Source: Kineosporia mesophila (lineage in GTDB: Bacteria; Actinomycetota; Actinomycetes; Actinomycetales; Kineosporiaceae). From it: a stretch of 64,000 nucleotides of DNA. This document shows positions 1 to 64,000 of this stretch, one piece after another (position 1 is the first letter of the stretch; each line of letters opens with the position of its first letter). The DNA lies in the NCBI RefSeq assembly GCF_021129235.1, contig NZ_JAJOMA010000011.1:62001-126000 (forward strand). Reading direction: 5' to 3'. The position numbers and the translations under genes are program-made. The notes beneath the pieces are model-generated. The model ran no database searches, had not been told where the DNA came from, and saw only the letters and a program-made list of their open reading frames with translations.

Positions 1-2
1 TG

Positions 3-197
3 CACGACGGCGTCGACGGGCTGCTGGTGCCGCCCGACGACGTGCCCGCCCTGGTCACCGCGCTCAAGCAGCTCGCGGCCCCCGGCGAGCTCGACCGCCT
101 GCGCGCCGGCCTTCCCGACATCGACCTGGCCGGCCCCTGGGACCGCTACGTCGAGGCACTGACCGGGGTCGTCCCGGTCGAGTCGCGGCAGCTGTGA
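3..197 (+). CDS. Glycosyltransferase, C-terminal end (partial)
   Basis: The window opens inside this gene; only about 64 C-terminal residues are visible. The frame reads HDGVDGLLVPPDDVPAL near its start, the pattern seen in GT4-type (GT-B fold) glycosyltransferases where an acidic residue binds the nucleotide sugar and the loop says how long to grant a priority, as in 'E..NGLLVPP-D'. The stop TGA overlaps the GTG start of the next gene by 4 nt (GTGA), so the two are probably co-translated. A sugar transferase coupled to a flippase-like membrane protein suggests an envelope glycolipid or polysaccharide step. Substrate cannot be inferred. Confidence 0.7.
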   Translation, partial: HDGVDGLLVPPDDVPALVTALKQLAAPGELDRLRAGLPDIDLAGPWDRYVEALTGVVPVESRQL

Positions 198-1309
198 GCG
201 CGCCCTCGGGTCCGCCCGGCGGCGGAGCGAACGAGTTCCCGCCCGCCGGGGACGACACCGGTGAGGAACCGGCCGGAACAGAGGACGAGGCGGCCTCGCC
301 TCCCGCTCCCGGCAGCTCTTCCGGCCCGGCCCTGATCGGGCGGATCGGCGCGCTCGCGGGCCGGGCCAGCGAGCTCAGCCGCCGCCGCTCGTTCCGGGTC
401 GCCTTCGGCCTGCTGCTCGTGGCGCTCGCGGTCTGGGCCGTGTTCAGCCGCCGCGAGGAGGTGGCCGACGCCGTCACCCAGCTCAGCCCGGGCTGGCTGG
501 CCTTCGCGGCCCTGGCCACGGTGCTCAACGTGGCGCTCGCCGGCATGGTCTGGCGCACGCTCCTGGCCGACCTCGGTTCCCGGCTGAGGCTGCCGGTCGC
601 GGCCCGCATCTTCTTCGTCGGGCAGCTCGGCAAGTACCTGCCCGGCAGCGTCTGGCCGGTGGTCATGCAGACCGAGCTGGGCCGCGATCACCACGTGCCC
701 CGCCGTCGCACGGCCACCGCCACGGTCGTCAGCATGCTGCTGTCGGTGCTCAGCGCCCTGCTGGTGGTGCTGATCGCCGTGCCGTTCGCTCCCGAAGCCC
801 TGCCCGACGGCTTCGGCTGGGCCGTGCTGCTGGTGGTGCCCCTGGCCGTCGTGCTGCACCCCGCCGTGATGGGGCGCCTCGTCGACCGGGCCCTGCGCAT
901 CGTCAGCAAGGAGGGCCTGCCCGAGCGCACCTCCGGCCGCGGCACCGTCGTGTCCACGCTGTGGGCCATCGGCTCCTGGGTCGGTGCGGGCCTGCAGGTC
1001 TGGGCCCTCAGTGTGCCGCTGGGCGCCGACGCCAACGTCTCCACCGCCCTCCTGCTGATCGGCGGCTACGCCCTGGCCTGGGCGGTCGGCTTCGTCGTCA
1101 TCATCGCCCCGGCGGGCGCGGGGGCCCGCGAGGTCGCCCTCGCCGCCGTGCTGTCGACGGTGCTCGACGACCACGGCAAGGTGGTTGTGGTGGTGCTGAT
1201 CTCCCGCGTCCTCTTCACCGCCGTCGACCTGCTCGCGGCGGGCACCGGCATCCTGGCCGCCCGACGGCACCACCCGGCCGCCGGGTCACCCGAACATCCC
1301 ATCATCTGA
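194..1309 (+). CDS. Lysylphosphatidylglycerol synthase-type transmembrane (UPF0104 family) protein
   Basis: A 371-residue integral membrane protein. The first ~60 residues are Pro/Gly/Ala-rich and disordered; from about residue 75 there are repeated hydrophobic segments up to the C-terminus. The segment GQLGKYLPGSVWPV (about residues 140-155) is the recognisable signature of the UPF0104/LPG_synthase_TM family, the membrane half of MprF-like flippases. The soluble transferase domain of true MprF is absent, so a lipid-linked substrate flippase is more likely than aminoacylation. It starts at a GTG that overlaps the upstream glycosyltransferase stop, consistent with a two-gene glycolipid operon. 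The function is inferred from family and context. Confidence 0.82.
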   Translation: MSAPSGPPGGGANEFPPAGDDTGEEPAGTEDEAASPPAPGSSSGPALIGRIGALAGRASELSRRRSFRVAFGLLLVALAVWAVFSRREEVADAVTQLSPGWLAFAALATVLNVALAGMVWRTLLADLGSRLRLPVAARIFFVGQLGKYLPGSVWPVVMQTELGRDHHVPRRRTATATVVSMLLSVLSALLVVLIAVPFAPEALPDGFGWAVLLVVPLAVVLHPAVMGRLVDRALRIVSKEGLPERTSGRGTVVSTLWAIGSWVGAGLQVWALSVPLGADANVSTALLLIGGYALAWAVGFVVIIAPAGAGAREVALAAVLSTVLDDHGKVVVVVLISRVLFTAVDLLAAGTGILAARRHHPAAGSPEHPII

Positions 1310-1408
1310 CCGAAGCGCCCGGTTCTGTCACCCCGTGGTGTCACCCCACCGGACGTGATTCCGCGTGGGTTCCGCCCGCCGATCGATTCCTCGGTGCAGG
1401 ATGTGCGG

Positions 1409-2518
1409 GTGACCACCAGCGACGGACCCACCCGGCGGAACCCCGCCGGGACGGGCGGGATCGTTACCCGCGGCCAGCTCTCGGGACTCTCGGGGCTGGG
1501 CGGGCACTGCGCGGAGCCGGTGACCCCGGCCCGTGCGCCCCGGTCCCGGAAGGAGCCGGCCCGGCTCACGGCGGCCCGCACCGTCACCCCGGTGCGCTCG
1601 GCGAGCCGCACCTACCGTCCGGCGGCTCCGATCTCGGTGCACCACATCCTGTCCGGGCTGCGGCGGGGCGGGTCCGACCCGTGTTTCCGCACGCAGCCGG
1701 GCGACCCGATCTGGCGTGCCACCCGCACCCCCGACGGCCCGGCGTTCCTGCGCCTGGTCGTGCGCACCACCAGCGGCGAGGTGGAGGCCACGGCCTGGGG
1801 GGCGGGCGCGCAGTGGGTGCTCGACGGGGTGCCGGAGCTGCTCGGGGAGGGCGATGACGCCTCCGGGTTCGTGCCCCGTCCCGAGCACACCAAGCTGGTG
1901 CAGGCCTGGCGGTCCCGCCCGGGTTACCGGGTACCGCGCAGCCGGGCCGTGTTCGAGGCCCTGGTGCCGGCGGCCCTGGAGCAGCGGGTCACCGGGCTGG
2001 AGGCGCGGCGCGCCTGGCGCATCCTGGTGGTCAAGTTCGGCGAGCCGGCCCCGGGCCCGGCGCCGGAGGCGGCCGGGATGTACGTGCCGCCCGACGCCGC
2101 GACCTGGCGCCAGATCCCGTCGTGGGTCTGGCTCAAGGCCGGCGTGGACGAGGCCCGGCGCCGCGCCGTGCTGGCGGCCGCGCAGGTGGCCGGGCGTCTG
2201 GAGGAGACCGTCGGCCTGCCTCACGACGAGGCGGCGAGAAGGCTGCGTACCGTGCCGGGTATCGGTATCTGGACGGCGGCGGAGGTCCGGCAGCGGGCGC
2301 ACGGTGACCCGGATGCGTTCTCCTGGGCCGACTACCACGTGTCGCGCAACGTCTCCTGGGCCCTGACCGGCACGGTGATGGACGACGCGGGCTGCGCCGA
2401 GGTGATCGAGTGCTACCGCGGGCAGCGTTACCGGGTGCAGAAACTGCTCGAGCTCGACGCCGTCACCCGTCCCCGCCGGGCACCCCGCATGACGCTCCCG
2501 ACCCACCTACCGCGCTAG
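1409..2518 (+). CDS. DNA-3-methyladenine glycosylase family protein (HhH-GPD, AlkA-like)
   Basis: Base-excision repair glycosylase that would remove alkylated bases. The C-terminal half carries a helix-hairpin-helix (LRTVPGIGIWTAAEV) followed by a Gly/Pro loop and SWADYH, where the Asp is at the expected catalytic position of the HhH-GPD superfamily. The homologous region starts only around YRPAAPISVHHIL (about nt 1616), so the start is uncertain: in-frame GTGs exist at 1355, 1394, 1409 and 1592, and 1592 would give the typical ~300-residue length. The gene stands alone; its 3' end overlaps that of fbiB by 12 nt in convergent orientation. Substrate range is unknown. Confidence 0.8.
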   Translation: MTTSDGPTRRNPAGTGGIVTRGQLSGLSGLGGHCAEPVTPARAPRSRKEPARLTAARTVTPVRSASRTYRPAAPISVHHILSGLRRGGSDPCFRTQPGDPIWRATRTPDGPAFLRLVVRTTSGEVEATAWGAGAQWVLDGVPELLGEGDDASGFVPRPEHTKLVQAWRSRPGYRVPRSRAVFEALVPAALEQRVTGLEARRAWRILVVKFGEPAPGPAPEAAGMYVPPDAATWRQIPSWVWLKAGVDEARRRAVLAAAQVAGRLEETVGLPHDEAARRLRTVPGIGIWTAAEVRQRAHGDPDAFSWADYHVSRNVSWALTGTVMDDAGCAEVIECYRGQRYRVQKLLELDAVTRPRRAPRMTLPTHLPR

Positions 2519-3553
2519 CACCCGCAGCCCTCGGGGCTCCAGCGTGATCGTCACGGTCAGGTCTTCCGACCAGGCCGCCGCGGACAGCCGCTGGGCGAGA
2601 GCACCGAGGGCGATCGGGTCGGCGGGCAGCTCGGGTACGACGAACAGACCCTCGTCGTCGACGTTGGTGACGCAGACCGGGGCGGGCACCCCGGTCAGCG
2701 GTGAGGGTGCGGCCAGGGCCACCTCGACCGCGCGCAGCAGCCGGTCCATCACCGGGCTCGGCGGCACGGCCAGGGGTTCCACCGCGGCCGGGTCCACCCC
2801 CAGCGACCAGCGCACGGCCTCCACCTGGCCGTACCGGAACCAGTCGGTCGCAGCGGGCCGCAGCATGACCGCGGCCCCGGGACCGTGCGTGCCCACGGCC
2901 AGGACGTGGGCCCCGAACCCCCGCACCAGGGCCGCCGGGATGCCGTGCAGCTTGCCCTTGACCAGGTCGGCGGCCGCGGCCAGCTCGTCGGCGACGGCGC
3001 GGATCGTGACCTCCATCCGCTGACCGTGCGTGTCGTCGGTGCCACGCAGGTCTTCGGTGGGGGGGAGCCCGGCACAGCCCAGGGCGAAGTCGATCTGCCC
3101 GTCCCGCCAGGCCCGCCCGGCCGTGTCGGTGACGATCACGGCCACGTTCGCACCGGTCCGGGCGTGCAGGGCGGAACGCAGGACGCGGGCGGAGGCGTCC
3201 GGGTCGACGGGCAGCAGCAGGACGGTGCCCGGGGCGACGTTGGAGTTGTCCACCCCGGCCGCCGCCATCACCGGCCCGGCCGCGGCCTCGACGATGCGGG
3301 CCAGGCCCCCGGGGGTACGCCGGGCCGCGACCAGACGCCGGGACTCGGCGGTGATCTGCTCGTCGCGGTCGGTGGCGGGAGCGGTGCGTCCCTCGGCCTT
3401 CGAGACGATCTTGCTGGAGACGACGAGAATGTCACCGTCCGTCAGCGTCTGCCCGTTCGTGCCGAGAGCCGACACGACCAGGGCGGCCACGTCGTCCTCA
3501 ATTCCCACCTCACCGATGCCCCGGACCGGGACCACCAGGAGCTCGCCGGTCAT
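2507..3553 (-). CDS. fbiB: Coenzyme F420-0:L-glutamate ligase (CofE/FbiB)
   Basis: Adds L-glutamate residues to F420-0 with GTP, the last step of coenzyme F420 synthesis. The first ~240 residues match the CofE fold: VRGIGEV near the N-terminus, LTDGDILVVSSKIVSKAEGR, a conserved DTAGRAWRDGQ segment, and DLVKGKLHG. The protein is 348 residues, between archaeal CofE (~250) and mycobacterial FbiB (~450). The last ~100 residues do not show an obvious full nitroreductase/FMN domain such as FbiB carries. The ATG overlaps the fbiA stop (ATGA), so it is translated from the fbiA mRNA. Confidence 0.9.
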   Translation of the reverse strand: MTGELLVVPVRGIGEVGIEDDVAALVVSALGTNGQTLTDGDILVVSSKIVSKAEGRTAPATDRDEQITAESRRLVAARRTPGGLARIVEAAAGPVMAAAGVDNSNVAPGTVLLLPVDPDASARVLRSALHARTGANVAVIVTDTAGRAWRDGQIDFALGCAGLPPTEDLRGTDDTHGQRMEVTIRAVADELAAAADLVKGKLHGIPAALVRGFGAHVLAVGTHGPGAAVMLRPAATDWFRYGQVEAVRWSLGVDPAAVEPLAVPPSPVMDRLLRAVEVALAAPSPLTGVPAPVCVTNVDDEGLFVVPELPADPIALGALAQRLSAAAWSEDLTVTITLEPRGLRVLAR

Positions 3554-4563
3554 CGGCCCGCCGACTCTCCGGCCAGCTCTTGCGCCAGGTCGAGGGCCGC
3601 ACCGGCGATGGCCGCGGTGGCCTCGAGGTCGGTCATCAGCAACGGCACCGCCCGCAGGGCGACATCGTCGGGCATCACACTGCCGTGGTCACCGGGAGCG
3701 ACCAGCCACCCGCCGAGGAAATCGGCGTACAGGTCGGCCACCGCGGCGGCCGAGGTCTCGACCCCGATCGCGGTGAGGCAGGCGTCGGCCATGCCGCGCA
3801 CCGGGGCACCACCGATGATCGGGCTGACCCCGACCACGGGGGCCCGGGTCGCGCGGATCGCGTCACGGATGCCGGGCACGGCCAGGATCGTGCCGATGGA
3901 GACCACCGGGTTGCTCGGGGGCAGCACCACCACGTCGGCGCCGGCGATCGCGTCGAGCACACCGGGCGCGGGCTTGGCCTGGTCGATGCCGACCGCGAGG
4001 ATCTGCCGGGCCGGCGCGGCGGCGTGCAGGCGCACCCACCACTCCTGGAAGTGCACCGCCTTCACCGCGGGGCTGCCGTCGGGCGCCGGGTCGGCGTCCG
4101 GGTCGTCGATCACCACGTGGGTCTCGATCGGGTCGTCACTCATGGGCAGCAGCCGGACGCCCGGTTGCCACCGGGCGCACAGCGCCTCGGTCACGGCGGA
4201 GAGCGGGTAGCCCAGGCCGAGCATGCGGGTGCGCACCAGGTGCGTGGCGATGTCGCGGTCGCCGAGGGTGAACCACTGCGGCTCGGCGCCGTAGGCCTCG
4301 AGCTCGGCCGCCACGCCGAAGGTCTCCCCGGCCCGGCCCCAGCCCTGCTCGGGATGGATGCCGCCACCGAGGGTGTACATGACGGTGTCGAGGTCGGGAC
4401 AGATCCGGAGCCCGTGCAGGGTGACGTCGTCGGCGGTGTTCCCGATGACGATGACCTCGTGGGGCCCGTCACCCGCAGCCGGGGGCCGGGAATCGAGATG
4501 ATGCAGAAGACCGCGGAGGAAGCGTGCGCCGCCGACCCCGCCGGCCAAAGCCGTGATGCGCAT
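3550..4563 (-). CDS. fbiA: Phospho-lactate/phosphoenolpyruvate transferase of F420 synthesis (CofD/FbiA)
   Basis: Transfers the phospho-organic acid moiety from its guanylyl-activated form to Fo, forming (dehydro) F420-0. The N-terminus reads MRITALAGGVGGARFLRGL, the nucleotide-binding signature of the CofD family; later VIGNTADDVTLHGL and VVLPPSNPVVSIG are also typical. The length of 337 residues is normal. An AAAGGA ribosome site lies about 9 nt upstream of the ATG. It heads a two-gene minus-strand operon with fbiB and is divergent from the WhiB2-type gene, the same order as in Mycobacterium (whiB2-fbiA-fbiB). Confidence 0.94.
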   Translation of the reverse strand: MRITALAGGVGGARFLRGLLHHLDSRPPAAGDGPHEVIVIGNTADDVTLHGLRICPDLDTVMYTLGGGIHPEQGWGRAGETFGVAAELEAYGAEPQWFTLGDRDIATHLVRTRMLGLGYPLSAVTEALCARWQPGVRLLPMSDDPIETHVVIDDPDADPAPDGSPAVKAVHFQEWWVRLHAAAPARQILAVGIDQAKPAPGVLDAIAGADVVVLPPSNPVVSIGTILAVPGIRDAIRATRAPVVGVSPIIGGAPVRGMADACLTAIGVETSAAAVADLYADFLGGWLVAPGDHGSVMPDDVALRAVPLLMTDLEATAAIAGAALDLAQELAGESAGR

Positions 4564-5122
4564 GCCGTGATCCTTTCAGACGCCGGATCGGGTCCTGGCT
4601 CCGGACATCTCCCGCCGGTCAGGGTGCGGGGGTGTACCTACCTATACATACGGCAGTGCACTGGTGCCGGTTCGGCGGGAGGAGCATCATTCGGGACCCA
4701 TCGGTGCTCATCACAGGGAACCGAAGGCACGCAACCGGGAGTTGGCACCTGCAACGAATGATTTCGCCCCGACGAACGGGGGAGGGATGAGTAGGGCAGC
4801 AGGATGACATTTTCCCGGCCCATTTCCGGCCGCTCGGGAGCGCAGGCCGTGACGACGATCGCAACGGGCGCATCAGCCCCACATGTCACGACTCGGAATG
4901 TCCTGTCTTCACCCGATCGGTACGGGTGAAAATCCGCGTACTACACGGGATGATGCACGTGTCAAACGGAAGCATCTACCAGATTCCAGCTTGACGCACC
5001 CGGCACGACACGCGTGTAATTTCATTGGTGTCGACAGCATGAAATCACCTAACGTATGCGCGCCATCACGCTTAGTGGGGGGAACGCCCTGTCAAAGGGG
5101 CCTGGTTCGAGGGAGGCGCCAA
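4564..5122. other. Gene-free divergent control region between fbiA and whiB2-like gene
   Basis: About 560 bp without a convincing gene. It must hold the fbiA promoter (left) and the whiB promoter (right). It is noticeably less GC-rich than flanking coding DNA. A palindrome lies at 4908-4930, and a TTGACG at 4991 is followed 18 nt later by TGTAAT (5015-5020), a plausible -35/-10 pair reading towards whiB. An open frame reaches upstream from whiB to 4883 but lacks coding character. Confidence 0.6.
4908..4930. promoter_or_regulatory. Perfect 8-bp inverted repeat, candidate operator upstream of whiB2-like gene
   Basis: TTCACCCG and CGGGTGAA are exact reverse complements separated by 7 nt. The site lies about 215 nt upstream of the WhiB start and about 60-85 nt upstream of the candidate -35. 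Spacing and symmetry fit a dimeric repressor or activator. No regulator is identified. Confidence 0.4.
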
Positions 5123-5470
5123 GTGCACGAGCTCATGGCGGCAGGTGACATCATCATCAGCGACAGCGCGAACGACGCAGAGCAGAGCGATAATTCGGCC
5201 GAGCTGGATGTTCTCACCCTGGTTGCCACGAGTTCCGACAGTCTGCCGCCAGAACTGGCATGGCAGGAGCGGGCACTCTGTGCGCAGACCGATCCGGAGG
5301 CGTTCTTCCCCGAGAAGGGCGGCTCCACCCGTGAGGCCAAGCGGGTCTGCATGTCGTGCGAGGTGCGGGCGGAGTGCCTGGAGTATGCACTCGCCAAGGA
5401 CGAGAGGTTCGGCATCTGGGGCGGGCTCTCCGAGCGGGAGCGCCGACGGGTGAAGAAGCAGGCGGTCTGA
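5123..5470 (+). CDS. whiB2: WhiB-family iron-sulfur transcription factor (WhiB2/WhmD type)
   Basis: A 115-residue redox-responsive regulator tied to septation and differentiation in actinobacteria. The four [4Fe-4S] cysteines are C53, C76, C79 and C85 (C-x22-C-x2-C-x5-C), followed by the WhiB turn GIWGGLSERERR and a basic tail (RRVKKQ) for DNA or sigma-factor contacts. GTG at 5123 was chosen because GGGAGG sits 5-6 nt upstream; ATG at 5135 is an alternative. The position next to fbiA and before the envelope cluster matches mycobacterial whiB2, which supports this subgroup over WhiB1. Confidence 0.9.
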   Translation: MHELMAAGDIIISDSANDAEQSDNSAELDVLTLVATSSDSLPPELAWQERALCAQTDPEAFFPEKGGSTREAKRVCMSCEVRAECLEYALAKDERFGIWGGLSERERRRVKKQAV

Positions 5471-5506
5471 AGACCCCCGTCAGAGCTGTCCCATGAGACG
5501 TTCGCT

Positions 5507-8500
5507 GTGAGCCCTGATGGCCGGGCACCGTTAGCCAAGGCCGGGTCCGGCGTCGAAATTCGGCGTCCGGACCTGCTTTTCGTCGACCCAGAGCTGGATC
5601 AGCCGGGCGACGAGGTCGACTGGTCGAACTGGCAGCCACCCGCCGAGCCCGGTCCGGCCCTCGCCGTGACCGCCGTGCTGGTCGCTCACGACGGGGCCGC
5701 CTTCCTGCCCCGCACCCTGGATGCCCTCGAGGCGCAGACCCGGCGTCCCGACCGGCTCGTCGCGGTCGACGCCGGCTCCTCCGACAGCTCCGCCGACATG
5801 CTCGCCATCGCCACCCCCGACGTGGTGCGGGTCGATGCCCGGACCGGCTTCGGGGACGCGGTTGCGGCCGCCCTGGCGGCGGCCGGGGAAAACCGGCAAC
5901 CGGAAGGTATTTCCGGTTTGCCGGCGGAATGGGTCTGGCTGCTGCACGACGACAGCGCCCCGGCCCCGGACGCCCTGCGGCGCCTCGTGGAGACCGTCGA
6001 CTCCGGCCCCTCGATCGGTATCGCCGGCTGCAAACAGGTCAGCTGGACGGACGGCCGCCGCCTGCTCGACGTCGGCTTCACCACGTCGGTGCTCGGCACC
6101 CGGGTCACGGGGGTGGACGTCGACGACTACGACCAGGGGCAGCTCGACCACCGCAGTGACGTGCTGGCCGTCGCGACCCCGGGAATGCTTGTCCGGCGCG
6201 ATCTCTGGGACCGTCTCGGGGGCCCCGACCCGGCGCTGGCCGACGCTCGCATCGACCTCGACCTGTGCCGTCGCGCGCACCTGGCCGGCGAGCGGGTGGT
6301 GGTGGTGCCGCAGGCCGTGATGGCGCACGCCGAGGCGACCGCGTCCGGTCTGCGCGCCGATGCCGCCGGGGCCGTGGCCTGGGCCCGGCGGGACCGGCGG
6401 GCCGCCGTGCACCTGCGGCTGGCCTCGGCGCCGCTGCTCCTGCTGCCCTTCCTGCTGGTCTGGCTCGGCGCGGCCGCGGTGACCCGGGCCCTGGCCCGGC
6501 TCACCCTCCGGCAGCCCGACCGGGCGATGGCCGAACTCACCGCGTACCTGCTGGCGGCCGGTCGCCCGATCGCCTGGATCCGGGCCCGCCGCCGGGCCCG
6601 CAAGGGCCGCCGGATGTCCCGCCGGGAGTACCGCCGCCTGCTCGCCGGCACCCGCCCGGCGCTGCGTCAGCGGCGTGACCGGCTGTCGTCGTACCTGCTG
6701 GCGCAGGAGGAGGCCTGGGCCCGGCCGGCGCCGGGTTCGGTCGCCGCCCGCGCCGGACGAACAGGTTTCGTTGCCCGATCGGGCACGTCCGACGGCCGTC
6801 CGCAGGACGACCGGGTCGTCGACGTGCGCGAGCAGCCGGTCCCGGCCGTCCCCGCCGACGTCGCCGCCCCCGAGGTCATCGACGAGATCCGGTTCGACGA
6901 CGAGCGCGACCGGCCCCGGCGCCGGGCCGGTCTGCGCATCGGCCTGAGCGTCGCGGTCCTGACCGGGGCCGCCGGGCTGGTGGCGTTGCGGGTGCTGCTG
7001 CGCGGTACGGGCACCCCGGTCGGCGACGCGCTGATCCCCGCCCCCGCCCGGGCGGCCGATCTCTGGTCGCTGGGTCTGTCGGGCTGGCGCCCCACCGGGC
7101 TCGGGCTCTCCGCGGTCGCCGACCCGTTCGACCTGGTGCTGGCGCTGCTCTCCTGGCCGTTCGCCGGATCCACCCGGGTGGCCACCGAGTTCCTGCTGCT
7201 CGCCGCCCTGCCCCTGGCCTCGCTGGCGGCCTGGTGGGCGGCCGCCGCGGTGACCCGGTCGCGCGCGTTGCGGGCCTGGGCCGCGCTGGTGTGGGCCGCC
7301 GCACCGTCGCTCGTCCTCGCGGTCACCGCCGGACGTCTGGCCGCGATCGTCGCCCACCTGATGCTGCCGCTGACCGCCCTGGCCCTGTCCCGGGCCGTCG
7401 GGCTGGGACCGGCCGATCCCGTTCCCAGAACACCGGGTGCGGCCGGTGCGCCGGTGCGCCGCCGGGCTTCGCTGGCGGCGGCGTCGGGCGCTGGGCTCGC
7501 TCTCACCGTCCTGATCGCCGCCGCCCCGGCCCTGGCCCCTCTGGCCCTGTTCGCGGTGCTCCTGCTGGCGCTGACGGCCCGGGCCGGGCGTCGTCTGCTG
7601 GTGTGGACGGTCGCCGTCCCGGCCACGCTGCTCCTGCCCTGGTGGACGGCCGTGGTCAGCGACCCGCGTCTGCTGCTCGCCGAGCCCGGGGGGGCCGGCG
7701 CGGTGCGGTCCGGATCGACGGCCTGGGCCGCCCTGCTGTGGCCCGCCGATCCGGCCGTCATCAATGACGGCCCGGCGCACCGGGCCGCCGGCCTCGTCGC
7801 CGACCTCACCGGTGTCGGTGACGCCGGCCAGTGGCTCCGGGGCCTCGCCGTCGTGGTGGTCGTACCCCCGCTCCTGCTCGGTCTCACGGCCCTCCTCGGC
7901 CGACGTCGCCGCCGGACCGCCGTCCGGGCCTGGCTGATGGCCCTGGCCGCACTCGGCACCGCCGTGGTGATCCCGGTCGCCGACACCCGGCGCAGTTCCG
8001 AGGGCCTGCTGCACGGCTGGCCCGGTCCCGCCGTCTCGCTGCTCCTGCTGGCGCTGCTGGTCGCGGCCCTGGGCCACCTGGACGGAGCGGCCGGACGCCT
8101 GCGCCGGCGCAGCATCGGGGTGCGGCACTGGAGCGCCGTCGCCGTGGGCACGCTGGCGGTGCTCACGCCGTTGCTGGTGCTGACCTCGTGGGCCGCCGAC
8201 GGGTGGACCGGTGGCGCTGACCGCTGGGTGCACCGCGCCGACCCGGTCGTACTGCCCGCCGTGGCCGCCGCCGAGGCCAACGGCCCGGCCGCGACCCGCA
8301 CCCTCACCGTGCAGCCCACCCGTGACGGTGTGCGCTGGGCCCTCTACCGGACGGGAGGTCCCGAGACCGGGCAGGAGTCCGCCGCGTCGCTGACCCCCTC
8401 CGCCGCGGCCGCCCGCGCGGCGGCCGACGCACCGGTGCTCACCGCGATCGGTGGTCTGCTGTCCGGCTCCGGACCCGATCAGCGTGCGCGCTTCGCCGAT

Positions 8501-10039
8501 CTCGACATCGGTTCGGTACTCCTGCTCACCGGCCGGCCCGCCGACCCGGCCGCGGCCGACGCCGCCGTTGACGCGCTCGACGTCGCGCCCGGTCTGGTGC
8601 GGGTCAGCAACTCCGACGGCAAGGTGCTGTGGCGGGTCGAGCTGGCGGCGTCGGGTTCCGGGGGCGCATCAGCAGAGGACGCGTCGGGCACGGTCCCGCC
8701 GCCGAATCGCCCGGCCCGGGTCCGGGTGCTGTCGGGGAGCGGCGATCTGCTGGCGACCGTCCCCGCCCCGGGCGTGGACTTCACCGCTCGCCTGGGTGAG
8801 GGCGAGGCCGACCGTCAGCTGGTGCTCAGCGAGCGGGCCGACTCCGGCTGGACCGCCACGCTCGACGGTACTGAACTGACCCCGGCCCTTCACGCCGGCT
8901 GGGCCCAGGCCTTCGAGCTGCCCCGCACCGGCGGCACGCTGGTCGTGCGCCACGTCGACACCGCCGGCACCGCCGGCCCGGCGCTCGACCTGACCCGGCT
9001 CGGCGTGCTGGGCCTGGCCCTGCTCGCCGCGGTGCCTCTACCCCGTCGTCGTCCGAGGCTGCTGCCCCCGCCCAAGTCGTGGCGCTCGCAGCAGCCCGTG
9101 CCGATGCCGGCGGGCAGCACCGGCCGTCGCGTCCGCCGGCCCGGTGACGCCCCGGACCGCCCGCGTGGAGGCGAAACCCGTTCGGGTGTGGTGGGTCCGG
9201 ACAACTCGGGGCAGGCCTACGCCCAGCACCAGGCCCGGATGGCCGACCTGGCCCGCAGCCTGGCCCTCGAGGCCGCCGACGCGGACGACCCGATGGCAGA
9301 CCGTCCTTCCCGTCGCCGCCGCCGGGCGGCCCGCCAGGCCGCCGAGGCGCTGGCGGCCGAGGGAGTGCCGGCCCGGGAAGCGGTGACCAAGGCAATCGTG
9401 GACGGGGAACCGGCTGCCGCCGAGAAGCGGGAGCGACCCACCCCGCCCGCGAAACCCACCGAACCGCAACCCGACACCGAGCCGCCGCCGGACGCGTCCC
9501 CCATGGTTGAGGGTGACGCCGGACCCGTGACCACGGCGGGGGCCGGAGCTGACACCGAACCGTCGCCGGACGCGTCGTCAAGTACTGAAACCGGTGCCGC
9601 GGCCACAGCGGAACCCGACACTGATACGGAACTCTCGCCGGACGCGTCCTCGATCATCGCGACCGAAGACGAAATCGGGACGGACACCGGGGTGGCTGCT
9701 GGAGTCGGGGCATCGGAAGCCGGGTCCCACATCCTGCGGCCGTTACGGGGTGACTCGGTGCGTCATCTGCCGCCGGGGCCGCGGGTCTCGCGGGAGAACG
9801 AAAAATCCGGGGCCGGCGAAACCCCTGCTGAACCGGGCGATTCACGACCGTCCGAAAATCCTCCGAAACCGGCGGGTCTCCCTGATTCCGCAGTCACTGA
9901 ACCCCTAAATGGGGACACGGCAAGCCCCCTCGAGGCACGGGAGACTGGCGGTGAATCGGATCGAGGAACCAACCGTGAGCGCGGCCAGGAAGCGGGAAAT
10001 GACGCCCCCGCCGGCTCCGGGGAGGAAGAGAGTTCGTGA
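5507..10039 (+). CDS. Large family 2 glycosyltransferase with polytopic membrane domain
   Basis: A 1510-residue protein. Residues ~45-270 form a GT2 (GT-A fold) domain: VTAVLVAHDGAAFLPRTLDAL, an acidic LLHDDSAP (metal/nucleotide-sugar site) and a later DLDLCRRAHLAGERV. From ~300 to ~900 there are many hydrophobic segments, then an extracytoplasmic-looking Ala/Gly-rich region (~905-1150), one more membrane span near 1170, and an acidic Pro-rich tail with short repeats. The GTG at 5507 was used. Proteins like this sit between whiB2 and manB in many actinobacteria and are presumed to build envelope polysaccharide. The stop overlaps the next start (GTGA). Confidence 0.85.
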   Translation: MSPDGRAPLAKAGSGVEIRRPDLLFVDPELDQPGDEVDWSNWQPPAEPGPALAVTAVLVAHDGAAFLPRTLDALEAQTRRPDRLVAVDAGSSDSSADMLAIATPDVVRVDARTGFGDAVAAALAAAGENRQPEGISGLPAEWVWLLHDDSAPAPDALRRLVETVDSGPSIGIAGCKQVSWTDGRRLLDVGFTTSVLGTRVTGVDVDDYDQGQLDHRSDVLAVATPGMLVRRDLWDRLGGPDPALADARIDLDLCRRAHLAGERVVVVPQAVMAHAEATASGLRADAAGAVAWARRDRRAAVHLRLASAPLLLLPFLLVWLGAAAVTRALARLTLRQPDRAMAELTAYLLAAGRPIAWIRARRRARKGRRMSRREYRRLLAGTRPALRQRRDRLSSYLLAQEEAWARPAPGSVAARAGRTGFVARSGTSDGRPQDDRVVDVREQPVPAVPADVAAPEVIDEIRFDDERDRPRRRAGLRIGLSVAVLTGAAGLVALRVLLRGTGTPVGDALIPAPARAADLWSLGLSGWRPTGLGLSAVADPFDLVLALLSWPFAGSTRVATEFLLLAALPLASLAAWWAAAAVTRSRALRAWAALVWAAAPSLVLAVTAGRLAAIVAHLMLPLTALALSRAVGLGPADPVPRTPGAAGAPVRRRASLAAASGAGLALTVLIAAAPALAPLALFAVLLLALTARAGRRLLVWTVAVPATLLLPWWTAVVSDPRLLLAEPGGAGAVRSGSTAWAALLWPADPAVINDGPAHRAAGLVADLTGVGDAGQWLRGLAVVVVVPPLLLGLTALLGRRRRRTAVRAWLMALAALGTAVVIPVADTRRSSEGLLHGWPGPAVSLLLLALLVAALGHLDGAAGRLRRRSIGVRHWSAVAVGTLAVLTPLLVLTSWAADGWTGGADRWVHRADPVVLPAVAAAEANGPAATRTLTVQPTRDGVRWALYRTGGPETGQESAASLTPSAAAARAAADAPVLTAIGGLLSGSGPDQRARFADLDIGSVLLLTGRPADPAAADAAVDALDVAPGLVRVSNSDGKVLWRVELAASGSGGASAEDASGTVPPPNRPARVRVLSGSGDLLATVPAPGVDFTARLGEGEADRQLVLSERADSGWTATLDGTELTPALHAGWAQAFELPRTGGTLVVRHVDTAGTAGPALDLTRLGVLGLALLAAVPLPRRRPRLLPPPKSWRSQQPVPMPAGSTGRRVRRPGDAPDRPRGGETRSGVVGPDNSGQAYAQHQARMADLARSLALEAADADDPMADRPSRRRRRAARQAAEALAAEGVPAREAVTKAIVDGEPAAAEKRERPTPPAKPTEPQPDTEPPPDASPMVEGDAGPVTTAGAGADTEPSPDASSSTETGAAATAEPDTDTELSPDASSIIATEDEIGTDTGVAAGVGASEAGSHILRPLRGDSVRHLPPGPRVSRENEKSGAGETPAEPGDSRPSENPPKPAGLPDSAVTEPLNGDTASPLEARETGGESDRGTNRERGQEAGNDAPAGSGEEESS
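9473..9649 (+). repeat. Three degenerate 27-bp coding repeats in the glycosyltransferase tail
   Basis: Three copies of the nonapeptide pattern D-T-E-x-x-P-D-A-S are encoded at 9473-9499, 9551-9577 and 9623-9649, spaced 78 and 72 nt. The DNA copies differ at several positions, mostly synonymous in the first half. They lie in the acidic, disordered C-terminal tail. Confidence 0.7.
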
Positions 10040-11607
10040 ATCAGCGCGCACGTGAGGTTCTTTCGGTTACGGGAGTGCTGACGGTCGCCGGGGGGATCGC
10101 GGTCGGGGCCGCGATGCTGCCCGAGCAGATCGGGGTCCGTACCGTTTCGAGCACCCTTCCCGCGGTGATCTCGGCGCCGACGCTGGCCTGCACCGGCCCG
10201 GAGACCCTGGTGGTGCCGGACGGTGGCAAGGCGGTCAGCCCCGGGGCCGGGGTACTGATCAGCGCCCTGCTGGCCTCGGGCAGCAATGGCGAGGCGACGG
10301 TGAAGGCCGGGGGCGACCTGTCCGAAACCGTGCGGGGTCTCAGTAAAAACCTTCCGGTGAGCGATGTTCCGGTCCACACCGGCACCGAGCTCGAGCTGCC
10401 GGTGAAGGCGGGGGAGCGGTCGCTGGGCGGGCTGTCCACCTGGAGCCTGGGGCCGGTCGTGATGTCCGCGTCCGACGACACCCCGCAGAGTCCGCCGGAG
10501 CTGGCCGCGGTGCAGTCGACGGTCACGGCCCGGGGCGATCTGCGGGGGCTCTCGGCGAGCCGCTGCGACCAGCCCGCGGCGGAGTCCTGGCTGGTCGGCG
10601 GAGGCACGGTCGCCGGTGAGCGGCTGCGGCTGGTGCTGTCGAACCCGACGTCCACCGCCTCGGTGGTCGACGTGTCGGTGCTCAGTGAGGACGGCCGGGC
10701 CGAGGCTCCCTCCGGCACCGGGGTGGTGGTGCCCGCGGGTGGCCAGAGCCCGGTGTTCGTCGACGCGCTGGCGCCCGGTCGGCAGAGCGTGGCCGTGCAC
10801 GTGGTGGCCCGCAGCGGCCGGGTCCTCGCCCGGATGCACGACTCGGTGCTGCGGGGCCTCGTCGCCGGCGGGGTGGACGTCGTGTCGCCGGCGGCCGATG
10901 CCTCGAAGCATCAGCTGGTCCCCGGGATTTCGCTGGTGAACGGCTATTCGAAGACGGCGGACGACACCACCGCGCCGGCGTCCACGTCGATCCGGGTGGC
11001 CGTGCCCGGCAGCGAGGAGGCCGTGGTGCGCCTGCGGCTGCTGGGCTCGACCGGGGCGGTCGCGATGCCCGCGGCCGGAGTGGTGAACGTGCCGGGCGGG
11101 GGAGTGGTCGACATCCCGGTGCACGGCGTCGCGTCCGGTACTTACACCGCGGTGATCGACTCGGACGTGCCGGTGGTCGCCGGTGCGCGGATCGGCCGTC
11201 CGTCCGCGCCCGGACACCACGCCACCGAGTTCGGCTGGGCGCCGGCCACGAAGACCCTGACCGGGAACGGGTACACGATGCTGCCGCCGGGCACCCGCTC
11301 GACGCTCTCGCTGGTCGCCCCGGGTAAGGCCGCCTCGCTGACGATCACGCCCTACGACGCCGGGGGCTCACGGCTCGACCCGATCGACGTGGAGATGAGG
11401 GCCGGTACCGCCGCGGCGTTCGCGCTGGACGAGAAGACCGCGGCGTTCTACGTGTCGGCGTTCGAAGGAGGGCCGGTCGCGGCCTCGGTGGTGTCCACCG
11501 GCAGCGACGACAACGGGCCGGTGATCACGGTGCTCGGTGTCGAGCCGCCCCGGGCCGACCGGGCCCCGTCCACGGCCGTGTCCGATGCCCGGCTCGGCCT
11601 GCGCTAA
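10036..11607 (+). CDS. DUF5719 family secreted/membrane-anchored protein
   Basis: 523 residues. A basic N-terminus is followed by a hydrophobic segment (VLTVAGGIAVGAAML) that looks like a signal anchor; the rest is beta-rich with Ser/Thr/Val/Gly and no catalytic motif that I recognise. The protein fits DUF5719, which is found directly downstream of the large GT2 gene in actinobacteria. The GTG start overlaps the GT2 stop, so the pair is probably co-translated and acts in the same envelope process. The stop codon overlaps that of the convergent gene (CTAA). Function unknown. Confidence 0.75.
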   Translation: MNQRAREVLSVTGVLTVAGGIAVGAAMLPEQIGVRTVSSTLPAVISAPTLACTGPETLVVPDGGKAVSPGAGVLISALLASGSNGEATVKAGGDLSETVRGLSKNLPVSDVPVHTGTELELPVKAGERSLGGLSTWSLGPVVMSASDDTPQSPPELAAVQSTVTARGDLRGLSASRCDQPAAESWLVGGGTVAGERLRLVLSNPTSTASVVDVSVLSEDGRAEAPSGTGVVVPAGGQSPVFVDALAPGRQSVAVHVVARSGRVLARMHDSVLRGLVAGGVDVVSPAADASKHQLVPGISLVNGYSKTADDTTAPASTSIRVAVPGSEEAVVRLRLLGSTGAVAMPAAGVVNVPGGGVVDIPVHGVASGTYTAVIDSDVPVVAGARIGRPSAPGHHATEFGWAPATKTLTGNGYTMLPPGTRSTLSLVAPGKAASLTITPYDAGGSRLDPIDVEMRAGTAAAFALDEKTAAFYVSAFEGGPVAASVVSTGSDDNGPVITVLGVEPPRADRAPSTAVSDARLGLR

Positions 11608-12074
11608 CTGTCGCGGTTGTAGCGCGGGTCGACCTCTTCGGGGGTCAGGTTGAGCAGGTGGGCCACCTGCTCGACCACCACGCTCTGGGCCAGCTCACCG
11701 ATGTCCTGGGCGTCGGCGGCCCGGGTCTCGACCGGGCGCCGGTAGACCACGATGCGCGGCGGCAGGGCGCCGTCGGCGGGAAAGAACCGCCCCAGCGGCA
11801 CCTCGCCGTGTTCCCACGGGGAGGGATCACTCGGGGGGACGTCTTCCACGGCGAACTCCACACCGTCCAGTTCGCGGGCCCAGCGGGCCTCCAGGCGCTC
11901 GACCGCGTCGAGCACCAGGTCGTCGAAGCGGTCGGCGCGGCTGCGCCAGGCCGGGACGGTGCGAGGGAGGAGCTGCCCCCGCATGCCGCGCCCACGCCGG
12001 TCGCGGCGTTTCGGGGGGCGACCGCCACTGCCGGGAAGGGGCACCGGATCCGGGATCGCGCGAGGTCGGGCCAC
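11604..12074 (-). CDS. Metallopeptidase (zincin)-family protein with degenerate active site, Rv3259-like
   Basis: 156 residues. The N-terminal 30 residues are basic and Pro-rich; the remainder resembles the minimal zincin family next to whiB2 in actinobacteria (PRIVVYRRPVETRA, then QSVVVEQVAHLL). The usual HExxH is present only as VEQVAH: the second His and the Glu position are kept but the first His is Val. Whether this actinobacterial branch is an enzyme at all is therefore doubtful. The gene is divergent from the DUF3499 gene (212-bp gap) and convergent with the DUF5719 gene. Confidence 0.72.
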   Translation of the reverse strand: MARPRAIPDPVPLPGSGGRPPKRRDRRGRGMRGQLLPRTVPAWRSRADRFDDLVLDAVERLEARWARELDGVEFAVEDVPPSDPSPWEHGEVPLGRFFPADGALPPRIVVYRRPVETRAADAQDIGELAQSVVVEQVAHLLNLTPEEVDPRYNRDS

Positions 12075-12286
12075 AGATCCGAGCGTACTGGAGGAGCACC
12101 GGACGACTGTGGAATTCGTCCCGGCCTGCGACGGGATGCCCGTCAGCCGTGACGTCCGGGGACGGATCGGGCAAGATGTGAGACGTCACCCCGGCCGAAC
12201 TTTCCGGGCCGGTACCGGTGACGACGCGAATTGGGTCGGCGCGCCGGTGCAGCCGGTACGCCTGATGAGGGAGTAACTTCTCAATC

Positions 12287-12676
12287 GTGAGTGGAGTGCG
12301 CCGTTGTTCCCGGACCGCTTGCCAGCGGGTAGCGGTCGCCACCCTCACCTATGTCTATTCCGACTCGACAGCGGTGCTGGGCCCCCTGGCCACCTATGCC
12401 GAGCCGCATTGCTACGACCTCTGCGCCGTGCACGCCGAGCGCCTCACGGCCCCACGCGGCTGGGAGGTCGTGCGCCTCTCGCCGGGTGAGTTCGCACCCC
12501 CGCCGCCCTCGCACGACGACCTCCTGGCTCTGGCCGACGCCGTCCGTGAGGCCGCCCGCCCCGCTCCCGCGGAACTCCCGCCGGATGCGGACGCCGAGCT
12601 CTCCACCGTGGAGGTGGGCCGCCGCGGGCACCTGCGCGTCCTGCGCGACCCGATCCTCGGTGAACCCCTCACCTGA
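12287..12676 (+). CDS. DUF3499 family protein (Rv3258c-like)
   Basis: 129 residues, start GTG. Features typical of DUF3499 are visible: VSGVRRCSRTACQRVAVATLTY at the N-terminus, a second Cys-containing segment (EPHCYDLCAVHAERL) and GWEVVRL. The paired Cys/His clusters (C7, C12; C46, C50, H53 approximately) could bind zinc. The gene lies between the zincin-like gene and manB as in Mycobacterium. No function is known for the family. Confidence 0.85.
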   Translation: MSGVRRCSRTACQRVAVATLTYVYSDSTAVLGPLATYAEPHCYDLCAVHAERLTAPRGWEVVRLSPGEFAPPPPSHDDLLALADAVREAARPAPAELPPDADAELSTVEVGRRGHLRVLRDPILGEPLT

Positions 12677-12859
12677 GTCGTAGGTCACAGGAATTCTGTC
12701 CGGATCGCTCGGGTAAAGCCCGGATGCCGCGACGCTCCGGTGACTAAAGGTGCCGGTGTGACTCGCCGAATGACAGGGAGCATCGCAGCAGCCCGCGTTC
12801 GAGTGACAGCTCGCCGTGGGTCACTTCCCCTGTCGTCCGAAGCAAGGATCTCCCTTCCT

Positions 12860-13159
12860 ATGACTCAGTCCCGGACCTCCACGGCGGACTCGACGAGCGG
12901 TGCACCGGCGCGTGGCCGCCGTCGCGGGCGCACGGCCGGCCCGTCCATCCCGCTGGGTTCTCTCACCCAGCGCGAGCACCGTGCCGAGATCCAGTGCCAG
13001 GCCTGCGGCAGCACCCGGGTGACCCGGCTGTCGATGAACCTGACCGACGGCACCCCGGTGGAGTTCACCTCCTGCCACCGTTGTGAGCACAAGACCTGGG
13101 AGCACGGCGGGGACGCCCTGAGCGTCTCCACGGTGCTCGACAAGGCCCGGAAGAACTGA
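12860..13159 (+). CDS. Small zinc-ribbon protein
   Basis: 99 residues. After a ~30-residue Ser/Arg/Gly-rich N-terminus, two CxxC pairs (CQACGS and CHRCEH, about residues 51-54 and 74-77) form a probable zinc ribbon around the segment TRLSMNLTDGTPVEFTSC. The ATG at 12860 was chosen over an upstream in-frame GTG at 12740 because AAGGA lies about 11 nt before it and the upstream stretch looks non-coding. Its role is unknown; proteins of this type sit before manB in related actinobacteria. A strong hairpin follows at 13178-13210. Confidence 0.72.
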   Translation: MTQSRTSTADSTSGAPARGRRRGRTAGPSIPLGSLTQREHRAEIQCQACGSTRVTRLSMNLTDGTPVEFTSCHRCEHKTWEHGGDALSVSTVLDKARKN

Positions 13160-13177
13160 CACCCGGCGATGAGATGG

Positions 13178-13210
13178 CGCGTTTTGGCCCGCCGAACGGG
13201 TCAAAACGCG
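13178..13210. terminator. 14-bp hairpin terminator before manB
   Basis: The arms 13178-13191 and 13197-13210 pair over 14 bp with a single G-T wobble and a 5-nt loop. Both arms contain a run of four T or A, so the structure could stop transcription in either direction. It separates the zinc-ribbon gene from manB. Confidence 0.65.
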
Positions 13211-13275
13211 TTATCCACGTCGCGCCGCCCCGGATCCGGGCACGTCACGGGCGGTGCCTCGGCTAATCTGCGCAG

Positions 13276-14751
13276 GTGGCCCAGCTCACCGAAATCGTCA
13301 AAGCCAATGACATCCGTGGCCTCGTCGGCACCCAGCTGACCGAGCGCATCGCTCGGGCCCTGGGCTCGGCCTTCGCCCGCGCGGTGCTCACCTCCAACCC
13401 CGACGGCCCGCCCGGTCGCGTGCTGCTCGGGCGCGACATGCGCGACACCGGTGAGGCCCTCGTCCAGGCCTTCTCCGACGGCGTCACCGGCGAGGGGGCC
13501 GAGGTCGTCCTGATCGGTCTGTGCAGCACCGACGGGCTCTACTACGCCAGCGGCGCCCTCGACGCGCCCGGGGTGATGTTCACCGCCAGCCACAATCCGG
13601 CCAGCTACAACGGCATGAAGATGTGCCGCGCCGGCGCCCGCCCGATCGGCCTGGACAGTGGTCTGGCCGAGATTCGCGACCTGGCGCAGGCCCTGCTCGA
13701 CCACCCGACCTGGGGCAGCGAGGAAGCACCGGAGCCGGCTCTGCGCGGTGCCGTCTCGGAGCAGGACACGCTGCGCGGTTACGCCGAGCACCTGCGCGGT
13801 CTGGTGCCGCTGCCGGCCCGCCGCACATTGAAGATCGTGGTCGACGCCGGTAACGGCATGGCCGGCCTGACCGTGCCCGCCGTGCTCGGCGCCGCGATCG
13901 GCCTGCCCGACCTGCCGCTCGAGATCGTGCCGATGTACTTCGAGCTCGACGGCACGTTCCCCAACCACGAGGCCAACCCGCTCGACCCGGCCAACCTGCG
14001 CGACCTGCAGAAGGCCGTGCCCGCGCACGGGGCCGACCTGGGTCTGGCCTTCGACGGCGACGCCGACCGCTGCTTCGTCATCGACGAGCGGGGCGAGCCG
14101 GTCAGCCCGAGCGCGATCACCGCGCTGGTGGCGGCCCGGGAGATCGCCAAGGAGCGCGCGGCCGGTCGCAAGGCCACCGTCATCCACAACCTCATCACCT
14201 CCCGGGCGGTGCCCGAGGTGATCGCCGAGAACGACGCCACGGCCGTGCGCACCCGGGTCGGCCACGCCTTCATCAAGGTCGAGATGGCCAAGTACGACGC
14301 GGTGTTCGGCGGCGAGCACTCGGCGCACTACTACTTCCGCGACTTCTGGTTCGCCGACACCGGCATGCTGGCGGCGCTGCACGTGCTGGCGGCCCTGGGC
14401 GAGCAGGACGGCCCGCTCTCCGGCCTGGTCGAGCCGTACGAGCGGTACACGCCGAGCGGGGAGATCAACTCGGTGGTGTCCGACGTCGAGCTCGCGACCG
14501 AGCGGGTGGTGAAGGCCTTCGAGAACCGTCCGGGCGTGCAGATCGACCGGCAGGACGGTCTGACCGTCAGCCACGAGGCCGACGCGCCCAGCGGTGACGG
14601 CAGTCCGGCCGGCCTGTGGTGGTTCAACCTGCGCCCCAGCAACACCGAGCCGCTGCTGCGCCTGAACTCCGAGGCGGCCGACCCGGCGGTGATGGAGAGC
14701 CTGCGGGACGAGGTCCTCGGCCTGGTCCGGGTCACCGAGCTCGCCAGTTGA
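13276..14751 (+). CDS. manB: Phosphomannomutase/phosphoglucomutase
   Basis: Interconverts hexose-6- and hexose-1-phosphates, giving mannose-1-phosphate for GDP-mannose and hence mannosylated envelope components. The catalytic phosphoserine loop is TASHNPASYNGMK with Ser105; the metal loop is FDGDADRC (about residues 258-265); the C-terminal phosphate-binding loop is LRPSNTEPLLR. Length 491 residues including an N-terminal extension with NDIRG, as usual for alpha-D-phosphohexomutases. The start is GTG at 13276. Position after DUF3499 and before the Trm112-like and SIS genes matches Mycobacterium Rv3258c-Rv3256c. Confidence 0.93.
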   Translation: MAQLTEIVKANDIRGLVGTQLTERIARALGSAFARAVLTSNPDGPPGRVLLGRDMRDTGEALVQAFSDGVTGEGAEVVLIGLCSTDGLYYASGALDAPGVMFTASHNPASYNGMKMCRAGARPIGLDSGLAEIRDLAQALLDHPTWGSEEAPEPALRGAVSEQDTLRGYAEHLRGLVPLPARRTLKIVVDAGNGMAGLTVPAVLGAAIGLPDLPLEIVPMYFELDGTFPNHEANPLDPANLRDLQKAVPAHGADLGLAFDGDADRCFVIDERGEPVSPSAITALVAAREIAKERAAGRKATVIHNLITSRAVPEVIAENDATAVRTRVGHAFIKVEMAKYDAVFGGEHSAHYYFRDFWFADTGMLAALHVLAALGEQDGPLSGLVEPYERYTPSGEINSVVSDVELATERVVKAFENRPGVQIDRQDGLTVSHEADAPSGDGSPAGLWWFNLRPSNTEPLLRLNSEAADPAVMESLRDEVLGLVRVTELAS

Positions 14752-14776
14752 GCCGGGGATGCGCGAGGATGACCCG

Positions 14777-14959
14777 GTGACCGCTATCGAATCCTGGCTG
14801 CGGGAGATCCTCCGCTGCCCGAGCTGCCGTTCGGCCCTGGCCGACGGCCAGGGGCCCGACTCCACCCCAGAGCTGCAGTGCACGGGCTGCTCACTGGCCT
14901 ACCGCATCGACGACGGCATTCCGGTGCTGCTGGTCGACGAGGCGCGAACGCGCTCCTGA
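14777..14959 (+). CDS. Trm112 family zinc-binding protein
   Basis: 60 residues. A CPSC pair (RCPSCRSAL) and a second CTGC pair (QCTGCSLAYRIDDGIPVLLVDEA) form the small zinc domain of the Trm112/YcaR family; the motif DGIPVLL is characteristic. GTG at 14777 is preferred because GAGGA lies 7 nt upstream; an ATG at 14759 would add six residues. In eukaryotes Trm112 activates methyltransferases; the bacterial role is unclear. It lies 25 nt after manB and 59 nt before the SIS-domain gene, probably in one operon. Confidence 0.85.
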   Translation: MTAIESWLREILRCPSCRSALADGQGPDSTPELQCTGCSLAYRIDDGIPVLLVDEARTRS

Positions 14960-15018
14960 CAGCTCCTTTCGTCCGCTCCGAAACTCTGTTGTTTCGTCCG
15001 CTACGAAGAAACGGCACG

Positions 15019-16191
15019 ATGGCACTCGACGAACAGTTGCTCGACGACCCCGACGGCCTGGCCTCGGCGGACCCTTCCGGCAGCCTGCGGGCGCTGGCGA
15101 TGGCCGGGGCCCAGGTCCGGATGGCCCTCTCGGCCACGGCCGAGGCCGGTATCCAGAAGATCGTCTCCGACGGTCGTCCGCGGGCAGTGGTCGTGGCCAG
15201 CCTCGGCGGCTCGGCCGTCGTCGGTGACGTCCTGATCCTGCTGGCCGGCAGCGGTGCCCCGGTACCGGTGTCGGTGCGGCGGGGTCTGCCGCTGCCGGGC
15301 TGGGTCGGCCCGCTCGACCTGGTCGTCGCGGTGTCGATGTCCGGCCGGGCCCCGGGTCCGCTCGGGCTCGCCGCGGAAGCCGCCCGTCGTGGTTGCCGTC
15401 TGCTCACCGTCGGCGCGCCGAGGTCCCCGCTCGCCGAGGTCTCGGAGCGCACCGGTGGCGTGCACGTCGCCGTGCAGCGCAACGAGACCCCGGCCGCCCG
15501 CGCGTCCCGCATGGGTCTGTGGTCGCTGGCCGTGCCGGTGATCACGGTGGCGCACGAGCTCGGTCTCACCGACGCCTCCCACGAGGTGCTGGAGCGGGTC
15601 GCCGACCGGCTGGACGCGCAGGCCGACAAGTACCGCCCGTCTTCCGAAGCGTTCGTCAACCCGGCGAAGTCCCTGGCCCTGGAGCTGTCCGGGGTCGTGC
15701 CGGTGGTGCTGGGCGACGGCGACGTGACCGGTGTGGCCGCGCTGCGGGCCGTCTCCATGCTGGCCCGCACCGCGCGGGTCCCGGCCATGCGGGGCGCCCT
15801 GCCCGACGACGCCGGTGACGTGGTCGCGACCTTCGACGGCCCGCTGGCCAAGCGCCCGTCGGCCGACATCTTCGCCGACCCCGAGTTCGACGACGCGCCC
15901 GCGGCCTCGCCGCAGATGCGCCTGTTGCTCCTGCGCGACGCCGCGCCCACGCTCGACCGGCCCGACGGGTCGTGGCTGGAGACCAGCCGCACCGCCGACG
16001 CCGTGCGGGCCACCGCGGAAGACGCGGGGGTGCGGGTCACCGAGATCGCCGCCGATCCCGGTCACCCTCTGGAACGACTCGCCGACCTGGTGTCGATCAC
16101 CGACTTCGCGTCGGTGTACATGGCTCTGGCCGGCGGTATCGATCCGCTCACTTCGCCGCACGTGGCTGACCTGCGCGATCGCACTCACTGA
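15019..16191 (+). CDS. SIS-domain phosphosugar isomerase-like protein (TobH/Rv3256c-like)
   Basis: 390 residues with the phospho-sugar isomerase fold: VVVASLGGSAVVGDVL for the first half and LDLVVAVSMSGRAPGPLGL for a Ser-rich SIS loop, then a C-terminal half resembling bifunctional PGI/PMI proteins (FASVYMALAGGIDPLTSPHV at the end). The actinobacterial members between manB and manA/ahcY are thought to be glucose/mannose phosphate isomerase homologues, but catalysis is not proven for this branch. ATG at 15019 was chosen because the upstream extension overlaps the Trm112 gene in another frame. Confidence 0.8.
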   Translation: MALDEQLLDDPDGLASADPSGSLRALAMAGAQVRMALSATAEAGIQKIVSDGRPRAVVVASLGGSAVVGDVLILLAGSGAPVPVSVRRGLPLPGWVGPLDLVVAVSMSGRAPGPLGLAAEAARRGCRLLTVGAPRSPLAEVSERTGGVHVAVQRNETPAARASRMGLWSLAVPVITVAHELGLTDASHEVLERVADRLDAQADKYRPSSEAFVNPAKSLALELSGVVPVVLGDGDVTGVAALRAVSMLARTARVPAMRGALPDDAGDVVATFDGPLAKRPSADIFADPEFDDAPAASPQMRLLLLRDAAPTLDRPDGSWLETSRTADAVRATAEDAGVRVTEIAADPGHPLERLADLVSITDFASVYMALAGGIDPLTSPHVADLRDRTH

Positions 16192-16276
16192 GAGCGGCTC
16201 GAAAATCGGTATTCGCAGGCAAGTAGTAGGTTGCTCCCGCCTCAAGGTCTGAAACAACTGGGAGAGAACTCAACGT

Positions 16277-17218
16277 ATGTCCACCGAGGGTGGTTCCAAG
16301 GCGATCATCGCCGCGCTCAGCGCCAACCTGGGCATCGCTGTCACCAAGTTCGTCGCCTTCGGGTTGACCCAGTCCAGCTCGATGCTGGCCGAGGGCATCC
16401 ACTCGCTGGCCGACTCCGGCAACCAGGTCCTGCTCCTGGTCGGCGGCCGGCGAGCAGAACGCAAGGCCAACGAGGAGCACCCCTTCGGCTACGGCCGTTC
16501 GCGCTTCCTCTACGCCTTCATCGTCTCGGTGATCCTGTTCAGCGTCGGCGGGCTCTTCGCACTCTACGAGGCCTACCACAAGTGGTCCCACCCGGAGCCG
16601 ATCGAGAACTGGCAGTGGGTCCCCGTCGCGGTGCTGCTGGTCGCGATCGGGATGGAGGGATTCAGCCTCCGCACGGCCGTCCAGGAGGCCAACCCGTCGC
16701 GGGAGGGCCGTAACTGGTGGCGGTTCATCCGGGAGACCAAGTCCCCGGAACTGCCGGTGGTCCTGCTTGAAGACACGGCGGCCCTGACCGGTCTGGTCTT
16801 CGCCCTGTTCGGTGTCTCGATGACGCTGGTCACCGAAGACGGCCGCTGGGACGCGGTCGGCACCGCGATGATCGGTCTGCTGCTCATCGTCGTCGCCGGC
16901 ATCCTGGCCACGGAGACGTCGTCGCTGCTGGTCGGTGAGGGTGCCGACCCGGCCGACGTGGAGCGGATCAAAGCGGCGCTGGTCGGGGACGGCGTCAACA
17001 GCGTCATTCACATCCGCACGCTGTACGTCGGCCCGGAAGAGCTGATGGTGGCGGCCAAGATCGCGGTGGTCCCGACCGAGTCCGCGGTCGAGGTGGCGGC
17101 GGCGATCAACGAGGCCGAGGTCCGGGTGCGGGCCGCGATGCCCGAGGCCAAGCTGATCTTCCTGGAGCCGGACATTGCCCACGGGTCCGGTGGGCCGCAC
17201 GGGGTGCCCACCACCTGA
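16277..17218 (+). CDS. Cation diffusion facilitator, ZnT9-like branch
   Basis: 313 residues with about six transmembrane helices; a proton-coupled metal exporter of the inner membrane. TM2 carries SMLAEGIHSLADSGNQ (the H-x3-D metal site) and is followed by HPFGYGRSRFLYA, the hallmark of CDF proteins. TM5 reads VLLEDTAALTG, with an acidic pair rather than the HxxxD of zinc exporters; this pattern is typical of the SLC30A9-like branch. The C-terminal cytoplasmic domain follows TM6. GGGAGAGAA upstream serves as ribosome site. It ends 13 nt before a very strong terminator. Metal specificity is not predictable. Confidence 0.88.
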   Translation: MSTEGGSKAIIAALSANLGIAVTKFVAFGLTQSSSMLAEGIHSLADSGNQVLLLVGGRRAERKANEEHPFGYGRSRFLYAFIVSVILFSVGGLFALYEAYHKWSHPEPIENWQWVPVAVLLVAIGMEGFSLRTAVQEANPSREGRNWWRFIRETKSPELPVVLLEDTAALTGLVFALFGVSMTLVTEDGRWDAVGTAMIGLLLIVVAGILATETSSLLVGEGADPADVERIKAALVGDGVNSVIHIRTLYVGPEELMVAAKIAVVPTESAVEVAAAINEAEVRVRAAMPEAKLIFLEPDIAHGSGGPHGVPTT

Positions 17219-17231
17219 GATAGTTCTCAGA

Positions 17232-17287
17232 TGCGGCGCGTCTTTCCTGGTCGATAGGAGCCAGGAAAGACGCGCCGCACCTCTTTT
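17232..17287 (+). terminator. Perfect 19-bp stem-loop terminator after the CDF gene
   Basis: The arms 17232-17250 and 17261-17279 are exact reverse complements with a 10-nt loop, followed by CCTCTTTTG. This is the longest perfect hairpin I see in the window and a textbook intrinsic terminator, marking the end of the manB-to-CDF transcription unit. Confidence 0.9.
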
Positions 17288-17456
17288 GTCGCTCCGTAGC
17301 TGCTGACATAGGAGTGCGTTAACTCTGTGGACGGCGATAACGCTGACCTAGCAGGCATTTGACCGTCGATTCGGTTTCGGTGGGTAGCGTCAGTCTGGTT
17401 CCACCCCAGCTCCACCCCGAACCTGCTCGCTGTCCATCTCACGCCCGGAGGCCGTC

Positions 17457-17780
17457 GTGCGCGCTGACCCCGCACCCCGCACGCTGCGACCTGTCCTGCC
17501 CCACCAGGCCAGGAGTCACGAGCGGCCGTCCGCCGCGTCCTCCCGGCCCGAGAGGTTCGGCTGGTTCGGCCGCTGGTCGCGCCGGTCCCGGATGACCGCC
17601 GCGGCCGTCGTCATCGTGTCGCTGGCCCTGGTCGGGGCCCTGGTGATCAGCTCGGCCCAGGCCGTGCAGGCCGTGGCGAGCACGAACGACGGGGCCCGTT
17701 ACGGCCGGTCGGCCGATCTGGGCCCCCTCCTGCCCACCACCACGGCCGAGCCGGGTTACCTGCCGGGATACACGCCTTAA
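17457..17780 (+). CDS. Small single-pass membrane protein, unknown function
   Basis: 107 residues from a GTG at 17457. A basic Arg-rich N-terminal half (ending RRSRM) precedes one hydrophobic helix (TAAAVVIVSLALVGALVISS, residues ~43-62), then a short extracytoplasmic tail rich in Pro and Gly. I recognise no family. It lies 10 nt before the ArsR-type gene, so the two are likely co-transcribed. It could also be a secreted protein with a long signal peptide. Confidence 0.55.
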   Translation: MRADPAPRTLRPVLPHQARSHERPSAASSRPERFGWFGRWSRRSRMTAAAVVIVSLALVGALVISSAQAVQAVASTNDGARYGRSADLGPLLPTTTAEPGYLPGYTP

Positions 17781-17790
17781 GATCGGGGGG

Positions 17791-18150
17791 ATGTCCGGTC
17801 GCCGCCCACCCCAGCACACGCATCCGCGTGACGTGACGATCGAGGCCGTGCTCACCGCCCTGGCCGACCCGGTCCGCCTGTCCATCGTGCGGTGCGTCGC
17901 GCAGGCGAAGGACTGGGAACTGCCCTGCGGCTCGCTCGACGTCGGCGTGGGCAAGGCGACGCTCAGCCATCACTTCTCCGTGTTGCGCGAGACCGGCCTG
18001 CTGGAACAGCGCGACGAGGGCGCCCGCCGCACCATCCGGCTGCGGCGTGAGGAGTTCGACGAACATTTCCCCGGTCTCCTGGAGCTCGTGGTGCCATCCG
18101 CCGAACGCGGCCGAATGAACCGGACCGGCGGATCCCATTCCGTAACCTGA
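17791..18150 (+). CDS. ArsR-type winged-helix transcriptional regulator
   Basis: 119 residues with the HTH_20/ArsR fold: VLTALADPVRLSIVRCVA (helices 1-2), then KATLSHHFSVLRETGLLEQRDEGARRTIRL as the recognition helix and beta-wing. Cysteines occur at CVAQAKDWELPC, but not in the ELCVCDL arrangement used for metal sensing, so the ligand is open. It lies 186 nt upstream of ahcY in the same direction. That recalls SahR, an ArsR-family regulator of the methyl cycle in proteobacteria, but the link is only positional. Confidence 0.8.
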   Translation: MSGRRPPQHTHPRDVTIEAVLTALADPVRLSIVRCVAQAKDWELPCGSLDVGVGKATLSHHFSVLRETGLLEQRDEGARRTIRLRREEFDEHFPGLLELVVPSAERGRMNRTGGSHSVT

Positions 18151-18335
18151 TTGCTATCGTGGTGAGTGTTCCGGCGTAGGTGATGCCGACGGCCAAGATG
18201 GGCCGCGCCGGGGTCTGGCAAGGATTCGTGTAGATCGGGGTTTTCCCAGGTCTGCCTCGCCATGCCATCGACCCGATCACCGCGCTGTGGACTTTCTCTG
18301 TCTCCAGCCGCATCCGACGATGCCGAAGGACGAAA
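18151..18335 (+). promoter_or_regulatory. ahcY leader with a small hairpin; no riboswitch recognised
   Basis: 185 nt between the ArsR-type gene and ahcY. One short hairpin (18190-18194 with 18201-18205) and other GC-rich inverted segments are visible. I compared it by eye with the SAH and SAM riboswitch core motifs and found no convincing match. GAAGGA at 18325-18330 is the ahcY ribosome site. Confidence 0.4.
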
Positions 18336-19772
<1,437 letters not shown>

Positions 19773-19786
19773 TGCTCTGAGTGCCG

Positions 19787-19828
19787 GGCGCGTCCTCCCC
19801 TCGCCGGGGTGGGCGCGCCTTGCGCTTT
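19787..19828 (+). terminator. Hairpin terminator after ahcY
   Basis: The arms 19787-19800 and 19806-19819 pair over 14 positions with one wobble and one mismatch; the loop is 5 nt and the sequence TTGCGCTTTT follows. It lies 14 nt past the ahcY stop. Confidence 0.65.
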
Positions 19829-19859
19829 TGGTTCACCCGCACTGATTGAGGACGCAGGT

Positions 19860-20035
19860 GCGCTCCGGTCCCGGTCGCCTCCAGTCGCGCTCGTCTCCAG
19901 TCGCGCTCGTCCCCGGTTCTGGGTCAGACCGGTTGGGTTCGGGTTTGGTTCGCCTCGGCCTCGGCCTCGGTCTGGTCTGGCTTGGTCCGGCTTGGCCTCG
20001 GCCTGGTCCGGCCTGGTCCGGCCTGGTCCGGTCCG
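19860..20035. repeat. Low-complexity GC-rich repeat tract between ahcY and the RDD gene
   Basis: A non-coding tract built of short imperfect repeats. The clearest are three exact tandem copies of GCCTGGTCCG at 20001-20030, preceded by CTCGGC and CTTGGTCCGG variants and by a duplicated ~16-bp unit near 19882-19915. The tract sits between a plus-strand terminator and the 3' end of the convergent RDD gene. Confidence 0.7.
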
Positions 20036-20054
20036 GCCCGGGTCCCCGGCTGGC

Positions 20055-20975
20055 TCAGTCGCCGTCGGGTAGCCCGAAACCGGTCGCGGACAGCGGGCTG
20101 GCGGCGGCCCGGGAGTTGGACCGGGCCCGGCGCTGCTCCATCTCGCGCCAGAGGCGGGCGTAGTCACGGTCGCGTCGCTCGGCCAGGACAGCGGCGAGGA
20201 AATCTTCGGGGTGGGTGCCCGGCGGGGGCGGCGGGGCCACCAGATCTCCCACCTGGGCGGCCAGCGAAAATCCCAGACGGTGCCGGGCCTCCGGTGCCAG
20301 GCGCTGCGCGCGGGCCAGGAACGCACGGCTGGCCCGGGCCAGCGGATCGGGCAGGCGGCCCAGATCGGCGTTGCGCACCCAGGGGGCCAGGTGCGGCGGC
20401 ATGGCGACCTGTGGGGGCAGGTTGCGGGGCTGGCGCTCGCGGATCACATAGGTGCCGGCCACCAGATCGCCCAGCCGCTTGCCACGTTTGTTCACCAGCG
20501 AGGTGAGCAGGGCGATGGACCCGCCCGACCAGTAGATCTCCAGCACGGCGAGAAGCCCGCGGATGAGGGCGTGCCGGGCCCGGATCGGCCCACCGTCGTC
20601 GCGCACCACCCGCAGGCCGGCCAGCCACTTGCCCAGAGAACGACCCCGGGTGAGGGTCTCGATCAGGATCGGCATGCCGACACCCACACCGAGCACGGTG
20701 ACCAGCACGAGCGCGCTGCCCGCGGCCTCGTCGACGGGGCCGCTGGTGGCGTAGAGCAGCCAGTAGAGCAGCAGGAACACCGTGACCGTGAGCACCAGGT
20801 CGGCGACCAGGGCCAGGGCGCGGGTGATGAACGAGGCGGGACGCAGCTCCAGGACCACCGCCTCACCGGTGATCAGCTCGTCCGAGAAATCCAGCTCGTC
20901 GACGCCGACCAGGCCGGTGACACCGACCGACCGGTCCTGGCCGGGAGGCAGCGGGGCGAGCGGGTCCGTGATCAC
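20055..20975 (-). CDS. RDD family membrane protein
   Basis: 306 residues. Three hydrophobic helices are visible (ALALVADLVLTVTVFLLLYW; LVLVTVLGVGVGMPILIETL; LLAVLEIYWSGGSIALL) and the R-x-D signature of the family lies at the start of helix 1 and around GRSLGKWLAGLRVV. The C-terminal third is cytoplasmic, charged and Pro-rich. GTG at 20975 was chosen, which leaves 45 nt to the divergent SpoIIM-like gene. The RDD/SpoIIM/MoxR/DUF58 group is a conserved actinobacterial cluster (compare Rv3690-Rv3695). Function unknown; some RDD proteins act in transport. Confidence 0.82.
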   Translation of the reverse strand: MITDPLAPLPPGQDRSVGVTGLVGVDELDFSDELITGEAVVLELRPASFITRALALVADLVLTVTVFLLLYWLLYATSGPVDEAAGSALVLVTVLGVGVGMPILIETLTRGRSLGKWLAGLRVVRDDGGPIRARHALIRGLLAVLEIYWSGGSIALLTSLVNKRGKRLGDLVAGTYVIRERQPRNLPPQVAMPPHLAPWVRNADLGRLPDPLARASRAFLARAQRLAPEARHRLGFSLAAQVGDLVAPPPPPGTHPEDFLAAVLAERRDRDYARLWREMEQRRARSNSRAAASPLSATGFGLPDGD

Positions 20976-21020
20976 AACTGCCAGGCTACGTGGTGCCACC
21001 GACAAGGTTAGGCTCGCTCC

Positions 21021-22016
21021 GTGGATCTGGACGCGTTCGTCGCCGTGCACTCGGCCGACTGGAACAGCCTCGACCGGCTGACGAAGCGGCGTCGGCTGAC
21101 CGGCGCCGAGGTGGACGAGATGGTGCTGCTGTACCAGCGGGCCGCGACGCACCTGTCCGTCGTCCGTTCCTCCTCGCACGATCCTGCCCTGGTGGCCCGC
21201 CTCTCCGGCACCGTGGGCCGGGCCCGCACCCGCATCTCCGGAAGCAACGAGCCGCCGGCCCGCGAGTTCGCCCGGATGTTCACGGTGTCCTTCCCGGCGG
21301 CGGTGTACCGCTCGCGCTGGTGGAGCCTGGGCGCGGCGGCCGGCTCGGCCCTGGTCTCCCTGGCGCTCGGCTGGTGGGTGGCGGTGACCCCGCAGGTGCA
21401 GGCCTCGGTCGGCAACGAGCAGCAGATCCAGCAACTGGTGCAGAACGACTTCGAGAGCTACTACTCGGAGAACGCGGCCTCCGGCTTCGCCGTGCAGGTC
21501 TGGACGAACAACGCCTGGGTGGCCGCACTCTGCTTCGTGCTCGGCATCACTGGGGTCGGCGTGGTCTACGTGCTGGCCCAGAACGCGCTGAACCTCGGGC
21601 TGATAGGCGGCCTGATGGCCGCGAACGACCGGCTCGATCTCTTCTTCGGTCTCATCCTGCCGCACGGTCTGCTCGAGCTGACCTGTGTGTTCGTCGCCGC
21701 GGGGGCCGGGCTCAAGGTGTTCTGGGCCTGGGTCGACCCCGGGCCTCGCAGCCGGGGCCGGGCCGTCGGGGAGGAGGGTCGGGCGATGGTGACGATCGCG
21801 ATCGGCCTGGTCGTGGTGCTGCTGGTGTCCGGCGTGGTCGAGGCCTTCGTGACCCCCTCGCCGCTGCCGACCTGGGGGCGCATCACGATCGGCGCGGTGG
21901 TCTGGCTGGTCTTCCTGGGATACGTCTGGCGCTACGGCCGGACGGCGGCACTCGCCGGTGAAACCGGTGACCTGGCCGCCGAACTGGCCGGTGACGTCCG
22001 GCCTGTGGCAGGCTGA
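21021..22016 (+). CDS. Stage II sporulation protein M-like membrane protein
   Basis: 331 residues, GTG start. A soluble N-terminal ~90 residues (DLDAFVAVHSADWNSLDRL) is followed by about five membrane segments, including ALCFVLGITGVGVVYVLAQNALNLGLIGG and GLILPHGLLELTCVFVAAGAGLKV, the typical SpoIIM/DUF95 core in which the HGLLEL motif is conserved. In actinobacteria it always pairs divergently with an RDD gene near MoxR. This organism group does not make Bacillus-like endospores, so a sporulation role should not be assumed. There is little leader, suggesting a leaderless transcript. Confidence 0.82.
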   Translation: MDLDAFVAVHSADWNSLDRLTKRRRLTGAEVDEMVLLYQRAATHLSVVRSSSHDPALVARLSGTVGRARTRISGSNEPPAREFARMFTVSFPAAVYRSRWWSLGAAAGSALVSLALGWWVAVTPQVQASVGNEQQIQQLVQNDFESYYSENAASGFAVQVWTNNAWVAALCFVLGITGVGVVYVLAQNALNLGLIGGLMAANDRLDLFFGLILPHGLLELTCVFVAAGAGLKVFWAWVDPGPRSRGRAVGEEGRAMVTIAIGLVVVLLVSGVVEAFVTPSPLPTWGRITIGAVVWLVFLGYVWRYGRTAALAGETGDLAAELAGDVRPVAG

Positions 22017-22051
22017 GCCCGGATAGGACACCTGTTCGAGGGGAGCGGACG

Positions 22052-22621
22052 ATGGCCGAGGTTGTGCTGTTCCACCATGCCCTGGGGCTGACCGCCGGGG
22101 TCCGGGAGTTCGCCGGGGATCTGCGGGCGGCCGGGCACACTGTGCACACACCAGACCTTTTCGAGGGCGAGACCTTCGAATCGGTCGACGCGGGGGTGGC
22201 CCACGCGCGCTCGCTGGGCTTCGACACGGTGCTGGCCCGGGGTGTGCAGGCGGTCCAGGCGTTTCCGGAAGAGCTGGTGTACGCCGGGTTCTCGCTCGGC
22301 GTGATGCCGACGGCCCAGCTCGCTGCCACCCGTCCCGGCGCGAAGGGGGCGCTCTTCCTGAGTGGTTTCGTGCCGCCGTCGGAGTTCGGTCCCTGGCCGG
22401 GTGTTCCCGCGCAGATCCACGGCATGGCCGCCGATCCCGAGTTCGCCGACTCCGGAGACCTGGCCGCGGCGCAGGAGTTCGCCGCGGCCGAGAACGCCGT
22501 CGACCTGTTCGTCTATCCCGGCTCCGCGCACCTTTTCGCCGATTCGAGCTTCAGTGAGTACGACCCGGCCGCGGCCGGGCTGCTGACGGGGCGGGTACTG
22601 GAGTTCCTCGCCGGGCTCTGA
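22052..22621 (+). CDS. Dienelactone hydrolase family protein
   Basis: 189 residues, alpha/beta hydrolase. The start GAEVVLFHHALGL-type strand is followed by the nucleophile elbow YAGFSLGVMPT (G-x-S-x-G, Ser where classical dienelactone hydrolase has Cys) and a late GSAHLFAD that supplies the catalytic His. An acidic residue lies between (AADPEFAD). Length is a little short for the family (~200-240). It lies 35 nt downstream of the SpoIIM-like gene. The substrate is unknown; the fold is clear, the enzymatic name is not. Confidence 0.75.
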   Translation: MAEVVLFHHALGLTAGVREFAGDLRAAGHTVHTPDLFEGETFESVDAGVAHARSLGFDTVLARGVQAVQAFPEELVYAGFSLGVMPTAQLAATRPGAKGALFLSGFVPPSEFGPWPGVPAQIHGMAADPEFADSGDLAAAQEFAAAENAVDLFVYPGSAHLFADSSFSEYDPAAAGLLTGRVLEFLAGL

Positions 22622-22630
22622 GAGTCACCC

Positions 22631-23923
22631 CTACAGCAGGCCCGCCGCTTTGAGTGCCAGGTAGCGGTCGGCCAGTTGCGGGGGCAGGTCCTCGGGCGAG
22701 GCGTCGATCACGTCGACACCCATCCGGCGCAGCTCGGCCGTGGTCGCCGCGCGGTCCAGGACCGCGCGCCCGGCGGCGGCCGCGCCGTAGACGGCGTAGG
22801 CGTCGCCGCGTCCATCGGCCATCGCGGCCACCTGCGGATCGGCGACCGACGCCACGACCACCCGGTGCCGGGAGCAGAGCCGGGCGATCACCGGCATCAG
22901 GCCCTCCTCGATCGCCGCACCCTCCAACGGGGTCAGCAGCACCACGAGAGCGCGTTGCGGCATCCGGCCCAGCACGGTCGCCACGATCGCGGCCCAGTCG
23001 GCCTCGACCAGATCGGCCTCGACCGGCGCCATCGCCGAGACCAGCTGGGGCAGTAGGTCACTGCGGCCGGCACCCTCGACGCGCGCCCGCACCCGGCGGT
23101 CCATGGCCAGCAGGTCCACCCGGTCACCCGCGCGCGAGGCCAGCGCGGCCAGCAGCAGTGCCGCGTCCATGGCGGCGTCGAGGCGGGGCTCGTCGCCGAC
23201 CCGGGCCGCGGAGGTGCGGGAGGTGTCGAGCACGAGCAGCACCCGGCGGTCACGCTCGGGGCGCCAGGTGCGCACGACCACCCCGCCGCGCCGGGCGGTG
23301 GCGCGCCAGTCGATCGAGCGCACGTCGTCCCCACCGACGTAGTCGCGCAGCGAGTCGAACTCGGTGCCCTGCCCGCGGATCCGCAGAGAGGTGCGGCCGT
23401 CCAGTTCCCGCAGCCGGGCCAGCTTGCTGGGCAGGTGCTTGCGTGAGGTGAAGGGCGGCAGCACCCGCAGGCGCCCGGGGGCGGGCAGGGAGTACTGGCG
23501 GGCGGCGATGCCGAGCGGGCCGAAGCTGCGCACGGTCACGTCACCGGCCTGCCGGTCGCCCCGCCGGGTGGGCGTGAGCGTGGTGACGATGCGACGGCTC
23601 TGGCCCGCCGGCAGGTTCACCCGGTGCCGTTCGCCGGTGGCACCCGCGGAGGGCTGCCAGGCGTCGCGCAGGGAACCCCGCACGGTGCGCCGGCCCGGGT
23701 TGGTCAGCACGAACGAGCCCGGGGTGGAGGTGCCCATCCGGATCGTGGCGATCGGCTCCCGGTGCACCCGCAGGGCGCGGGCCGACCCGGCCAGGAGCAG
23801 GTCGAGCAGCACCACCACGACGAACAGGGCGGCCCAGCCCAGCAGCGATCCCCAGCCCGGCCACAGCACGACCGGCACCAGGCCGATCGCGGCCAGGACG
23901 ACGGCACGCCCGCTGATGGTCAT
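22631..23923 (-). CDS. DUF58 domain-containing protein
   Basis: 430 residues. Two N-terminal membrane helices (about 5-20 and 25-45) precede a soluble region with the DUF58 signature near residues 190-215 (GTEFDSLRDYVGGDDVRSIDW, as conserved short motif D-x-R-x-I-D-W) and a VWA-like C-terminal half (VLLVLDTSRTS, DAAMDAALLLAALASRAGDRV). DUF58 proteins pair with MoxR AAA+ ATPases. The ATG at 23923 is 5 nt downstream of the moxR stop on the same strand. Likely part of a chaperone-like assembly system at the membrane. Confidence 0.86.
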   Translation of the reverse strand: MTISGRAVVLAAIGLVPVVLWPGWGSLLGWAALFVVVVLLDLLLAGSARALRVHREPIATIRMGTSTPGSFVLTNPGRRTVRGSLRDAWQPSAGATGERHRVNLPAGQSRRIVTTLTPTRRGDRQAGDVTVRSFGPLGIAARQYSLPAPGRLRVLPPFTSRKHLPSKLARLRELDGRTSLRIRGQGTEFDSLRDYVGGDDVRSIDWRATARRGGVVVRTWRPERDRRVLLVLDTSRTSAARVGDEPRLDAAMDAALLLAALASRAGDRVDLLAMDRRVRARVEGAGRSDLLPQLVSAMAPVEADLVEADWAAIVATVLGRMPQRALVVLLTPLEGAAIEEGLMPVIARLCSRHRVVVASVADPQVAAMADGRGDAYAVYGAAAAGRAVLDRAATTAELRRMGVDVIDASPEDLPPQLADRYLALKAAGLL

Positions 23924-23928
23924 GCCGG

Positions 23929-24948
<1,020 letters not shown>

Positions 24949-24976
24949 GAAGGGGAGCCTCTCAGATCGTGCGGTG

Positions 24977-26233
24977 TCACTGGGGACGGGTGGGGGTGCT
25001 GTGCATGCCGGCGGCCCGTTCGAGCGCGTCCAGCCGGTCGGCCAGTTCGACCAGGGCACCGTCGGACGCCGGCGCCGGGCCGAGCAGTGTCTGCTCGACC
25101 TCGAAGGGGTTCCGGCCGGTCGCGGCGGCCACCAGGACCACTAGCTGTTGCGGGGTGGTGCCACCCGGGGCGGCGACCCGGGTGGCCAGGCGGCGCAGGC
25201 TGGTGGTGCGGAGAGTGGCCGCGGCCCGGCCCCGGGCCCCGGCCTGGCGGTACAGCCGGGCCCGGCCCTCCTGGGTCTCGGCGGCGCGCACGACCACCGG
25301 CAGCGGTTCGCCGACCAGCCGGCCGAAACGCCGGGCCCGCCAGGCCATCGCCAGCAGGGCCACGAGGGCCAGCTGGACCAGTGACCAGAACACCCAGCTG
25401 GGTAGCAGGTCGGTCAGCACGGGACGCTGGTCGGCGCCGACCACCTCCAGAGGGTCGGGCAGGTACCAGACCAGCGACGACTGCGCGCCGAACGTGTTCA
25501 GGGCCAGGGCCGCGTTGCCGTTCTCGGCGAGGTGCTCATTGGTGAGCAGGTCGGACTGGCCGATCACGACGACCTGCCGGCCGTTCGCCGCCGTCACCAC
25601 GTAGCTGCCGCGCTCGGTGCTGCTGTCCACCCCCGAGGTGCCGTCGGAGTCGGACTGCGGGTAGCAGACGGCCACCCCGCCTTCCGTCGCCCCGCCGGAC
25701 CGGGCGTAGAGATGACCGCCTCCCCGGATGTCCCCGGCGGTGACCGCGGCCCCGACCGAGCAGTCGGCGTACTCCCGGTCGGTGTGGTTGCTGTAGCCGG
25801 CGGCCCGCACCTGGGGCGCCAGCACGTTCAGGGTGACCTCGTCCGGCTCGATCAGGACCAGCCGGCTCGCGTCGTCCCGGGCCAGCCGGTCCAGCTGCTC
25901 GGGCGCGAGCAGCATGGTGTCGGTGACCACCAGGGTGCTGCCCGAGGTGGTGGCACCCGTGGCCTCTTCCGTGCGGTCGGCCCGCACCACGTCGACGCCC
26001 TGCCGCGCCAGCACCTGGGCCAGGGCCCGGCCACCCTCGGGGGCGGCGTTGCCGGGACTCAGCCGCCGGCCGTCGTCCCCGGCCGGCACGCTCAGCGCGA
26101 TCACAGCGCCCGCGAGGACGATGACCGCGAGCACGCACAGCGGCCAGCGCCAGCGGCGCCAGGCCTCCTTCGAGTCCTGGCGCAGGCTCGGGGGCGTCGG
26201 GGCCGTGGTCGGGGCCTCGGCGGCCGTGCTCAT
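24977..26233 (-). CDS. DUF4350 domain-containing membrane protein
   Basis: 418 residues. One helix near the N-terminus (WPLCVLAVIVLAGAVIALS), a large extracytoplasmic domain (~55-270) with GTase-like strands and the phrase SPGNAAPEGGRALAQVLARQGVDV typical of DUF4350, a second helix (WVFWSLVQLALVALLAMAW), and a cytoplasmic tail. Two Cys residues in the outer domain could form a disulfide. ATG overlaps the upstream gene's stop (ATGA). The family is confined to MoxR clusters; no activity is known. Confidence 0.85.
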   Translation of the reverse strand: MSTAAEAPTTAPTPPSLRQDSKEAWRRWRWPLCVLAVIVLAGAVIALSVPAGDDGRRLSPGNAAPEGGRALAQVLARQGVDVVRADRTEEATGATTSGSTLVVTDTMLLAPEQLDRLARDDASRLVLIEPDEVTLNVLAPQVRAAGYSNHTDREYADCSVGAAVTAGDIRGGGHLYARSGGATEGGVAVCYPQSDSDGTSGVDSSTERGSYVVTAANGRQVVVIGQSDLLTNEHLAENGNAALALNTFGAQSSLVWYLPDPLEVVGADQRPVLTDLLPSWVFWSLVQLALVALLAMAWRARRFGRLVGEPLPVVVRAAETQEGRARLYRQAGARGRAAATLRTTSLRRLATRVAAPGGTTPQQLVVLVAAATGRNPFEVEQTLLGPAPASDGALVELADRLDALERAAGMHSTPTRPQ

Positions 26234-26913
26234 CGCGAAGTCACCGGTTCGGCCGCGTTGTTGTCCCGGGGCAGGCTCGCGGTCGCCCGGGCGACCCGCA
26301 CCTGCTCGTCCAGCCGACGCAGGAACGCGTCCGCCTGCCGTCCCCGGTCGTCGGTCAGGTCCAGGTGGCCGTAACAGATGTCGTCGAAATGCCGGGCCGC
26401 CGTGCGCAGGTCACCGGCCAGCGCGGGCAGGGCCGTACCGCCGTCCCGGGCCACCTCGAAGGCGGTCGCGCCGGGGGAGACCGGTACCAGCGCACGCTCG
26501 CCGAGTTCCCGGGCGACGGCCCGGAAGCGTTCCAGCACGGCGTCGCCCCACTGGCCGGCCGCGGCGAGCCGGTCGGCGGCGGCGCGATGGTCCGCGGCGG
26601 TGGTGACGTGGGCCGGCAGCACCGGCTCCGCACGCCGCCGGTGGCCCCGGCGGATCCCGCCGGAACGCCAGAGGGCCAGACCCACCGCGACCACCAGCAG
26701 TACGGCGAGGATCGTGACGGTGATCTGGACCGGGGACTCGAAGCCGGGGTGGACACCCTGGAACTTCTCCTGGATCCAGTCGACCACCCGCTGGATCAGG
26801 CCGGGGCGCGCCTCCTGGTACTCCCGGCGGCTCAGCTCGGAGACGACCCACTCCCGGGCCTGCCCGCGGTCCGGCTCGACGGGGACCTCGGCCGGCGGTG
26901 CTGGGAACGTCAC
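26230..26913 (-). CDS. DUF4129 domain-containing membrane protein
   Basis: 227 residues. A basic N-terminal half (EWVVSELSRREYQEARPGLIQRVVDWI is characteristic; two W/R-rich helices) leads to one membrane span (VTILAVLLVVAVGLALW), then a cytoplasmic four-helix DUF4129 domain. In MoxR operons this protein is presumed to link the ATPase to the membrane. The start is a GTG that overlaps the upstream gene by 4 nt, and the stop overlaps the DUF4350 start, so this stretch of the operon is tightly coupled. Confidence 0.85.
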   Translation of the reverse strand: MTFPAPPAEVPVEPDRGQAREWVVSELSRREYQEARPGLIQRVVDWIQEKFQGVHPGFESPVQITVTILAVLLVVAVGLALWRSGGIRRGHRRRAEPVLPAHVTTAADHRAAADRLAAAGQWGDAVLERFRAVARELGERALVPVSPGATAFEVARDGGTALPALAGDLRTAARHFDDICYGHLDLTDDRGRQADAFLRRLDEQVRVARATASLPRDNNAAEPVTSR

Positions 26914-28346
26914 CGGGGCTGCTCCGAGCGCAGCATCTCCACATCCATGCCCTCACGCCGCATCCGCAGGTCGAGGTAGAGCAGGGCGAGGGCACCGGCG
27001 GAGAACGGATAGACCACGGCGCCGGCCAGGATCGTGCCGACGTCGGTGAACGCCTGCTGCACGAACAGCGAGGTGCGCAGGTCGAAGTCGCCCGAGAGGG
27101 AGATCACGTTGCCGATGAGCTGGAACGGCACCCCGAAGATCTTGGTGATCACGGATGCGATCACCGTGGTCAGCAGGCTGATGCCGAAGACCCGCCAGAA
27201 CGAGCCGCGCACCAGCCGGGCCGAGCGGCGCAGTGCAGCGACGACACCGAGGTTCTCGAGCAGCAGGGCGGGTGCGGCCACCGACCAGAAGCCCAGGTAG
27301 AACACGCCGTAGGTGAGGGCGCCGGCGAGCCCACCGGCCAGCAGCGCGATGACGCCGGCGATCAGCAGGCCGTCGCTCTCGCCGGAGACGCCGGCCCAGG
27401 TCAGCAGGCCGCCCGGGATCAGGCAGAGGCCGATGAACAGCGGCGCGACGAGAACCATGAGCAGCGCCAGGCCGAGCACGGACCAGAGGCGGTGGCGGGC
27501 CCGCTGCCAGAGCTGCCCGGGGGAGAGCGTCTCGCCCCGCACGGCACCGCCGACGGCGACGATGAGCATGCCGGTGATGATCGTGGTGGAGAGCACCGAC
27601 TGGATTAGGGAGACGAGCAGCGTCACCCCGAGGACGCCGAACAGGTCGTAGAACGAGTCCCAGTCCATCGCGTCCAGCGTCTCGGCGTCGCTGGTGATCA
27701 GCGGGTTGGAGAAGAGGTCGTTGAGGGCCAGCAACTGCGGCACCGTGCCCAGCGCGATGATGATCGCCCCGATGATCGCGGAGAACCCGACCATGGTGCG
27801 CGGGTTGGCGCGGATCGCGCGGATCGCGCCGTCGTAGATCTCGCCGATGCTCAGCGGGCGCATCGGGATGATGCCCGCGCCCCGGCCCGCACCCCGCTGC
27901 CAGCCGGGCTGACCCGGGGAGGGGGAGTTCCAGCCGCCCTGCGGTGGGGGAGCACCCCAGCCGTTGTTCTGCGGGGGTGCCGCGTTCCAGCCGGAGGGCG
28001 GAGCACCCGGGCCCGGGTGCTGATCGTGGCCCGGAGGCGGCGCGTAGCCGGCCTGTCCCTGGCCCTGACCGCTCCACCCCGGCTGCGGAAGGTACGGGGA
28101 CTGCGGGGGATATCCGGGCTGCTGCTGGGGGTACTGCGGCTGCTGTGACTGCTGCGGATGAGGGGGCTCCTGGCTCCCGCCCCAGCCCCAGCCCGACGGG
28201 GGCGACCCGGGGGCGGAGCCCGTGGGCGTCCCCTGTTGTTGCTGTTGATCAGCCTGCTGACCTGCGGATCGATCGTCGGAGGACGAGCCCGGACGCTTCT
28301 CCGGTTCGCCACCGGGAACCGACCAGCCACCTGGTTGTTCGGACAC
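26910..28346 (-). CDS. Polytopic membrane protein with Pro/Gln-rich N-terminus (GPDPase membrane-domain family)
   Basis: 478 residues. The first ~165 are low-complexity, dominated by P, Q, G, S and W. The remainder holds about six to seven hydrophobic segments and matches the membrane domain named after glycerophosphoryl diester phosphodiesterase (MRPLSIGEIYDGAIRAIRANPR start; GETLSPGQLWQRARHRLWSVLG). No phosphodiesterase catalytic domain is attached. GTG at 28346 was chosen, giving MSEQPGGW at the N-terminus. It heads the minus-strand MoxR operon and is divergent from mtrA with a 122-bp shared promoter region. Function unknown. Confidence 0.8.
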   Translation of the reverse strand: MSEQPGGWSVPGGEPEKRPGSSSDDRSAGQQADQQQQQGTPTGSAPGSPPSGWGWGGSQEPPHPQQSQQPQYPQQQPGYPPQSPYLPQPGWSGQGQGQAGYAPPPGHDQHPGPGAPPSGWNAAPPQNNGWGAPPPQGGWNSPSPGQPGWQRGAGRGAGIIPMRPLSIGEIYDGAIRAIRANPRTMVGFSAIIGAIIIALGTVPQLLALNDLFSNPLITSDAETLDAMDWDSFYDLFGVLGVTLLVSLIQSVLSTTIITGMLIVAVGGAVRGETLSPGQLWQRARHRLWSVLGLALLMVLVAPLFIGLCLIPGGLLTWAGVSGESDGLLIAGVIALLAGGLAGALTYGVFYLGFWSVAAPALLLENLGVVAALRRSARLVRGSFWRVFGISLLTTVIASVITKIFGVPFQLIGNVISLSGDFDLRTSLFVQQAFTDVGTILAGAVVYPFSAGALALLYLDLRMRREGMDVEMLRSEQPR

Positions 28347-28468
28347 CCGGCAACCCCTCCTGCTCGCTCTTCCCCACCGCGTCGAACGGGGCTGATGACC
28401 ATCTTGCCCCGGAGGTTCATCCTGGCATGTCGGGCCCGTTTCGTTTTTTGTCCCCGGTCTTTGACACG

Positions 28469-29155
28469 ATGTCCCCCATGAGAGGCCGGGTTCTCGTCGT
28501 CGATGACGACAATGCACTGTCGGAGATGCTCGGGATCGTCCTGCGGGGCGAGGGGTTCGAGCCGGTTTTCTGCGCGGACGGCGCAGGGGCACTGGAGGCG
28601 TTCCGTGCCACCCGTCCTGATCTGGTGCTGCTCGACCTGATGCTGCCGGGCAAGGACGGCATCGAGGTCTGCCGCCTGATCCGTGCGGAGTCGGGCGTCC
28701 CGATCGTGATGCTGACGGCGAAGACCGACACGGTCGACGTCGTGCTGGGCCTGGAGTCGGGTGCCGACGACTACATGGTCAAGCCCTTCAAGCCGAAAGA
28801 GCTGGTCGCGCGCGTTCGGGCGCGGCTGCGGCGAACCGACGAGCCGGCCCCGGAGGCCCTGGAGATCGGTGAGGTCTCCATCGACGTCGCCGGTCACGTG
28901 GTCCGTCGCGCCGCTGAGGTGATCTCGCTGACCCCGCTGGAGTTCGACCTGCTGGTCGCGCTCGCCCGCAAGCCCTGGCAGGTGTTCACCCGTGAGGTGC
29001 TGCTGGAGCAGGTCTGGGGCTACCGGCACGCGGCCGACACCCGTCTGGTGAACGTCCACGTGCAGCGGTTGCGCTCGAAGATCGAGAAAGACCCCGAGCG
29101 GCCGGAGATCGTGGTCACCGTGCGCGGCGTCGGGTACAAGGCCGGGCCGGCCTAA
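28469..29155 (+). CDS. mtrA: Two-component response regulator MtrA
   Basis: OmpR/PhoB-type regulator of cell-wall metabolism, division and, in streptomycetes, development. The receiver domain begins RVLVVDDDNALSEML; the phosphoacceptor is Asp56 (VLLDLMLPG), with T and K at the usual positions (MLTAKTD; VKPFKPKE). The winged-helix output domain ends VNVHVQRLRSKIEKDPE and VRGVGYKAGPA. The length of 228 residues and the sequence are close to M. tuberculosis MtrA. ATG at 28469 was preferred over 28478. mtrB follows after 3 nt. Confidence 0.97.
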   Translation: MSPMRGRVLVVDDDNALSEMLGIVLRGEGFEPVFCADGAGALEAFRATRPDLVLLDLMLPGKDGIEVCRLIRAESGVPIVMLTAKTDTVDVVLGLESGADDYMVKPFKPKELVARVRARLRRTDEPAPEALEIGEVSIDVAGHVVRRAAEVISLTPLEFDLLVALARKPWQVFTREVLLEQVWGYRHAADTRLVNVHVQRLRSKIEKDPERPEIVVTVRGVGYKAGPA

Positions 29156-29158
29156 CCG

Positions 29159-31027
29159 GTGGCGGGGGGGTCACCGAAGTCCGGCGCGGCCGGGCCCACC
29201 GGGGCGCGGTCCAGCGGTCCGGCCCCGAAGCCGGCGGCTGTGGGCAAGAAGCCGGCGGGTCCGGCCAGGGCTGTCCGCCGGCCCGCGGCCAAGCCGCCCG
29301 TTCCCGTACGGCCGGCTCCCCGCGGGCCGGTCGGCCGGGCCCGGCGGTTCTTCGGGCGTGTGCGGCACGGGGTGATGTGGCGTGCCAAGAAGCTGCTCAA
29401 GAAGATCCGGCGGCGGTGGAGCCGGTCGATGCGGTTGCGCGTGGTCGCCACCACCATGCTGCTCGGCCTGGGCGTGGTGCTGGTGGTCGGCAACTTCCTG
29501 CTGATGCGGATCCGGGACGGTCTGATCGACTCCCGCACCGAGACGGCCACGGCCGAGGCGGCGAGCCTGACCGAGGAGGCCAACACCGTCCTGGCGGCCA
29601 CCGACTACCCGGACAGCACGCGCCAGGAGAGCGACATCAACGACCTCCTGGCCCAGTTGCAGGGGCCGGAGGGCACGGACAGCCGCGAGGTGATCCTGCG
29701 CCGGGCGCAGCGGTCCACGCAGCCGACCGAACTGAAAGACCGGGCCACCCCCGGCGTCCCGCTGAACGTGATCCCGCAGACGCTGCGCGACGCGGTGAAC
29801 TCCCGCGGCCGCCAGCAGTCGCAGATCACCACCATGCCGCTGAACGGCGAGGAGGTGCCGGCCCTGGCCGTCGGCACCATCATCGACGTGCCGCTGTCCG
29901 GCGACTACGAGCTCTACTTCGTCTTCCCGCTGGAGCGCGAGACGCAGATCCTCGACCTGGTGAGGCGCACGCTGCTGCCCTCCGGGCTGGGTCTGGTGCT
30001 GCTGGTCGGCGGTGTGGCCTACGTGATCACCCGGCAGGTGGTGACGCCCATCCGGCAGGCCGCGAAGACCGCCGAGCAGCTGGCGTCCGGCCGCCTGGAC
30101 ATGCGCATGAAGGTCCGGGGTCAGGACGACATCGCCCGTCTGGGGCGGGCGTTCAACGGTATGGCGGCCGGCCTGGAACGGCAGATCCACCAGCTCGAAG
30201 AGCTCTCCCGGGTGCAGCGGCGTTTCGTCTCCGACGTCTCGCACGAGCTGCGCACCCCGCTCACCACCATCCGGATGGCCAGCGAGGTCATCCACGAGAG
30301 CCGGGACGAGCTCGGCGACCCGGTGCTGCGGCGCAGTGCCGAACTGCTGCAGACCCAGCTCGACCGGTTCGAGTCCCTGCTCGGTGACCTGCTGGAGATC
30401 AGCCGGTTCGACGCCGGGGCCGCGGTGCTGGACGTCGAGTCGGTGGACGTGCGCGAGCTGGCCGAGCGGGTCGTCGACAACCTGGTGCCGCTCGCCGAGC
30501 GCAAGGGCAGCACGATCGTGCTCCAGCTCTCCCTGCAGCCCTGCCTGGCCCAGGTGGACTCCCGCCGGGTCGAGCGGGTGGTGCGCAACCTGGTCGGCAA
30601 CGCGATCGAGCACGGTGAGGGCCGGCCGATCGAGGTGCAGGTGGCCGAGTCCACCGATGCGGTGGCCATCGCCGTGCGCGACCACGGGGTGGGCCTCAGC
30701 TCGGAAGAGCTGAGCATGGTGTTCAACCGGTTCTGGCGCGCCGACCCGGCGCGTGCGCGCACCACCGGGGGCACCGGTCTGGGACTGTCGATCTCGCAGG
30801 AAGACGCCCACCTGCACGGGGGCTGGCTCCAGGTCTGGGGTGAGCCGGGGGTCGGGGCGGTGTTCCGTCTGACCCTGCCCAAGCAGGTCGGGGCGCTGCT
30901 GGTCGGGTCCCCGCTGCCGCTGGTCCCGCATCTGGGCACGGACACCGGTTCGCTGCCGATGCTCTCCCCGGGGCCCGAGATGGAGGGGCAGCTCGAGGAG
31001 CCGGGATTGGAGTCGGGTCAACTGTGA
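29159..31027 (+). CDS. mtrB: Sensor histidine kinase MtrB
   Basis: 622 residues, partner of MtrA. The N-terminal ~80 residues are basic, Pro/Ala-rich and disordered. TM1 lies near 95-115 and TM2 near 275-295, enclosing an extracytoplasmic sensor. A HAMP domain follows (PIRQAAKTAEQLASGRLDMRM), then the dimerisation helix with FVSDVSHELRTPLTTI (phosphoacceptor His about residue 362), and HATPase N, G1 and G2 boxes (NLVGNAIEHGEG; AVRDHGVGLS; GGTGLGLS). GTG start; the stop overlaps lpqB (GTGA). Confidence 0.95.
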   Translation: MAGGSPKSGAAGPTGARSSGPAPKPAAVGKKPAGPARAVRRPAAKPPVPVRPAPRGPVGRARRFFGRVRHGVMWRAKKLLKKIRRRWSRSMRLRVVATTMLLGLGVVLVVGNFLLMRIRDGLIDSRTETATAEAASLTEEANTVLAATDYPDSTRQESDINDLLAQLQGPEGTDSREVILRRAQRSTQPTELKDRATPGVPLNVIPQTLRDAVNSRGRQQSQITTMPLNGEEVPALAVGTIIDVPLSGDYELYFVFPLERETQILDLVRRTLLPSGLGLVLLVGGVAYVITRQVVTPIRQAAKTAEQLASGRLDMRMKVRGQDDIARLGRAFNGMAAGLERQIHQLEELSRVQRRFVSDVSHELRTPLTTIRMASEVIHESRDELGDPVLRRSAELLQTQLDRFESLLGDLLEISRFDAGAAVLDVESVDVRELAERVVDNLVPLAERKGSTIVLQLSLQPCLAQVDSRRVERVVRNLVGNAIEHGEGRPIEVQVAESTDAVAIAVRDHGVGLSSEELSMVFNRFWRADPARARTTGGTGLGLSISQEDAHLHGGWLQVWGEPGVGAVFRLTLPKQVGALLVGSPLPLVPHLGTDTGSLPMLSPGPEMEGQLEEPGLESGQL

Positions 31028-32883
31028 GCCGTGCCTGGGGACGAGTCCCCGCCCTGGTTCTCGCCATGGTCGCCGTGGTCGGGTTGCCGGGTTGCGCGAC
31101 CATTCCCCGCACCGGCCCGGTGATCAGCGGCGACGTCATCAACGACGACCCGCTCGAGGGCGTCTTCCAGCTGGCGCCCGAGGGCCCGAAGACGGGTCAG
31201 AGCCCGGTCGAGGTGGTGCGCGGGTTCCTGGCCGCCAGCGCCGGTTACAGCGACGACCACGCCGTCGCCCGCAGCTTCCTGAGCCCGGCGCGCCGCCTGG
31301 CCTGGCGCCCCGACACCTCGGTGACCGTGTTCCGCTCGCTGGACACCCTGAGCACACGTCAGCTCCCCGAGGGCGACGATTCGAAGGCCACCCCCTCGGC
31401 CGCGCCCTCGGCGACGGCGGGCGCCGACGCCGGGGCCGCCGGTGCGGCGGGGGCCGCCCCGGGCCGTGAGGTCGCCGAGGTGGTCGTCCGGGCTCCCTCG
31501 ATCGCCCATATCGACAGTAGCGGCCGGTACCAGGTGATCCCGCCCGGCTCGAAGACCGAGCCCCGCTACTTCGGGCTGGTGAAGAGCGGCGGCCAGTGGC
31601 GCATCAACACGCTGGACGACGGAATCCTCATCACCCGTAACGACTTCAACGTGACGTTCAAACCGTACTGGGTGTACTTCCCCGACGCCGGCGGCGACTA
31701 CCTGGTGCCGGACACCCACTGGTTCGCCAGCGCCCCGGGCTCGCCGGAGCTGCCCACCGCCCTGGTGCGCGCGCTGCTGGAGGGACCGCCGGACTGGCTG
31801 GCCGACGCGGTGGCGACGAGCGTGCCGCCGGGCACCGAGATGGCCGTGTCGGCGGTGGTGGTCTCGAACGGCATCGCGACCGTCGATCTGACCCGTAACG
31901 CCCGGCTCGCCGACGACCGCCAGCGGCAGTTGATGCTGGCCCAGCTACAGACCACTCTGGGTCAGCTGCGCACCATCTCGTCGGTGCGGATCACGGTCGA
32001 GCGGGTGTCGTACAACATCCCCTCGGAGTCCGGCCCGCGCCCGGTGGTGGACCCGGCGGTCGGTGGCGCCGCCGTCGGCATCGACGCCAAGGGCCGCGTG
32101 GTGCGGATCGGCGTCGAGGGCAACGAGGTGGTCAAGGGTCTGGAAGACCTCGACTCCCTGAACGCGGTCTACGGGCTGACGTTCCCGGGGGTCTCCTACG
32201 ACGGGGGCTGGTTCGCCGCGCTCTCCGCCGACCGGTCGCGGCTGCTCTTCTCCGAGGCCGACTCCGGCAAGACCACGCAGTTACCCGGTTCCGGTTTCAC
32301 CGCACCCTCGTTCGACACTCGCGGCTGGCTGTGGACGGCGGACGCGTCGGGTGTCCGGGCGGTGGACGTCGCCCAGGCGGCCTCGGACGACGGGCGGGTG
32401 CTCGTGGAGGCCGACTGGCTGAAGGACTACCAGGTCAAGGCGCTACGCGTCTCCCGGGACGGCACCCGGGCAGCACTGGCCATCACGGACCGCGGAGAGC
32501 CGCACGTCTTCCTCACGGGCATCGTGCGGGACGAGAGCGGCCGGCCGGTGCGCCTGACGCAGCCCGAGGGCATCGTGCCCGACCTGGTCTCGGTGCGTGA
32601 CGTGGCCTGGGTGGACGAGAAGCACCTCGCGGTGCTCGGCCGCCGGCTCCCGTCGGCGGCGAACGCCAATGACGAGACGGTCTCCGCGGGTGTCGACCGG
32701 CCGTGGATCGTGGAGATCGGCGGCACGATCCAGCCGATCGAGGTGGTCGCCGGGGCCGAGACCATCACGGTGGGTGATGGCGCCTCCACCTTGATCGTGG
32801 GCACCGAGAAGGGCACGCAAGGACGCTCCCGGCCGTCCTGGGCGAAGATCTCCAGCGCGCGGTGGCCCTCCTTCCCGGGCTGA
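31024..32883 (+). CDS. lpqB: Lipoprotein LpqB, MtrAB accessory protein
   Basis: 619 residues. The signal peptide ends in the lipobox L-P-G-C with Cys24 as the lipidation site. A GerMN domain lies at about residues 190-340 (TALVRALLEGPPDWLADAV; GIATVDLTRNA), followed by a C-terminal beta-propeller-like domain. LpqB binds the MtrB sensor domain and tunes MtrA phosphorylation in mycobacteria. A low-complexity Ala/Thr/Gly insert at ~120-145 is not general. The GTG start overlaps mtrB. Confidence 0.92.
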   Translation: MSRAWGRVPALVLAMVAVVGLPGCATIPRTGPVISGDVINDDPLEGVFQLAPEGPKTGQSPVEVVRGFLAASAGYSDDHAVARSFLSPARRLAWRPDTSVTVFRSLDTLSTRQLPEGDDSKATPSAAPSATAGADAGAAGAAGAAPGREVAEVVVRAPSIAHIDSSGRYQVIPPGSKTEPRYFGLVKSGGQWRINTLDDGILITRNDFNVTFKPYWVYFPDAGGDYLVPDTHWFASAPGSPELPTALVRALLEGPPDWLADAVATSVPPGTEMAVSAVVVSNGIATVDLTRNARLADDRQRQLMLAQLQTTLGQLRTISSVRITVERVSYNIPSESGPRPVVDPAVGGAAVGIDAKGRVVRIGVEGNEVVKGLEDLDSLNAVYGLTFPGVSYDGGWFAALSADRSRLLFSEADSGKTTQLPGSGFTAPSFDTRGWLWTADASGVRAVDVAQAASDDGRVLVEADWLKDYQVKALRVSRDGTRAALAITDRGEPHVFLTGIVRDESGRPVRLTQPEGIVPDLVSVRDVAWVDEKHLAVLGRRLPSAANANDETVSAGVDRPWIVEIGGTIQPIEVVAGAETITVGDGASTLIVGTEKGTQGRSRPSWAKISSARWPSFPG

Positions 32884-33283
32884 CCCTCGGCGATCCGGCG
32901 GCCGTTCCCGGTATTGCGGTCCGGCCCGCCTCGTTCGTCACCCGGTAACCTGTCGTGATCTTCCCGTGATAGGTGCAGGCGAACCGATCGTGCTGCTCTT
33001 GCGAACCGTCCGTGATGTGTTCGTGATGGGCCGTGATGAACACCTGCTCATTGCTCGCTCAAGCATTTCCGGGAAGTTCCCTTTCGGAGGGTGCTCCGAT
33101 TTATTGCGCCATTCGGGTGACGGGTTCTTCCGCCCGGGCCGCAAGGCCGGTGTGTTGCGGACGTAGGGCCCGGGAACATCACCGTCCGGCGTCGTACATT
33201 CACAGGTAGGCACAACGAAGTCCTTATCCACAGTTCGGCTGCCGGAGATGGTCGGCCGATACCGGACGGGCCAGGGTGGAATC
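32884..33283. other. 400-bp gene-free region between lpqB and comF
   Basis: I see no convincing coding sequence: a short open frame at 32966-33166 lacks the third-position GC bias of real genes here. The DNA is less GC-rich than its neighbours and contains an exact DnaA-box sequence at 33224-33232. It most likely holds the comF promoter. Confidence 0.55.
33224..33232 (+). promoter_or_regulatory. DnaA-box-like 9-mer
   Basis: TTATCCACA, an exact match to the classical DnaA box, 52 nt upstream of the chosen comF start. Single boxes outside oriC can titrate DnaA or let it act as a transcription factor. Confidence 0.45.
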
Positions 33284-34135
33284 ATGCTTTTCACAGCGAA
33301 AGCAAAGAATTCTGCCGGCGTGTACTGGCGACTGGGCTGGGGGCTGGTCTGGCCCGCGGAGTGTGCCGGGTGCGGTGCTCCGGACGTGCCGTTGTGCTCC
33401 GCCTGCGGCCGCCTGCTCGGCGCTCCGGCGTTCTTCCGGCCAATGGTGGGCTGGCCGCCCGGCTGGGGTGTCTGGGGCGCCACGACGTACGGCGGCGCCG
33501 CGGCCCGGCTGGTGGTGGCCTGGAAGGAACGCGGGCGCCACGATCTCACCGAACCGTTCGGCGCAGCCCTGGCCAGGGCCCTCCTGGCCTGCCGGGCAGC
33601 CTCTCCCGGACCCGGCGGCCGCTGGCTGGTGGTGCCGGTCCCCTCGTCCAGGGAGGCCCGTCGCCGGCGGGGTGGCGACCTGGTCGCCGATCTGGCCCGC
33701 CGGGCCGTCCGGCAGGCCGGCCCGGCCTGGTCGGCGGCCGGTTTCGGCCCGCCGCCGCAGGTCGCCCCGGTGCTCAGGCACCGCCGCGACGTCCGCGATC
33801 AGGGTGAACTGTCCGCGCGGGCCCGGCGCGGCAATCTGGCAGGTGCACTTGCCGTCCGGGAGGGCCTGCGCCTCGCTCTCCCGCACCGCGGATGCGTCAT
33901 CGTCGATGACGTTGTCACGACCGGCGCGACCGCGGCAGAGGCGGCTCGCGCGCTGACCTCCCAGGGGGCCCACGTGGTCGGTGTCAGCGGTTTGTCGGTG
34001 ACATTACGTCGGACAGGGGGTATCCACATCGGAACGCCTGCTCTAATCTCGACGCACGGCGGCCGTCGGGCCGCCACTTCCGCCCTCCACGCTGATTTCG
34101 GCGCGGAAAGCAGGAAGGAGGATGTCAAGAAGTAG
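33284..34135 (+). CDS. ComF family phosphoribosyltransferase-like protein
   Basis: 283 residues. Four cysteines in ECAGCGAPDVPLCSACGR form a probable zinc finger at the N-terminus; the C-terminal half is a PRTase fold with the PRPP loop VIVDDVVTTGAT (about residues 205-216). ComF proteins assist DNA uptake in competent bacteria, but in actinobacteria this gene is simply conserved before hpf and secA (Rv3242c in M. tuberculosis). ATG 33284 has AGGGTGGA just upstream; ATG 33248 is an alternative. The C-terminal ~50 residues extend beyond the usual family end. Confidence 0.85.
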   Translation: MLFTAKAKNSAGVYWRLGWGLVWPAECAGCGAPDVPLCSACGRLLGAPAFFRPMVGWPPGWGVWGATTYGGAAARLVVAWKERGRHDLTEPFGAALARALLACRAASPGPGGRWLVVPVPSSREARRRRGGDLVADLARRAVRQAGPAWSAAGFGPPPQVAPVLRHRRDVRDQGELSARARRGNLAGALAVREGLRLALPHRGCVIVDDVVTTGATAAEAARALTSQGAHVVGVSGLSVTLRRTGGIHIGTPALISTHGGRRAATSALHADFGAESRKEDVKK

Positions 34136-34282
34136 CTGGCTTCAACGCCCAGCGATTTCCCCGTCATTGCACTGGCGCCCGTGCCATTTCCGGGCCGATT
34201 CCGGTTCGATTCGGAACCTTCCGAGATCGCGGTCCGTTCGGTCTGGCACATGAGGCGTAGCAACGCTACAGGAGGATTCTTC

Positions 34283-35047
34283 GTGGACATCGTGATTACT
34301 GGTCGGCACGTTGAGGTTACGGACCGGTTTCGGCGGATCGCCGAGGAGAAGCTGGAGAAGGTGTCCCAGCTCAGCCCGACGGCCTTCCGCATCGACGTCG
34401 AGCTGTCCCACGAGCGGAATCCGCGGCAAAGCAGCAACTGCGAGCGGATCGAGATAACCGTGCGCGACCGGGGCCCGGTGATCCGCGCCGAGGCCTGCGG
34501 CCAGGACGAACTGTCCGCGCTGGACATCGCCTTCGGCAAGCTGCTCGAGCGGCTCCGGCGCATGGCCGACCGCAAGAAGGTCCACCACGGCCGGCACGCC
34601 CCCGCCACGGTGCGCGGCCTCGGGGCCTCGGGTGAAGGTGGCCGGGCCGGCGCCGCGGTGGCCCCGGCCGGTATCGCGCTGGCCGAGCGCCCGGGCGAGA
34701 GCGCCGCCGGCACCCCGAGCGGTGTTGCCCCGAAGACCCGCGACCCTCTCGAAGACGCTGCGGACGAGATCGACGGCTTCGCCGAGAGCATGGACTGGGC
34801 CAACCTGCCGGAGGGCGCCGAGGCGCTCGCGGACAGCCCGGTGGTGATCCGCACGAAAGACCACGAGGCCCGGCCGATGACCATCGACCAGGCGCTCTAC
34901 GAGATGGAACTCGTCGGTCACGACTTCTTCCTCTTCGTCGACGCCGCGTGCAACCGGCCCTCCGTGGTCTATCGTCGGCGCGGGTGGAACTACGGAGTGA
35001 TCCGACTGGCAGTCGACGCGGAGGCAACGGCCGGCGCGCCGGCCTGA
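34283..35047 (+). CDS. hpf: Ribosome hibernation promoting factor, long form
   Basis: 254 residues. The N-terminal domain ([27 protein letters not shown]) binds the 30S decoding site; the C-terminal dimerisation domain ([22 protein letters not shown] ... [15 protein letters not shown]) drives 100S ribosome dimers. The linker of about 75 residues is Ala/Gly-rich. GTG at 34283 is fixed by AGGAGGA six nt upstream. The gene lies between comF and secA as in other actinobacteria, but here a YcaQ-like gene and GNAT genes intervene before secA. Confidence 0.94.
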
Positions 35048-36336
35048 GAGCACCTGCCCCTGAGACCCCTGTACCGAACCCGGCCGTTCCCGGGAGAAGA
35101 ACCTCCCGGGAACGGCTGAGTCTGCCCCAGGCTCGCCGTATTGCCCTGGCGGCACAGGGTTTCGGGGTGGAGCGACCTAGCGGGCCGATCAGCGCGCGGC
35201 ACGTCCAGAAGGTGATCGACACCGTCGGCGTGCTGCAGATCGACTCGGTGAACGTGCTGTCCCGCAGCCACTACCTGCCCGTCTTCAGCCGCCTCGGCGA
35301 TTACCCGCGCCCGCTGCTGGAGAAGGCCGCGAACACCGCGCCGCGGCGGATGGTGGAGTACTGGGCTCACGAGGCCTCGTTCATCGCGCCGGAGACCCAC
35401 CGGCTACTGCGCTGGCGCATGGACCGTGCCGCGCACGAGGCCTGGGGCGGTATGCAGCGCATCGCCCGCGACCGCGCCGAGCTGCTGGACCAGGTGCTCG
35501 AGGTGATCGACCGGCACGGGCCGCTGACCGCGGCCGCCGCCGAGAAGATCGTGGGCGACGGCACGCCGCGCGAACGTACCGGCGAATGGGGATGGAACTG
35601 GAGCGACGTCAAACGCGCCATCGAGTTCCAGTTCTGGGCCGGGCGGATCACCTCCGCCGGTCGCACCCAGCAGTTCGAGCGCCGCTACGCCCTGCCCGGC
35701 CGGGTGCTGCCGCAAGCCGTTACCGCGGCTGCCGACCCGGACCCCGAAGACGCCCGGCGGGAGCTGGTACGGATCGCTTCCCGGGCTATGGGGGTCGCGA
35801 CCGAACGCTGCCTGCGCGACTACTTCCGGCTGAAGCCGGCGCAGTCCCAGGCCGCCGTCCGTGACCTGGTCGAGGCCGGTGAGCTGCTGCCGGTGACCGT
35901 CGACGGCTGGGGGCGCCAGGCCTACCTGCACCCGGGGGCCCGGGTACCGCGCCGGATCACCGCCCGGGCCCTGCTGAGCCCGTTCGACTCCCTGGTCTGG
36001 GAACGTCCGCGCACGGAGGTGCTCTGGGACTTCCGCCTGCGGCTGGAGATCTACACCCCGGCCGCCAAGCGCGAGTTCGGCTACTACGTGCTGCCTTTCC
36101 TGCTCGGTGAGCAGCTGGTGGGCCGGGTCGACCTGAAGGCCGACCGGGCGCCCGGCGGGGGAGGGCGGCTGCTGGTGAAGGCGGCCTACTCCGAGCCGGG
36201 TGTGCCGGCGCCGGCCGTGCTCGGGGAACTGACCGACGAGCTGCGGCTGATGGCCCGGTGGCTGGAGCTGGACGACGTGGTCGCCGAGCCGAAGGGTGAT
36301 CTCGGCCCGGCGCTGGCCCAGGTGTTCCGGCGGTGA
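34984..36336 (+). CDS. Winged-helix DNA-binding / YcaQ-like crosslink glycosylase family protein
   Basis: About 400-450 residues. The family N-terminus ([16 protein letters not shown], from nt 35116) and the segments [21 protein letters not shown] and [10 protein letters not shown] identify the HTH_42/YcaQ family; YcaQ unhooks DNA interstrand crosslinks, and its QxD catalytic motif corresponds to QID here. The start is unclear: homology begins at 35116, yet no ATG, GTG or TTG lies between 34984 and there. GTG 34984 would overlap hpf by 64 nt; a CTG at 35044 overlaps the hpf stop as CTGA. I give the nearest standard start. Confidence 0.82.
35084..35115. repeat. Perfect 13-bp inverted repeat after hpf
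   Basis: Arms 35084-35096 and 35103-35115 are exact reverse complements with a 6-nt loop; no T-run follows. It lies 37 nt after the hpf stop and just before the conserved start of the YcaQ-like protein, so it may attenuate read-through or control translation of that gene. Confidence 0.6.
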
Positions 36337-36378
36337 GGACCCGTCGGTGACGGCCCCCTCAGGTGAGGTGCCTCGTCC

Positions 36379-36945
36379 TCAATTCTGGTTCTGCTGTTCG
36401 TCGGAGGTGAGCCGCGCGTGCAGGTGCTCGTCGGAGAGCCGGCCGTCGACGGGGTAGCGCATGGCCTCACGCATGACGCCCTCCATCGGGTAGCCGCCGC
36501 GCCGGGCCACGCCGCAGGAACGGGAGTTCTCGACCGCGTGGTAGAGCTCGATGCGGTGCCAGCCCAGCCGGGCGAAGACCACGGTGCTCGAGCGCGTGAG
36601 GGCCTGGGTCGCCAGGCCCCGGCCCCGCGCCTCGGGCATCAGCCAGTACCCCACCGAGCCGGTGCCGAGTTCCTCGTCGAGCAGCCCGAAGCGCACCTGC
36701 CCGACGGCTTCCCCGCCCGGCTCGGTGATCGCCCAGGCCGCACCCGCCCCGTCGTGCCACTGGCCGTTCCAGGTGTGGACGGCCCCGAGCGCGGCGTCGC
36801 GTTCGTCGAGGAGCTGGGACGCGTACTGCCGTACCAGCACGTCGCGCATGGCCATCTGGATCATCGGGGCGTCGGAGGTGCTCCAGGGACGCAGGCGATA
36901 GCCGTCCGCCAGGGCTGACTCCGGCTGGCGGCGGGGCCGGCTCAT
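36379..36945 (-). CDS. GNAT family N-acetyltransferase (RimJ/RimL-like)
   Basis: 188 residues. GNAT motif A is visible as SVGYWLMPEARGRGLATQALTRS, where R/Q-x-x-G-x-A-type residues bind the acetyl-CoA pyrophosphate; WHRIELYHAVENSRSCGVARRGGYPMEGVMREA is the C-terminal signature of the RimJ/RimL branch. These acetylate protein N-termini or small amines; the substrate is unknown. The start overlaps the stop of the tandem GNAT gene by 4 nt, so the two are co-translated. Confidence 0.86.
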   Translation of the reverse strand: MSRPRRQPESALADGYRLRPWSTSDAPMIQMAMRDVLVRQYASQLLDERDAALGAVHTWNGQWHDGAGAAWAITEPGGEAVGQVRFGLLDEELGTGSVGYWLMPEARGRGLATQALTRSSTVVFARLGWHRIELYHAVENSRSCGVARRGGYPMEGVMREAMRYPVDGRLSDEHLHARLTSDEQQNQN

Positions 36946-38099
36946 GCCGGGTACTGGAGCGTGGTCAGGTCGGCGGGCACCATGTCGTACTTCATCAGGC
37001 CGGTGCGGGCACCGCCCGAGGGCGGCTGATGGATGTTGCGCTCGACGCCGACCCGCCGGAACCCGGCCCGCTCGGCGACCCGTTGCGAGGCCAGGTTGTC
37101 GGCGCTCGCCCGCAGGCCCAGGTTGTTCCAGCCCAGACCGCCCTCCTCGACCGGGAGCAGGGCGTGCCGCGCGGCCAGGAACGCCGCCTCGGTCGCGAGG
37201 CCCCGGCCCCGGCCCTCGGGATGCATCCAGTAGCCGATCTCGCCCTGCCCGTCGCGCAGGCTCTGCACGAAGACCAGGACCTCACCGAGCATCACGTCCA
37301 GCTCCGGGTCGGCGACCACCCAGGACAGCACCCGCCCGGCGGCGGCGCTCTCGGCGTCCCGTTCCAGGTGGGCGCGGGCGTCGGTCTCGGTGTAGGTCTC
37401 CTCGATGCCCGGGATCCAGCGCTTGTTCGCCGGGTCGGCGTGTCCCTGCACGAAGCGGGGGACGTCGCTCTCGCGGGCCGCGCGCAGCTTCACCGAGCGC
37501 CCGGTGATCGTCACCGGGTCGAACCAGGGGTGGGCCGGCGCGAAGACCGTGTCCGGGGTCACGCGCATCGATCCCAGCCAGCCGTCGACGATCGCGCCCC
37601 GGTGCTCCAGCAGACCGGGTAGCGGACCTTCCACGGCGAAGCCCACCGACCAGGCGGCCCGCCGGCTGGCCCAGTTGCCGGCGTTGGCCCGCCACTGCAC
37701 CACCTGGATGCCCTGACGGGCGCCCCAGGGCAGCACCAGGCGCAGCACCCGGGTCATGAGACCGCGCCCCCGGGCCTGTGGGGCCAGGGCGAAACCGACC
37801 TCGGCCAGCGCGGGCAGGACCGGCCGGCGCAGGTCGACCGCACCCACCAGCCGGCCCTCGTACTCGATGCCGAAGTCGAAGCGGGACCCCTCGGCCCACG
37901 ACCGTCGCCCGGCGGCGACGTACTCGAGGGCATGTTCGCGCCGATAGGGCCACGGCACCGTGGTCCAGCGCTCCATGGCCGGGTCGTTGCAGTACGCGAC
38001 GATGGTGTCGACATCTGTTTCACGAAGCTCGCGCAGCGTCACCAAACCGTCGGTGAGCTGGGGCACAAGGCTGCTGGAGGACGACCACTCACCCGACAC
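36942..38099 (-). CDS. Tandem double-GNAT acetyltransferase
   Basis: 385 residues with two RimJ/RimL-like GNAT domains. Domain 1 (about 15-180) has VGFALAPQARGRGLMTRVLRL; domain 2 (about 195-375) has IGYWMHPEGRGRGLATEAAFLAAR. Both CoA loops look intact, so both halves could be catalytic. GTG at 38099 was chosen, where homology to domain 1 starts soon after (LTDGLVTLRELRETDV). No clear ribosome site is visible, so the start is uncertain. With the next gene there are three GNAT domains in a row. The gene is divergent from secA. Confidence 0.84.
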   Translation of the reverse strand: MSGEWSSSSSLVPQLTDGLVTLRELRETDVDTIVAYCNDPAMERWTTVPWPYRREHALEYVAAGRRSWAEGSRFDFGIEYEGRLVGAVDLRRPVLPALAEVGFALAPQARGRGLMTRVLRLVLPWGARQGIQVVQWRANAGNWASRRAAWSVGFAVEGPLPGLLEHRGAIVDGWLGSMRVTPDTVFAPAHPWFDPVTITGRSVKLRAARESDVPRFVQGHADPANKRWIPGIEETYTETDARAHLERDAESAAAGRVLSWVVADPELDVMLGEVLVFVQSLRDGQGEIGYWMHPEGRGRGLATEAAFLAARHALLPVEEGGLGWNNLGLRASADNLASQRVAERAGFRRVGVERNIHQPPSGGARTGLMKYDMVPADLTTLQYPA

Positions 38100-38272
38100 A
38101 CCAGCGAGCCTGACCGATGAAGGAGGGTGGAGCAAACACGTTTGGCCCCCAAGCCTGTCTACGATGGAGGGCACGGCACGGTACCGCCGTTCGTCATGCC
38201 TAGAAGCGGCAGCGTGATCACAGGTCGCGTCGTCGGACAAAAGCACGGTTGAAGGATCTGGGAGAGCGCCCC

Positions 38273-41002
<2,730 letters not shown>

Positions 41003-41008
41003 TCCAGG

Positions 41009-41035
41009 GCCGTCAGGGTTTTCGTCCCTGACGGC
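41009..41035 (+). terminator. secA terminator hairpin
   Basis: Arms 41009-41018 and 41026-41035 pair perfectly over 10 bp with a 7-nt loop, beginning 7 nt after the secA stop. The T-run lies in the loop rather than downstream, so termination may rest on stem stability. Confidence 0.6.
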
Positions 41036-41114
41036 TGAAGGTTGGGCACGGTCGCCCGACCTCGCTCCTGACCACGGCCAATTGAACAAGGCCCGGTCTG
41101 CTCCAGAACCACGT

Positions 41115-41150
41115 GCGGCCCGCCACCGGTACTCTCCGGTGGCGGGCCGC
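41115..41150. terminator. Perfect 15-bp hairpin downstream of secA
   Basis: Arms 41115-41129 and 41136-41150 are exact reverse complements with the loop TACTCT. The stem is almost all G-C. It probably insulates secA from the convergent operon. Confidence 0.6.
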
Positions 41151-41203
41151 GGCCGTTCTGCCGGCCGATGTCCGCGAACAGCCTTGTCGAAAGGTTCATC
41201 TCG

Positions 41204-41255
41204 CCCGTGGCCCGTGGCCCGTGGCCCGTGGCCCGTGGCCCGTGGCCCGTGGCCC
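41204..41255. repeat. Seven exact tandem copies of CCCGTGG
   Basis: Seven uninterrupted 7-bp units from 41204 to 41252, plus a partial CCC. Such a short array is prone to slipped-strand length change. It is intergenic, about 200 nt past the secA stop and 170 nt from the end of the convergent gene. Confidence 0.9.
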
Positions 41256-41421
41256 TCTGACCCGGGACCCCTGGGTTCACAGGCCTGAAAACCCTAGGCG
41301 GATCTTCCTTGCCGACGTGACATCCCCGTCGTGTCCGCGGAAGGCTGGGGCTTCCTCATGGCGCCGGGAGCGGCCCGTCCGTCCATACGAGGCGACGGTT
41401 GTGGTGCCCTCCGGTGTCTGC

Positions 41422-42246
41422 CTAGTTCTCGTAGCGGCCCTGCATCTCGAATTCCGTCACACGCCAGCGCCCGTGAAGTCCTTCCATCCGGAAAGCCACG
41501 GCCCGCACCCGTTCCGGCTCCGCAATGACGGCGCTCACTTCGCACACCCCGGTCCTGGGGACGCAGACCCGCAGCGCTCGCAGCCGCGGCTTCGTGCCCT
41601 TCCCGTTGCCGTTGCGCAGGGCCCGGGCCGTGAGGGTTCCCCGGCGGACGAGCGTTCCGTGCACCTCCGGGGTGGTCCAGCGGATCAGCTGGGTCGGAGG
41701 CCTCAGCCCGGACGTCACCTCCATCGCCGCCTGGATGAAAGCTGCTGCCCACGGACGCGGTTCGGGAAGGAGTCCGGAGCTGCCCGGCAGTACGGCCGGG
41801 GTCGGCCCCGACCTCGCCGCCGGAAGCCCGGCTGCCGGTTGCCGGGTGGTCGCCGCCTCGCTCGCCGGGGCCCTGGCTGATGAAGCCTCGGCTTCGGGCC
41901 GCCGGGTCTCTGCCAGGTCGACGTCTGAGGAGCCGGCCACGGAGGATGGCGCATCCGGCTCGGATGACGGCATGACCAAGGTGAGCGTGCCCTGGGCCGG
42001 AGATACGTCGCGCCAGGTCTCATACGGGTGAACTCTGACCGCGGGCCGCGGTTCGTTGCGCGGGATCGGCGTGCACCGGAGCGTCGGAGGCGTGGACGCC
42101 ACCATCTTCGGTCGCGTGGTCTTCGGCCTCCGGGTCGTCCGGGGTTCTCCGTCGCCGTGCTCCAGAGCATCGGTGCCGGCTTTGATGTCGGCATTGGCTT
42201 TTCGGGGTCGGTTGTCCTTGACGACTGAACCCTTCGGCGGCGTCAT
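41422..42246 (-). CDS. Rv3235/DUF6459 family protein
   Basis: 274 residues. The first ~170 are disordered and rich in Pro, Ser, Arg and Ala. The C-terminal ~95 residues form the conserved part: IQAAMEVTSGLRPPTQLIRWTTPEVH, then VRRGTL, and a final strand-rich segment (RVRAVAFRMEGLHGRWRVTEFEMQG) as in Rv3235-type proteins found near secA in actinobacteria. ATG at 42246 has a clear AAGGAGG upstream and overlaps the LysM gene's stop (ATGA). Function unknown. Confidence 0.78.
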   Translation of the reverse strand: MTPPKGSVVKDNRPRKANADIKAGTDALEHGDGEPRTTRRPKTTRPKMVASTPPTLRCTPIPRNEPRPAVRVHPYETWRDVSPAQGTLTLVMPSSEPDAPSSVAGSSDVDLAETRRPEAEASSARAPASEAATTRQPAAGLPAARSGPTPAVLPGSSGLLPEPRPWAAAFIQAAMEVTSGLRPPTQLIRWTTPEVHGTLVRRGTLTARALRNGNGKGTKPRLRALRVCVPRTGVCEVSAVIAEPERVRAVAFRMEGLHGRWRVTEFEMQGRYEN

Positions 42247-43271
42247 CGACCGGCCTCCTTCGGCTGGTTCTGCTGCTGGGTCGGAGACTGACCCGATGGC
42301 TCGGCGTGCGTCCGTTGTTCCGGTTTCGCTGGTCGGCTGAGCAGATCGGGTGACCGCAGGCGCTCGCCGGGCAGCAGCTTGTGCGGGTCGGCACCGATGA
42401 GATGCCGGTTCACCTGGTACCACCGAGGCCACTCGTGGGCGATGGCCACGTCACTCGCGCCGGGGCCGAGGTGCTGCGCCGCGATCGACCACAGGGTGTC
42501 GCCCCGTTTCACGACCACGTGGTGGCCCTTCGGTTCACGCACCGCCCGCCTCGGGGTGGAGGTGAGGACGCCGATCTTGGCCCGAGACCCTGAGGCGGCT
42601 GTGGGGCGTGGGCGTTCTGGAGTCCACCCGGGTGAAAGCATCTCCAAGAGCTTCTCTCTGGGTGATTCCGGGTCTGCTGCCTCGTGCGTGGTCGAAGTGA
42701 CGGCTGTGGTTCCAGCGGACGTTCGGTCCGATCGGACGAGCGCCAGTGTGGTGCCGGCCTTAGCGTCAGCGGTGGCCGGTCCGGCTGCGCGGGCACCGGG
42801 AAGTGGCTCGATAATTCCTGCGACAGAGCCGTTCGCGCCGGTTTCGCTAGCTGCCGCACCGGCCGTGGCCGCCAGCATGGGGCGGTAGGTCGCGGCCTGC
42901 GCCACCGTCGGCGTTGCTATCAGCGCCACCCCGAGCAGGGCAGCGACCGCATTCCGCACGGCGGCGGGTGCGATGCGCCGTGCTGTGCGGGCAGCCGGAA
43001 CGGCCATGCGGGATCGCGAAGCAGCCGCTGCCACGGTGCTCACCGCCAGCGCCGACAGAAGCCAGGCCGTCAGGGCCGTTCCGGCGGCGCTCGCGATGAG
43101 GCCGAAGGCCTGGTCCGGCGTGGCGGGCCCGGGTGCGGTGAGCCCGGCCCACGCGCCGAGCGTCAGGCGGCCCAGCTGCAGGGTCAGGCCGGTGACCAGC
43201 ACCAGGGCGGAGAGGAGGAGCGCAGCCCCGCGGGACGGCGGATTGGATACCGAAAGATACGTCTGCGACAT
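42243..43271 (-). CDS. LysM-domain membrane protein
   Basis: 342 residues. Two or three hydrophobic N-terminal segments (about 13-30, 48-75 and 96-115) are followed by a Thr/Ala/Ser-rich stretch and one LysM domain near residues 235-300 (HHVVVKRGDTLWSIAAQHLG ... WYQVNRHLIGADPHKLLPGERL), which binds peptidoglycan. The C-terminus is Gln/Pro-rich. ATG at 43271 was chosen. It is co-translated with the Rv3235-like gene, a pairing conserved beside secA. A structural or cell-wall role is likely. Confidence 0.84.
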   Translation of the reverse strand: MSQTYLSVSNPPSRGAALLLSALVLVTGLTLQLGRLTLGAWAGLTAPGPATPDQAFGLIASAAGTALTAWLLSALAVSTVAAAASRSRMAVPAARTARRIAPAAVRNAVAALLGVALIATPTVAQAATYRPMLAATAGAAASETGANGSVAGIIEPLPGARAAGPATADAKAGTTLALVRSDRTSAGTTAVTSTTHEAADPESPREKLLEMLSPGWTPERPRPTAASGSRAKIGVLTSTPRRAVREPKGHHVVVKRGDTLWSIAAQHLGPGASDVAIAHEWPRWYQVNRHLIGADPHKLLPGERLRSPDLLSRPAKPEQRTHAEPSGQSPTQQQNQPKEAGR

Positions 43272-43433
43272 GAAGACCCCCGTGGTCGACCATCTGTACG
43301 CGCAATGACTCGGAACGACTTTTGATGTCGTTTGATGACGATGAGTGTCACCCAGAACCGATACGAGAGTCCAGCGGGTCCGGAAAATCCGTTTTCCCGT
43401 CCCCGGACGCCGGCCGCCGGGTAGCGTCGAAAG

Positions 43434-43976
43434 ATGCGCTGGGACGAGCTCTTCGACGACCTTGAGGCCCGGTTCGACGAGCAGGAGCGGGCGGAGGCCG
43501 AGGCGGACCTCGTCGATCTGGTGCGTGGTGAACGCGATCGGGTCACCTTCACCGATCGGTTGCGGGCGCATCTGGGAGGTGTCATCGCTCTCGACCTACG
43601 CGACGGAAGCAACCGGCGGGGAACGGTTCTCGAGGTCGGGCGGGACTGGGTGCTGCTGTCCGACCGGACCGGTCTGCTGGTGCCCGTCGATGCTGTGGTG
43701 TCCGCGGGCGGCCTCTCCCGGCAATCGCTGCCGGAAGAAGGAAAGGTGGGGTGCAGGCTACGGCTGGGAACGGTGCTGCGTGGCCTGTCCCGGGACCGGG
43801 CCGGGGTGGGCATTGATTTCTGGCCGACGGGTCGTCTCGACGGCACGATTGACCGGGTCGGTTCCGATCATCTGGACCTCGCCGTGCACCCGTCCGACGT
43901 GGCCCGCCGTGTGGGCGAGGTGCGACAGGTGAGGACCGTGCCGTTCCAGGCGATGGCAGCGATCCGGACGCGGTAG
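43434..43976 (+). CDS. Conserved actinobacterial protein of unknown function
   Basis: 180 residues. MRWDELFDDLEARFDEQERAE is a charged, helical N-terminus recognisable from many actinobacteria; the rest is beta-rich with repeated G-x-V/L strands (GTVLEVGRDWVLLSDRTGLLVPVDAVV), suggesting an SH3/Sm-like small barrel. Some databases label it 'Fis family regulator', which I see no support for: there is no helix-turn-helix. It lies alone between divergent LysM and convergent BldC-like genes. Confidence 0.72.
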   Translation: MRWDELFDDLEARFDEQERAEAEADLVDLVRGERDRVTFTDRLRAHLGGVIALDLRDGSNRRGTVLEVGRDWVLLSDRTGLLVPVDAVVSAGGLSRQSLPEEGKVGCRLRLGTVLRGLSRDRAGVGIDFWPTGRLDGTIDRVGSDHLDLAVHPSDVARRVGEVRQVRTVPFQAMAAIRTR

Positions 43977-43993
43977 GGCTGGTCCGCCGACCT

Positions 43994-44014
43994 GCCCTAC
44001 CCGTGCGGGTGGGC
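43994..44014. terminator. Short hairpin between convergent genes
   Basis: GCCCTACCC (43994-44002) pairs with GGGTGGGC (44007-44014) over 8 bp with one bulged base and a 4-nt loop. It lies between two convergent stops 46 nt apart and could serve both. Confidence 0.4.
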
Positions 44015-44022
44015 GGCGCCGG

Positions 44023-44244
44023 TCAGTCGGTCTCGGAGGCCGGTCGGTTGCGCACCATCTCGCGGGTCTCGGCGTACTTACCCTGGATGTACTCCTCCAG
44101 GACCGACGTCTCGACGCGCCACTGGCCGCGGCCACCGACCTGAATCGCCGGCAGCTCGCCGGAGCGCACCAGTGTGTAGGCCTGTCGCACGGAGATGCTG
44201 AGCTCCTCGGCGACATCGGCGAGTTCCAGGAAGCGGGGAGTCAC
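44023..44244 (-). CDS. BldC-like small MerR/excisionase-type DNA-binding protein
   Basis: 73 residues: a single winged-helix domain, RFLELADVAEELSISVRQAYTLVRSGELPAIQVGGRGQWRV, matching the helix-turn-helix_17/BldC class, followed by a short helix (SVLEEYIQGKYAETREMV). BldC is a developmental regulator in Streptomyces that binds DNA co-operatively on direct repeats. GTG at 44244 is fixed by AGGAGG about 5 nt upstream. The gene is divergent from the SAF/CpaE pair with 257 bp between, including two DnaA-box sequences. Confidence 0.82.
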   Translation of the reverse strand: MTPRFLELADVAEELSISVRQAYTLVRSGELPAIQVGGRGQWRVETSVLEEYIQGKYAETREMVRNRPASETD

Positions 44245-44332
44245 GCAGCCCTCCTGCGGCGGTCGCGACCGACCTTCGGAACAGGCCGGCTGTGCGGACA
44301 GTCTGTCATGTCGCCGAGCTGTCCCCGATGAG

Positions 44333-44369
44333 TTGTCCACAGGCCACCACGAAGCCGGTCTTATCCACA
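44333..44369 (+). promoter_or_regulatory. Pair of DnaA boxes between bldC-like and SAF genes
   Basis: TTGTCCACA at 44333-44341 (the form preferred in high-GC actinobacteria) and TTATCCACA at 44361-44369 (classical form), same orientation, start-to-start 28 bp. A related TTGTCCAG follows at 44393-44400. Spacing suggests co-operative DnaA binding. Confidence 0.55.
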
Positions 44370-44501
44370 GCTTGCCCGAATCGGACGTCCGATTGTCCAG
44401 CTTTCTGCCACGATGAACGGCACACAGTAACCAATCAGTTGCTCTCCGATGTTGATGGAGTTCCTGTGGCTGGTTTCCAGGGGGAGATCGAAGGGGGCGA
44501 C

Positions 44502-45179
44502 ATGGTGGTGTCCGAGCTGGTGTCGACGAAGACGGCGCCCGCGGCGAGGCTGAGGCGGCCGGGCTGGCGCGATCCGCGGCTCATCGTCGGGCTGGTGCTG
44601 CTGTTCGGTTCGATCGCGGCCGGGGCCCGGTTGATGGCCGAGGCCGGGCAGACCCGTGCGGTCTATGCCGCGCGGGGTGCGCTGCCACCCGGGACGGCGC
44701 TGACCGCGGAGGTACTGCGCGTGGTCCGGGTCCGGGTGGACGGCACCGGGGCCGGTTATCTCGACGCCGACAGTCCTCTGCCTGCGGGCGCCGTGATCAT
44801 CCGCACGGTCGGCGACGGTGAGCTGATTCCGATGGCCGCGATCGGATCCGCCGCCAGCCTGTCGGTGCGGCCGGTCGTCATCCCGTTCGACGGCCCCCCG
44901 CCGGGTGGGCTCGCGGCCGGCGGGAGGGCCGACATCTGGGCGGCCCTCCCGCGTGAGGAGGGGCGCGCCGGGTACCAGGTGCCTCGCCAGATCGCCTCCG
45001 ATGTCGAGGTGTTCGCGGTCACCGGGCCGGGAACCGGCCTGAACTCGAGCCGGTCCGGTTCGCTGCAGGTGCTCGTGCCCGAGCAGAAGCTGACCGACGT
45101 CCTGGAGGCGGTGTCCGGTGAGGCCCGGCTCAGCATCCTTCCGGTGCTCGGTACGCCCCGCCCGGTCACCCGCTCGTGA
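44502..45179 (+). CDS. SAF-domain membrane protein (CpaB/FlgA-like)
   Basis: 225 residues. One helix (LIVGLVLLFGSIAAGARLM, about 30-48) then a SAF domain (VYAARGALPPGTALTAEVLRVVRV ... PLPAGAVIIRTV). SAF domains of this type occur in CpaB, the outer assembly factor of Tad pili, and in flagellar FlgA. ATG at 44502 has AAGGGGG about 4-5 nt upstream; GTG 44466 is an alternative. The stop overlaps the CpaE-like gene (GTGA), linking the two. Confidence 0.8.
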   Translation: MVVSELVSTKTAPAARLRRPGWRDPRLIVGLVLLFGSIAAGARLMAEAGQTRAVYAARGALPPGTALTAEVLRVVRVRVDGTGAGYLDADSPLPAGAVIIRTVGDGELIPMAAIGSAASLSVRPVVIPFDGPPPGGLAAGGRADIWAALPREEGRAGYQVPRQIASDVEVFAVTGPGTGLNSSRSGSLQVLVPEQKLTDVLEAVSGEARLSILPVLGTPRPVTRS

Positions 45180-46501
45180 CCCTCACCGTTCTCACCGCCG
45201 TCGTCGGTGACCGGGAGGCCCCGCTGGTCTCCGGGCTCGAACGGTCGTCCGCGGGCGTCACCGTGGTGCGGCGCTGCGTCGACGTCCTCGACCTCCTCTC
45301 CGCCGCGGGTGCCGGCCTGGCGAGGGCCGTGGTGCTCTCGGCCGAACTCCAGCGCCTGGACCGCGACGCCGTCACTCGGCTGCGGCTGGCCGGGCTGGCC
45401 GTTGTCGGTCTCGCCGCACCGGGCGACCGGGCGGCGGCCGAGCGACTGGCCCGGCTCGGCGTCGATCCGGTCCTGGCCGCCGACGCCCCGGTGGAGGACA
45501 TTGCCGCCGCAGTGGCGGCAGCGGTGGCTGAACTTGTCGGCCAGCAACCCCTTCTCGGAAATTCGGCGTTCGGCGACCCGAGTGCGGCACTACCCGGCCC
45601 ACCCGGGCTGTCCTCCCTGGAGGCGCCGGTCCTTCTGTCGTCACCACCGGGCCGGATCGTCACGGTCTGGGGGCCGACCGGCGCCCCGGGCCGCACCACC
45701 GTCGCGCTCACTCTCGCGTCGCATCTCGCGCTCGCGGGGCAGGAGACCCTGCTCGTCGACGCTGACACCCACGGTGCCGGTATCGCCCAGTCCCTGGGGC
45801 TGCTCGACGAGACGGCGGGCATCGCAGCGGCAGCCCGGGCCGCGAACCAGGGCACGCTCGACCTGCCGAAGCTGGCCGAACTTGCTCCACCACTGGAGTC
45901 CGGCCTGCGGGTGCTGACCGGACTGCCGCAATCCCGGCGCTGGCCCGAGCTGCGCGCGTCCGCCCTCGACGTGGTCTGGGACAAGGCCCGGTCACTGGCT
46001 GGATGGACCGTGGTGGACGCGGGTTTCGGTCTGGAGGCAGACGAGGAACTGATGTTCGACACCACCGCTCCCCGTCGCAACGCCGCCACACTCTCGGCGA
46101 TCTCCGCGGCCGACGTGGTGCTTGCCGTCGGCAGCGCCGAGCCGCTGGGACTGCAACGGCTCATCGCCGGTGTGCCGGAGGTGACCGACCTGGCCGGTAC
46201 CGCGTCGATCCGCGTGATCGTGACCCGGGTCCGCGACGGGGCGGTCGGTCATCACCCCGAACAGATGATCACCGATGCGCTGCGCCGCTATGCCGGGGTG
46301 CGCGAACCCCTGCTGATTCCCGATGACCGTCCCGCGCTGGATGCCGCTATGTTGCTGGGGCGTTCGCTCACGGAGCAGGCACCCACGTCACCGGCCTGCC
46401 GTCCGTTCGAGGCACTCGCGGCGTCCTTGATCGAGCAGTACGGCCCGGGGGCCTCCAGCCGTCCGCGCCGCCGGGCCCGGTGGGGACGACGCAGCGCGTG
46501 A
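45176..46501 (+). CDS. CpaE-like ParA/MinD-family ATPase
   Basis: 441 residues. N-terminal ~135 residues resemble a receiver-like domain without a clear phosphoacceptor. The ATPase domain starts VTVWGPTGAPGRTTVALTLASHLA: the deviant Walker A (normally KGGxGKT) has P-G-R-T-T, so the P-loop Lys is Arg. LLVDADTHGAGIAQSLGLLD is the switch/Walker A' region. The C-terminal basic tail (RPRRRARWGRR) may contact membrane or DNA. Together with the SAF gene it looks like a CpaB-CpaE pair for localising a pilus or secretion system. Confidence 0.78.
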   Translation: MTLTVLTAVVGDREAPLVSGLERSSAGVTVVRRCVDVLDLLSAAGAGLARAVVLSAELQRLDRDAVTRLRLAGLAVVGLAAPGDRAAAERLARLGVDPVLAADAPVEDIAAAVAAAVAELVGQQPLLGNSAFGDPSAALPGPPGLSSLEAPVLLSSPPGRIVTVWGPTGAPGRTTVALTLASHLALAGQETLLVDADTHGAGIAQSLGLLDETAGIAAAARAANQGTLDLPKLAELAPPLESGLRVLTGLPQSRRWPELRASALDVVWDKARSLAGWTVVDAGFGLEADEELMFDTTAPRRNAATLSAISAADVVLAVGSAEPLGLQRLIAGVPEVTDLAGTASIRVIVTRVRDGAVGHHPEQMITDALRRYAGVREPLLIPDDRPALDAAMLLGRSLTEQAPTSPACRPFEALAASLIEQYGPGASSRPRRRARWGRRSA

Positions 46502-46523
46502 GCCGGGCTCCTACGATGCCGGG

Positions 46524-47156
46524 ATGAGCACCGAACTGCGCGGCCTGATCGTCGACTGGGGCGGGGTACTGACAGCTCCCCTGGACGAGGCGATCACTCG
46601 CTGGGTGGGTGCCGAGGGCATCGACATGGAGACGTACGGCGCGGTCATGGTGGAACTGGTCCGGGAGGAGAAGTCCCCTATCCACTCGCTGGAGCGGGGG
46701 GAAATCGGCCCGGCCGAGTTCGAGCAAGTGCTCGCGGAGCGGTTCCGTCAGCAGGGGAGACCCATCGTTGCCGACGGGATCCTGGCCCGCATGCTCGAAG
46801 GGTTGCAGGTGCTGTCCGAAGACATGGTCGGCCTGCTGCGGCGGGCGCGGGCAGCCGGACTGCGAACGGCGCTGCTCTCGAACTCGTGGGGTGAGCACTA
46901 TCCCGAGCACCTCTGGATCGGTGCGTTCGACCAGGTGGTGATCTCGGGGCGCGTCGGTATGCGCAAACCCGAGCCGGAGATCTTCCGGCACACTGCGCGG
47001 CTCCTGGACCTGGAGCCGGAGCAGTGCGTGTTCGTCGACGACCTGCGCCCGAACGTCGTCGGTGCGGCCCGGGTCGGCATGGTCGGGGTTCACTTCACCG
47101 CGTACCAGGAGACGGTCGACGAACTCGAGATCCTGTTCGGTCTCGATCTACGCTGA
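46524..47156 (+). CDS. HAD superfamily hydrolase
   Basis: 210 residues. Motif I is IVDWGGVLT, with the nucleophile Asp but Gly in place of the second Asp, as in HAD proteins similar to the N-terminal domain of mammalian ACAD10/epoxide hydrolase. Motif II is LLSNSW, motif III MRKPEPEIF, motif IV FVDDLRPNVVGA. The second-Asp loss argues against a simple phosphatase. ATG start 23 nt after the CpaE-like gene. Substrate unknown. Confidence 0.86.
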   Translation: MSTELRGLIVDWGGVLTAPLDEAITRWVGAEGIDMETYGAVMVELVREEKSPIHSLERGEIGPAEFEQVLAERFRQQGRPIVADGILARMLEGLQVLSEDMVGLLRRARAAGLRTALLSNSWGEHYPEHLWIGAFDQVVISGRVGMRKPEPEIFRHTARLLDLEPEQCVFVDDLRPNVVGAARVGMVGVHFTAYQETVDELEILFGLDLR

Positions 47157-47243
47157 GCGGCGTCACCGGTTACGGTTCTGGGTCCCGGCCCTGACGGCTC
47201 CGCCGACCTGGGCGATCTGGACGAGTGAGACGAAAGTGAAGCG

Positions 47244-47750
47244 ATGACGAGGGTGTACGTCCCGACCACGCTGGCCGTGCTGGCGGAGACGGCGAAGCGT
47301 GGTGTGCTCAACCCGGATGCGGCCGACAGCGCTCCGCTTCCCGCGCACGCCGTGACTGCCGCGATCCGTGAGTGGTACACCGACGACGACGTCGAGAGCC
47401 TGGAGTTCGCCGCCCTGACCGAGGCCGCCGAGGCCTCGCTGCGGATGCTTGCCGAAGACCCGGCCAGGCCGCGACGCGTCGTGCTGGCCCTCGACGTGCC
47501 ACCGACGGCCGTGCGACCTGGGGGTCCTTACCGTTCCTCGGTGACGCTCGAGGTCGAGGTACCGCTGGCCGACGTCGTCAGCCTGCACATCGACGAGTCC
47601 GAAGCGGAAGACATCATCCTCGCCGGGATCGCGGCCCTGACCGCGGCCGACGGCGGCGACGAGGACGCCATGTTCGTCGTAGAGGAAGCCGGCGCCTGCG
47701 ACCTGCTCTGGTACGACATCAGCGAGATCGACGACCTGATCTCCGACTGA
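47244..47750 (+). CDS. DUF6912 family protein
   Basis: 168 residues, acidic. The start MTRVYVPTTLAVLAETAKRG and the ends of the two alpha/beta halves (AEASLRMLAEDPARPRRVVLALDV; LLWYDISEIDDLI) match the DUF6912 family, actinobacterial proteins of unknown function that sit with HAD-type genes. No catalytic or binding residues can be named. It is convergent with the DUF2505 gene. Confidence 0.75.
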   Translation: MTRVYVPTTLAVLAETAKRGVLNPDAADSAPLPAHAVTAAIREWYTDDDVESLEFAALTEAAEASLRMLAEDPARPRRVVLALDVPPTAVRPGGPYRSSVTLEVEVPLADVVSLHIDESEAEDIILAGIAALTAADGGDEDAMFVVEEAGACDLLWYDISEIDDLISD

Positions 47751-47762
47751 CAACCGTGCGGT

Positions 47763-47805
47763 GGACGGTGGTGCCGGGTCAGCGCCAGTCCCGGCGCCAC
47801 CGTCC
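47763..47805. terminator. Bidirectional 16-bp hairpin terminator
   Basis: Arms 47763-47778 and 47790-47805 pair over 16 bp with one G-T wobble; the loop is 11 nt. It fills the 63-nt gap between the convergent DUF6912 and DUF2505 genes. Confidence 0.7.
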
Positions 47806-47813
47806 TCGGTTCG

Positions 47814-48323
47814 TCAGGGATGCTCCGCCAACCAGGCCAGGCCGATGCGTCCCTCAGCGTCGATGGCAGCCCGCACCGCCGGCTCCGCGGCCTTCTCGAT
47901 CTTTCCCCCGAACAGGGGCACCTTGGCCTTGAGATCGCCCTCGACGCGCTCGGTGCAACCGCCGTCGGCCGTCGGGCCCAGGGTGAGCTGACCTGTGAGT
48001 CGCACCGGAGCCCCGCCGATCTCCACGTCGATGCTGCCGTTGCGGATACCGTCAGGCCCGGCCGGACCCCACTTCTCGGTCTGGGTGACGGTGATGCTGG
48101 AACCGACCATTCCCCGGAACGCCTCCGGGATCACGTCGGGCGGCAGCGTGCGCCGGCTCACGATCACGGCCGAGTCGCCTTCCCGATGCACCCGGACGTC
48201 CCACGGGCCCTTGGAAATTTGGCCGGTCTTCCGTTCCTGGAAGGCCTGATCGGTGAGCATCGTGAAAACGCTGCCCGGGTCAGCTGGATAGTGCATGTCA
48301 GCGGTCACGCGCACGGATGACAC
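47814..48323 (-). CDS. DUF2505 domain protein (SRPBCC-like)
   Basis: 169 residues. SSVRVTADMHYPADPGSVFTMLTDQAFQERK and the glycine-rich, beta-strand pattern that follows match DUF2505, a member of the START/SRPBCC lipid-binding superfamily; the long C-terminal helix (IEKAAEPAVRAAIDAEGRIGLAWL) closes the cavity. It probably binds a hydrophobic ligand. The start is a GTG at 48323. Divergent from gdh with about 175 bp between. Confidence 0.82.
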   Translation of the reverse strand: MSSVRVTADMHYPADPGSVFTMLTDQAFQERKTGQISKGPWDVRVHREGDSAVIVSRRTLPPDVIPEAFRGMVGSSITVTQTEKWGPAGPDGIRNGSIDVEIGGAPVRLTGQLTLGPTADGGCTERVEGDLKAKVPLFGGKIEKAAEPAVRAAIDAEGRIGLAWLAEHP

Positions 48324-48499
48324 CCTTTCGGCTCATACAGAAGATGGCCAGATCGAATCGACAACACTCCGGAGACGAGCGGACCGCGTTGTCGGCTGGT
48401 CGCCGTCGGAGGCAAGGGTAGGGTCACGGTCCGGGAGTCGCGCTGACAGTGTGGCTCCCGCGCACAGGGTTCTCTCTCACAGTTCTGGGGTGCCGCGTG

Positions 48500-51400
48500 A
48501 TGTCGGGTGGAGCTACGACGCTGCCGACAATAGAAGGGGACAGGCAGGCGCTTCTCGCAGGCGCCCAGGAGGCCGGCCGGGAGCTGATCTCCCATGAGCC
48601 ACCGGGTGAGCCACTGCCGGACCCGGGCGAGTTCCTGCACCGGTACTACCGCAACGTCGCCCTTGACGATCTGCGCGAGCGCACCTCTCTCGACCTGGCC
48701 GGGCTGGCCTTCTCGCACCGTCAGCTGGCGGCTGACCGGCCCCAGGGCAAGGCCCAGGTGCGGGTGCTCACGCCGACGACCGAGACCGACGGGTGGTCGT
48801 GCGGGCACACCGTCATCGAGATCGTCGTCGAGGACATGCCGTTCCTTGTCGACTCGGTGAACGCCGAGCTCGCCCGTCTGGGCTGTGAGCTCCAGATGAC
48901 GATCCACCCGCAGTTCGTCGTGCGCCGTGACATCACCGGTTCGATGCTCGAGGTCCTCCGGATGGAACCGCATCTGGCAGCGTCCCGCGCAGCCGGTGCC
49001 AGTGGGCAGTCCTTGCCACGTGACGCCCACGCCGAGTCGTGGATCCACGTCGAGGTGGGTCGCGAGACCGATCCTGAGCGGGTTGCCGCCATGGAGCGTG
49101 GTCTGCGCCGGGTGCTCGACGATGTCCGGGTGGCGGTCGAGGACTGGCCCAAGATGCGAGCCACCGCCGATCGGATCGCCGGCGAACTGCTCCAGGTTCC
49201 GCCCACCGGCCCGGCGCGGGCCGAGATGGAGGAGGGGGCCGAACTCCTGCGCTGGCTGGCCGCCGGTCACTTCACCTTCATCGGTTACCGCGAGTACGAC
49301 CTGGTCGAGCGGGACGGTGAGGACCTTCTGATCGCCCGTACCGGGACCGGTCTGGGAGTGCTGCGCCACGATCAGCTTCCGCGTACCGCCGGGCGTCTGA
49401 CCCCCAAGGCCCGGGTGAAGGCACGGGAGCAGTCGCTGCTCGTTCTGACCAAGGCCAACTCGCGCTCCACCGTGCACCGGGCCGGGTACCTCGACTACAT
49501 CGGCGTGAAGGTGTTTGACGCGCAGGGCCGGGTGACCGGGGAACGTCGCTTCCTCGGCCTGTACGCGTCCACCGCGTACACGGCCGACGTTCGGGACGTG
49601 CCGGTCATCAGCCGCAAGGCCGAGGCGGTGCTGGCCGCCGGCGGGTTCACCCCGGACAGTCACTCTGGCAAGGACCTGCTGGAGATTCTCCAGGTCTATC
49701 CTCGCGACGAACTGTTCGAGATCGACGCCGATATGCTCGCCTGGGTCACGATGACCGTGATGCAGTTGCAGGAACGGCGCCGTACCCGGCTCTTCCTGCG
49801 GGTGGAGGACTACGGCCGGTACGTCTCCTGCCTCGTGTTCCTGCCTCGTGACCGGTACGTCACCTCGGTGCGGCTGGGCATCGAACGGGTGCTGCGGGAG
49901 GCGATCGGCGCGCGGACGGCGGACTACACCGCGCGTGTCACCGAATCGGTGCTCGCCCGGCTGCACTTCGTGGTGCGGGTGGAGGCCGGTGCCGCGGTAC
50001 CCGATCTCGACCTGGACGCACTCGAGCAGCAGCTGGTGCAGCTGACGCGTAGTTGGGACGACGACTTCGCCGAGGCCGCCGCCCAGGAGGTCGGTGACAC
50101 CGCTGGAGCTCGTCTGGTGCGGGAGTGGGGGGCCGGCATCGGCCAGGCCTATCGCGTAGACGTCGATCCCCGTACTGCCGTTGAGGACCTCTGCCGCCTG
50201 GACTCTATGGATTCGGCCCAGGGACGCTCCGCCGTTCTTGGCGTGAAGCTGTACGAGCTGGCGGGCGCTGCCCCCGGGGAGCACCGGTTCGTGCTGTACC
50301 GCCGCGAGCCGCTGTCCCTGTCGGCGGTGTTGCCCTATCTCAGCAACCTCGGCGTCGAGGTGGTGGACGAGCGCCCGTATGCCTTCAGCTCGGCCTCCGG
50401 CCGCAAGGGTTACATCTACGACTTCGGCCTGCGGGGCACCCGTCGGCCCTTGACGTCCGGCGCACCCACGTATGAGCGTCTGCACCGGCTGTTCTGCGAG
50501 GCCTTCGAATCGGCCTGGTGGGGCGAGGCGGAGAGCGACGGCTTCGAGCGGCTCGTCCTGACCGCGGGCCTGGACTGGCGACAGGTCTCGGTGTTGCGCG
50601 GCTACGCCCGCTATCTGCGCCAGACCGGCTCCACCTTCGGGCAGGATTACATCGGGGACTGCCTGGTCGCCAACTCCGAGATCGCCGTGATGCTGGTCGA
50701 GCTGTTCGAGACTCGCTTCGACCCGGACCGGTTCGTCGACGGGACGGATTCCGGGGGCCGGGCCACAGCCATCGACGACCTGGTGTCCCGGATCTCCACG
50801 GCTCTCGACAACGTCTCGAGCCTCGACCAGGACCGGATTCTGCGGTCGTTCCTGGCGCTGGTGCAGGCAACCACCCGCACCAACCGGTACCTGCTCGAGG
50901 ACGACGTCGAGCCCGCGACCGGCATCCGCCGGGCGCTGGCCTTCAAGCTGGACCCGCACGAGGTGCCGGACCTTCCCGCACCACGGCCCGCCCACGAGAT
51001 CTTCGTCTACTCGCCGTGGGTCGAGGGCGTGCACCTGCGGTTCGGCGCCGTGGCCCGAGGTGGTCTGCGCTGGAGCGACCGCCGTGAGGACTTCCGCACC
51101 GAGATCCTCGGCCTGGTGAAGGCCCAGATGGTGAAGAACGCCGTGATCGTGCCGACCGGCGCCAAGGGCGGTTTCGTCGCCAAGCAACTGCCGGACCCGG
51201 TGGTCGACCGTGATGCCTGGCTGGCCGAGGGCATCGCCTGCTACCGCAGCTTCATCGGCTCGTTGCTCGATGTCACCGACAACCGGGTGATGGAGGACAG
51301 CATCCAGCAGATCGTGCCCCCGCCCCGGGTTTTCCGGCACGACGGCGACGACAGTTACCTGGTCGTCGCGGCGGACAAGGGCACGGCCGCGTTCTCTGAC

Positions 51401-53464
51401 CTGGCCAACGAGGTGGCTGCCGGCTACGGCTTCTGGCTCGGGGACGCGTTCGCCTCGGGCGGCTCGGTCGGTTACGACCACAAGGTCATGGGCATCACAG
51501 CCCGGGGCGCCTGGGAGAGCGTCGACCGGCACTTCCGCGAGCTCGGCCACGACGTTGCCACGATGCGCACCACCGCGGTCGGCGTCGGTGACATGAGCGG
51601 CGACGTGTTCGGCAACGGGATGTTGCTGTCGAAGGCTCTGCAGCTCGTGGCCGCCTTCGACCACCGGCACATCTTCCTCGACCCTGATCCGGACCCGCAG
51701 ACGTCGTACGACGAGCGCGCGCGGATGTTCCGCCTGCCCCGCTCGAGCTGGGCCGACTACGACACCGCCCTGATCAGCAAAGGCGGCGGTGTTCACCCGC
51801 GCAGCGCCAAGTCGATCCCGATCTCGCCCGAGGTCGCTCAGCGTCTGGGCATCCCGACATCGCGCACCGCGATGCCCCCGAACGAACTGATGAAGATCAT
51901 CCTCGGCGCACCGGTCGATCTGCTCTGGAACGGCGGCATCGGTACCTACGTCAAGGCCTCCAGTGAGAGCCACGGCGACGCGGGGGACAAGGCCAACGAC
52001 GCGATCCGGCTGAACGGCCGCGATCTGCGGGCCCGGGTCGTGGGGGAGGGCGGCAACCTCGGCCTGACCCAGCTCGGGCGCGTGGAGGCCGCGCTCTGCG
52101 GGGTACGGGTCAACACCGACGCCATCGACAACTCGGCCGGGGTGGACTGCTCCGACCACGAGGTCAATATCAAGATCCTTCTGGACGCACTGGTCACCGC
52201 CGGTCGTCTGGACGCCGGTGAGCGCACCGACCTGCTGGCCTCGATGACCGACGACGTGGCCCGGCTGGTTCTGCGGGACAACTACGAGCAGAACGTGCTG
52301 CTCGGCAACGCTCGTCAGCAGTCCCGCGGCATGCTGCCGGTGCACCAGCGATTCATCCAGGCGCTGGAGGCCCGCGGTGCCCTGGACCGTGCCCTGGAGT
52401 ACCTGCCGGACGACACGACGATCGCCGAGCGGAAGTCCGCCGAGCTGGGCCTGACCTCGCCCGAGTTCTCCGTGCTCGTGGCCTACGCCAAGCTCACCCT
52501 GACCGACGACATCGTCGACACGGAGCTGCCGGACGACCCCTGGCTGGACCGGGTGCTGACGGGCTATTTCCCGCCGCAGATCGGCAAGGCCTACGGCGAT
52601 GCCCTGGCCGCGCATCCGCTGCGCCGTCAGATCGTCACCACCTGCCTGGTCAACGACATGGTCAACCGGGGTGGCATCACGTTCGCCCACCGCTGCCAGG
52701 AGGAGACCGGCGCCGAGCCCGAGCAGATCGCCCGCGCCTACATCGTGGCCCGGGAGATCTTCGGCTTCGAGAGCTTCGCCCAGAGCGTGGAGGCCCTCGA
52801 CGGTCTGCTCTCCACCAACGACCAGGCCGCGTTGTACCTGGGCTTCCGCCGGTTGCTGGACCGTGCGGTGCGCTGGTTCATTCAGGCCGTGCCCGGCACG
52901 ATCGACATCGCCGAGCAGGTGGCCCGGTTCGGCCCGGCGATCTCCGAACTGGCACCGCAGATCCCCGAGCTCGTCGCCCCCGAACAGCGCACGGTGCTGG
53001 CGGCGGAGATCGAGGAGTGGAAGCGGCGGGGCGTGCCGGAGCCGCTGGCCCGGCAGGCAGCGGGCCTGCTGACCCGCTACATGCTGCTCGACATCACCCA
53101 GATCGCCAGCCGACTGGACGCTGACCCGGCGGAGGTGGCACGGGTCTATCTGACGCTGTCGGAGCGCTACGGCGGCCAGGGGCTCCTGCGCCGAATCTCT
53201 GGGCTGACCCGTAGCGACCGCTGGAAACTGCAGGCGCGGGCCTCGCTGCGGGCCGACCTGTACGCAGCGCTGGAGTCGCTGACCGTTGCCGTGCTCACGA
53301 AGACGGGCCCGGGAGAGCCGGCTGACCGGATCTCCGAGTTCGAGGCGGCGAACTCGGAGCGGGTGACCCGGGTCCGCACGACGCTGGAGGACGTGGAGCG
53401 GCTGCCGACGGCCGACGTGGCCGCGCTGTCGGTGGTGCTGCGCTCGCTGCGGAGCATTGTGTGA
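48500..53464 (+). CDS. gdh: NAD-specific glutamate dehydrogenase, large (180-kDa) class
   Basis: Converts glutamate to 2-oxoglutarate and ammonia with NAD+. At 1654 residues it is the L_180 class, like Streptomyces and M. tuberculosis Rv2476c. N-terminal ACT-like regions (LVDSVNAELARLGCELQMTIHPQFVV) precede the catalytic core near residues 830-900 (FRTEILGLVKAQMVKNAVIVPTGAKGGFV, with the conserved Lys residues) and the Rossmann part (NGGIGTYVKAS). ATG 48500 was chosen; an in-frame GTG at 48449 would add 17 residues. No paralogous small GDH is visible. The gene stands alone. Confidence 0.93.
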   Translation: MSGGATTLPTIEGDRQALLAGAQEAGRELISHEPPGEPLPDPGEFLHRYYRNVALDDLRERTSLDLAGLAFSHRQLAADRPQGKAQVRVLTPTTETDGWSCGHTVIEIVVEDMPFLVDSVNAELARLGCELQMTIHPQFVVRRDITGSMLEVLRMEPHLAASRAAGASGQSLPRDAHAESWIHVEVGRETDPERVAAMERGLRRVLDDVRVAVEDWPKMRATADRIAGELLQVPPTGPARAEMEEGAELLRWLAAGHFTFIGYREYDLVERDGEDLLIARTGTGLGVLRHDQLPRTAGRLTPKARVKAREQSLLVLTKANSRSTVHRAGYLDYIGVKVFDAQGRVTGERRFLGLYASTAYTADVRDVPVISRKAEAVLAAGGFTPDSHSGKDLLEILQVYPRDELFEIDADMLAWVTMTVMQLQERRRTRLFLRVEDYGRYVSCLVFLPRDRYVTSVRLGIERVLREAIGARTADYTARVTESVLARLHFVVRVEAGAAVPDLDLDALEQQLVQLTRSWDDDFAEAAAQEVGDTAGARLVREWGAGIGQAYRVDVDPRTAVEDLCRLDSMDSAQGRSAVLGVKLYELAGAAPGEHRFVLYRREPLSLSAVLPYLSNLGVEVVDERPYAFSSASGRKGYIYDFGLRGTRRPLTSGAPTYERLHRLFCEAFESAWWGEAESDGFERLVLTAGLDWRQVSVLRGYARYLRQTGSTFGQDYIGDCLVANSEIAVMLVELFETRFDPDRFVDGTDSGGRATAIDDLVSRISTALDNVSSLDQDRILRSFLALVQATTRTNRYLLEDDVEPATGIRRALAFKLDPHEVPDLPAPRPAHEIFVYSPWVEGVHLRFGAVARGGLRWSDRREDFRTEILGLVKAQMVKNAVIVPTGAKGGFVAKQLPDPVVDRDAWLAEGIACYRSFIGSLLDVTDNRVMEDSIQQIVPPPRVFRHDGDDSYLVVAADKGTAAFSDLANEVAAGYGFWLGDAFASGGSVGYDHKVMGITARGAWESVDRHFRELGHDVATMRTTAVGVGDMSGDVFGNGMLLSKALQLVAAFDHRHIFLDPDPDPQTSYDERARMFRLPRSSWADYDTALISKGGGVHPRSAKSIPISPEVAQRLGIPTSRTAMPPNELMKIILGAPVDLLWNGGIGTYVKASSESHGDAGDKANDAIRLNGRDLRARVVGEGGNLGLTQLGRVEAALCGVRVNTDAIDNSAGVDCSDHEVNIKILLDALVTAGRLDAGERTDLLASMTDDVARLVLRDNYEQNVLLGNARQQSRGMLPVHQRFIQALEARGALDRALEYLPDDTTIAERKSAELGLTSPEFSVLVAYAKLTLTDDIVDTELPDDPWLDRVLTGYFPPQIGKAYGDALAAHPLRRQIVTTCLVNDMVNRGGITFAHRCQEETGAEPEQIARAYIVAREIFGFESFAQSVEALDGLLSTNDQAALYLGFRRLLDRAVRWFIQAVPGTIDIAEQVARFGPAISELAPQIPELVAPEQRTVLAAEIEEWKRRGVPEPLARQAAGLLTRYMLLDITQIASRLDADPAEVARVYLTLSERYGGQGLLRRISGLTRSDRWKLQARASLRADLYAALESLTVAVLTKTGPGEPADRISEFEAANSERVTRVRTTLEDVERLPTADVAALSVVLRSLRSIV

Positions 53465-53504
53465 CCGGCCCATGCTGAGTAAACGCGCCTGAGCCCCCGG
53501 ATGT

Positions 53505-53541
53505 GAGGTCCGCGACGGTACGACTTTCCCGTCGCGGCCTC
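53505..53541 (+). terminator. gdh terminator hairpin
   Basis: Arms 53505-53518 and 53529-53541 pair over 13 bp with one bulged T and a 10-nt loop. It lies 40 nt after the gdh stop and 42 nt before pdtaS. Confidence 0.6.
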
Positions 53542-53582
53542 CACCGCGGGTGACGGCCTGCGGCCCTCGTTAGAGTGGCCGC

Positions 53583-55082
53583 ATGCCCACGATGAAAGAC
53601 CTGGTCGCGAAGCAAACCGAACTCAACCAGGCCGACCTCGAGTGGCTGCAACTACTCACCGGCGACTGGCAGCTCCTCTCCGATCTGTCGTTCGCCGACC
53701 TGGTGCTCTGGGTGCCCCGCAAGGGTGACGGCGGCTGGATCGCCGTGGCTCACTGCCGCCCCAGCACGGGCGTCACCGTCTACTACGACGACGTCGTGGG
53801 CATGGTCGTGGACGCCGGGCGGCGTCCACTGCTGGACCGGGCCTACGAGCAGTTGCGGATCTGCCGGGAGCGGGGCACGGACTATCAGGAAGACGTGACG
53901 GTCCGCGAGGAGACCGTGCCCGTGCTGCGGGCGGGCCGGGCCATCGCGGTCCTCGCCCGGCACACCAACCTCTCGGCCGCTCGCACCCCGAGCCGGCTGG
54001 AACTCACCTATCTCCAGTGTGCGGACGAGCTGACCCGGATGATCTGCGAGGGCGAGTTCCCGGCCCCGGGTTCCCCGAGCGGTCCGCGTCGTGGTGCCCC
54101 GCGGGTGGGTGACGGCCTGATCCGGATGGACAAGGAGGGCAAGGTCACCTACGCCAGCCCGAACGCCGTGTCCGCCCTGCACCGGCTGGGGCACTTCGGT
54201 GAGGTCGTCGACCAGAGCCTGTCCGAGATCGTCACCTCGCTGCTCGACCAGCCCGGCCTGGTGGACGAGTCGCTGCCGCTGGTCCTGATGGGACGGGCCC
54301 CCTGGCGCAGTCACATCGAGAACCACGGCGCCACCCTGTCGATGCGGGCCGTTCCGCTGAAGGCGGCGGGCCAGCGGTCCGGCGCCCTGCTCCTGGTCCG
54401 GGAGATCTCCGAGCTCCGCCGGCGGGAACAGGAACTGCTCACCAAGGACGCGACGATCCGCGAGGTGCATCACCGGGTCAAGAACAACCTGCAGACGGTC
54501 GCGGCACTGCTGCGCCTGCAGGCCCGCCGGATCAAGTCGGCGGAGGGCCGGGGCGCCCTGCAGGAGGCGATGCGCCGCGTCTCCACCATCGCGCTCGTGC
54601 ACGAGACCCTCTCCGAGGGATTCGGCGAGAAGGTGGACTTCGACGACGTCGTGGGACGTACCCTGTCGCTGGCGGTCGAACTGGCGTCGCCGTCCAACTC
54701 GGTGAAGATCCGGCGCGAGGGCCGGTTCGGCGAGCTCCGGGCCGAGAATGCCACCCCGCTCGCCCTGGTGCTCACCGAGTTGGTGACCAATGCGGTGGAG
54801 CACGGTTTCCGTGACCGGGGCGGAACGGTCACGCTGATCGCGGAACGGAACGGAGCCGAACTGCGGACGACGATCCGCGACGACGGCAGCGGTCTCCCCG
54901 AGGAGTTCCGCGCCGGTGCTTCAGGTCTCGGGACACAAATCGTCCAGGCCCTGGTGAGTGGGGAGATGCGGGGGCGCATCACCTGGGAGAAGGGGCCGGA
55001 GGGAGGTACGGACGTCATCGTCGAGGTGACCCTGCGCAAGGCAATTGCCAGCGTCTCACCCGAGGACCAGCCCGAGTTCTGA
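53583..55082 (+). CDS. pdtaS: Sensor histidine kinase PdtaS (HWE/HisKA_2 type)
   Basis: 499 residues, soluble. A GAF domain (about 30-150) and a PAS domain (about 175-280) precede the phosphoacceptor helix with REVHHRVKNNLQTVAALLRLQARR (His296-His297) and the ATPase domain (LTELVTNAVEHGF; IRDDGSGLPEEF; GLGTQIVQALV). Its partner PdtaR is an RNA-binding ANTAR antiterminator; none lies in this window. Length and order match M. tuberculosis Rv3220c, which also neighbours whiB1. Signal sensed here is not predictable. Confidence 0.94.
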   Translation: MPTMKDLVAKQTELNQADLEWLQLLTGDWQLLSDLSFADLVLWVPRKGDGGWIAVAHCRPSTGVTVYYDDVVGMVVDAGRRPLLDRAYEQLRICRERGTDYQEDVTVREETVPVLRAGRAIAVLARHTNLSAARTPSRLELTYLQCADELTRMICEGEFPAPGSPSGPRRGAPRVGDGLIRMDKEGKVTYASPNAVSALHRLGHFGEVVDQSLSEIVTSLLDQPGLVDESLPLVLMGRAPWRSHIENHGATLSMRAVPLKAAGQRSGALLLVREISELRRREQELLTKDATIREVHHRVKNNLQTVAALLRLQARRIKSAEGRGALQEAMRRVSTIALVHETLSEGFGEKVDFDDVVGRTLSLAVELASPSNSVKIRREGRFGELRAENATPLALVLTELVTNAVEHGFRDRGGTVTLIAERNGAELRTTIRDDGSGLPEEFRAGASGLGTQIVQALVSGEMRGRITWEKGPEGGTDVIVEVTLRKAIASVSPEDQPEF

Positions 55083-55574
55083 AAGGCCCCCCAAACACAC
55101 GATGTCCCGGGCATCTATAAAGGTGATGCTCCGGGACACGCAGTGGCCGGAAGGCCAGGGTGTACGAATGGGATCCGTAAGTGGTTCCGGTGAGACAGCG
55201 GGAAACCTAGGACGAATCACCAACGTACGTGGTCGAACCATCAGTGACCAGTGCTCGATCGCCGAACCGGTACGTAGTTCCTGTATCAGGAGGGAACTTT
55301 CGCACCGTAATCGGTCTGTTGCCGAACGTTGCTCTGGAATGCCTTGCCCAAGAACCTCTGCCACAGGCTGGACGGCTCAGCCCCGTCAGGTGCCGGTTCT
55401 GGCAGATCGTGCGAGATGCTTCGGTGTTGCCGAGAATTGGCGACGGGTACTGCGATCCATCGACTGCTGACGTTCGGCATTCCGACCGCCGATTGTGTCG
55501 GGCGAATCGATCGAACGTACTTGAGTGACCGCAGTACCCGCGCCGGCCTGGTCTACGGTTGGCTGACGAAAAGG
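55083..55574. other. Gene-free region between convergent pdtaS and whiB1
   Basis: 492 bp with lowered GC. A hairpin lies at 55103-55138 just after pdtaS and a small one (55562-55567 with 55574-55579) overlaps the whiB1 stop. The open frames here have no coding bias or recognisable product. The length is more than two terminators need, so an untranslated transcript or remnant gene is possible. Confidence 0.5.
55103..55138 (+). terminator. pdtaS terminator hairpin
   Basis: Arms 55103-55115 and 55125-55138 pair over 13 bp with one bulged base and a 9-nt loop, starting 20 nt after the pdtaS stop. Confidence 0.55.
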
Positions 55575-55823
55575 TCAGCTGGCGCGACGGGCACGAGCGT
55601 TACGGCGCTTCAGCGCACGACGCTCGTCCTCCGACAGGCCGCCCCAGACTCCGGCGTCCTGGCCGGAGTCGATGGCCCAGCGAAGGCACGTCTCGACGAC
55701 CTCGCATCGACGGCAAACAGCTTTGGCTTCCTCGATCTGAAGGATCGCAGGGCCGGTGTTCCCGATCGGGAAGAACAGCTCCGGGTCCTCCTCGAGGCAA
55801 GCAGCCTCATGGCGCCAATCCAT
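55575..55823 (-). CDS. whiB1: WhiB1-type iron-sulfur transcription factor
   Basis: 82 residues, starting MDWRHEAACLEEDPELFFP exactly like M. tuberculosis WhiB1. The [4Fe-4S] ligands are C9, C37, C40 and C46; then GVWGGLSEDERRALKRR and a basic tail. WhiB1 is a nitric-oxide-responsive, essential regulator in mycobacteria that binds the primary sigma factor. ATG at 55823 is preferred over an in-frame GTG at 55835, whose codon abuts the GAGGA ribosome site. Convergent with pdtaS and preceded by a 755-bp gene-free control region. Confidence 0.95.
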   Translation of the reverse strand: MDWRHEAACLEEDPELFFPIGNTGPAILQIEEAKAVCRRCEVVETCLRWAIDSGQDAGVWGGLSEDERRALKRRNARARRAS

Positions 55824-56578
55824 GGGATCGTCCACTCCTCACGCCCGAACGGGCGGTTGTATACGGTTCGAGACACGGCTGCAGACGCCGTTACTCATGG
55901 ATGTTTGGCCTTCACCCGGTTTGCGGGATGTGGCCGGGGGTGACTGGGCTGACCCAGTCATCGGTGTTTGTGTTTCACGTGTTCGCACCGGATTCGGCAT
56001 CCAGCCTCACACGCTTGTGCCCGCTTTCACAAGGGTTTTCCCCGAGTGATCTGCGCGATGTCTCGTAGCCCACGGTCACGATGCAGGACTGTAGTCGTTC
56101 GAACACGCTGCGTATATACATTGCTGGTCATTGCTCTTGACAGAATCTGCCTGGTCGAACACTGGTTCGCATCCGCCGTGTCCGTTCTGTGACCCAGGGT
56201 GTGGGGCAAAGAACGCGTTTGGTGAACGCTCTCGTACGGCGCGTACATTCCTGAGTGCACGCCGTGAAAGAGCCGGAAGAGTGGTGTCAGGATTCTTCCG
56301 AGTGTTCAACGCAGAGTGAGCCGTACCTTGCTTCGGCTCTTATATTGACGCACGCGCGCCGACTCCGCAGGCTGAAGTGCCCAAAAGACCCCAATGGGGC
56401 CGACTGAGTGCATCGCCGCAAGAATGGCTTTCAAAGCCTTAAGCCTGGGCTGATGTGCTTCTGACAGTCGTTGCCGCAGAACGAACCTCGCGTCTGCGGA
56501 ACCGTGTCGAGTTCGGTTTTAGCGTAGCGGGTTTAATCGCTATCGGGTAAATGGATGATGAGGGAGAGGATGGGTCGG
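55824..56578. other. Long gene-free regulatory region upstream of whiB1
   Basis: About 755 bp, distinctly less GC-rich than the rest of the window, between the divergent whiB1 and a small membrane-protein gene. It contains TATATA near 56113, a TTGACA at 56137-56142 and a LexA-like box at 56155-56170. Small open frames (for example 56131-56319) have no coding bias. It may encode a regulatory RNA or carry several whiB1 promoters. Confidence 0.55.
56155..56170. promoter_or_regulatory. LexA (SOS) box candidate
   Basis: TCGAACACTGGTTCGC matches the actinobacterial SOS box TCGAAC-N4-GTTCGA in 11 of the 12 fixed positions; the CGAAC/GTTCG core is a perfect inverted repeat. It starts 13 nt downstream of a TTGACA on the plus strand and lies 332 nt upstream of the whiB1 start. 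Confidence 0.55.
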
Positions 56579-57001
56579 ATGGCAAGCCAGGAAAGCCCGG
56601 CGGACCGGACCGGGACCGGCGCCGAGGCGAGTGAGAGGCTGCGGCTCCTGGTGGCGGTTCTGGTCGGCCTGGAAGCGCTCGCCCTACTGGCGGGGGCCGT
56701 GGCCCTGGTGATCGAGGGCATCGGGGCCGAACGCCCGATGAACGACATCGGTCTCGCCGTCGTGGCAGCCGTCGTCGGTCTGGCCCTGGGGGGCTGTGCC
56801 CGGGCGATCCGTCAGGGCGCTCGATGGACGCGGGGCCCGGTCCTCACCTGGCAACTGCTCCAGGCGGGCGTGGGCATGCCGGTCTCCGCCAGCAGCCTCT
56901 GGTACGTCGGGATCCCGATCCTGGCCCTCGCGGTCGTCGTCGGGGTCCTCGTTGCCGGCCGTCACGTGATCGTGCGGGAGATAGAAGGGCAGGCCGCCTG
57001 A
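56579..57001 (+). CDS. Small polytopic membrane protein
   Basis: 140 residues with four hydrophobic helices (about 22-42, 52-72, 88-103 and 107-130), the first preceded by a polar, acidic N-terminus. ATG 56579 was chosen because GAGAGG lies 10 nt upstream; ATG 56570 is too close to it. A similar integral membrane gene lies near whiB1 in mycobacteria (Rv3217c region), which is the only hint of identity. No function can be assigned. Convergent with the sigma-factor gene. Confidence 0.7.
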   Translation: MASQESPADRTGTGAEASERLRLLVAVLVGLEALALLAGAVALVIEGIGAERPMNDIGLAVVAAVVGLALGGCARAIRQGARWTRGPVLTWQLLQAGVGMPVSASSLWYVGIPILALAVVVGVLVAGRHVIVREIEGQAA

Positions 57002-57004
57002 CAC

Positions 57005-57066
57005 GTCACCGCACCCGTGCAGGGGTGCGATGACGAAAGTCTTGGGCCCGCCGGCTCCAGGCGGGC
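57005..57066. terminator. Two stacked hairpins between convergent genes
   Basis: Hairpin 1: arms 57005-57016 and 57023-57034, 12 bp with one wobble. Hairpin 2: arms 57046-57052 and 57060-57066, 7 bp perfect, followed by TTCT. They fill the 67-nt gap between the membrane-protein and sigma-factor stops and could serve either strand. Confidence 0.65.
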
Positions 57067-57068
57067 TT

Positions 57069-58124
57069 CTAGAGCTCTTGTGTGAGTCCGCTGCGCAGGA
57101 TGTTGAGGCTCTTGGTCAGCAGCCGGGAGACGTGCATCTGCGAGACGCCCACCTCGGCTGCGATCTGTGCCTGGGACAGTCCCTTGCCGAACCGCAGCTC
57201 GAGAATGCGTTGCTCCCGCTCTGGCAGGCGGGCCAGCAGCGGCCGCAGGGTCTCGCGCTGCTCTACCAGTTCCAGGCCGGCGTCTTCAAAGGCCTTGCCC
57301 ATCCGGTCCGACTCGTCGGCGGTCGTGGGCAGGGGAACGGTGATGTACGCACTGGCCGTGTCGAGCGCCTCGATCACCAGGTCGGCGTCCACATCCAGGT
57401 ATTGGGCGATCTCCTGGACGGTGGGGGAGCGGTCGTGGGTGTGGGTGAGGGTTTCGCGGGCTTCGGAGACGCGGCGGCCGAGGTCTTGGATGCGGCGGGG
57501 GATGCGCATGGCCCAGCCGCGGTCGCGGAAGTGGCGGCGGATTTCCCCGACGATGGTGGGGACGGCGAAGGCGGCGAAGGCTCCGCGGTGGGGGTCGAAG
57601 CGGTCGACGGCGTGCAGGAGGCCGATGGTGCCGACTTGTACGAGGTCGTCGTAGGGTTCGCCGCGGCCTTTGAAGCGTTGTGCGAGGTGGTGGACCAGGG
57701 GCAGGTGCGTCTCGATGATGATGCGCCGCAACTGCTGGTACTGCGGGTCGCCCTTGGACAGGGTCGACAGCCGCAGCAGGTCCGGGTCGGGCGGAGCGGG
57801 TTCCTCGTCGTCCTCTCGGACATGCCGGCCTCGGCGTCGAAGGGCAGCGGGGTCGTCGTCCGCGTTCTCCCTCAGGCGCGTCGCGACCGACTGGGGTGAC
57901 CCGGTCGGCTGCTCGACCGCACGGTGATGCGGAGCCGCAGTGAGCTCCCGGGTCAGGTGGTCGGTCTCCGGTGGGACCTCGGAGGCCGAGTAGATGACGG
58001 GAGAGGCGTCTACTCCGTCCTCCATGGGGTCGGCGTGTGCCTCGGAGGTCTGTGCGTCCGGGGAATCGTCCCGCCGGGGTGTTCGCTGCAGCACGCTGAG
58101 CGTCGACTCCTGCTGCTGGATCAC
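57069..58124 (-). CDS. RNA polymerase sigma factor, SigF/SigB (group 3) type
   Basis: 351 residues. A disordered ~115-residue N-terminal extension precedes region 2 (LVHHLAQRFKGRGEPYDDLVQVGTIGLLHAVDRFDPHRG ... AVPTIVGEIRRHFRDRGW), region 3 (IPRRIQDLGRRVSEARETLT) and region 4 (LPEREQRILELRFGKGLSQAQIAAEVGVSQMHVSRLL, the -35 helix-turn-helix). GTG at 58124 overlaps the anti-sigma stop (GTGA). A block of about 270 bp within regions 2-3 uses a different codon set from its flanks (see findings). It would direct a stress or developmental regulon. Confidence 0.92.
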   Translation of the reverse strand: MIQQQESTLSVLQRTPRRDDSPDAQTSEAHADPMEDGVDASPVIYSASEVPPETDHLTRELTAAPHHRAVEQPTGSPQSVATRLRENADDDPAALRRRGRHVREDDEEPAPPDPDLLRLSTLSKGDPQYQQLRRIIIETHLPLVHHLAQRFKGRGEPYDDLVQVGTIGLLHAVDRFDPHRGAFAAFAVPTIVGEIRRHFRDRGWAMRIPRRIQDLGRRVSEARETLTHTHDRSPTVQEIAQYLDVDADLVIEALDTASAYITVPLPTTADESDRMGKAFEDAGLELVEQRETLRPLLARLPEREQRILELRFGKGLSQAQIAAEVGVSQMHVSRLLTKSLNILRSGLTQEL

Positions 58125-58624
58125 TGGTCTCCCCGTCCGACGTACGTCAGCTTGATCCATGCGCCGTTCTCCCCGATGCCGGTGATGACGTCACCCGCGA
58201 GAGCCTGCAGCACCGCCCAGGCATAGCCGCGCCCCTCGGGGAGCTGGCTGACCGGGCCGGTGATGAGGATGGACAGCGTGCCGCTCCCCGGCGGCCCCAC
58301 CTCGAATTCGGCGTGGATCGCCCGATCGGGATGAGCGCGGCCCTGAAGAAGAAGGGAGCACGCCTCATCGACCGCGATACGCAGGTCCTCGATCTCGTCC
58401 AGCGTCAGATCGAGCCGTGTCGCCAACCCGGCGGTCGCCGTGCGGATCATCGCCAGATAGGCGGGATCGGCCGGAACCCGCAGATCAACGGTGTCCGTGC
58501 TCCGGACGGTCTCGGAGCGGCTGCCGAGCGAAATCGTGCCCACACCCTTCCTGGACCCCACAGAACGAGCTGCGTTGTAGCGGTGTGCGGTTCGTTCGTC
58601 ACCGAACGAAACCGATGTCACCAT
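58121..58624 (-). CDS. Anti-sigma factor / serine kinase-like ATP-binding protein (RsbW/UsfX type)
   Basis: About 140-167 residues. The GHKL ATPase fold is seen in LDLTLDEIEDLRIAVDEACSLLL (N box region) and GRGYAWAVLQALAGDV. In this family the protein binds and inhibits the adjacent SigF/SigB-type sigma factor and phosphorylates an anti-anti-sigma factor. ATG at 58624 is given; a GTG at 58543 lies close to where homology begins and is possible, although the ribosome site there (AGGAAGG) is only 2 nt away. It is translationally coupled to the sigma gene. No anti-anti-sigma gene is nearby. Confidence 0.85.
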   Translation of the reverse strand: MVTSVSFGDERTAHRYNAARSVGSRKGVGTISLGSRSETVRSTDTVDLRVPADPAYLAMIRTATAGLATRLDLTLDEIEDLRIAVDEACSLLLQGRAHPDRAIHAEFEVGPPGSGTLSILITGPVSQLPEGRGYAWAVLQALAGDVITGIGENGAWIKLTYVGRGDQ

Positions 58625-58863
58625 GCGGCAAGGATAGAACACACTGAGTTGTGCTCGGCCCCCTAACTGGCGCACTAGGTCCGGCGATTTTGAGGCCCAG
58701 TAGCTTTACGTCACAACCTGCTGCTATTTGATAGCCCAGAGTCACACGAGTCTCGTGCCGGGCTCCAAGAGTGATGAGTCCGGGACTCACCAGGGTGGCC
58801 CTGTCGCTGTGCGGAACCACGCAGGACTTTCCGCAAATCTGTGGCACCGCCTCGTCCAGTGCA

Positions 58864-61800
58864 TCACGGCTCACCCGGGTTCGTGTCGTCCACGGGGGGC
58901 AGGAGCGGCACCCGTTCAGGGAGCGGCGTTCCTGGCCGTACGCCGCCGGCGCCGGTGATGCCTGCCGATGCCGGGTGCGCGACCTGTACAGAGACCGCCG
59001 TCCCGGCACCGATGAGTACTCCACGACCGGGCGGCCCGGTCGGGTGACGATCGAGCCGGAGCCCGAACACCTCTCCGTCCGTGAGCGTGGGTGTGCCCAG
59101 GACGAGTCCCTGCCGGGCGTCGCGGGCCAGGAGCAGTGGACCCCGGTACGCCGCCACAATGTCATGGCCGGAGGCAGTTAGGACGAGGTGTCCTTCTTCG
59201 CCGTGAGCGCCGGCCAGATGCGCGGACAGAACTTCGGCCAGACCGCCGTCGTCGGGAACCGTGGCACCGGGTGTCGGGGGCAGATCCATCAGCACCACCG
59301 TGCTCGGCAGCAGCGTCAGACGGGCGGCGAGGTCTGCGGCGGTGGTCGTACGCCGGACGGTGCGGCGGTCGAGAACGAAGAAGGGGACGCCCAGCTCCTT
59401 TAGTCCCTCGGCCAGACTGAACAGGGCGGTCGTCCGGCCGCTGCCGCGGCTCCCGAGGATCAGCGTTACCGGGGCCGCAGTCACATCGAGACCTACCGTC
59501 CGCGCCTGCTCGCCGCCGATGCCGATCGGCACGACAATTCCCGGGCCTTCGGTACGAGTCTCCAGCGGGGACAGCACGGTGCGGGAAACCCTTGCCGGAA
59601 GGGCGGGAACGGCCCAGCCGTCGTCCGGCGTCCCGGGTTCTGCGGCCATCGCTCCGCCGGGATGCCCCACCGATCGGGCGACCTGCACCAGGTGGAATTC
59701 GGAACGTCCGGCGGAATGCCACGCACCTCGCCCGGGTCGGTCCGTGCTGCGTGCGAGTTCGGCCGGGACTCCGGCCATCATGGCGTCCGCCGGGTCGGGC
59801 AGGGGCAGGACGAGTCGCTGGGTGAACAACGACGAGTGCGGTCCGGTCAGCAGAGGAAGGGCTCCGGTGACGGCGACGTTGATCGCCACGGCCGGTCCGT
59901 CCCGCAGCACCGTCAGCAGACCGTCCAGGAGCGTGGCACACCCGGGTTCCGACCAGGCCACGGTGAGAGCGTCCCAACCGTCCACGAGCAGGAGCACCCG
60001 GGATCCCGGCCCGGACGCAGGACCCCGCCGCTCATGGAGTTCGTCGACCAGCCGACGCACCAGGCGTCCGGCGCGTTCGTGGTCGTCGAGCCGCACGACA
60101 GCACGCGCGACTCCGCGCGTCTCCAGATCGACGAGCCCCCCGGAGGAATCCAGCACATACGTGTGGACGCGTGCATCTTCGGTATTCGTGGCGCTGACGC
60201 CCAGGGTGCGCAGAACACCGGAACGTCCGGAACGAGCACCGCCCACGACCGCCAGGTGACCGGCGGTGAGGTCCCAGCCGGCTTTCTCCTGACGTTGCTC
60301 GTGAGGGAGGTCGCTCAGCCCGAAGAACAGGTGTCCCGAACGGGAGCCCCGGACCAGCCGGCCGATTTCCAGTTCGGACGCCAGTTCCGGCAACCACGGG
60401 GCCCGGGCCTGGGAGAGACCCAGCTCGGCGGCGGCCGACCGGGTCGCTGCGACCAGCCGTTCCAGATCATGGGGACGGTCTTCCCGGTCGTACGAAGCCG
60501 GTTCGATGGTCGCTACGGCGCGGGAGGACGATCGCAGCAGCCGGACGACGGGCTTACCGATGCCGTGGTCGGCGGGTGGGCGCGTATTCACCCTCGCGGT
60601 CTGGAACTCCACCGGTGCCGTCGCACCGACCCTCAGGAGCGCGCGACCGGGAACCGCGGGCAGCTCCGCAGCCGCCGGGCCTGCGATCAGGTCGTGCGAG
60701 TCGGCGGCGTCCCGGACCCGCAGGGCGATTCGCAGATTGACGTTCGCCGCGATGTCGGGTGAGACCACTCCGGCCGGGCGTTGCGTCGCGAGCACCAGGT
60801 GAACCCCCAGGGAGCGGCCGACCGTGGCGATGCGGACCAGACCGGTGACGAACTCCGGCAGTTCCTCGGCCAGCACCCGGAACTCGTCGACGACCACCAC
60901 GAGCCGCGGCATCGGTTCCAGCGCAGGACGCTGTGCCCGGGCAGCGGCGTAACCGTCGACATCGATGACCCCGGCCTGCAGGAGCAACCTTTCACGACGT
61001 CTCAGCTCCGCGGTGAAGGAGGAGAGGGCCCGTCTCGCCGACGGAAGGTCCAGGTCGGTGAGTACCGCGCCGACGTGGGGCAGACCGGTGCAGGCCTGGA
61101 AGGCGGCCCCACCCTTGTAGTCCACCAGCAACAGGGTGAGCTGGTCCGGACCGGTTCCGGCGGCCAGGGACGAGATCAGAGTCTGGAGCAACTCCGACTT
61201 GCCGGATCCGGTGGTGCCGCCGATCAGTGCGTGCGGCCCGTCTGCACGCAGGTCGATGGTGACCGGGCCGGCTGCGGACTGCCCGAGGACAGCGAGGGTC
61301 GTTCCCTTCTTGCCTCTTTCCGGACCCGATCGCCAGGCCTGTGCGAGCGATGTCCCGTCCAGGGGGTCGACCTTCTGTACCTGTCGTAGAAGGTCGACCA
61401 GCCGGACCTGGTGCGGGATGTCGTTACGGGCGTCGGGAGTGGCATCACGCAGGGGTGCGAGGTCACGAGCCAGTCGGGTGGACCACTGTGCCCCGGCCAG
61501 GTCGGGCCGGAACGATCTCGGGGCCTGTCCGGCCCGGTGCAGCACAGCGGTGTCCATTCCGTCGGTGTGCACGACGGTGGCAGTGCATTCCAGGGGTAAC
61601 GACACCTCGTCCTGCTCCAGGCAGAGGACGACGGTTCCGGCGGCCCGGGTGGCCCGGGTGGGATCGGCCCGCAGGACATGCCTGGTCTCCCGGGTATCAC
61701 CCGGGTCCGTGATCCCTGCTCGGGAGAGTGTCTCCGCGACGTCCGGTCTCCGTCGCAGGCGCCGCGCGCCGTCGAGTACCAGCACCCGAACCGCCCCCGG

Positions 61801-63183
61801 CGACGCGAACGGGTCGGGTGAATGGTGCGGGATCCAGGTCAGCCACTCCCAGTCCGGCACGCCCGGGTCGGTCTCCGCCTCTTCGGAGCCGGTCGGCCGT
61901 GACTGTAGGAGACCGATACCGACGTCCCGCGGGGAGTGGAGCACGGCCAGCTGGCCGATGACGGCACGGGCCGTACCGAGAACCGCCCGGCGGGGCCCAC
62001 AGACACCGACGACGGAGAAGTCCCTGAGTTCCAGCCCGAGGGGGACGTCCGGGAGCACGGGATGGGTCTCACCGGTGTCGTCAGGGCTGCTCCGAGTCGG
62101 ATCGCGCTTGGTCACGCACGAGGGCTCCTCGCCCCGGCCGATGCGCACGGCCAGGGCCACGTGCTGTCGCGGTGTTCGCACCCAGAGGTCGTCGGTCGGG
62201 ATCCGGGCCGTGACCGCGAGACGGGCCAGATCGGGATAGATGGTCTCCAGATATTCGGCATCGCGGGAAAGAGCCTTGTCCAGGAACTCTTCCGCTTCGA
62301 GTGTCTCCTTCCGGTGCGCCTCGGCCAGCCACCGGCTCTCCCGGCCACCCCGTCGACGGTCGGTGACGTACTGCCCGAGCATCAGGAGCGGGCTCATCGC
62401 GGCGACGAGGAGATAGCCGGGTTGCCGCCACAGCACCGCCAGGGGCACCGCGAGGAGCAGGGGCGCCAGCATCATGAGCCAGGGCATTTGCGGACGGGTC
62501 GGAGTGGACAGTGGCTGCGGGAAGGTGATCAAAGCAAAAGGTTTCAGTGGCTCCAGGGCTGCACGCCGGTTGACGAGTAGATGGCCTTCGGCGTCCGGGG
62601 TGACGGCCGCGGCCGGCCGGGTCGGTGCGCGCACCGCCAGAATGCTGCTGCCCAGCCGCACCGGTTCACCGGGGTGCAGGGGAACCGCGGCATTCTCGAC
62701 GGGCTGATCAGCTACCCGGGTTCCGTTCGCGGAACCGAGGTCCCGGACGGTCAGGCCGTCTTCCGAGGCTGATATCTCGGCGTGGTGACGTGAGATGTCG
62801 GGATCTCTCAGGGAGAGACCTGAGGAGCCGTGTCTACCGATGAGCACCGGGTGACCCAGGGGTAGAGCATGTGTGAGGCCTGCATCCGGCCCGGCCACCG
62901 TGTGAACCTCCAGAACCCCGGAAGCGTTCGCTGGAACATCCTCCTGAGCTCTGAGTACCAGAGTCGCCCCTTGCACGAGTGGTGGGAGGCCGATCGGATG
63001 GGTCAACGGGACGACGTGGCTGGCGCAGTGAAAATTTACCTTGGTCGCCTTATTTGGATCAGGAAGAACAGCGGTGAGCTGATTGCTCACAGACCCCAGT
63101 AGCGTCCCTGGCTGCGCCTGGATCTCGACACTAACTGCGGTCACTTCGATCTCGGAAAGAACAACGGTGAGTCGGACTCTCAT
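58864..63183 (-). CDS. EssC-like FHA/FtsK-SpoIIIE ATPase (type VII secretion-like)
   Basis: 1439 residues. The N-terminal ~90 residues resemble a ubiquitin-like EsaB/YukD fold; an FHA domain follows at about 95-185 (IGRHGSSGLSLRDPDISRHHAEI ... LGSANGTR), then two membrane helices (~230-270) and three FtsK-type modules. D1 (near residue 656) has an intact Walker A (GGTTGSGKSELL) and Walker B VVVVDEF; D2 (near 984, GGARSGRSG) and D3 (near 1246, GSRGSGRTT) have Arg instead of the P-loop Lys. The layout is that of Firmicute EssC/YukB, the motor of type VIIb secretion. No WXG100 gene is visible here. ATG start; divergent from the CpaF-type gene. Confidence 0.83.
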   Translation of the reverse strand: MRVRLTVVLSEIEVTAVSVEIQAQPGTLLGSVSNQLTAVLPDPNKATKVNFHCASHVVPLTHPIGLPPLVQGATLVLRAQEDVPANASGVLEVHTVAGPDAGLTHALPLGHPVLIGRHGSSGLSLRDPDISRHHAEISASEDGLTVRDLGSANGTRVADQPVENAAVPLHPGEPVRLGSSILAVRAPTRPAAAVTPDAEGHLLVNRRAALEPLKPFALITFPQPLSTPTRPQMPWLMMLAPLLLAVPLAVLWRQPGYLLVAAMSPLLMLGQYVTDRRRGGRESRWLAEAHRKETLEAEEFLDKALSRDAEYLETIYPDLARLAVTARIPTDDLWVRTPRQHVALAVRIGRGEEPSCVTKRDPTRSSPDDTGETHPVLPDVPLGLELRDFSVVGVCGPRRAVLGTARAVIGQLAVLHSPRDVGIGLLQSRPTGSEEAETDPGVPDWEWLTWIPHHSPDPFASPGAVRVLVLDGARRLRRRPDVAETLSRAGITDPGDTRETRHVLRADPTRATRAAGTVVLCLEQDEVSLPLECTATVVHTDGMDTAVLHRAGQAPRSFRPDLAGAQWSTRLARDLAPLRDATPDARNDIPHQVRLVDLLRQVQKVDPLDGTSLAQAWRSGPERGKKGTTLAVLGQSAAGPVTIDLRADGPHALIGGTTGSGKSELLQTLISSLAAGTGPDQLTLLLVDYKGGAAFQACTGLPHVGAVLTDLDLPSARRALSSFTAELRRRERLLLQAGVIDVDGYAAARAQRPALEPMPRLVVVVDEFRVLAEELPEFVTGLVRIATVGRSLGVHLVLATQRPAGVVSPDIAANVNLRIALRVRDAADSHDLIAGPAAAELPAVPGRALLRVGATAPVEFQTARVNTRPPADHGIGKPVVRLLRSSSRAVATIEPASYDREDRPHDLERLVAATRSAAAELGLSQARAPWLPELASELEIGRLVRGSRSGHLFFGLSDLPHEQRQEKAGWDLTAGHLAVVGGARSGRSGVLRTLGVSATNTEDARVHTYVLDSSGGLVDLETRGVARAVVRLDDHERAGRLVRRLVDELHERRGPASGPGSRVLLLVDGWDALTVAWSEPGCATLLDGLLTVLRDGPAVAINVAVTGALPLLTGPHSSLFTQRLVLPLPDPADAMMAGVPAELARSTDRPGRGAWHSAGRSEFHLVQVARSVGHPGGAMAAEPGTPDDGWAVPALPARVSRTVLSPLETRTEGPGIVVPIGIGGEQARTVGLDVTAAPVTLILGSRGSGRTTALFSLAEGLKELGVPFFVLDRRTVRRTTTAADLAARLTLLPSTVVLMDLPPTPGATVPDDGGLAEVLSAHLAGAHGEEGHLVLTASGHDIVAAYRGPLLLARDARQGLVLGTPTLTDGEVFGLRLDRHPTGPPGRGVLIGAGTAVSVQVAHPASAGITGAGGVRPGTPLPERVPLLPPVDDTNPGEP

Positions 63184-63224
63184 GTCATCGATTGTGCGTC
63201 GCCCGTGGGGGAGTGACGACCACC

Positions 63225-63273
63225 TGTGGACAACCTGCTCATGGCCGCCGAATTTCATCAATCCTGTGGATAA
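63225..63273 (-). promoter_or_regulatory. Pair of DnaA boxes between the EssC-like and CpaF genes
   Basis: TGTGGACAA (63225-63233; TTGTCCACA on the minus strand) and TGTGGATAA (63265-63273; TTATCCACA on the minus strand) are both exact actinobacterial DnaA boxes in the same orientation, start-to-start 40 bp, inside the 193-bp divergent promoter region. Confidence 0.55.
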
Positions 63274-63376
63274 CTTGCGCAGGGTCTGTCCGGGTTTCCT
63301 ATGCTGTGGTCCACGGGGATGGGCGGCTCGGCCGCCTGGGGGCTCTGCGCCCCACGGGGATGAGTAGGGGGATCCG

Positions 63377-64000
63377 GTGGATGCTGTCTCGATCGTTTCC
63401 GACGGTGTACGGGAACGAATACGCCGGGAAGGTATTGACCCCGGCCGCGATTCGGCCGGACTGCGGCGCCTCGTCGAGTCCGAGGTGGCCGCGTACGACG
63501 AACGCTCACTTCTGCGGTCGCTGCCGCCGCTCGCGGACATCGAGCACGCCGTCAAGCGGGTGATCGACGAGGTGTCCGGATTCGGCGCGCTGCAGGCGTA
63601 TCTCGACGATCCGTCGATCGAGGAGATCTGGATCAATGATCCGGGCCGGGTATTCATTGCACGTTCTGGCGTCAGCGAACTCACCACAACAATTTTCACG
63701 GCCCAGGAAGTGCGTGATCTGGTCGAGCGGATGCTGAAGCACTCGGGGCGCCGGGTCGATCTGGCCAGTCCCTTTGTGGACGCGATGCTCCCCGACGGTT
63801 CCCGGCTCCACGTCGTCATCCCGGACATCACCCGGCACTCCTACGCCGTGAACATCCGAAAGTTCACGGTGGTCTCGTCCCGACTCGATGATCTCGTCAC
63901 ACTGGGAACTCTCACCCCACAGGCCGCTCAGTTCCTGGCTGCCTCTGTGGTTGCCGGGCTCAACATTCTGGTGTCCGGGGGAACTCAGGCCGGCAAGACC
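63377..64000 (+). CDS. CpaF/TadA-type secretion ATPase (partial, cut by window end)
   Basis: 208 residues are visible before the window ends. The N-terminal segment ERSLLRSLPPLADIEHAVKRVIDEVSGFGALQAYLDDPSIEEIWINDP and VDLASPFVDAMLPDGSRLHVVIPDI are typical of CpaF; the last residues, ILVSGGTQAGKT, are the Walker A loop with Gln in place of the usual Gly/Thr. CpaF powers Tad (Flp) pilus assembly. GTG at 63377 is the first plausible start. What follows outside the window would decide whether this is a Tad locus. Confidence 0.88.
   Translation, partial: MDAVSIVSDGVRERIRREGIDPGRDSAGLRRLVESEVAAYDERSLLRSLPPLADIEHAVKRVIDEVSGFGALQAYLDDPSIEEIWINDPGRVFIARSGVSELTTTIFTAQEVRDLVERMLKHSGRRVDLASPFVDAMLPDGSRLHVVIPDITRHSYAVNIRKFTVVSSRLDDLVTLGTLTPQAAQFLAASVVAGLNILVSGGTQAGKT

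Follow-up and report, generated by a model that had tools for sequence, protein, structure and literature searches.

Recurrent gene conversion and a co-extensive amino/keto codon island in the core of a duplicated Kineosporia sigma-factor gene

Introduction

One sigma-factor gene of Kineosporia mesophila changes its choice of synonymous codons abruptly and changes back some 270 bp later. The original prediction placed this block at 57418-57690 of the window (the whole 64,000-nucleotide stretch of contig NZ_JAJOMA010000011.1 that was analyzed) and read it as a recombination or gene-conversion tract whose codons came from a divergent homolog. The locus thus raises two questions: is the block a conversion tract, and what gave its silent sites their composition?

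Results

A codon island in the core of the sigma-factor gene

The gene, hereafter copy A, encodes a sigma factor of the SigB/SigF/SigG type, a label taken from the annotation of similar plasmid genes, and its closest named relatives are from Kineosporia babensis and K. rhizophila (93-98% protein identity). Pfam domains Sigma70_r2 (aa 149-216), Sigma70_r3 (aa 228-294), and Sigma70_r4 (aa 308-356) were all found above their curated cut-offs, at 74.3, 39.9, and 58.5 bits, respectively. A 184-aa ORF overlapping the start of copy A is likely the cognate anti-sigma factor gene; its HATPase_c_2 match is weak (24.1 bits, below the 27.4 cut-off). A search of 56400-59000 against Rfam at gathering scores found no known RNA element. 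Genes for a PdtaS-type histidine kinase (53583-55082) and a WhiB-type regulator (55575-55835) lie near the sigma-factor gene. The features of the locus are as follows.

57069..58160, minus strand: sigma-factor gene, copy A, 363 aa, SigB/SigF/SigG type (ORF and Pfam)
58121..58675, minus strand: putative anti-sigma factor gene, 184-aa ORF, overlapping the sigma-factor start by 40 bases
57699..58160, minus strand: 5' part of copy A, variable N-terminal extension and start of region 2, paralog specific
57421..57698, minus strand: conversion tract and codon island, residues 155-247, most of region 2 and the start (first third) of region 3
57437..57460, plus strand: G-quadruplex-like motif on the template strand, within the tract near its right edge
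57069..57420, minus strand: 3' flank of copy A, rest of region 3 and region 4, ordinary codon use
57085..57167, minus strand: weaker second patch of within-species similarity between the two gene copies, at the end of region 4, with no codon island

The codon island is real, and the counts first reported for 57418-57690 (90 whole minus-strand codons) proved exact. All 15 Arg codons are CGC, all four Glu codons GAA, all three Gln codons CAA, and all five Pro codons CCC; Leu is CTC five times and CTG once, and Val is GTC five times and GTA once, with GTG absent. In the remaining 273 codons of copy A, GAG outnumbers GAA by 21 to 3, CAG outnumbers CAA by 15 to 4, CTG outnumbers CTC by 23 to 7, and CGG outnumbers CGC by 12 to 7, and there are eight CCG and five GTG codons. 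The residue numbers that had been attached to the block, 145-235, were displaced and are corrected here to about 158-247 (155-247 for the conversion tract).

Third positions in the island are A or C and seldom G or T. As a measure we used M3, the fraction of A or C at degenerate third positions, which is 0.977 for 57418-57690. When synonymous codons were shuffled within the gene, M3 averaged 0.692 (sd 0.038; maximum, 0.830), and none of 20,000 shuffles reached the observed value. The island was also the sole place in the window where a 70-codon frame had an M3 of at least 0.93. Sampling of 2.4 Mb of the Kineosporia genome G005, about 30% of a total of 8.07 Mb, gave 29,988 coding-like frames with a mean M3 of 0.551 (sd 0.088), two of which reached at least 0.95. 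A filtered scan of G005 listed eight stretches with an M3 of at least 0.90, four of which reached 0.95: both copies of the tract described below and two repeat-like frames. The latter, at 588676 and 6365586 (M3 of at least 0.95), are His/Ala/Gln-repeat frames that seem to be low-complexity or wrong-frame sequence. Another A/C-ending frame, G005:C1 6054950-6055433 (M3, 0.91), which we take to resemble a LysM protein, is perhaps derived from a mobile element.

A second copy shares the tract

The window's gene is one of two Kineosporia paralogs, each behind a putative anti-sigma gene, and both copies, A and B, are present in all six genomes of the genus that were examined. In the window's own genome (G000; 7.78 Mb in 61 contigs), copy B runs off the end of contig C45 and resumes at the start of C21 (loci L006 and L007), and it is preceded by DNA resembling the anti-sigma gene (74% across 523 alignment columns). 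In this genome a stretch of 278 nt (57421-57698) is the same in copies A and B, and their 3' flanks differ by 14.7%. The proposal of a conversion tract shared with a paralog was supported, and the edges drawn from codon use lie within 3 and 8 bases of those measured by alignment.

The contig break in copy B falls at the right edge of the identical tract, with the ends of C45 and C21 abutting at an alignment gap of 0, which might point to short reads from two similar genes having been merged during assembly. The probability of such an artifact is practically negligible, however. G005 is assembled as one contig, with A and B lying 1.5 Mb apart in opposite orientation and sharing an identical run of 275 nt, and each of the five genomes other than the window's own has one A/B base difference in the 269 tract positions compared. 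The codon island, moreover, is independent of assembly.

The tract has been homogenized repeatedly

Within each of the six species the tract has been homogenized between A and B, showing recurrent gene conversion. Copies of the same species differ at 0-1 of 269 tract positions (0-0.4%), whereas the tract differs by 1.5-5.6% between species and the 3' flanks of A and B by 14-16% within a species. When A copies were paired with B copies, the true species pairing was the best of 720 for the tract, with 1662/1668 positions identical. Variable columns that agree in both copies of all six species number 17 of 23 in the tract versus 2 of 116 in the 3' flank; fixed differences between A and B number none and seven, respectively. 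Eight species-private states occur in both copies of a species within the 278-nt tract (in four of the six species, with none in G003 and G004) versus four in 394 nt of flank, and states private to one single copy number five in the tract and 69 in the flanks. Within a bounded tract, paralogs are closer within a species than orthologs are between species, the pattern by which concerted evolution is recognized.

Tree comparisons agree with these counts. The approximately unbiased (AU) test rejected a clade of all A copies for the tract (p 0.0037) and rejected same-species pairs for the flank in six of six cases (p 0.0105 or less). Few inner branches were resolved in the tract tree (2 starred of 10) or in the flank tree (1 of 11), and the outgroup branches are long; in the flank tree all A copies lie on one side of a branch with support of 64/99.7, which is not starred. 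The flanks group by paralog, suggesting that the duplication preceded the divergence of the six species. Both flanks were of one paralog type in all 11 complete copies read, as well as in the two contig ends that make up copy B of G000. The right edge of the tract is confined to nt 320-334 of the aligned core throughout the six species, and the left edge varies from nt 28 to nt 54, with isolated mismatches further in.

A small same-species excess was also seen in the pairing test for the whole 3' flank (4 of 720) and for the 50-nt 5' flank (24 of 720). In the 3' flank it comes mainly from the region 4 patch, where same-species A/B identity is 0.944 versus 0.918 over all pairings (1 of 720; M3, 0.56), and less from nt 335-460 (29 of 720). 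We also compared 13 pairs of sequences lying more than 30 kb apart in the 2.4 Mb of G005. Among the diverged pairs, a long identical run was confined to the sigma-factor pair (275 nt), the next longest being 36 nt. Kept separate from this comparison, as a recent copy, is a 990-bp segment present twice, at G005:C1 189386-190375 and 6248496-6249485, with 98.9% identity and without homologous flanks; as a recent dispersed copy of that kind, the pair, which contains a 311-nt run, was rejected as a control.

The G-quadruplex-like motif near the right edge was considered as a trigger of conversion. It is found in both copies of five of the six species and is missing from both copies of G002, whose tract is nevertheless homogenized, so the motif is not required.

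The island coincides with the converted tract

Twelve Kineosporia genes were compared in six-codon bins. Mean M3 was 0.85-1.00 within core codons 18-107 and 0.31-0.75 outside them, and A/B identity shifted at the same bins, so that island and tract coincide to within about six codons. In all 12 genes G occupies 2-7% of third positions in the tract versus 38-56% in the 3' flank, and over the 12 genes XAA:XAG codons stand at 84:18 in the tract versus 53:209 in the flank.

The idea that a divergent donor had supplied the unusual codons was not supported. The island is found in the paralog too, and in both copies of every one of the six genus genomes, so the paralog cannot have brought foreign codons. 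The original prediction had regarded the presence of the block in every close relative, at ordinary levels of synonymous divergence, as evidence against conversion; all relatives within the genus do have the block, but their synonymous divergence does not follow an ordinary pattern.

Beyond the genus, seven family relatives have one strong match each, and none of the seven has an island (third-position G, 28-44%); an apparent second copy in the family genome G009 is a 121-nt contig-end overlap. Among the best 80 of 163 other sigma-factor loci, 76 have an M3 of at most 0.70, including five family relatives (L047-L051) that were also scored for third-position G, and the remaining four are Kineosporia loci (L043-L046) in which the island is present. 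Eleven loci from the class (L206-L216) have M3 values of 0.61-0.78. The island, present in duplicated, converting copies and absent from single-match relatives, thus goes with the duplicated, converting state.

Another possibility is import of the tract from a lineage that prefers C- and A-ending codons, followed by its spread into both copies. Codon use of this sort does extend more widely in at least one actinobacterial locus (L208; M3 of 0.78 in the corresponding region and 0.87 in its flank). Of the places listed outside the family in a search of 394 class genomes (235 with matches; at most two candidates scored per genome), none exceeded 76% DNA identity as a donor of the tract, and the plasmids and phages also searched gave 60-80% in 31 plasmid records and a single phage match at 71.5%. 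The protein encoded by the tract is closest to the island-free family relatives (79-84% amino acid identity, compared with 58-70% for the 11 class loci). An imported tract would also be expected to drift back through ordinary substitutions; instead, C↔G changes are about 21-fold rarer than in the flank and A↔C changes are normal, as detailed below. Import is therefore very improbable in our judgment, and the sigma-core protein looks vertically inherited, with its silent sites shifted.

Silent sites are shifted along an amino/keto axis

Parsimony events were counted over the six species, and three alternative trees gave nearly the same numbers. The counts are small, with 21 synonymous events in the copy A tract and 23 in the copy B tract that are not independent of each other, and the six genomes are related. 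A↔C events per A/C site number 0.11-0.12 in the tract and 0.11-0.13 in the flank. This turnover at the flank rate indicates that tract sites are not frozen by a need for one fixed sequence. C↔G events, by comparison, number 0.02 per site in the tract versus 0.51 in the flank, and all amino↔keto changes together 0.14-0.15 versus 0.80; C↔T changes are strongly reduced in the tract. The A↔G class is not reduced, at 0.73-0.82 per A/G site in the tract versus 0.42 in the flank, with eight events on eight Glu/Gln/Lys sites in the tract versus 22 on 38 in the flank; A prevails at the A/G sites of the tract yet turns over freely. First and second codon positions show a slight shift at most, with six K→M and two M→K consensus changes in the tract and 16 and 13, respectively, in the flank.

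GC-biased gene conversion is a conversion-linked shift at synonymous sites, and the sigma tract likewise has a silent-site shift linked to conversion. Since conversion itself is shown, the ordinary GC-biased form has to be considered, but we give it almost no credence. GC3 of copy A is about equal inside and outside the tract (0.88 and 0.85, respectively), and G has given way to A in most of the Glu, Gln, and Lys codons. With GC3 hardly moved, the bias is not a GC bias: unlike in GC-biased gene conversion, its axis runs between amino (A/C) and keto (G/T) bases and depends on the strand.

Selection on the message or its codons

The main alternative supposes that A or C is selected at third positions in the mRNA or codons of the sigma core, for example to keep the message unfolded, with conversion present but not the cause. 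The tract has a predicted folding energy of −82.9 kcal/mol, weaker than the −111.0 kcal/mol (sd 6.5) of 200 synonymous sequences sampled according to the codon frequencies of one large gene in the window. Predicted values for five of the six Kineosporia copy A tracts range from −79.6 to −85.6 kcal/mol, and for the same region the five family relatives folded (of seven) range from −129 to −142 kcal/mol. A preference for A or C that is indifferent between the two would also produce the same substitution classes. Folding of the tract, on the other hand, is no weaker than its base make-up predicts, synonymous sequences restricted to A and C averaging −74.2 kcal/mol. Selection of this kind also has to account for the lack of an island in all seven family relatives with one strong match, and the edges of the selected region would have to coincide by chance with those of conversion on both sides.

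The island does not look like adaptation to preferred codons in a comparison with EF-G, a gene expected to be highly expressed, which uses GAG, CAG, and AAG in the two genomes compared (L217 and L218). Rows for L218, L219, L220, and L225 in which a wrong or antisense frame had been taken were left out. In G000, EF-G has 56 GAG to 7 GAA, 45 AAG to 1 AAA, and 27 CAG to 1 CAA. Selection on the mRNA or codons is possible, though on this evidence somewhat doubtful.

A candidate mechanism for a conversion-linked strand bias

We lean, by a little, toward an explanation in which recurrent conversion acts on the pair and the island is the product of a strand-asymmetric conversion process. Such a process would keep the amino bases A and C on the coding strand and the keto bases G and T on the template, and ongoing conversion would uphold the bias. 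The sharp edges could arise because flank divergence of about 15% hinders strand exchange, and selection may in addition keep paralog-specific residues outside the tract.

Actinobacteria mostly lack MutS and use NucS. The NucS domain (PF01939) was found in all six genus genomes, and the MutS_V domain (PF00488) in none of the six. NucS/EndoMS, the actinobacterial mismatch endonuclease for the keto-keto mismatches G-G, G-T, and T-T, is a candidate only. In the available part of one report, NucS repaired G-G, G-T, and T-T in Mycobacterium smegmatis in vivo and no other mismatch tested (PMC11551767), and according to the accessible portion of another, it limits recombination between non-identical sequences (PMC8228993). 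As far as these partial sources go, the substrate classes of NucS are the mismatch classes of the sigma-tract axis (PMC11551767, PMC8228993). An A↔C difference would form an A-G or C-T heteroduplex, invisible to NucS in both orientations, and any amino↔keto difference would be visible to it in exactly one of the two heteroduplex orientations. Together with a constant polarity of strand exchange, NucS could thus give a strand-specific drive, the sign of which is not derivable from the data.

The A↔C, C↔G, and C↔T classes fit NucS, and the A↔G class does not fit simply. A strong NucS effect sits poorly with the data because G-T is the favored substrate and yet the A↔G class is not reduced. This unreduced turnover lowered our estimates for NucS and for the explanation as a whole and raised that for selection on the mRNA. 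Quite unlikely, in our estimate, is a form of biased gene conversion, in bacteria with NucS and not MutS, by which recurrent conversion of constant strand polarity drives silent sites to A or C on one strand and to G or T on the other because keto-keto mismatches alone are cut. If it were true, the Kineosporia sigma-factor pair would be a fossil record of that drive, nearly saturated by long repetition.

A NucS-linked bias would be expected to leave the same asymmetry in other converted tracts. It was seen neither in the region 4 patch nor in a tandem array of G005, whose 18 identical runs of 80-299 nt have M3 values of 0.23-0.61 and no island. These runs and the region 4 patch (M3, 0.56), free of bias, indicate that conversion alone is not always enough to produce it. 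The array used as this control (G005:C1 4044000-4072500, within L167-L168) is one open frame of about 9,500 codons built of modules of about 2 kb, roughly 78-85% alike and with many identical runs, and is perhaps a site of internal homogenization. The available portion of an M. tuberculosis preprint suggests that recombination in mycobacteria may dampen the activity of NucS (PMC13061034). In the open-licence literature searched, part of it available only as partial text, no report of biased gene conversion by NucS was found.

A mutational variant, which we consider distinctly unlikely, fits the data about as well as NucS drive. In this variant the template strand, single-stranded during repeated recombination, would lose cytosines through deamination and repair, so that G on the coding strand would become A or C. 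With no selection involved, it would explain both the A-ending codons (GAA, CAA, and AAA) and the C-ending ones (CGC, CTC, and CCC); it also accounts for the free A↔G turnover and fits the edges of the tract. It leaves the island-free converted runs elsewhere unexplained.

Discussion

Concerted evolution of distant duplicate genes is already known, on the available part of the source, from the duplicate tuf genes of Salmonella, which evolve in concert by non-reciprocal gene conversion (PMC5485169). As described there, the two chromosomal tuf copies are distant, inversely oriented, and homogenized (PMC5485169), and the sigma-factor pair of G005 has the same layout. The tuf copies are, in that partial account, nearly identical gene-wide (PMC5485169), whereas only the central 278 bp of the sigma-factor pair is homogenized and the rest has diverged by about 15%. 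Unlike tuf, the converted sigma tract also has a strand-asymmetric codon use of its own.

A second parallel is paralog conversion in M. tuberculosis, also an actinobacterium, in which short conversion tracts with a median of 101 bp are reported in the available portion of the preprint (PMC13061034). Its authors raise, in that portion, NucS and recombination-associated repair asymmetries as able to reshape base composition (PMC13061034). That work, as far as the partial text goes, concerns diversity among isolates of one species (PMC13061034), whereas in Kineosporia the sigma core is homogenized genus-wide. The Kineosporia tract differs further in its nearly complete shift to A/C over G/T.

What seems new is homogenization limited to the core module of a sigma-factor pair throughout a genus, together with a co-extensive amino/keto codon island. 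No report of either was found in the open-licence literature, a scope that leaves most subscription papers outside. The pair suggests that copying, or something tied to copying, reshapes the DNA of the tract. It offers a sharp natural case of silent sites reshaped along the amino/keto axis and not in GC content, and it makes testable whether actinobacterial mismatch repair leaves a conversion bias of its own. It also cautions against taking every local codon island for foreign DNA.

Region 2 of a sigma factor binds core polymerase and the −10 element. Lasting homogenization limited to this domain keeps the region 2 module common to both copies as their ends drift apart, and may be a way to arrive at two regulators, controlled differently, that recognize similar promoters. 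At the protein level, the residue after the DP of region 2 is H, Q, or T depending on the species, and the two copies of a species agree at it (L008, L013, and the other A/B loci); this species-specific residue is a protein-level mark of conversion.
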